The notes under the pieces were generated by a model. The model saw only the letters and a list, made by a program, of their open reading frames with translations, searched no databases and was not told where the DNA came from. This document shows positions 1 through 20,822 of a stretch of 20,822 bases of DNA, one piece after another; the stretch's first letter is position 1; each line of letters begins with the position of its first letter. This DNA is from a virus, in IMG/VR virus record IMGVR_UViG_3300030329_002069, positions 1 to 20,822 of that record, one strand, 5' to 3'. The position numbers and the translations under genes are program-made.

Positions 1-176
1 ATCATAGCAGCCATTGTTACCCAAGCCATTTGCTTCTGGGCTTCACTTTTTTCTTCACGAAGCTCCAGTTCAATCAATTCCTGATGTCGCTTTATTTCTT
101 CATCGCTCACAGTACCATCATGGTCAACATCATATTTAGCGTATATGGACTCAGGGTCTAATTTTTTCGGAGTCAT
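1..176 (-). CDS. Small EF-hand protein, 3' end outside window
   Basis: A reading frame starts with ATG at 174-176 and stays open for 58 codons to the window edge, so the C-terminus is missing. Residues 16-27 form a complete canonical EF-hand calcium loop: D16, D18, D20, G21, V23 and E27 sit at loop positions 1, 3, 5, 6, 8 and 12. A charged helix follows (many E, K, R), then a hydrophobic run (AWVTMAAM) that may begin a membrane segment at the cut edge. The start shares one base with the upstream stop (TAATG), so translation is probably coupled. Calcium binding is inferred from the loop. Role unknown; a place in a lysis or envelope-associated cassette is a guess from the neighbouring membrane protein. 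Only one EF-hand is visible, whereas classical EF-hands occur in pairs. Confidence 0.75.
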   Translation of the reverse strand, partial: MTPKKLDPESIYAKYDVDHDGTVSDEEIKRHQELIELELREEKSEAQKQMAWVTMAAM

Positions 177-367
177 TAGTGCAACCTCAATAACAAAGTA
201 ACAACCACACCGCCCATCCCAGCTAACAAGGCAAAGGTGTGTTGTCTTATATTGCGTTCAATATTGTCCAATCGGTTAAATATTGTCTTGTCTCGCTCCT
301 CGCAACGTGCAACGTGCGCTTCTAGTTTAGCTGTTACGGCATAAATTTTTTCTTCTGTTTGTTCCAT
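176..367 (-). CDS. Coiled-coil protein with C-terminal membrane anchor (XhlA/holin-like)
   Basis: A 63-residue protein. Residues 1-42 are charged and helical with heptad-like spacing (LEAHVARCEERDKTIFNRL, then IERNI). Residues 44-61 are a hydrophobic span (FALLAGMGGVVVTLLL), and the protein ends RLH. A short N-terminal coiled coil plus one C-terminal transmembrane helix is the layout of XhlA-type hemolysin/holin accessory proteins, so a lysis role is possible but only inferred from shape. I chose the ATG at 365-367 because GGTGG lies 5 nt upstream. A GTG at 374-376 would add three residues, but that codon lies inside the Shine-Dalgarno itself. The start is one base past the stop of the fibre gene. 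The stop overlaps the next start. Confidence 0.72.
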   Translation of the reverse strand: MEQTEEKIYAVTAKLEAHVARCEERDKTIFNRLDNIERNIRQHTFALLAGMGGVVVTLLLRLH

Positions 368-368
368 A

Positions 369-2228
369 TTATCCACCTAAACTAGCCACTTTAGCCTCTA
401 ATGCCTCAATCCGCTCCATTGCCTCCTGAAGTGCTTTTAGGGCTTTCATATGGATAACGGAATACTTCACGCTTTTGAAGGATTTTTGATTCCCACTGGA
501 ATCTAAAACAGGAACATCATCACCCCCATCATCCGCCGGATTGAACTCCAAGTGTGTTTTCACCAGCTTATCCATACCTGCCGATTCAAGTTCTTGGGCG
601 ATGACACCTATTTGAGTCGGGCCAGAGGTTTTATCGGCAATGTAGGAGTATTTACGGACACGCATCGCTTTAATATCGTTCCACTGACTGCCGCTATCAA
701 CAATGTGTTCTTTAAGTCGTGCGTCGGATGTCGAACCATATGAATTGGTCGCAGACATGAAATCGCCATTAACCTCTATTTCTGATTTGAGCGTACCGCT
801 TACTTTATTTTGCCATACAGGATCACCAGCGGAGGTTCCATTCGCCACCACCATCTTAGTAAAAGTCGTCCCGTCTGTTCCCTGATCGTCATAGATAATA
901 ATCCCTTTCCCGTCCATGTCCGTATAGTTGTCGTTAGCCTGATTACGGCCCATGTAAATAACGCCTCTTTCATAGAAAGAGTTAAGGGATGTGTCACCAG
1001 CCTCTATGCGAAATCCTTGAGTGAGATAAACATTTCCCGTAGAGTTAATTTGTACTGCGTCCGTGTCACTAGCAGTCCCGATATACCCATTGTTGGGAAT
1101 GACAATGTTGCCACCAGTGGTCATCAGACCTCCGCCATTATATGTGCCGGATACTGTGAGATTCCCACCGGAAGATAAGGACATTTTTTCAGATGCTGCT
1201 TCTGATGCGGCTGTCCTAAAAGACAGCTTGGTAGCGTTATTATCAGCAGCGAAAGTTCCCTCTGAAACGGCTGCTACTTCTGCTGCTACAAGAATAGCGT
1301 CCGTACCGCCCGATTCATCAGGCGCTTGAAATTGGATCTTGCCTAATTCCTCATCTGCGATAATATCTGTCTCGCCTGTCTGTAACGTCAATACAAACGG
1401 CTTGTCATCTCCCGTATTTGTGTTCTTAAAAACTAATCCAACATCCGCACTATGGGTTACGGTGACATCTGCATCTGCTCCAAATTTTATTGCTGAACTA
1501 TCTGTTGGTAGTGTTAATGCACCACCAGAGGTTAGTGTCATTTTTTCAGCAGCAGCTTCTGATGCGCCCGTTTTAAAAGATAGCTTGGTAGCATTACTAC
1601 TTGAGCTAAAATCTCCTTCTGATACTGCCGCAACTTCTGCTGCGACAAGTATAGCGTCCGTACCTGTACCTTCATCAGGCGCTTGAAACTGTATTTTGCC
1701 TAACACATCATCAGCAGCGACATCAGTATCACCTGTCTGTAGTAGTAAAGTTGCTGGACTAGAACTTGTTGCTGGGTTTTTAATAATCAAATTATTCAGA
1801 TTAAGATCAATAAACGCATCTGTTATTGCAGCACCAGCCCCTGCCCCATCACTGTATATAACCTTCACATGACCATTTGGTACAACAACCTCACTTCCTG
1901 AACCCTGCTTCATGGAAATGTTATACCCTCCAGACGTAGCATTTTCTATAATCCAGAGTTTACATACCGTATTGGGGAGCAGAGATACCGTGCAAACAGA
2001 ATCAAGTGTTCCTGTATATTTTAAGTATAAGGCTCTTCCGGGGTCTGTTGCGCCATCTGCTATAGTTGTTGAAAAAGTATCTGCGTCCTCAGTAATTGCT
2101 TCTGTAGCATAACCAAATGCTTCGGCAATCAACTCAAGATTAGTATTAGTGGTTGTCCCCCACGTAGTAGATTGTTCCCCACTACCTATCTCTTCAAGTC
2201 GTAAGTCATTAACGTATGTACTTGCCAT
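369..2228 (-). CDS. Tail fibre/spike protein with C-terminal S74 intramolecular chaperone
   Basis: A 619-residue virion fibre. Residues 1-145 form an N-terminal domain typical of marine phage fibres (starts MASTYVNDLRLEEIG, with TTWGTTTNTN), likely the part that attaches to the particle. Two tandem modules of about 80 residues follow, roughly 161-240 and 280-360. Each has the pattern LQTG-TD, LGKIQFQAPDE, TDAILVAAEVAAVSEG, NATKLSF, EKM. Residues 501-619 match Peptidase_S74 (the endosialidase-type chaperone): they begin SDARLKEHI, with the cleavage serine S501 and the lysine five residues later, and end in a leucine-zipper-like helix (LQEAMERIEALEAKV). In this family the chaperone drives trimer folding and then cuts itself off. 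The receptor is unknown. Start is ATG at 2226-2228. It is a paralogue of the gene at 2895-4349. Confidence 0.88.
   Translation of the reverse strand: MASTYVNDLRLEEIGSGEQSTTWGTTTNTNLELIAEAFGYATEAITEDADTFSTTIADGATDPGRALYLKYTGTLDSVCTVSLLPNTVCKLWIIENATSGGYNISMKQGSGSEVVVPNGHVKVIYSDGAGAGAAITDAFIDLNLNNLIIKNPATSSSPATLLLQTGDTDVAADDVLGKIQFQAPDEGTGTDAILVAAEVAAVSEGDFSSSSNATKLSFKTGASEAAAEKMTLTSGGALTLPTDSSAIKFGADADVTVTHSADVGLVFKNTNTGDDKPFVLTLQTGETDIIADEELGKIQFQAPDESGGTDAILVAAEVAAVSEGTFAADNNATKLSFRTAASEAASEKMSLSSGGNLTVSGTYNGGGLMTTGGNIVIPNNGYIGTASDTDAVQINSTGNVYLTQGFRIEAGDTSLNSFYERGVIYMGRNQANDNYTDMDGKGIIIYDDQGTDGTTFTKMVVANGTSAGDPVWQNKVSGTLKSEIEVNGDFMSATNSYGSTSDARLKEHIVDSGSQWNDIKAMRVRKYSYIADKTSGPTQIGVIAQELESAGMDKLVKTHLEFNPADDGGDDVPVLDSSGNQKSFKSVKYSVIHMKALKALQEAMERIEALEAKVASLGG
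1149..1391 (-). repeat. Fibre module copy B (about 80 residues)
   Basis: This stretch encodes residues 280-360 of the 619-residue fibre. The module recurs at 1509-1748 in the same gene and at 3738-3983 in the paralogous fibre. The protein copies are clearly similar (QFQAPDE, TDAILVAAE, AAVSEG and NATKLSF all recur), but the DNA has diverged at many synonymous sites, so the duplication is not recent. Confidence 0.8.
1509..1748 (-). repeat. Fibre module copy A (about 80 residues)
   Basis: This stretch encodes residues 161-240 of the 619-residue fibre. At protein level it is closest to the module in the second fibre: both carry SEGDFSSSSNATKLSFKTGA. That similarity across two genes suggests past recombination or gene conversion between the fibres. 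Confidence 0.8.
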
Positions 2229-2237
2229 AATATATTC

Positions 2238-2891
2238 CTATGCTGCTATATCTTCCCAAGTTATTGACTGTGAATCATCAACTGTAGCCCAAGTTATTGT
2301 CTGTGAATCATCTACAGCAGACCATGTTACCGTTTGTGAATCATCAACGGCTCCCCAAGCCTTAATTCCTACAGTACCAACAGCACCTGTGGCAGATACA
2401 CCTGTGGCAGATATAGCGGCCCCACCTGTAGCCGTTACTGACCCAACAGCACTTGTACCAGCTACACCTGTGGCAGATATAGTAGCTCCACCTGTAGCCG
2501 TGACTGATCCAATAGAGCCTGTGCCAGATACACCTGTGGCACTGACCGTAACGCCTGTGCCGCCTGTGGCAGTAACCGATCCAACAGCACTTGTACCAGC
2601 TACACCTGTGACAGATACATTAGCATCTCCTGTTACAGTTACCGATCCAACAGCACTTGTACCAGCTACACCTGTGGCAGATACATTAGCATCTCCTGTT
2701 ACAGTTACTGATCCAACAGAGCCTGTAGCAGACACGCCTGTAGCACTAACGGTAACGCCTGTGCCACCTGTAGCAGTTACTGATCCAACAGCACTTGTAC
2801 CAGCCACACCTGTAGCACTAACTGTTACCGATACTGATGCAATAGTTTCTGCGGAAAAAGGTGCTTCGGAAAATGTCTGTAGTGTGAACAT
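2238..2891 (-). CDS. Low-complexity Gly/Ala/Thr/Val/Ser repeat protein between the two fibres
   Basis: A 217-residue protein. After about 24 residues it holds roughly seven degenerate copies of a 20-22 residue unit (ATGVAGTSAVGSVTATGG and variants). It ends with three 11-residue copies of the pattern AVDDSQTITWS, around residues 181-213. There are no cysteines and almost no charge in the repeat region, so an extended beta-rich, elastic or adhesive structure is likely. I recall similar repeat proteins beside fibres in marine phages, but their role is not established. The start is ATG at 2889-2891, 3 nt after the upstream fibre stop. The Shine-Dalgarno is poor (AGAGA), which suggests coupling. 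It is probably a virion fibre or tip component, inferred from its position between two S74 fibres. An alternative is a phase-variable or length-variable spacer. Confidence 0.75.
   Translation of the reverse strand: MFTLQTFSEAPFSAETIASVSVTVSATGVAGTSAVGSVTATGGTGVTVSATGVSATGSVGSVTVTGDANVSATGVAGTSAVGSVTVTGDANVSVTGVAGTSAVGSVTATGGTGVTVSATGVSGTGSIGSVTATGGATISATGVAGTSAVGSVTATGGAAISATGVSATGAVGTVGIKAWGAVDDSQTVTWSAVDDSQTITWATVDDSQSITWEDIAA
2367..2819 (-). repeat. Tandem repeats with about 66-nt period (22-residue units)
   Basis: About seven tandem degenerate units. Two adjacent units, 2578-2643 and 2644-2709, are almost identical 66-mers; other units are 60-66 nt long with blocks exchanged. Every spacing is a multiple of three, so copy-number change would keep the frame. 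The pattern points to expansion by slippage or unequal recombination. Confidence 0.85.
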
Positions 2892-2894
2892 TCT

Positions 2895-4349
2895 CTACGA
2901 AGCCTCTAGTGTTGCGACTCTTGCTTTTAAAGCAGTCATCTCAGACTCAAGCGACTCTATTTTCGCCATTGCTTCCTGTAACGCCTTCAGAGCCTTCATG
3001 TGAATGACAGAATACTTTGCGCTTTTATAAGATTTCTGGTTTCCATCCGAGTCGAGAAATGGCGTTTCGCCAGCATCATTATCGGAAGGCAATGTTTCAA
3101 GGTGAGTTGTGACGAGCTTGCCCATACCTGCTGATTCAAGCTCCTGAGCTATCACGCCGATCATGTTTGGAGCATCTACATTTTCATCTTTGAAAGAAAA
3201 CTTGCGAACTCGAATGTTTTTTATGTCATTCCATTGACTGCCTGAATCAACGATGTTCTCTTTGAGATTTAAATCGGAAGTCGCTCCGTATGAATTAGTT
3301 GCTGACTGAAAATCGCCGTTCGACTCGATCTCGGATTTAATGACATTGTTCAAACGATTTTGCCAGACCGGACTTCCTCCAGAAGTATTGTAAACTCTCG
3401 TTACGGTGTAGGTCGTCGCATCACTAAGATCGTCATAAATTATAAAACCTTTTCCAGACTGATCATGTTCAGCGCCATCAGACGTTTGGCCTAGACGAAC
3501 CCACCCCCGCGCAAAATAGTGATTCAAAGAGGCAGTCCCGTCACCGAATCTTGATCCTTGGTCGCCCGTCGTGATTCCTCCGCCAGTGATCAAACGTCCT
3601 GAGTCGCTTCCATCGATTGTTAAAAAAGTCGTATCTACACCATCATCTGTGCCTTTGAAAATAATGTCGGTGTCATCACCTTGGGCATCGATTGTGATAT
3701 TACTTGAGGTCGCGATAATAGAATTAGTAACAACGCTGCCAGATACCGTAAGATTCCCTCCAGAGGACAAAGACATTTTCTCTGTAGCGGCTTCACTAGC
3801 CCCTGTTTTAAACGACAATTTAGTGGCATTACTACTTGAGCTAAAATCACCTTCTGAAACGGCTGCTATTTCTGCCGCCACTAGAATTGCATCCGTTCCC
3901 GCCGCTTCATCTGGAGCTTGAAACTGTACCTTCCCTAGTGCGTCATCTGCTGCAATATCTGTCTCGCCTGTTTGAAGTAATAGAACCGCAGGTTTGTCAT
4001 CCCCTGTTTCTGTGGCTTTTATAGTGACATTGCCTTCCGCATCACCATAAATTGCCTTACTAGCCGGATATACTACAAAGACATCTTTACTGTCTGAAGA
4101 AAAATTTACCGCATTATTGGAGTTCGTAGAAGCCAGTACAGTTGTCCGGGCTAGTGTTGTCCCACTTGACGTATAAGTTCCTAGCCCTACTTCCCAGTTT
4201 GTACCGTCAATAACGGCGTAATAAGTAGTATTTCCATCGCCTATTGCAGAAAATGCCTGAAATCCAGATGCTGCTCCAGCTAAAGTAAGCGTACCTGTAC
4301 CAGAAGTGGTAGAGGTTTCCTTAACACGATCTTTTACAACTAAGGCCAT
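2895..4349 (-). CDS. Second tail fibre/spike protein with C-terminal S74 chaperone
   Basis: A 484-residue fibre. Residues 1-105 form a different N-terminal domain from the first fibre, with ETSTTSGTGTLTLAGA and GDGNTTYYAVIDG, a type common at the start of phage tail proteins. One repeat module follows at 123-204, shared with the first fibre. Residues 358-484 match Peptidase_S74: SDLNLKENI carries the presumed cleavage serine S358 and K363, then IGVIAQELESAGM, then a C-terminal coiled coil (MAKIESLESEMTALKARVATL). The two chaperone domains are very similar in protein (VDSGSQWNDIK and KYSVIHMKALKALQEAM are identical) but differ at many codon third positions. The first S74 residues differ slightly (LNLK here, ARLK in the other). 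Start is ATG at 4347-4349. Confidence 0.88.
   Translation of the reverse strand: MALVVKDRVKETSTTSGTGTLTLAGAASGFQAFSAIGDGNTTYYAVIDGTNWEVGLGTYTSSGTTLARTTVLASTNSNNAVNFSSDSKDVFVVYPASKAIYGDAEGNVTIKATETGDDKPAVLLLQTGETDIAADDALGKVQFQAPDEAAGTDAILVAAEIAAVSEGDFSSSSNATKLSFKTGASEAATEKMSLSSGGNLTVSGSVVTNSIIATSSNITIDAQGDDTDIIFKGTDDGVDTTFLTIDGSDSGRLITGGGITTGDQGSRFGDGTASLNHYFARGWVRLGQTSDGAEHDQSGKGFIIYDDLSDATTYTVTRVYNTSGGSPVWQNRLNNVIKSEIESNGDFQSATNSYGATSDLNLKENIVDSGSQWNDIKNIRVRKFSFKDENVDAPNMIGVIAQELESAGMGKLVTTHLETLPSDNDAGETPFLDSDGNQKSYKSAKYSVIHMKALKALQEAMAKIESLESEMTALKARVATLEAS
3738..3983 (-). repeat. Fibre module copy C (about 80 residues)
   Basis: This stretch encodes residues 123-204 of the 484-residue fibre. 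It is homologous to copies A and B in the other fibre gene and ends with the same SLSSGGNLTVSG as copy B, so it combines features of both. Confidence 0.8.
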
Positions 4350-4354
4350 TGTGG

Positions 4355-4786
4355 TTAGGCGATCCTTATAATCGCGTTACTAGCGTCTGCGGCAGGAAAC
4401 GCAATCGTAAAATCACCCGCAGTAGATGTCTTGTCAGCACCAAAATTTAAAACAAGGACAGAGGTATCCCCAGAAGTATCCTCATTAAAAATTAAAGCCC
4501 CTCTAGCAGTTATGGTACTAGATGACCAAGTAGTGTCTGCAAAATCCGTTATGGCAGTTGTGCCATCAAGAGAAGGATCTACACGAGTTAACGTGTTACC
4601 TTTAGCCGTATAATTAGTTCCACTAACTTCATTACTTGTAGTATATGCTGTAGTAGAAGCACCTAAACTAGCACTTGATGTATATAAAGCTATTTTAAAT
4701 GTGTTGCCACCACTGTTAAGAAAATTGTGTTTAGCTTCAAGTAATTCTTGCTTAAAACTTGAACACATTGCTTGTGTTATTGCCAT
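4355..4786 (-). CDS. Conserved small phage virion/tail protein
   Basis: A 143-residue protein with a short N-terminal helix (MAITQAMCSSFKQELLEA) and then a beta-rich body with TFKIALYTSSASLGASTTAY, NEVSGTNYTAKG, WSSSTITARGALI and FPAADASNAIIRIA. I recognise this combination as a protein recurring in tail regions of marine phages, usually left as hypothetical or tail protein. It lies directly before the second fibre, so a baseplate or fibre-attachment role is plausible but inferred. Start is ATG at 4784-4786, directly abutting the upstream TAA with no gap, and AGAGGA lies 8-9 nt upstream. The fibre gene follows after 5 nt. Confidence 0.75.
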   Translation of the reverse strand: MAITQAMCSSFKQELLEAKHNFLNSGGNTFKIALYTSSASLGASTTAYTTSNEVSGTNYTAKGNTLTRVDPSLDGTTAITDFADTTWSSSTITARGALIFNEDTSGDTSVLVLNFGADKTSTAGDFTIAFPAADASNAIIRIA

Positions 4787-5113
4787 TTATATATCCTCTA
4801 TATTTTTAGCTATATCTGCATAACCTTGTTTTTCCAAAATTACTTTTATGGTTGCCCGTTCACTTTGAGCTACTTTATGAAAGTAATCTATTAACAATGC
4901 TTTTATCTGCGCTCTATATGCAACTGCTTGTTCACGTAATGGCATCGGTGTATCCGCAGAAATAGAAACAATACGTTTAACGGCTAATTCTGCCCATTCT
5001 TCAGCGTTCATACCTCTATCAGTTGTTGTAACAACAGTAGGGCTTCCAACATTTGATTCTATATTTACACTAAACAACAGCCCTTCTCCCTTGCCCTGCT
5101 CTATAAGTATCAT
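4787..5113 (-). CDS. Conserved hypothetical small helical protein
   Basis: Up to 108 residues, mainly alpha-helical after residue 33: NAEEWAELAVKRIVSI, then MPLREQAVAYRAQIKALLIDYFHKVAQ, then ATIKVILEKQGYADIAKNI. I recall this pattern (a TTxxRG turn, then EEWAE and a long helix pair) as a conserved gene between adaptor and tail genes in marine phages, with no known function. The start is uncertain. The ATG at 5111-5113 overlaps the upstream gene by 44 nt and has no clear Shine-Dalgarno. A TTG at about 5077 has GGAG 8 nt upstream, gives only an 8-nt overlap and leaves 96 residues, and is arguably the better start. Confidence 0.68.
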   Translation of the reverse strand: MILIEQGKGEGLLFSVNIESNVGSPTVVTTTDRGMNAEEWAELAVKRIVSISADTPMPLREQAVAYRAQIKALLIDYFHKVAQSERATIKVILEKQGYADIAKNIEDI

Positions 5114-5708
5114 TACGATTCTTATATTCAGCCAACTCTTTTAGTGTAATTAATGCAGTATCATACCGTTTTTGATACTCAGCCATTACGTCTGGCTCAC
5201 CTTTCATAAACGTATAGGCTTCAAGAATACCCCCATACAAAAGCACGGAACTATAGTTATCCCCAATCCATGTTGTTCCACTGGATACAGTAGTGATGGA
5301 TTCTGGATAATAGTAATAATGAAGCTCCATCGTATAACCGGAGTCTGGTGTTGGCCCCACTATTAAAGTTGTATCATCAAAAAGCGCATAATACTGCGGA
5401 AGCCCTTTATTAGACCCTGCCGCAGGATAAGCCTCCCGTATAAAATTGACATCTTTATTAAGTAGATAGCTGTAATTGCTACTACCATCCAATACTGCCA
5501 ATGAAAACGTATCCAGCCAATCAGCAGGTAATGTCAAATATTGGTTATCTGTAGTTAAAGAGCCTGTGACATTCTTACGCAAATAAGCTATCTGGACTGT
5601 ATTATAGATGCGTTGTTCTGCTTGTGTAATAAACACATCAAGATCAGTTGAACTAAACTCATTCTCTACATAAGACTGAATAGCTGTTTTTAAACTTGAA
5701 TAATTCAT
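5070..5708 (-). CDS. Phage head-tail adaptor protein (SU10-type)
   Basis: A 212-residue protein with the features I associate with SU10-type phage adaptors: an N-terminal helix (MNYSSLKTAIQSYVENEF), then FITQAEQRIYNTVQIAYLRKN, a beta section with QYLTLPADWLDTFSLAVLD, YLLNKDVNFIREAYP, YYALFDDTTLIVGPTP and MELHYYYYPES, and C-terminal helices (YGGILEAYTFMKGEP, YQKRYDTALITLKEL). In that family the protein forms a ring between portal and tail in short-tailed phages. Start is ATG at 5706-5708, 5 nt after the preceding small gene's stop. No strong Shine-Dalgarno is visible, so coupling is likely. This gene is one reason for calling the phage podovirus-like. Confidence 0.82.
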   Translation of the reverse strand: MNYSSLKTAIQSYVENEFSSTDLDVFITQAEQRIYNTVQIAYLRKNVTGSLTTDNQYLTLPADWLDTFSLAVLDGSSNYSYLLNKDVNFIREAYPAAGSNKGLPQYYALFDDTTLIVGPTPDSGYTMELHYYYYPESITTVSSGTTWIGDNYSSVLLYGGILEAYTFMKGEPDVMAEYQKRYDTALITLKELAEYKNRNDTYRAGQGRRAVV

Positions 5709-5713
5709 ATTAA

Positions 5714-5875
5714 TTAATCTGAATTTTTACTAAATCCCGTACCTTTAGTTGCAGCACCTTTGCCTTTCATCTGCTGTGTTTGTGTATTAGGTATATTGTT
5801 TGGATACCCAGCCATATGCGGCATTGGGCATGGTTTAGGTTGATTTGGTTGAACTTGTACTTTAGGTTCTTTCAT
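5714..5875 (-). CDS. Small Pro/Gln-rich conserved phage protein, 53 residues
   Basis: A complete 53-residue frame from ATG at 5873-5875 to TAA at 5714-5716. GGAG sits 6 nt before the start. The N-terminal half is Pro/Gln/Lys-rich (MKEPKVQVQPNQPKPCPMPH), followed by AGYPN, TQTQQMKGKGAATKGTGF and a polar end. The last block resembles a short conserved protein that recurs in marine phage tail regions. It is too small and low in complexity for a fold call. It fills the space between the zinc-ribbon gene (9-nt gap) and the adaptor gene (5-nt gap), so the operon stays contiguous. Function unknown. Confidence 0.75.
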   Translation of the reverse strand: MKEPKVQVQPNQPKPCPMPHMAGYPNNIPNTQTQQMKGKGAATKGTGFSKNSD

Positions 5876-5884
5876 TATTTACTC

Positions 5885-6250
5885 CTATGAAGTAGTAACT
5901 GTAACTGACCCTACCTCTCCAGTAGCTTTTAGGTCATTTGGGGTAAGTCCATCATTATCATCAAATCCTACAGGAAACCATCCCCATTGAATTACCCTAC
6001 TACCTACACTATCTGCTGTTTCTGCATACGAAGTATCAGGTCTTGGGTTTCTAATAGCTTGAGGGTCATTAACTGGATATAGCCCAACAAAATTTTGAGG
6101 TTGATCTGGTTCCCAGCAAGTAGGGCATACTAAGATATTGGTTTTATGCGCTCTAATATAAATCTCTTTTAGCCGCTTTAATTTGTATTGGAAACCACAA
6201 CGATCACAATCTGCAATGGCGTGTTTGGCGGATGCAAATCTCTGAGCCAT
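5885..6250 (-). CDS. Zinc-ribbon protein with virion-repeat C-terminus
   Basis: A 121-residue protein. Cysteines C15, C18, C42 and C45 form two CxxC knuckles (CDRC and CPTC) about 24 residues apart, a typical zinc ribbon. The middle is Pro/Asn/Asp-rich (EPDQPQ, NPRPDTSY). The C-terminus, DGLTPNDLKATGEVGSVTV then TTS, carries the same ATGxVGSVTVT unit that repeats in the protein at 2238-2891. Metal binding is inferred from the cysteines. The position among adaptor and tail genes suggests a virion structural or assembly role. Start is ATG at 6248-6250, one base after the upstream TGA, with only a weak Shine-Dalgarno. Confidence 0.78.
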   Translation of the reverse strand: MAQRFASAKHAIADCDRCGFQYKLKRLKEIYIRAHKTNILVCPTCWEPDQPQNFVGLYPVNDPQAIRNPRPDTSYAETADSVGSRVIQWGWFPVGFDDNDGLTPNDLKATGEVGSVTVTTS

Positions 6251-6251
6251 A

Positions 6252-6962
6252 TCAATTCACATAATATATCTGTGGTGTGATTAATAGAGAGGACTTATCC
6301 CTGTCCTCATCAGAAGCAAGTAACCATGCCTCATCATACATTTGCTTAAGAACAGGAACCCGTTGCTCCGATCCCGGTATCTTCATTGACAAATGGTAAG
6401 CTAAACCCGCTACCATCGCTGGAAGAAACCTGAATGGTATATCCATAGTATTAAACCCATCACCTGCATCTAGTATTCTAGCCAACCGCCAATAAACTAA
6501 TGTGTAGGTGTCCGCGCTATCTGGCACAGGCCATAGAGTCACAGTAGGGTACTGCACCCCTCCTGACTCTGTAGCCCCGCTTTTACGATCTATGTATATC
6601 TGGGTAGGTCTGCCTGTTGTAGTCTTATTAGGGATCGCCGCATAACTTGACACAGTTACCCTAGATAAAGCCAGATCAGATTGTGTTGTACCTGATCCTG
6701 TACGGATAACGTGTTCTATTAAGTCAACCGTATCAACAGCAAGATTATATGTAGCTGTACCAGAAGTTAACGTCTGTGTACCTTCTTCTACTGTCCACAG
6801 ATTAATCCCACGATTTGCCCATTCTGCAAACAATAGGTTTAACGAGCGTCTAGCTGTTTTTAGATCATACCCAGACCGTAATTCAGACCCTGCTCGTTCA
6901 AATGCCTCCTCTACAATCTCATTTAAATCGAGATTGAAGGTCGCTGTTGATGATGTAGTCAT
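6252..6962 (-). CDS. Phage head-tail connector/tail tubular A-like protein
   Basis: A 236-residue protein with an N-terminal helical segment (LDLNEIVEEAFERAG, YDLKTARRSLNLLFAEWANRGINLW), then beta strands (EEGTQTLTSGTATYNL, VDLIEHVIRTG), a RPTQIYIDR element, VTLWPVPDSADTYTLVYW and C-terminal helices (LPAMVAGLAYHLSMKIP, LKQMYDEAWLLASDEDRD). This matches the general pattern of short-tail connector proteins of the tail tubular A or P22 gp4-like sort, which join portal and tail. I recall near-identical architecture in marine podoviruses. Which ring it forms, relative to the adaptor at 5070-5708, cannot be told from sequence alone. Start is ATG at 6960-6962 with AGG about 8 nt upstream. It begins 5 nt after the preceding small gene's stop. 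Confidence 0.75.
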   Translation of the reverse strand: MTTSSTATFNLDLNEIVEEAFERAGSELRSGYDLKTARRSLNLLFAEWANRGINLWTVEEGTQTLTSGTATYNLAVDTVDLIEHVIRTGSGTTQSDLALSRVTVSSYAAIPNKTTTGRPTQIYIDRKSGATESGGVQYPTVTLWPVPDSADTYTLVYWRLARILDAGDGFNTMDIPFRFLPAMVAGLAYHLSMKIPGSEQRVPVLKQMYDEAWLLASDEDRDKSSLLITPQIYYVN

Positions 6963-6967
6963 ACATA

Positions 6968-7126
6968 TTACCTATGCCTAGCTTTGGTTCTACCTTTACG
7001 AGCAACCCCATCAATAGATTTTTTTCTCATTCCGGTCTTTTTAACCATGCCGCCTTTTTTCATCCCAGTCTTTTTGACCATCCCACCGCCACGCATACCT
7101 TTCCTCATTCCAGTTTTCTTAGCCAT
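6968..7126 (-). CDS. Very basic Met/Lys/Gly-rich repeat protein, 52 residues
   Basis: A complete frame from ATG at 7124-7126 (AGGAG 7 nt upstream) to TAA at 6968-6970. The sequence is built from repeats of the form KKTGMRKG/GGMVKKTGMKKG, three copies in the first 35 residues, then a basic tail ending RTKARHR. It has almost no acidic residues. Such Met/Gly/Lys-rich short proteins are frequent between structural genes of marine phages and their function is unknown. The charge would suit contact with packaged DNA or with an acidic portal or tail surface, which is inference. The spacing (5 nt to the next gene, 10 nt from the previous one) makes it a real operon member. Confidence 0.78.
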   Translation of the reverse strand: MAKKTGMRKGMRGGGMVKKTGMKKGGMVKKTGMRKKSIDGVARKGRTKARHR

Positions 7127-7136
7127 AATCTAACTC

Positions 7137-7751
7137 CTACGCATGATACGCGGTCATGTTTGTAAACGTAGCAACTGTATATTGAATATACACACCATCA
7201 CTAAACACTACACCTTCATCAGGTACAGTCACATCTCTTGATACTGTAGCCGAAGCAACTGTACCAAGTTTCATTAACGCCGTACCTGCTGGAGAAGTAT
7301 TAGTAAAATTAATAGTCCCTGCTGTTGCTGAATTAACAGTAAACACACCTTTAAGCCGAGAACGTCCAGCAAAAATAACATCTCCTGCGGAAGCATTTAC
7401 CCCCGCAGAGACATCACCCGCACTTGCGCCATCTGTGGCTATCTGCGTAACCGTCTTAAAATACTTAGTACCTGTAGCAGTTCCGGCATTAGCCCCTGTT
7501 ATATCTTCGGTTTGAGCATCACCGTTTACATCTGTACCTGTTACAGTAAATGTATCCCCTGAGTCATCTCCCGCAGATAAAATAGTTACAATTCGCCCTG
7601 CGTCAAAAGTACAGGAGCCACCACTTGCAAGTGCGCCATTAATGGTAAGATTACCGGAGCCACTTAAAGTTGCTGCTGTAGAGATACCATCCGCATCAAG
7701 TGCTTGGGTATCTGCGGTAAGAAATACCGCTTGTACATCTGAAAGCGCCAT
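7137..7751 (-). CDS. Beta-rich virion structural protein
   Basis: A 204-residue protein, strongly beta-type: high Thr, Ser, Ala, Gly and Val, few charged residues. Repeated strand-turn patterns include LTINGALASGGSCTFDAGR, DTFTVTGTDVNGDAQTEDI, YFKTVTQIATDGASAGDV, GVFTVNSATAGTINFTNTS and GVVFSDGVYIQYTVATFTN. The FTVTGTDVNGDAQTEDITG section resembles Ig-like or head-fibre domains common in phage virions. It is probably a head-fibre, decoration or tail component, inferred from composition and position after the capsid genes. Start is ATG at 7749-7751 with a very strong GGGAGGT 6-7 nt upstream, implying high expression. Confidence 0.72.
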   Translation of the reverse strand: MALSDVQAVFLTADTQALDADGISTAATLSGSGNLTINGALASGGSCTFDAGRIVTILSAGDDSGDTFTVTGTDVNGDAQTEDITGANAGTATGTKYFKTVTQIATDGASAGDVSAGVNASAGDVIFAGRSRLKGVFTVNSATAGTINFTNTSPAGTALMKLGTVASATVSRDVTVPDEGVVFSDGVYIQYTVATFTNMTAYHA

Positions 7752-7762
7752 AATCTACCTCC

Positions 7763-7915
7763 CTATTTTGCTTTAATAAGCCCTTGTAAAACATAAGACT
7801 TATATTTAGCACTACCTATAGGAGGCGATTCTTTTTTATACCTACCTTCTATTTTAGGCGCAGAAGAACCGCTCTTCTTAGTAGTGGCTTTAGGTTTTGC
7901 TTTACTCGTAGCCAT
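7763..7915 (-). CDS. Small basic protein, 50 residues
   Basis: A complete frame from ATG at 7913-7915 (AAGGAG 6 nt upstream) to TAG at 7763-7765. The N-terminal half is lysine-rich and disordered-looking (MATSKAKPKATTKKSGSSAP), and the C-terminal half is more ordered (IGSAKYKSYVLQGLIKAK). It is the third of three very short basic or polar genes in this tail/head section. Its Shine-Dalgarno overlaps the stop codon of the upstream gene, so the pair is translationally coupled. No function can be assigned. Confidence 0.7.
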   Translation of the reverse strand: MATSKAKPKATTKKSGSSAPKIEGRYKKESPPIGSAKYKSYVLQGLIKAK

Positions 7916-7925
7916 ACATTACTCC

Positions 7926-8705
7926 TTACGGCATATCGTCATATTCTGTCATACCGTCTGTAGTTCGTTGCGCTGCTACCATAATGTAATCACACCAAGC
8001 TGCATCAGCAGTCGTTGTTCCAGACATTGCTGCAAACCACGGAGTTAAAGCAGAAGTAGGTATATTGGCAGTCGTAGTTACTTTCTTGACACGATCAACA
8101 TAGAATTCAACCGTTCCTGTTCCTGTAACTACAAAACCAAGTCTTCGCGTATTAGTAATAGCCGAACTACTTTCAGCACCATCAGCAAAATCTACACCTG
8201 TGTCAGTTTTAGTTTCAGTTCCACCACTGTCACAGTTTGCGTAAATATCGGCTGCGCCTTCTACCAACAAAAATCCAATTTGGTTAGCTGCTGCAAAAGG
8301 AACACCTGTGGCAAACGTACCGTTCTCAGCCAAACCAACAAACATATCCATGTCATCAGCATCAGCTACTGCTACAGTTGCTTCAAAGAAAATTTTCTTA
8401 CTGGCTTCTGCCATGAAAATTTCATTGCCCTGAATAGCGCCACCAGAGTTATCGGTAGATCCATCACCAAGAGATTTAGCCCAACCACCTACATGATCTG
8501 CTAAAAGGGTTAGCGTACCGGAATTCAGGACAGATTTAGTCCAATCATCCGTATCATCAATATCTATACCCGCAAAGTCATCCCATTTCACCACATAATC
8601 AGGGTTACATTGAATAGGAAGGTTTTTAAAAAAAGTTCCATAACCAAGTGAATCACTACCTGACCCACTATACATTATCGGCCCACTAAATCGAGTAGTT
8701 CCCAT
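7926..8705 (-). CDS. Virion structural protein, lectin/jelly-roll-like
   Basis: A 259-residue protein. The start, MGTTRFSGPIMYSGSG, is a pattern I recall from marine phage structural proteins. A beta-sandwich-like body follows: WDDFAGIDIDDTDDW, LADHVGGWAKSLGDG, GNEIFMAEASKKIFFEATVAV, DMDMFVGLAENGTF and VEFYVDRVKKVTTTANIP. The alternation of a FEATV-type strand with an FVGLAE strand and a VEFYVDxxxV hairpin resembles concanavalin-like or carbohydrate-binding sandwiches, so surface or receptor contact is possible, but this is only shape recognition. Start is ATG at 8703-8705 with a perfect AAGGAGGT 7 nt upstream. That site overlaps an arm of the interleaved inverted repeats at 8718-8776. Confidence 0.72.
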   Translation of the reverse strand: MGTTRFSGPIMYSGSGSDSLGYGTFFKNLPIQCNPDYVVKWDDFAGIDIDDTDDWTKSVLNSGTLTLLADHVGGWAKSLGDGSTDNSGGAIQGNEIFMAEASKKIFFEATVAVADADDMDMFVGLAENGTFATGVPFAAANQIGFLLVEGAADIYANCDSGGTETKTDTGVDFADGAESSSAITNTRRLGFVVTGTGTVEFYVDRVKKVTTTANIPTSALTPWFAAMSGTTTADAAWCDYIMVAAQRTTDGMTEYDDMP

Positions 8706-8717
8706 CGGAATTACCTC

Positions 8718-8776
8718 CTTACCAAAGGTTTCGCCCTAGAGTCTTGGTAAGCGTCTGCTGGGACAGTCGCTAGGGC
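8718..8776 (-). promoter_or_regulatory. Candidate pseudoknot leader over the Shine-Dalgarno of the 7926-8705 gene
   Basis: Two perfect inverted repeats interleave. Arm 1 at 8770-8776 pairs with 8733-8739 (GCCCTAG with CTAGGGC, 7 bp). Arm 2 at 8744-8751 pairs with 8718-8725 (CTTACCAA with TTGGTAAG, 8 bp). In minus-strand RNA the order is arm 1, arm 2, arm 1', arm 2': an H-type pseudoknot with linkers of 18, 4 and 7 nt. The 18-nt linker has short CTG/CAG complementarity. Arm 2' overlaps the first three bases of the Shine-Dalgarno (AAGGAGGT, 8713-8720), so folding could block ribosome binding. I cannot match it to an Rfam class from memory. Confidence 0.55.
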
Positions 8777-8796
8777 TATATTTTTCCCAGATTAAA

Positions 8797-8819
8797 GCAA
8801 AAGGGGTACTAAGTACCCC
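8797..8819 (-). terminator. Rho-independent terminator after the major capsid gene
   Basis: On the minus strand a 7-bp perfect stem (GGGGTAC with GTACCCC, 8803-8809 and 8813-8819) with a 3-nt loop is followed by TTTTGCTTT. It lies about 14 nt past the capsid stop, the only clear intrinsic terminator found in the late block. The T-run is interrupted, so partial read-through is likely and would lower expression of the downstream genes relative to capsid. Confidence 0.75.
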
Positions 8820-8833
8820 CCTGCTATATTTTA

Positions 8834-9745
8834 TTAGGACGATCCGGGGCTACCGAATACTCCTAATGGGTCGGATACACCAAATGAGTACCTTTCACGA
8901 GCTTTATATCGTGCATTTCCGGTATCAAAGTCTCCATCCATGCTGGTACTCATCGGAGTACGAACAAAATGTTTTAGACCATTCGGGATATCTGTAGTGA
9001 TGAACCAAGCGTTAGTGTCCGTTAGGAAATTATTCACAGAGTAACCCTGTGGAATAACACCCATAGACCTAGCCGCATTGATATCATTATCCGCAGTACC
9101 AACCCTGTTCTCTGATTTCAACAACCGAGTTGCAACAAACTGCAAATCAGCAGGGATAATCAGTTTTTGAGGTTTAGCTGCGATTAACAACCCACGCTCA
9201 TCCGTCCAGTTAGAAATCTGGATAACAGCCGCTTCCAAAGAAGTTTCATTTAAGTCGGAGGCAGTTGAAGGACGATTGGAGTTAGTACCACCTGACACAA
9301 GAGGATGAGAGGTACTGCAAAGTACAACCCCATCACCATAAGTATGGTTAGAATCAAACGCATTGTTTAATATGTTTGCTCCTTTTACTTGTTTGGTGTA
9401 CGCCATCGCTCTAGCTAATGCTTTAGTGTATCGAGCAGACAAAGAATCATAGAGGTTATCCTCCATTGCTTCTTCAGTGATCGAAAATCCCATCGCAATG
9501 GTTTCGTGGTTGTATCGAGCCGCCCACGCTTCCTGTGCGTTATCATAAGCAATCGCTTCTCCTTCCTGTTTTACAGGAGCGGCTGAAAAGCCAGAGAGCT
9601 TTGCTTCTTCTTCAAATGCACGTTCAGAAGTTTCTTGCTCGAAAATTTCTTTATGTTCCTCACCGTAACGGTTGTATTCAAGCCCAAAAAGAGCATTGAG
9701 GCCGGGGAGGAGTTCTTTTAATAATTGCGCTCTACTTATAGCCAT
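8834..9745 (-). CDS. Major capsid protein (HK97 fold, Mu gpT-like family)
   Basis: A 303-residue protein that builds the icosahedral shell. It starts MAISRAQLLKELLPGLNALF and has FEQETSERAFEEEAKLSGF near residues 34-52. Other recognisable sections are GEAIAYDNAQEAW, ALAFSITEE-like TIAMGFSITEEAMEDNLYD, AMAYTKQVKGANILNNAFD, STSHPLVSGGTNSNRPS, LNETSLEAAVIQISNWTDERG, LIIPADLQFVATRLLKS and RYSFGVSDPLGVFG at the C-terminus. I recognise this as the Mu gpT-like capsid family widespread in marine phages. There is no separate delta-domain of the HK97 type, consistent with the separate scaffold gene upstream. Start is ATG at 9743-9745 with a strong AAGGAGG 8 nt upstream, and a terminator follows, both fitting the highest-expressed gene. 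Confidence 0.9.
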   Translation of the reverse strand: MAISRAQLLKELLPGLNALFGLEYNRYGEEHKEIFEQETSERAFEEEAKLSGFSAAPVKQEGEAIAYDNAQEAWAARYNHETIAMGFSITEEAMEDNLYDSLSARYTKALARAMAYTKQVKGANILNNAFDSNHTYGDGVVLCSTSHPLVSGGTNSNRPSTASDLNETSLEAAVIQISNWTDERGLLIAAKPQKLIIPADLQFVATRLLKSENRVGTADNDINAARSMGVIPQGYSVNNFLTDTNAWFITTDIPNGLKHFVRTPMSTSMDGDFDTGNARYKARERYSFGVSDPLGVFGSPGSS

Positions 9746-9758
9746 TATTTAATCCTCC

Positions 9759-10388
9759 TTATAGGCCAGTAGCAACCACATAAGCGTGACCACCTTTAGC
9801 GATATTACTATCTTCATAAGGTGCGTTCCACTTAACGATTACTTCTGTGTAATTACCGTCACTATCAGTAGTCTCTTCAACTACATCAATTATTCGCATC
9901 GGCAAGGTTAGTGTCGTAGCAATGCCATTAATAGCAACTTTAGAGTTACCAGTAGTGGTGCTACCTGAATTTTGAACCAATGCGGCATTACTGCCGATTG
10001 ATGTATACCCAGTACCAGCAATAGTAGTACCAGATGATACAACCGCTACTTTAAATAGCGCATCAGGATCATCAACAACATAAGCCTTCGCATCAGACGC
10101 TGCTGTACTAGCGGGCCAATATTGTTTAAAAGTTTTAGTGTTTGAGCCGGGGTCTGTATAAGTACAACCCATGAAAACACCAATTACGCCAGTGGTTACA
10201 GTTGTGGATGTGCCAGTATCTTTTTGGATCGTGCCGTCAGCAGCCCGCTTGACAACATCCCCACAAAAGATATCTGTGGCATAACCAGAAGCTATAGTCA
10301 TCTGTCGTGTTGAACCCGCATAAGGTTGTCCTCCGATCAAGTTGATCGGCTTTAAACCATATGGGGCATCTACCGTTGGATAAGCCAT
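9759..10388 (-). CDS. Capsid decoration-like structural protein
   Basis: A 209-residue, beta-rich protein directly before the capsid gene (13-nt gap). It begins MAYPTVDAPYGLKPINLIGG, a beginning typical of phage proteins thought to decorate or stabilise the head. GDVVKRAADGTIQ, GVIGVFMGCTYTDPGS, FKQYWPAS and AKAYVVDDPDALFKVAVVSS follow, then IIDVVEETTDSDGNYTEVIV near the end. The FxGDVV, GVFxGC, YVVDDP strand order is the pattern I recall for these proteins. The assignment rests on this pattern and the position next to capsid; a tail or minor capsid role is not excluded. Start is ATG at 10386-10388 with GAGG about 10 nt upstream. Confidence 0.75.
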   Translation of the reverse strand: MAYPTVDAPYGLKPINLIGGQPYAGSTRQMTIASGYATDIFCGDVVKRAADGTIQKDTGTSTTVTTGVIGVFMGCTYTDPGSNTKTFKQYWPASTAASDAKAYVVDDPDALFKVAVVSSGTTIAGTGYTSIGSNAALVQNSGSTTTGNSKVAINGIATTLTLPMRIIDVVEETTDSDGNYTEVIVKWNAPYEDSNIAKGGHAYVVATGL

Positions 10389-10422
10389 AGTTTAAATTCC
10401 TCACTTAACAGAAAGTTAATCT

Positions 10423-10905
10423 CTATGCGCTTCGTCCTCCGTTACCACTACCAAAAGTTACTTTCGTAGACTTATTTTTAAATAATGGCATACGGGGGTC
10501 ATCTTCACGCATATAGTTATTATCGACAGACTCTGTACTTTGCTGTGTTCTGTTAGCAATGTACTCATCTCTCTGTTGAGTAAGCTCTTCGTCAGTTTTG
10601 CAGAGAAGCAGCCCACCTATCTCTATTGAATCCTTAAATTGGCTGTTTGGATCAGGCATTGTAAATGCTTCAGGATGATCTGAGGCTTTTACAGGTTCCC
10701 ACCCTTCACGAAACTTTGCGGATACATTCTGTGGGTCATTATTGCCCATAGAACTGACACGAACAAAGCGATAGGATTTCCCTTCTTCCTTGTTAATTTC
10801 GGGTAACAATTCAGGGGGAGTCCATTGTTTCGGACGTTCTTCCGTTTCACGCGAAGCATTTGCTCTTGTGCTACGAGATCGCCCTACTGCTTTAACTTCG
10901 TCCAT
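10423..10905 (-). CDS. Conserved head-region protein of unknown function
   Basis: A 160-residue polar protein with a disordered, Arg/Glu-rich N-terminus (RSRSTRANASRETEERPKQW), then PPELLP, YRFVRVSSMGNNDPQNVSAK, REGWEPVKASDHPE, IEIGGLLLCKTDEEL and a C-terminal segment with SVDNNYMREDDPRMPLF. This block order is one I recall as a conserved gene between scaffold and decoration or capsid genes in marine phages. No enzymatic motif is visible. It could be an assembly factor or minor head protein. Start is ATG at 10903-10905, one base after the upstream TAA, with GGAGG 6 nt before. The 34-nt gap downstream contains no terminator. Confidence 0.7.
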   Translation of the reverse strand: MDEVKAVGRSRSTRANASRETEERPKQWTPPELLPEINKEEGKSYRFVRVSSMGNNDPQNVSAKFREGWEPVKASDHPEAFTMPDPNSQFKDSIEIGGLLLCKTDEELTQQRDEYIANRTQQSTESVDNNYMREDDPRMPLFKNKSTKVTFGSGNGGRSA

Positions 10906-10906
10906 G

Positions 10907-11893
10907 TTATGCCTCCAGTTTCATTTTTTCACGAACATATTGTTCGGGTGAAAGTCCTAGCCGTTGCGCCAGCCTAACTTCCGAATTCGTAAGCACCACC
11001 CGTTTAGAGCTAGTGCTACGTTTTGCAGGAGAAACGACAGTTTTTTGTGCCTGTTCTCCACTTCCGTTTGTAGAAGGTGTTTCTTCTGCTTCCTGCTTAA
11101 ACTTTTCAGGAAATCTTGTACGCATCTCTTTGTCGATGCTTTCATAATACTCGTCTGATGTTGGGTCAACACCTTGAGATACTAAATGCTCATGTGTGCC
11201 AAACGCCAAACTTGTCATCGCACGGTCAACTCCCCACCACTCTTTATTACGTTCTTGCCACGCTAACGCTTTTGCATCTGCTTGTGGCGCTTGTTGGTTT
11301 GAAATTAACTGTTCTGATTCTCTATTTACACTATATTCTTGTGCTTGTAAAGCATCTTGTGAATACTGTGGAACGTAAGTTTCCGCATTTGTAAGATTCA
11401 TTTTAGCAGATGCTAGTTTTTCAGTAGCATCTGCCACTAAATCTGCATCTCCTGAATCATAAGCATCCTTATACATTTTCTTCGCTAACTCTAACTCATT
11501 CTCTGCGCTACTTTTAGAGTTATCCATTAGCGCCTGTTCTCCCGCAGACAGGTGCTGTTTTAGCAATTTATTCTCTTCCATAGCCTGTTTTGCTAAATTA
11601 GCCGCATGATCCCGCTCCCGAAGCGCCGCCTCTTTTGCTCGCCGTTCATCATTCCAGACTTTCTTTAATTGCTTACCTTTTTCTTTGGAATATTCATCCA
11701 ATTCATCTTTTTCAAGGTTATCCACAATTTCTTCGGGCATTGCTTCACGCCCTTGGTCTTCTTCGGGCGTATCATCTACAATTTCAATCTCAAATTCTTG
11801 AGCTTCTTGAGCTTCTTCTTCTTTTTGTTCTTGTTGTAGTGCGCCGATTACAGTTTCAGTGCTTTCTGTGTCTTCTAATGCGGTTTGTGGCAT
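10907..11893 (-). CDS. Capsid scaffolding protein
   Basis: A 328-residue, very acidic N-terminus (Glu/Gln-rich runs to about residue 70) and a long helical coiled-coil middle. The middle has WNDERRAKEAALRERDHAAN, LAKQAMEENKLLKQHLSAG and LELAKKMYKDAYDSGDADLV. A polar linker follows (about 195-210), then a C-terminal helical domain with basic residues (SSKRVVLTNSEVRLAQRLGL, SPEQYVREKMKLEA). Acidic plus coiled coil plus a small basic C-terminal capsid-binding domain is the standard scaffold layout. The position between chaperonin and capsid genes agrees. In such phages the scaffold is lost before DNA fills the head. Start is ATG at 11891-11893, GAGG 8 nt upstream. Confidence 0.82.
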   Translation of the reverse strand: MPQTALEDTESTETVIGALQQEQKEEEAQEAQEFEIEIVDDTPEEDQGREAMPEEIVDNLEKDELDEYSKEKGKQLKKVWNDERRAKEAALRERDHAANLAKQAMEENKLLKQHLSAGEQALMDNSKSSAENELELAKKMYKDAYDSGDADLVADATEKLASAKMNLTNAETYVPQYSQDALQAQEYSVNRESEQLISNQQAPQADAKALAWQERNKEWWGVDRAMTSLAFGTHEHLVSQGVDPTSDEYYESIDKEMRTRFPEKFKQEAEETPSTNGSGEQAQKTVVSPAKRSTSSKRVVLTNSEVRLAQRLGLSPEQYVREKMKLEA

Positions 11894-11921
11894 CTCTGTA
11901 TCCTCTTGATTTTAAAAGAAA

Positions 11922-12311
11922 TTATTGCCTTTGGATTCCTCTGGGGTCTTCTACTACTGCTTCTACAGAATCATCATTAATAATCCGAAAAGCCTTCCCA
12001 TGTATATGTATTCGTGTACCTGTATGCGGCCTCACGAGTACAAAATCACCTTTTTTACACCACGGGCCTGTGGGAAATTTGCCAGTATCTTGGTAACAAT
12101 CCGGCCCTAATTCCACTACAAATAACACAGTTGCCAGAATCTCCTCGTTTTTCTGGGTTTCACTGGCTTTTAAAAGCCCACTGTCAAATTTTTCCTCTAT
12201 TTCAGGAATAGCACATAAAATATGATATCCCTGCGGTTTAGGTAGTTGTGTTGCCTTTTTTTCTCCAAAATCTGCTATAGTCTGGTCAACTGTTTCTGCT
12301 ACATCATTCAT
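11922..12311 (-). CDS. GroES-like co-chaperonin (Cpn10 fold)
   Basis: A 129-residue protein. After a 25-residue polar extension comes PQGYHILCAIPEIEEKFDSG, then a stretch matching the GroES mobile loop position (LLKASETQKNEEI, about 47-59). The Cpn10 core follows: VLFVVELGPDCY, KKGDFVLVRPHTGTRIHIHG, KAFRIINDDSVEAVVEDP. The GDxVLV and TG-x-G-K-x-F-R-I-I elements match GroES GD-VLF and G-Y-I-L patterns. The family caps host GroEL, and T4 gp31 is the model for a phage version that lets a large capsid protein fold. Capsid folding is therefore the likely job, supported by position between portal and scaffold. I start at ATG 12309-12311, which overlaps the upstream stop by 8 nt; an upstream TTG (12320) would add three residues. 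Confidence 0.82.
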   Translation of the reverse strand: MNDVAETVDQTIADFGEKKATQLPKPQGYHILCAIPEIEEKFDSGLLKASETQKNEEILATVLFVVELGPDCYQDTGKFPTGPWCKKGDFVLVRPHTGTRIHIHGKAFRIINDDSVEAVVEDPRGIQRQ

Positions 12312-12489
12312 TTTCTTCAAACCTTTCTTCTAAATCTATTAAGTATTCTTTCATAGAAAGCAATCCATTCACTATTCCACATACATATTTGTATTCTGAA
12401 TAGCTTTGAATACTACCACTACTTAGCTTTTGAAGTAAAATATTATGTTTAGTATCAATCTCATCAATTACCAATCGGTATACGTTCAT
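12304..12489 (-). CDS. Conserved small helical protein of unknown function
   Basis: A 61-residue protein predicted to be almost wholly helical: MNVYRLVIDEIDTKHNILLQ, then SSGSIQSYSEYKYVCGIVNG and LLSMKEYLIDLEERF. The middle phrase (SSG-x-x-x-S-Y-x-E-Y-x-x-x-C-G-x-x-x-G-L) recurs in small genes next to portals in marine phages in my memory, without a known function. Start is ATG at 12487-12489, directly after the portal TAG with no gap, with AGAGGA 6 nt upstream. Its end overlaps the co-chaperonin start. The tight coupling suggests co-expression with portal and chaperonin. Confidence 0.7.
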   Translation of the reverse strand: MNVYRLVIDEIDTKHNILLQKLSSGSIQSYSEYKYVCGIVNGLLSMKEYLIDLEERFEENE

Positions 12490-14955
12490 CTATTCCTCTT
12501 CTATTGGTGTTATATTCCCGCTATCTAAATTTTGGCTTAAATTTATGCCTAATTTAGCCCCCTCAAGTGCCTGTTTAACTTTTAGCACCTCATCTTCTTT
12601 AGCTGCATCAGCCAGCACTTTCACGCTAGTTTGCCTTTCCTGTGATTGGATACGGGCTGCATCCAACTGTAACTGTGCCTGTTTAATCTGGGCATCTGTC
12701 TGGTCTTTAGTAGCTTTACGTTGGAGTTCACCCTGTTTAAGCTGCAATTCCTGCTGTTGCATCTGAACAACCGGATCTTGTGCCTGTTGCTGTGCTTCTT
12801 CCTGCGCTGCCATCGCCTGATTCTGCTGTAGTAGCTGCTGTGACGCATCTGCTACCAGACGAGATAGTTGGACTTCTATATCTTCCGGCAATGGTTCATC
12901 AGGTGGTGGTAGTGGTACACCCAACTGCTCTTCCAACTTAGACCTATATAAGAAAGCTACGTGTTCAGCAACATGAGCTTGTCCTGCCGCAGCAACTGCT
13001 TGTGCATTAGGGTTTTGCGCCATCATTTGCTGGATATATGGATCTTGTGCCGCATTCATATGGACTTGGATATGCGCTTCGTGATCCTGATAAATAAATG
13101 CCTTCACAGGTTTACCTGTAATGATATCCATATTCTCAGAAACAGGATCAGTTGGTTTCTGTTCTTCTTCAGAAGGAATCAATTTATCTACGTTATCTAT
13201 ACCTATTGTTTCCAACATCTGCTTATGGAGTTCGGGAACATCATAAATTTGCGGTGCGCTCGCAGCGAGTTGCATTACTGTCTGATACTGAACAACCTTC
13301 TGTGCCATCGTTGACGAATTAGGATTCGCGACAGGAATCACCTCAACCATGTCATAGTCAGCACGTTTCGCCTGTGGCTTCCCTTCACTAGGTTCATATG
13401 TATACGAACTAGGTGTGTCATCCCTGATAATTTTTGCAAGCAACTGAAACTCCTGTTTCATTGCCGCATAAACTCTTGCCTGTACTGATGACATTACTTT
13501 TAACGAGCGTTCAAGTATGGCAAGTGTTGTACCTACAGGAGACTGTGAAGACATATCACTAATCTTTAAATCAGCAATAGATGCAAACCGTCTACCTTCT
13601 TCAACAATACTCGACATCAAAGTGAACAAAACCTGACTCGGTTCTTTATACGGTAGAGGCATGATGTTTTCTTTTAGTGAACCACTTGGTATGTCCACAT
13701 CACGAAACTCTGCGGGTTGTATAGGAGTGTCATCACCCTTAACACGCATACCTTTGGTTTTAAAACCTCCGGGCAAGTTACTAAGTGTCCCTGCATCCAC
13801 CAACTGTCTAATTAAAGATGTACCGGATTTAGCAAACGAGCCTAACAGGTGAACTAAACCAAAAGCATAAAAACCAAATCCGGGTATATAAGGATAATGA
13901 ACAAAGTGCTGACGCTTAAGTTTCTTCTTATCATTTTCTAACCAATTACGTCTAACAGCTAAAACCATATTAGAGCTACGCTCTATCGTTACAATATAAG
14001 GTAGCGCTATACCTGTAGCTTTGCCTTTCTCATCCTTGTCTTCATACCCTGATATATCAAGGTCTACATGAAACTCAAGAATTTTATACCGATCATCAGA
14101 AGATGCACTAAACCCCATGTTCTCCGCTATCTTCTTTTCAACGTCATCCAGATAACCCCCTTCAGGACTATCTAATTCCACATCCCTGTAGAAACCGGAC
14201 ACCTGTAATTTACGCACCTCATTTTCAGTTTTCCGCATAACGTGTGTAACACGCTCTGCATCATCCAGACTACTTGCGCCATAAGGCACAACCATATCTT
14301 CTGCGGGAACATAGATAGACGCAGGACGGCACGTAGATGGATCATAGTACACTTTCTTAAACGCATTACCTGCAAGGCCCAAGCCCCACAACATCCGTTC
14401 ATGTTCAGCACGGTACTCAGGCATCTTTTCCTGAACATAGTAATTCATATTGGCTGCAACATTAACTGCCGCTGCCTTATTCTCTTTTGTTTCTTTCCCA
14501 ATAATTTTTGTTTTAACAGGGCCACCCGCAGGTAAAGTTTCCATAACGGTTTCTGATTGAAACTTTACTAACGCTTCTGATAGCAATGGATGATATACAC
14601 CACACGCACCTGACCACGGCTCAGTCCGGTCTTCTATTTTAAGACCCAGCAACTCCATACCGTCTGCGTAAGTTTCAAGCCAATCTTTACGTGAACTCAA
14701 ATCCCCCTCAAAATCCTCCATCAGACCTGAAGCCATTTCAATCAGCAAATCTTCATCCATATCTTCTGCGAGGTTTTCGTAAAAAGGATTTTCTTTCTCA
14801 GATATCTCTATCTCGACAACAGTAGTTAACGTACCTTCCGGTGACGCATCAAATTCTACAACTGTCCCCAAGTCTTCTTCGGTTTCTTCAAATTCAGAAA
14901 CAGGTCTTCCATCAGGAAGTACGATCTCTAATTCGGGCATATTTTCATTTGCCAT
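12490..14955 (-). CDS. Portal protein (P22-like)
   Basis: An 821-residue protein that forms the dodecameric gate for DNA at one head vertex. Residues 1-70 are acidic and variable. The core has DRTEPWSGACGVYHPLLSEA, ALVKFQSETVMETLPAGGPV, YRAEHERMLWGLGLAGNAFK, KVYYDPSTCRPASIYVPAED, AFGLVHLLGSFAKSGTSLIR, NIMPLPYKEPSQVLFTLM and SSQSPVGTTLAILERS. These blocks match the P22-type portal family. The last 120 residues are Gln/Ala-rich coiled coil (about 705-780, with QQQ runs), comparable to the helical barrel of P22 portal. Length fits the family. Start is ATG at 14953-14955. The Shine-Dalgarno GAGG overlaps the terminase TGA, so the two genes are coupled. Confidence 0.9.
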   Translation of the reverse strand: MANENMPELEIVLPDGRPVSEFEETEEDLGTVVEFDASPEGTLTTVVEIEISEKENPFYENLAEDMDEDLLIEMASGLMEDFEGDLSSRKDWLETYADGMELLGLKIEDRTEPWSGACGVYHPLLSEALVKFQSETVMETLPAGGPVKTKIIGKETKENKAAAVNVAANMNYYVQEKMPEYRAEHERMLWGLGLAGNAFKKVYYDPSTCRPASIYVPAEDMVVPYGASSLDDAERVTHVMRKTENEVRKLQVSGFYRDVELDSPEGGYLDDVEKKIAENMGFSASSDDRYKILEFHVDLDISGYEDKDEKGKATGIALPYIVTIERSSNMVLAVRRNWLENDKKKLKRQHFVHYPYIPGFGFYAFGLVHLLGSFAKSGTSLIRQLVDAGTLSNLPGGFKTKGMRVKGDDTPIQPAEFRDVDIPSGSLKENIMPLPYKEPSQVLFTLMSSIVEEGRRFASIADLKISDMSSQSPVGTTLAILERSLKVMSSVQARVYAAMKQEFQLLAKIIRDDTPSSYTYEPSEGKPQAKRADYDMVEVIPVANPNSSTMAQKVVQYQTVMQLAASAPQIYDVPELHKQMLETIGIDNVDKLIPSEEEQKPTDPVSENMDIITGKPVKAFIYQDHEAHIQVHMNAAQDPYIQQMMAQNPNAQAVAAAGQAHVAEHVAFLYRSKLEEQLGVPLPPPDEPLPEDIEVQLSRLVADASQQLLQQNQAMAAQEEAQQQAQDPVVQMQQQELQLKQGELQRKATKDQTDAQIKQAQLQLDAARIQSQERQTSVKVLADAAKEDEVLKVKQALEGAKLGINLSQNLDSGNITPIEEE

Positions 14956-14966
14956 AACTGCCTACC

Positions 14967-16616
14967 TCAGTAGTAAGATGCTTTATTGCTGTATTGTCTG
15001 TACGCACGATACTCTTTTGTATCGTAATAATCATCAGGTTCATCCATTGCTGTGCGGATATACCCCCCTTTTCGGAAACGCATTAACGCCATCGAAGTGG
15101 AGTCCACATAATCATCGTGTTCTCCCGCAGGGAAACTTGCGATCTCCTCTATCACTTCTTCCGCCCATCTGGTTGGCGGATACCACACCTTCCCTGATGC
15201 AAAAATATCCGACACGGCATTTAGCCGACTGATTTTATCGTTACCTTTAGTGGGCGTAAACTCCTGTACCGGAATACCCATAGACCGTAGTTCATAAATC
15301 AATGGCGCACCACTCGCTTTTTTCTCGATAATGATGCTATCCGGCTCCCATTGTTTGTATTCTTCCATGACCGTCCGTTTTAGTTCAGGGAACTCCAGCC
15401 GATCACGGTACGCATTTAGTAAAATGATGTTTGCCTGTGGCAACCCCTGTTGTAATTTAACCCGTTGCTCTTCAGTTTCACTTTCTATCTCTACCGCAGG
15501 TGCGCCAGCCTGATAAAAGACTCCCCACACAGTACAGGCACTGTAATCCGCCCTATTATTTTTTTCAAACGCTGTATCCCACGACATCAGGACAAAATCA
15601 CAGGCTGGGGGGCTTTCCCCTTCCCAACATTGCCACCAATCCCGTTTAACAATGGCGCTAACCTCTGAAGTCGGGTCTTGCTGGTACTGTGCCATCCATT
15701 TAGGGTGTGGTAATTCGTTTTTTAGGACACTTAGCTCATCTAATGACCAAAATTCCGGCCAAAGTGCGTTACCAGAGGGCATAATTGCGGGAAATTCGAT
15801 GATTTCCCACTCTTCCCCGTCCCTTTGCATAGCCGATTTGACCACCTGACCCGTCAGATCCCGTTTACTCCACCGTGTCATCACGATCACGATGGCTCCC
15901 CCCGGTTGTAAACGCTGACGGGGGCCAGATGTATACCATTCATGGACTTTATCGTAGATTTCAGGGCTATGTTCCGCCAATGTAGCCTCTTGCTCACTGT
16001 GCGGATCGTCAATAATCAGCAAATCAGCACCTTTACCTGTCACCGCCCCGCCTACACCGATAGCAAAGTAGTCTCCACCCTTCGATGTGTTCCACCTTCC
16101 GGCTGCTTTTGAGTCAGCTTGCAGGGATGTATTGGGGAAAATGTCGATATATTCCTCTTTCCCTACCAAATTACGCACTTTTCGACCAAACCCTACCGCT
16201 AATTCGGCTGTATGGGAGGTCTGAATTACTTTTTTCTGCGGAAACTTACCTAAAAACCACGCTGGAAGCAGGTAAGACGCAAATTCCGACTTGGTATGTC
16301 GTGGCGGCATATTGATAATCAGCCGTTTACACTCCCCATTGGCTACTTTCTCAAAGGCTTTCGCCATTTTTGCGTGATGTCGCCCCATAATAAAGTCGGG
16401 CCACATCTTCTTAACAAATTCCAAGAAGTCTTTCTGCGCTGTCTCCTTACTTAACAACTCTTCAAAGTCAGTAAGTTCTTTTAGTAAGGCGACCTGTTCT
16501 TTTTCTGACAGCTTGGGAAGTATCGTTACTAAATTATTGAGATCCTCTGCGGATAACTTGGGTGCAAGTGTGCTGGTCTTGTTATAAGGGCGAGTTTGTT
16601 CGGCGGCTGCGCTCAT
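14967..16616 (-). CDS. terL: Terminase large subunit (packaging ATPase/nuclease)
   Basis: A 549-residue protein (from the ATG) with both terminase domains. ATPase: Walker A-like MPPRHTKSE at about 103-111, Walker B LLIIDDP at about 199-205 and coupling motif MTRW at about 246-249. Nuclease of the RNase-H type: D347 in SWDTAFEKNN, E431 in SIIIEKKASG, and D501, D502 and D505 in GEHDDYVDS. It cuts concatemeric phage DNA and pumps it into the head through the portal encoded next. I use ATG at 16614-16616 with GAGGG 8 nt upstream; a TTG 15 nt earlier lies within that Shine-Dalgarno. About 30 residues between the first and second nuclease motifs (372-398) look like a variable insertion. Confidence 0.95.
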   Translation of the reverse strand: MSAAAEQTRPYNKTSTLAPKLSAEDLNNLVTILPKLSEKEQVALLKELTDFEELLSKETAQKDFLEFVKKMWPDFIMGRHHAKMAKAFEKVANGECKRLIINMPPRHTKSEFASYLLPAWFLGKFPQKKVIQTSHTAELAVGFGRKVRNLVGKEEYIDIFPNTSLQADSKAAGRWNTSKGGDYFAIGVGGAVTGKGADLLIIDDPHSEQEATLAEHSPEIYDKVHEWYTSGPRQRLQPGGAIVIVMTRWSKRDLTGQVVKSAMQRDGEEWEIIEFPAIMPSGNALWPEFWSLDELSVLKNELPHPKWMAQYQQDPTSEVSAIVKRDWWQCWEGESPPACDFVLMSWDTAFEKNNRADYSACTVWGVFYQAGAPAVEIESETEEQRVKLQQGLPQANIILLNAYRDRLEFPELKRTVMEEYKQWEPDSIIIEKKASGAPLIYELRSMGIPVQEFTPTKGNDKISRLNAVSDIFASGKVWYPPTRWAEEVIEEIASFPAGEHDDYVDSTSMALMRFRKGGYIRTAMDEPDDYYDTKEYRAYRQYSNKASYY

Positions 16617-16655
16617 TTCAGTTTCCCTCAAATCTCTAAAGTACGCTGTGATTTT

Positions 16656-17225
16656 TTAAGCCCCATTAGGTTTTAACCGCCTATATAAAGCGTTCCGTTG
16701 CGCCAGAATGTCCTGTACAGCATACCCACCTGCTTCCCGATTATAGTACCCGTTACGCATCAACTTTTTAGAAGCCTTGCATAACAGGCTTAATCGTTGC
16801 ACAAAAATCATGGCATAAGATTCTTCAACATCTGTTTCAAATCCCTCATCATTAATTATCTCGTTAGACTCATCTTCAGGATGAAACCCCATTACATATA
16901 AATCCCGATCCCCAAAGAAGTTAGCTGCTATACATTCATTCAGCCCCTCCAGATAACCATGAAACCGCTGTTGATCCACATCATAATCAAAATCCACCAT
17001 AATAATTAATTCGTAGGTGTCATCATAATGTACCAGTGTGGTGTATAAGGGCATCGGATCACCATCATATTTGAATTGAACCGCGACCTTATCATCTGCC
17101 CACGCCTTCGCCGCGAACGGACACGCGGGAAACCCATTGTAGTTTTCATTAGGTTTCTCTAATGCGTAAGCCGACCACTCACGGATTTCCCCTGCTATAC
17201 GGTCTTCAAAGTTTATATCCACCAC
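16656..17225 (-). CDS. Conserved hypothetical protein next to terminase
   Basis: About 189 residues from the proposed GTG start. Recognisable features are an EIREWSAYALEKP segment, the block NGFPACPFAAKAWADDKVAV, LIIMVDFDYDVDQQRFHG, a FHPEDESNEI segment and a C-terminal helical part with RLSLLCKASKKLMRNGYYNR. I recall this EWS and PACPFA pattern as a conserved gene beside marine phage terminases, function unknown. An ATG at 17298-17300 extends it by 25 residues but makes a 68-nt overlap with the nuclease gene. I chose GTG 17223-17225 because it leaves a 7-nt gap and agrees with where I remember relatives beginning. The Shine-Dalgarno there is weak (AGAAAG), so the start is not settled. Confidence 0.68.
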   Translation of the reverse strand: MVDINFEDRIAGEIREWSAYALEKPNENYNGFPACPFAAKAWADDKVAVQFKYDGDPMPLYTTLVHYDDTYELIIMVDFDYDVDQQRFHGYLEGLNECIAANFFGDRDLYVMGFHPEDESNEIINDEGFETDVEESYAMIFVQRLSLLCKASKKLMRNGYYNREAGGYAVQDILAQRNALYRRLKPNGA

Positions 17226-17232
17226 CCGCTTT

Positions 17233-17637
17233 CTAATGCCCTCTAATTGTCCTAGCTGGAACCCAAGGCTCTTTCGTTCCGCCTGAATATTCTCTAGCAT
17301 GGCCTTCTTTAATCAATATTTCACAAACACTCTTATGGTCAACAGTCAATGGAACACCTAATATTCGCCCAAACTTACCTTTATCCCTATAAGTCTCTAG
17401 CAGAAACTTCTCAGGGATTAACTCAATCACCCTTTCTTTTGCCGCCAGCCCTAGTTGTTTTTCTGCTAAGTTCCTTGTGCGGGATTCTGGTGTATCTATC
17501 CCCCGAAAGCGCACCCGTTGTTTCCGAAGCCATACCCCAAATCCAAGGTCAATATCACAATCTAGAGTATCTGCATCTATCACCCTGACCAAAGTAGCTG
17601 TGTAAATATACGGATTAGGTGCTTTTTTCTTTGCCAT
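17233..17637 (-). CDS. Staphylococcal nuclease-like (SNase/TNase) endonuclease
   Basis: A 134-residue OB-fold nuclease. YTATLVRVIDADTLDCDID (residues 12-30) is the first strand with metal ligand D21. RVRFRGIDTPES (41-52) supplies R43, D48 and E51, matching R35, D40 and E43 of staphylococcal nuclease. DKGKFGRIL (85-93) supplies R91, matching R87. All three catalytic residues are therefore present and the enzyme should be active. Family members cut DNA or RNA with calcium. The position between a DUF6321 gene and the terminase set suggests a role in DNA degradation or packaging, which is inference. There is no signal peptide. Start is ATG at 17635-17637, one base past the upstream stop. The last 15 residues (GGTKEPWVPARTIRGH) are atypical. 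Confidence 0.88.
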   Translation of the reverse strand: MAKKKAPNPYIYTATLVRVIDADTLDCDIDLGFGVWLRKQRVRFRGIDTPESRTRNLAEKQLGLAAKERVIELIPEKFLLETYRDKGKFGRILGVPLTVDHKSVCEILIKEGHAREYSGGTKEPWVPARTIRGH

Positions 17638-17638
17638 C

Positions 17639-17929
17639 TTACCACTTCACCTTATCTGCCCAGTACGCCGCAGACATCTTACCCTTGGCAATGTTCTTAC
17701 CATGACGGGCTTTAAATGACTTGCGCCGTGCTTTCTGTTTAGCCGATTCCCCCGCTTTAGGTTTACCTGCGGTTGAAACTCCCTGTTGCCCAAAGCGGAT
17801 AGTTTTTATCTTATCCCCTTCTTTAGCAACAACAATGTGAGACTTCTTGGGGTGGTTCGGGGTACGTTTGGGTTTGTTATACCCACTCACCCCGGCCCTA
17901 GCTAGTCTCGAATCCTTCTTCGCTGCCAT
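17639..17929 (-). CDS. Small basic DUF6321-type protein
   Basis: A 96-residue, strongly basic protein with the blocks SRLARAGVSGYNKPKRTPNH, PKKSHIVVAKEGDKIKTIRF, GQQGVSTAG, RRKSFKARHGKNIAKGKMSA and AYWADKVKW. I recognise this as the DUF6321 family found in many phages; its function is not known to me. The SFKARHGKNI and AYWADKVKW end is the most conserved part. The charge suggests nucleic acid binding, and the position between small terminase and nuclease suggests packaging or DNA metabolism. Start is ATG at 17927-17929 with GGAGG 6 nt upstream, overlapping the terminase small-subunit gene by 32 nt. Confidence 0.8.
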   Translation of the reverse strand: MAAKKDSRLARAGVSGYNKPKRTPNHPKKSHIVVAKEGDKIKTIRFGQQGVSTAGKPKAGESAKQKARRKSFKARHGKNIAKGKMSAAYWADKVKW

Positions 17930-18707
17930 CCGGTTCCTCCTCTACCACTTCCAATGTAGGCACTTCCTCAAATTCTGCATCATGTACCTGCCCCATCAGA
18001 CGGTTAATTTTATCCTTGATTGAATGTTCCAAAGATTCCGTAGTGTGCGTAACATTGATCTCTGTCTTTTCAGAGAACAGCCCGACATCTGAAATCTTCC
18101 CTAACAACTCCAACGCCCGTAGCTCCTGCTTACTATCCCCGCAACCGGATATCTCCAGCAGCTTATTCGTCACATAAGTACGCATCTGGGCAGCATCCGC
18201 AACAACCTGCTGGTCATACTCGGTCAGGATTGTCGCTAACTTGGAGGCTGTATAGGTATTATACAGTCGGGTGGCAGGGACTTTTATTTCTTTATCTTCG
18301 GTTTGCTCAAGTTTTTTTGTACCTGCATCACATACAGCTTGAGCTTCACCCATTTCACCTGAAGTAGTGCCGTATGCTTGGTCAAAAATATTTGTAGGGT
18401 CAAACAAATCGACTGGATCTTCTTCTTCAGGTTTAAGACTCGTTGTTTTAGGTCTACCCTTTCTTGTAGTTTTCTCAGGAGGCTCATAGTCATCTCCTTC
18501 TTTCATGCCTAATTCCTTTAAAACAGTTGCGGTGTTGGCAGCAACACGAACCCCTTCTTTCAATGTAAGCGTCTTTTCCTTACGAGGGTAGGACTGTGGA
18601 AGGGGGGTATCAAAATCAGGAGTCACAATAACAGCGGGGACATCCTTTAACTCAGGAGCTTCCTCGTCAACCCATTTATCTACAATGCTTTGTAAACTGG
18701 ATTCCAT
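17898..18707 (-). CDS. Probable terminase small subunit
   Basis: A 269-residue protein. Residues 1-150 are acidic, Pro/Thr-rich and probably disordered, apart from VRVAANTATVLKELG. The helical region from about 165 (YNTYTASKLATILTEYDQQV, VADAAQMRTYVTNKLLEIS, KQELRALELLGKISDVGLFS, EKTEINVTHTTESLEHSIKD) is the pattern I know from small terminases of marine phages: a DNA-binding helical core, then a beta strand and a helix. The acidic C-tail ends EEEPDGSEEGFETS. It would recognise the packaging site and hand DNA to the large subunit. I start at ATG 18705-18707 because the 20 residues upstream need a TTG start and look random. No good Shine-Dalgarno is visible. First gene of the leftward block. 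Confidence 0.72.
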   Translation of the reverse strand: MESSLQSIVDKWVDEEAPELKDVPAVIVTPDFDTPLPQSYPRKEKTLTLKEGVRVAANTATVLKELGMKEGDDYEPPEKTTRKGRPKTTSLKPEEEDPVDLFDPTNIFDQAYGTTSGEMGEAQAVCDAGTKKLEQTEDKEIKVPATRLYNTYTASKLATILTEYDQQVVADAAQMRTYVTNKLLEISGCGDSKQELRALELLGKISDVGLFSEKTEINVTHTTESLEHSIKDKINRLMGQVHDAEFEEVPTLEVVEEEPDGSEEGFETS

Positions 18708-18939
18708 AATTTTTTGCGAAAATTTTTTTTCAAAATGCCTTTTATAACAAACGGGGGGGTTTTGCAAGTAGGGGACTAATAAAAACTTGTAGAAAACTAA
18801 TAGGGGGGTAGGGGTTTCAAAAAATATGTAATCGGATGTGTGTATTAGTATGTATATAAGATGTGGGACTCCTAACTGCGTCTAGGGGGGTGGGGGGTGT
18901 CAAATCAAGGTCTGTATAATCTTACCTAAGCTATTCCTA
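18708..18939. other. Divergent intergenic region with repeated G-tracts
   Basis: No gene is visible here. The plus strand holds six G-tracts: 18753-18759 (G7), 18771-18774 (G4), 18803-18808 (G6), 18811-18814 (G4), 18885-18890 (G6) and 18892-18897 (G6), set in AT-rich sequence. Two of them form pairs separated by one or two bases (18803-18814, 18885-18897). The region adjoins the small-terminase gene, where packaging sites often lie, and separates the late and early blocks. A TGTCAA/TATAAT combination near 18899-18920 has no suitable spacing. Pac site, origin or transcription control are all possible; none is shown. Confidence 0.5.
18741..18767 (-). promoter_or_regulatory. Candidate late promoter driving the leftward block
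   Basis: On the minus strand TTGCAA (18762-18767) is followed after 15 nt by TATAAA (18741-18746), placing a start point near 18733, about 25 nt before the small-terminase ATG. The -35 resembles the TTGCAT and TTGCGT of the two early promoters. The spacing is short and the spacer is a C-run, so confidence is low. Confidence 0.35.
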
Positions 18940-18994
18940 TTTTTACTGTCTTAATTTGCATTAGATTACTACTTGCGTATAATAGAAACCATCG
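18940..18994 (+). promoter_or_regulatory. Early promoter, copy 1 of a 55-nt block
   Basis: TTGCAT (18956-18961), a 16-nt spacer, then a consensus TATAAT (18978-18983). The whole block from 18940 to 18994 recurs at 20100-20154 with four differences. Conservation extends about 16 nt upstream of the -35 and about 11 nt past the -10, more than a bare sigma-70 promoter needs, which suggests an extra bound regulator or a duplicated unit. It lies 42 nt before the first early gene. Confidence 0.8.
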
Positions 18995-19035
18995 AATGAC
19001 ATAGTGTGATTCGTGTTAACCCATAGGAAACTATT

Positions 19036-19245
19036 ATGAATAGTGATTCTGATACGGCTGTCGATGACGTTACTATCGACGATCTTACCTACAAGTTTCT
19101 TGTAGTGTTCAACGTAGCTAAAACGTGCGGCTGGCACGTTACGTCTACCTACACGTTGGCTGAAGCGGAAGCGATTCGTAAGGATAAGCTAGCTCAGTAT
19201 AGCGGTGCAATCGTGCGAATCCAATCGGTTGCTGAACTAATCTAA
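19036..19245 (+). CDS. Early gene of unknown function, 69 residues
   Basis: A small acidic-to-neutral protein. The N-terminal 17 residues are very acidic (MNSDSDTAVDDVTIDDL), followed by TYKFLVVFNVAKTCGWHVTS and a helical TLAEAEAIRKDKLAQYSG and IVRIQSVAEL. The body could be a small alpha/beta domain. I do not recognise a family. Start is ATG with AGGA 7 nt upstream, inside a possible ATAG-GAAA-CTAT hairpin. It is the first gene after early promoter copy 1, so it should be expressed immediately after infection; a host-takeover or anti-defence role is a common property of such genes but is not shown here. Confidence 0.72.
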   Translation: MNSDSDTAVDDVTIDDLTYKFLVVFNVAKTCGWHVTSTYTLAEAEAIRKDKLAQYSGAIVRIQSVAELI

Positions 19246-19259
19246 CTAAGGGAAAGAGA

Positions 19260-19279
19260 GGGAGGCCATGAGGCCTCCC
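19260..19279 (+). promoter_or_regulatory. Intergenic hairpin 1 (GGGAGGCC/GGCCTCCC)
   Basis: A perfect 8-bp stem, 19260-19267 with 19272-19279, and an ATGA loop, 14 nt after one early gene and 21 nt before the next. There is no T-run, so it is not a typical intrinsic terminator. A structurally matching hairpin follows the next gene (19598-19617). Confidence 0.65.
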
Positions 19280-19300
19280 AATCTTTAAAGGAAAACAATC

Positions 19301-19585
19301 ATGTACTCACCGGAACAACATCTAGATATAGCATATTTAATATATTCCACAGAGGATCAGATAAACGATTGGGAAGACGTTATCAACGTAATAGAGGATT
19401 CGTTCGATATCGTTGAATTCAACAAAATTAACTTACATCTTCTAGAGAAGATATGGTGGACATTGGATAAACAAGATCCTCCTACAGACCTCCCAGAAGA
19501 GATTGCCTATATACAGCATCCATACCAACTAGACTTACCTTTGGGTATACCTGAAGGATCTCTGGAAACAATAGTAGAGAGTTAA
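19301..19585 (+). CDS. Early gene of unknown function, 94 residues, acidic
   Basis: An acidic protein, with many Asp and Glu (for example STEDQINDWEDVINVIEDSF) and few Lys or Arg. Aromatic and hydrophobic clusters include LDIAYLIYS, LHLLEKIWWTLD and IAYIQHPYQLDLPLGIPEG. Overall it looks helical in the first two thirds with a proline-containing C-terminal tail. No known motif is seen. Its acidity and small size resemble early phage proteins that mimic DNA or bind host proteins, which is only a possibility. Start is ATG with AAAGGA 8-9 nt upstream. The gene lies between the two hairpins. Confidence 0.7.
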   Translation: MYSPEQHLDIAYLIYSTEDQINDWEDVINVIEDSFDIVEFNKINLHLLEKIWWTLDKQDPPTDLPEEIAYIQHPYQLDLPLGIPEGSLETIVES

Positions 19586-19597
19586 CCAACTAATAAC

Positions 19598-19617
19598 GGG
19601 AGGTCGCAAGACCTCCC
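19598..19617 (+). promoter_or_regulatory. Intergenic hairpin 2 (GGGAGGTC/GACCTCCC, GCAA loop)
   Basis: A perfect 8-bp stem, 19598-19605 with 19610-19617, closed by GCAA, a stable GNRA tetraloop. Compared with hairpin 1 the stem differs in one base pair, with both sides changed (CG to TA), so the pairing is kept. It lies 12 nt after one early gene and 14 nt before the next start. Confidence 0.68.
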
Positions 19618-19631
19618 ACAGGAGATAGACA

Positions 19632-19961
19632 ATGAGATTCGTAGATAAACTTGGCGTACTAATTATGACAGGACTTGCAGGGATGGCGGCTATCGCTTGG
19701 GTAGCACACGACGGAGGCGCAGTAAGATCGTGGCTACTTATACTAACCACGGCTACCGCTGTTTCTGGATGGGGAATGTTGTGGATTATCAAACCACATC
19801 TGTTAGAACAAGATGATACAGAATTATCTGATGCCGAATTAGACGCAATACTAAAACAGTGCATCGAAAAGGAAAACGCCCAATACGACGATGAATGGAA
19901 AGAGCGTGTTCATAAACGTCTGCTAATCGGACTAAAGAAAAAACTAACAGAAGAATCCTAG
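19632..19961 (+). CDS. Early two-helix membrane protein of unknown function
   Basis: A 109-residue protein with two hydrophobic segments: about 6-25 (DKLGVLIMTGLAGMAAIAWV) and about 34-54 (WLLILTTATAVSGWGMLWII). A short loop with HDGGAVR separates them. The C-terminal half (from about 55) is hydrophilic and helical (LSDAELDAILKQCIEKE, DDEWKERVHKRLLIGLKKKL). With no positively charged residue between the helices except R32 and strong charge after residue 60, a hairpin with the tail in the cytoplasm is likely. Function unknown; exclusion of superinfecting phage or early membrane modification are possibilities. Start is ATG with AGGAG 8 nt upstream. A strong terminator follows. Confidence 0.72.
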   Translation: MRFVDKLGVLIMTGLAGMAAIAWVAHDGGAVRSWLLILTTATAVSGWGMLWIIKPHLLEQDDTELSDAELDAILKQCIEKENAQYDDEWKERVHKRLLIGLKKKLTEES

Positions 19962-19970
19962 TAACAACAG

Positions 19971-20001
19971 CCCCGGCTACTTCGGTAGTCGGGGTTTTTT
20001 T
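19971..20001 (+). terminator. Rho-independent terminator of the first early operon
   Basis: A 10-bp stem (19971-19980 with 19985-19994, one G-U pair) closed by a C(TTCG)G tetraloop, followed by seven T (19995-20001). It ends the three-gene operon 9 nt after the last stop. This is the clearest terminator in the window. Confidence 0.93.
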
Positions 20002-20099
20002 ATGCCTGTCGTTCAGGGAACTGGCAAGGAAGGGGGTCTTGTATGCCGGATGTGTAAGCGGTCGCGGTGCGCCTGTGAGGACACATTATCTTATATAAT

Positions 20100-20154
20100 T
20101 TTTTACTGTCTTAATTTGCGTTAGCTTACTACTTGCGTATAATGGGAACCATCG
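20100..20154 (+). promoter_or_regulatory. Early promoter, copy 2 of the 55-nt block
   Basis: TTGCGT (20116-20121), a 16-nt spacer, then TATAAT (20138-20143). It matches copy 1 at 51 of 55 positions; the differences are at 20120, 20125, 20144 and 20146. The -35 is one base further from consensus than copy 1. The start point should fall near 20150, at the edge of the structured leader of the next gene. Confidence 0.8.
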
Positions 20155-20213
20155 GCGGACAAGCTACGCCGATCTTGTCCGTCGGTAGCCAGATCTGGCA
20201 TTTAAATATCGGC
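20151..20213 (+). promoter_or_regulatory. Leader with competing stems before the last gene
   Basis: CGCCGAT (20167-20173) can pair with ATCGGCG at 20151-20157, or its last six bases (20168-20173) can pair with ATCGGC at 20208-20213, four bases from the Shine-Dalgarno. CGGACAAG (20156-20163) also pairs with CTTGTCCG (20174-20181), interleaved with the first stem. A 12-nt perfect palindrome, GCCAGATCTGGC, lies at 20188-20199 and could be an operator. The alternative pairings are seen directly; a switching role is inferred. Confidence 0.5.
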
Positions 20214-20230
20214 AATAGGAAAAAGTGAAA

Positions 20231-20822
20231 TGGTAACATTGCACACTCTTAACCGTGATACCTATACGGAGCTAGCTAGCAAAATAGGTAAAGACGTAGA
20301 TTCTGAAACGGCGGCTCTCGAGTCCAAGATCGAGATCTGCCAATTCATCTACCCGCTCATAGGCGGAAAATTGGCTAAAGACGGTTACCCGCTCGCGGGA
20401 AAATCGTTAAAGAATTTATCTTATACTAATTATCTCGCTATTTTTGGCGAGAAGGATTACAAAGGTAATACGCTTTACAATGCCCGTGTGGCATATGGTT
20501 TAGCCAATGGCGAGTCTGATTTGGACAAAGACGGGAAGGCAACTTCTGCCGCACAAGTCCACGCTAATACTCGCAAATACCTTGAGCGGATTCGTATTGG
20601 GATCAAGAAACTCGTTGATCCGGGTATGTGCGCATGGCCCACTAAGCCACAAACCCCACAAGCGAAGAAAAAGATGACAGATAAAGAGCGCAATCGACAG
20701 GCTAGAATTGCGACCGATCCGAAATTCGCTGCACAAGAGCGAGTCAAGGCGGAACGCATAGAAAATGTAGAGAGAGTAACGGAGGATTTCAATTCTTCAC
20801 TACTTGATGTACAGGGCCATAT
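20231..20822 (+). CDS. Early protein of unknown function, 3' end outside window
   Basis: The frame opens at ATG 20231-20233, with AGGA 10 nt upstream, and stays open for 197 codons to the window end. The N-terminal half (about 1-130) looks folded: LNRDTYTELASKIGKDVDSE, AALESKIEICQFIYPLIGGK, LSYTNYLAIFGEKDYKGN and TLYNARVAYGLANGESDLDK. It then becomes very basic and lysine/arginine-rich (QTPQAKKKMTDKERNRQARI, AAQERVKAERIENVERVTED). Basic helical tails of this type suggest nucleic acid contact. I do not recognise the family; a replication or transcription role would fit its promoter position but is not shown. Codon use appears richer in C/G-ending codons (CTC, GAG, GCG, CCG) than in the late genes. 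Confidence 0.75.

Follow-up and report, generated by a model that had tools for sequence, protein, structure and literature searches.

The leader that begins at position 20151 of the window (the whole stretch of DNA analyzed here, a 20.8-kb virus record) contains segments that can pair in more than one way, and the original prediction took this layout for a switch or attenuator. Does the leader switch, or does it exemplify something more general at the starts of early transcripts? We found that hairpins recur at the predicted transcript starts of early units in this phage group, and the leader at 20151 is most likely one unusually large member of this pattern, a cap rather than a switch.

Genome context and early promoters

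The structural genes of the window lie on the minus strand, and short early genes lie on the plus strand from about 18940; the label "early" is taken from this divergent layout and from the sigma-70-like promoters. The features referred to below are as follows.

12490-14955, minus strand: portal
14967-16631, minus strand: large terminase
18978-18983, plus strand: -10 box, first copy of the early promoter
18990-19015, plus strand: hairpin with which the first early leader begins (CGAAT/ATTCG and an outer CA/TG), with three compensated pairs among homologues
19260-19279 and 19598-19617 (also L044 at 1631, and in L053, L022, and L067): GC-rich tetraloop hairpins
19969-19996, plus strand: intrinsic terminator of the preceding early unit
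20115-20143, plus strand: second early promoter (TTTGCG, 17 nt, TATAAT), as read in the sequence
20230-20820, plus strand: early gene downstream of the leader, running off the end of the window

The second promoter is a copy of 18940-18994 (93% over 55 nt). Because its TATAAT lies at 20138-20143, the +1 is predicted at 20150/20151, almost at the first arm of the leader, just as had been proposed. Early units end in intrinsic terminators. A near-identical element, GGGAACTGGYAAGRAARGGG, was found mostly directly 3' of such terminators and 5' of the next early promoter (window 20016-20036; L001 3776 and 4889; also L022, L028, L053, L059 [5 copies], L070, L075, L129, L134, and L135). Besides, an operator-like palindrome, CCTGTGACAGGTGTCACAGG, is repeated between genes of L045 (contig 3300030090_002565) at about 6393, 7722, 8360, and 8500.

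The product of the gene at 20230 had no match in PHROGs or curated Pfam, and its AlphaFold model was poor (mean pLDDT, 45); an 89% identical relative was found, and a relative's version of the gene encodes 262 amino acids from GTG. The terminase relatives were IMG/VR contigs, the best cultured matches (DSL-LC04 and HTVC027P) being about 50% identical, and a terminase search of the GTDB genomes returned zero relatives. The layout of the two cultured phages differs from that of the window, and no homologue of the small-terminase-like protein was found in either. Contigs with 79 to 96% identical terminases have the same region, i.e., repeated early promoters each followed by a hairpin. Remoter members of the group were found via the small-terminase-like protein and via a repeated intergenic element.

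Pairings and predicted folding of the leader at 20151

The leader comprises the following parts.

20151-20186, plus strand: 5'-terminal long hairpin of 13 bp (20151-20163 with 20174-20186) with a 10-nt loop, predicted main state
20151-20173, plus strand: alternative short hairpin of 7 bp (20151-20157 with 20167-20173), the minimum free energy fold of the first 23 to 30 nt
20188-20199, plus strand: 12-nt palindrome GCCAGATCTGGC, small second hairpin
20207-20213, plus strand: TATCGGC, partner of 20181-20187 in the alternative state, adjoining the ribosome site
20217-20220, plus strand: ribosome-binding site AGGA, for the most part unpaired in the main state

The segment 20151-20157 (ATCGGCG) is complementary to 20167-20173 (CGCCGAT), of which 20168-20173 (GCCGAT) is also complementary to 20208-20213 (ATCGGC), 3 nt upstream of AGGA. 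The second stem, 20156-20163 (CGGACAAG) with 20174-20181 (CTTGTCCG), is an 8-bp helix that G-U pairs extend to 13 bp. Apart from this extension, the pairings, the two alternative partners of the mid-segment, and the palindrome had been described in the original prediction, and each of them was confirmed. They also exceed chance; among 2,000 dinucleotide shuffles of the 80-nt leader, none had a 13-bp stem and 5 had a segment with two exclusive partners. The fold had a z of -1.9 in the window and -4.5 in L001, and the claim that the leader is structured from about its first base, more strongly than expected, holds.

Nested folding gave two states for the window. The first, with the 13-bp hairpin and the palindrome hairpin, has a predicted energy of -29.7 kcal/mol (P, ~0.71), and the second, with the 7-bp hairpin and 20181-20187 paired to 20207-20213, has one of -29.1 kcal/mol (P, ~0.29). 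The suboptimal folds are thus two-state, but the bistability, with 0.6 kcal/mol between the states, arises only via 20181-20187/20207-20213 and not via the contact that had been proposed: the helix of 20168-20173 with 20208-20213 had a P of 0.000 in nested folds, and forcing it costs about 8 kcal/mol (-21.4 versus -29.7 kcal/mol). During transcription, the short hairpin, which occupies the same position as the hairpin of related leaders, is predicted to form first and to be replaced by the long one once 20186 has been made. The mean unpaired probability at the ribosome site was 0.73.

One close relative with this leader was found, IMGVR_UViG_3300030090_002565 (L001), which is 96% identical over 140 nt. 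It retains all arms, and its palindrome is unchanged; the few changes all lie outside the arms except G20185 to A, by which one G-U pair in the long stem becomes A-U. Even so, the long hairpin takes 99% of the predicted ensemble in L001. In the window, no terminator-like site with a U-tract was found between 20144 and 20229, no open reading frame of at least 40 amino acids lies wholly inside the leader, and no leader peptide was seen. The Rfam 15 covariance models had no match in the leader, the only subthreshold one being at 19945-20003, over the terminator, and none in the loci of nine relatives.

Hairpins at predicted transcript starts across early leaders

The other early promoter copy had been said to lack the element, which would then belong to this gene and not to the repeated promoter. 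The copy at 18978 indeed lacks these arms, but it has a small hairpin of its own at the same spacing from the -10 box, and in relatives such a hairpin follows both copies, which argues against assigning the feature to the gene. Taken alone, the first leader of the window does not exceed its shuffles in stability (p, 0.2). Across 22 early leaders from 14 contigs (nonredundant but partly related, with part of the set recognized by eye and some leaders first noticed for their hairpins), the structure signal from 30-nt sliding windows was confined to offsets 0 to +6 past the -10 box, with a mean z of -2.5 and a Stouffer value of -11.9; at the other offsets within about 70 nt, the absolute Stouffer value was at most 2.5. 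Single-leader p values combined by Fisher's method to 1.8e-10 (18 leaders) and 1e-7 (one per type), values that overstate independence given the partial relatedness of the set. In 24 of 25 leaders, the first base of the stem lies from -2 to +5 relative to the +1 predicted from the -10 box.

For every repeated promoter we retained both copies, apart from the following: the second leader of L044 (~2501), in which a GGCGGG..CCCGCC hairpin was seen but is broken by a run of N; the second leader of L140, which was read only; and those of L098, L107, and L122, which have other hairpins before ribosome sites and were not alignable. In these last three, which are distant relatives, another repeated hairpin, CGACAnnGTGTCG, stands before ribosome sites with CCTTTATTGGAG or similar.

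Most leaders of the relatives have only one short hairpin. The sequence GCAAU is kept in the loops of many relatives and is absent from the two leaders of the window. Exposure of the ribosome site (mean unpaired probability) ranges from 0.0 to 0.83 between leaders; in a few (types C, D, and J4), the 3' arm abuts the ribosome site or contains it, and translation control could be part of the role there. We also observed exact matches to TGTTNCACGTGAAACA, which we take to be the chromosome-partition site consensus, on the complement of L022 (second early leader, 1163-1148), of L129 (5600-5585), and of L135; two of the three lie in early leaders, just before the ribosome site.

Covariation and distribution of the hairpin

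Owing to variable stem and loop lengths, MAFFT and RNAalifold yielded no consensus for the full set of leaders, and sub-alignments were therefore used. In these, which are small (4 to 7 sequences), 97% of cells were paired, compared with at most about 53% when the partners were slid. Compensatory pairs numbered two in A5, three in A6 (which includes the first leader of the window, 18990-19015), and two in A9, and fell to 0 or 1 in the slid-partner controls. The shuffle controls were modest, 9 to 16 of 500 reaching the observed covariation score, because the sequences are few. In L053, the first 34 nt of the two leaders differ only at two positions, and these pair with each other. What the alignments keep is base pairing rather than a fixed sequence.

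The hairpin also occurs more widely. In four further phages (L140, L142, L146, and L147), ATCGAAGCAATCCCGCTTCG stands at the same place, the exact hairpin ATCGAAGCAATC-CC-GCTTCG lying 6 to 8 nt past a -10-like box and upstream of both a ribosome site and an ATG. Most of the 20 matches of that search without a promoter-like box upstream look like chance or coding. A covariance model (R1) seeded with seven hairpins, L044 not among them, found the L044 leader with an E of 2e-4, and below an E of 0.05 it otherwise found only its seeds in 311 kb.

A proposed protective role and its alternatives

Our preferred reading, to which we give a probability of about one-half (0.52), is that the leader at 20151-20229 is an enlarged member of a family of 5'-terminal stem-loops that would protect early mRNAs. 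An RNA element at early transcript starts is well supported by the sequences compared, in which its predicted position, its excess stability, and the rebuilding of its stems by paired changes are all apparent; from these we infer the protective role. The host sigma-70-type polymerase would start at or just before the stem, the stem would fold as the RNA emerges, and the double-stranded 5' end would hinder decay that depends on the 5' end (the route of RppH and RNase E in E. coli); early mRNAs would then last longer, and the ribosome site would usually stay reachable. At 20151, the 7-bp hairpin would form first, be rearranged into the 13-bp hairpin after 20186 is transcribed, and be followed by the small second hairpin. 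Hairpins that are GC rich and have 4-nt loops (TTCG, GCAA, GAAA, or ATGA) also stand directly before ribosome sites between early genes, which fits the same theme of messages capped with structure, for which E. coli ompA and papA and phage T4 gene 32 are precedents. Stems differ between leaders even inside one genome, and a structural role therefore fits better than one shared binding site.

A purely structural cap does not need the GCAAU loop conserved in many relatives, however, and this loop hints at a bound factor. A phage or host factor (an antiterminator, an RNA-binding regulator, or a decay blocker) might recognize the GCAAU-loop hairpin as a mark of early transcripts throughout a broad group of uncultured phages, and the hairpin would then constitute an undescribed RNA family; we hold this to be unlikely. 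The same loop could serve a put- or nut-like site on the nascent RNA, where RNA polymerase would be modified or an antiterminator bound so that polymerase passes the intrinsic terminators that close early units, and two hairpins do lie within about 50 nt of the early transcript start, as in HK022 putL (PMC9378689). Yet most relatives have a single short hairpin, the sequences were not found to resemble put or nut sites and gave no Rfam match, and read-through is not obviously needed because the unit that follows the terminator at 19969-19996 is served by a promoter of its own. We consider this reading rather unlikely. Inverted repeats that overlap directly downstream of a repeated promoter are also in a common place for a DNA operator bound by a phage repressor, but within this one genome the two copies have different arms, and the paired substitutions keep complementarity yet alter the sequence that a protein would read; we consider an operator quite improbable.

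A two-state translational switch would hide the ribosome site with the short 5' hairpin and 20181-20187/20207-20213 and free it with the long hairpin. The arms lie exactly so and the two window states are nearly equal in predicted energy; moreover, the first bases of J4 (L135) pair with its ribosome site, and the C and D leaders set their 3' arm against GGAG. Nevertheless, two mutually exclusive structures conserved together, as in a riboswitch or attenuator, were not found: the sole close relative adopts one state while keeping all arms, the pairing originally proposed on the ribosome-site side is not populated, exposure of that site is inconsistent across leaders, no known riboswitch matched, and what the relatives conserve is the transcript-start hairpin, not the alternative partner near the ribosome site. 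A switch is thus weakly conceivable from the folds predicted for the window but is not kept by L001, and we regard it as improbable. The original contact might instead form as a pseudoknot, in which the long-hairpin loop 20168-20173 pairs with 20208-20213 and blocks the ribosome site. The 6-bp complementarity is exact and retained in L001, and by our own estimate connecting loops of 4 and 21 nt look geometrically possible; the complementarity is shared with one relative only, however, and had no recognizable counterpart in other leaders, and the pseudoknot seems very improbable.

If the protective stem-loop reading is true, early messages in an uncultured marine phage group are marked by a hairpin formed where transcription begins, one kept by paired changes and absent from Rfam 15. 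The hairpin would provide a simple signature for locating early promoters and starts in metagenomic phages, and the way in which these phages protect or tag early mRNAs could readily be tested with it.

Comparison with known systems

The T7 gene 10 transcript begins with a hairpin, as the transcripts here are predicted to do, but T7 promoters use the phage polymerase, whereas the promoters here look sigma-70-like. The HK022 put RNA has two stem-loops directly after an early phage promoter, and two are predicted in the leader at 20151; however, put is about 70 nt long and acts on polymerase, whereas most leaders here have one short hairpin. The T4 gene 32 leader, discussed in PMC8948821, is a phage leader hairpin that is reported to stabilize its message. 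Tetraloop hairpins between genes, like the T4-type CUUCGG hairpins, also occur in this phage group, although the transcript-start hairpins here are without the CUUCGG loop. The E. coli ompA and papA 5' stem-loops are mRNA stabilizers (works cited in PMC3997798). Whereas the phage element recurs at early promoters with stems that vary and a loop that is often conserved, it is predicted to share with ompA and papA a stem-loop at or a few bases from the 5' end, before the ribosome site.
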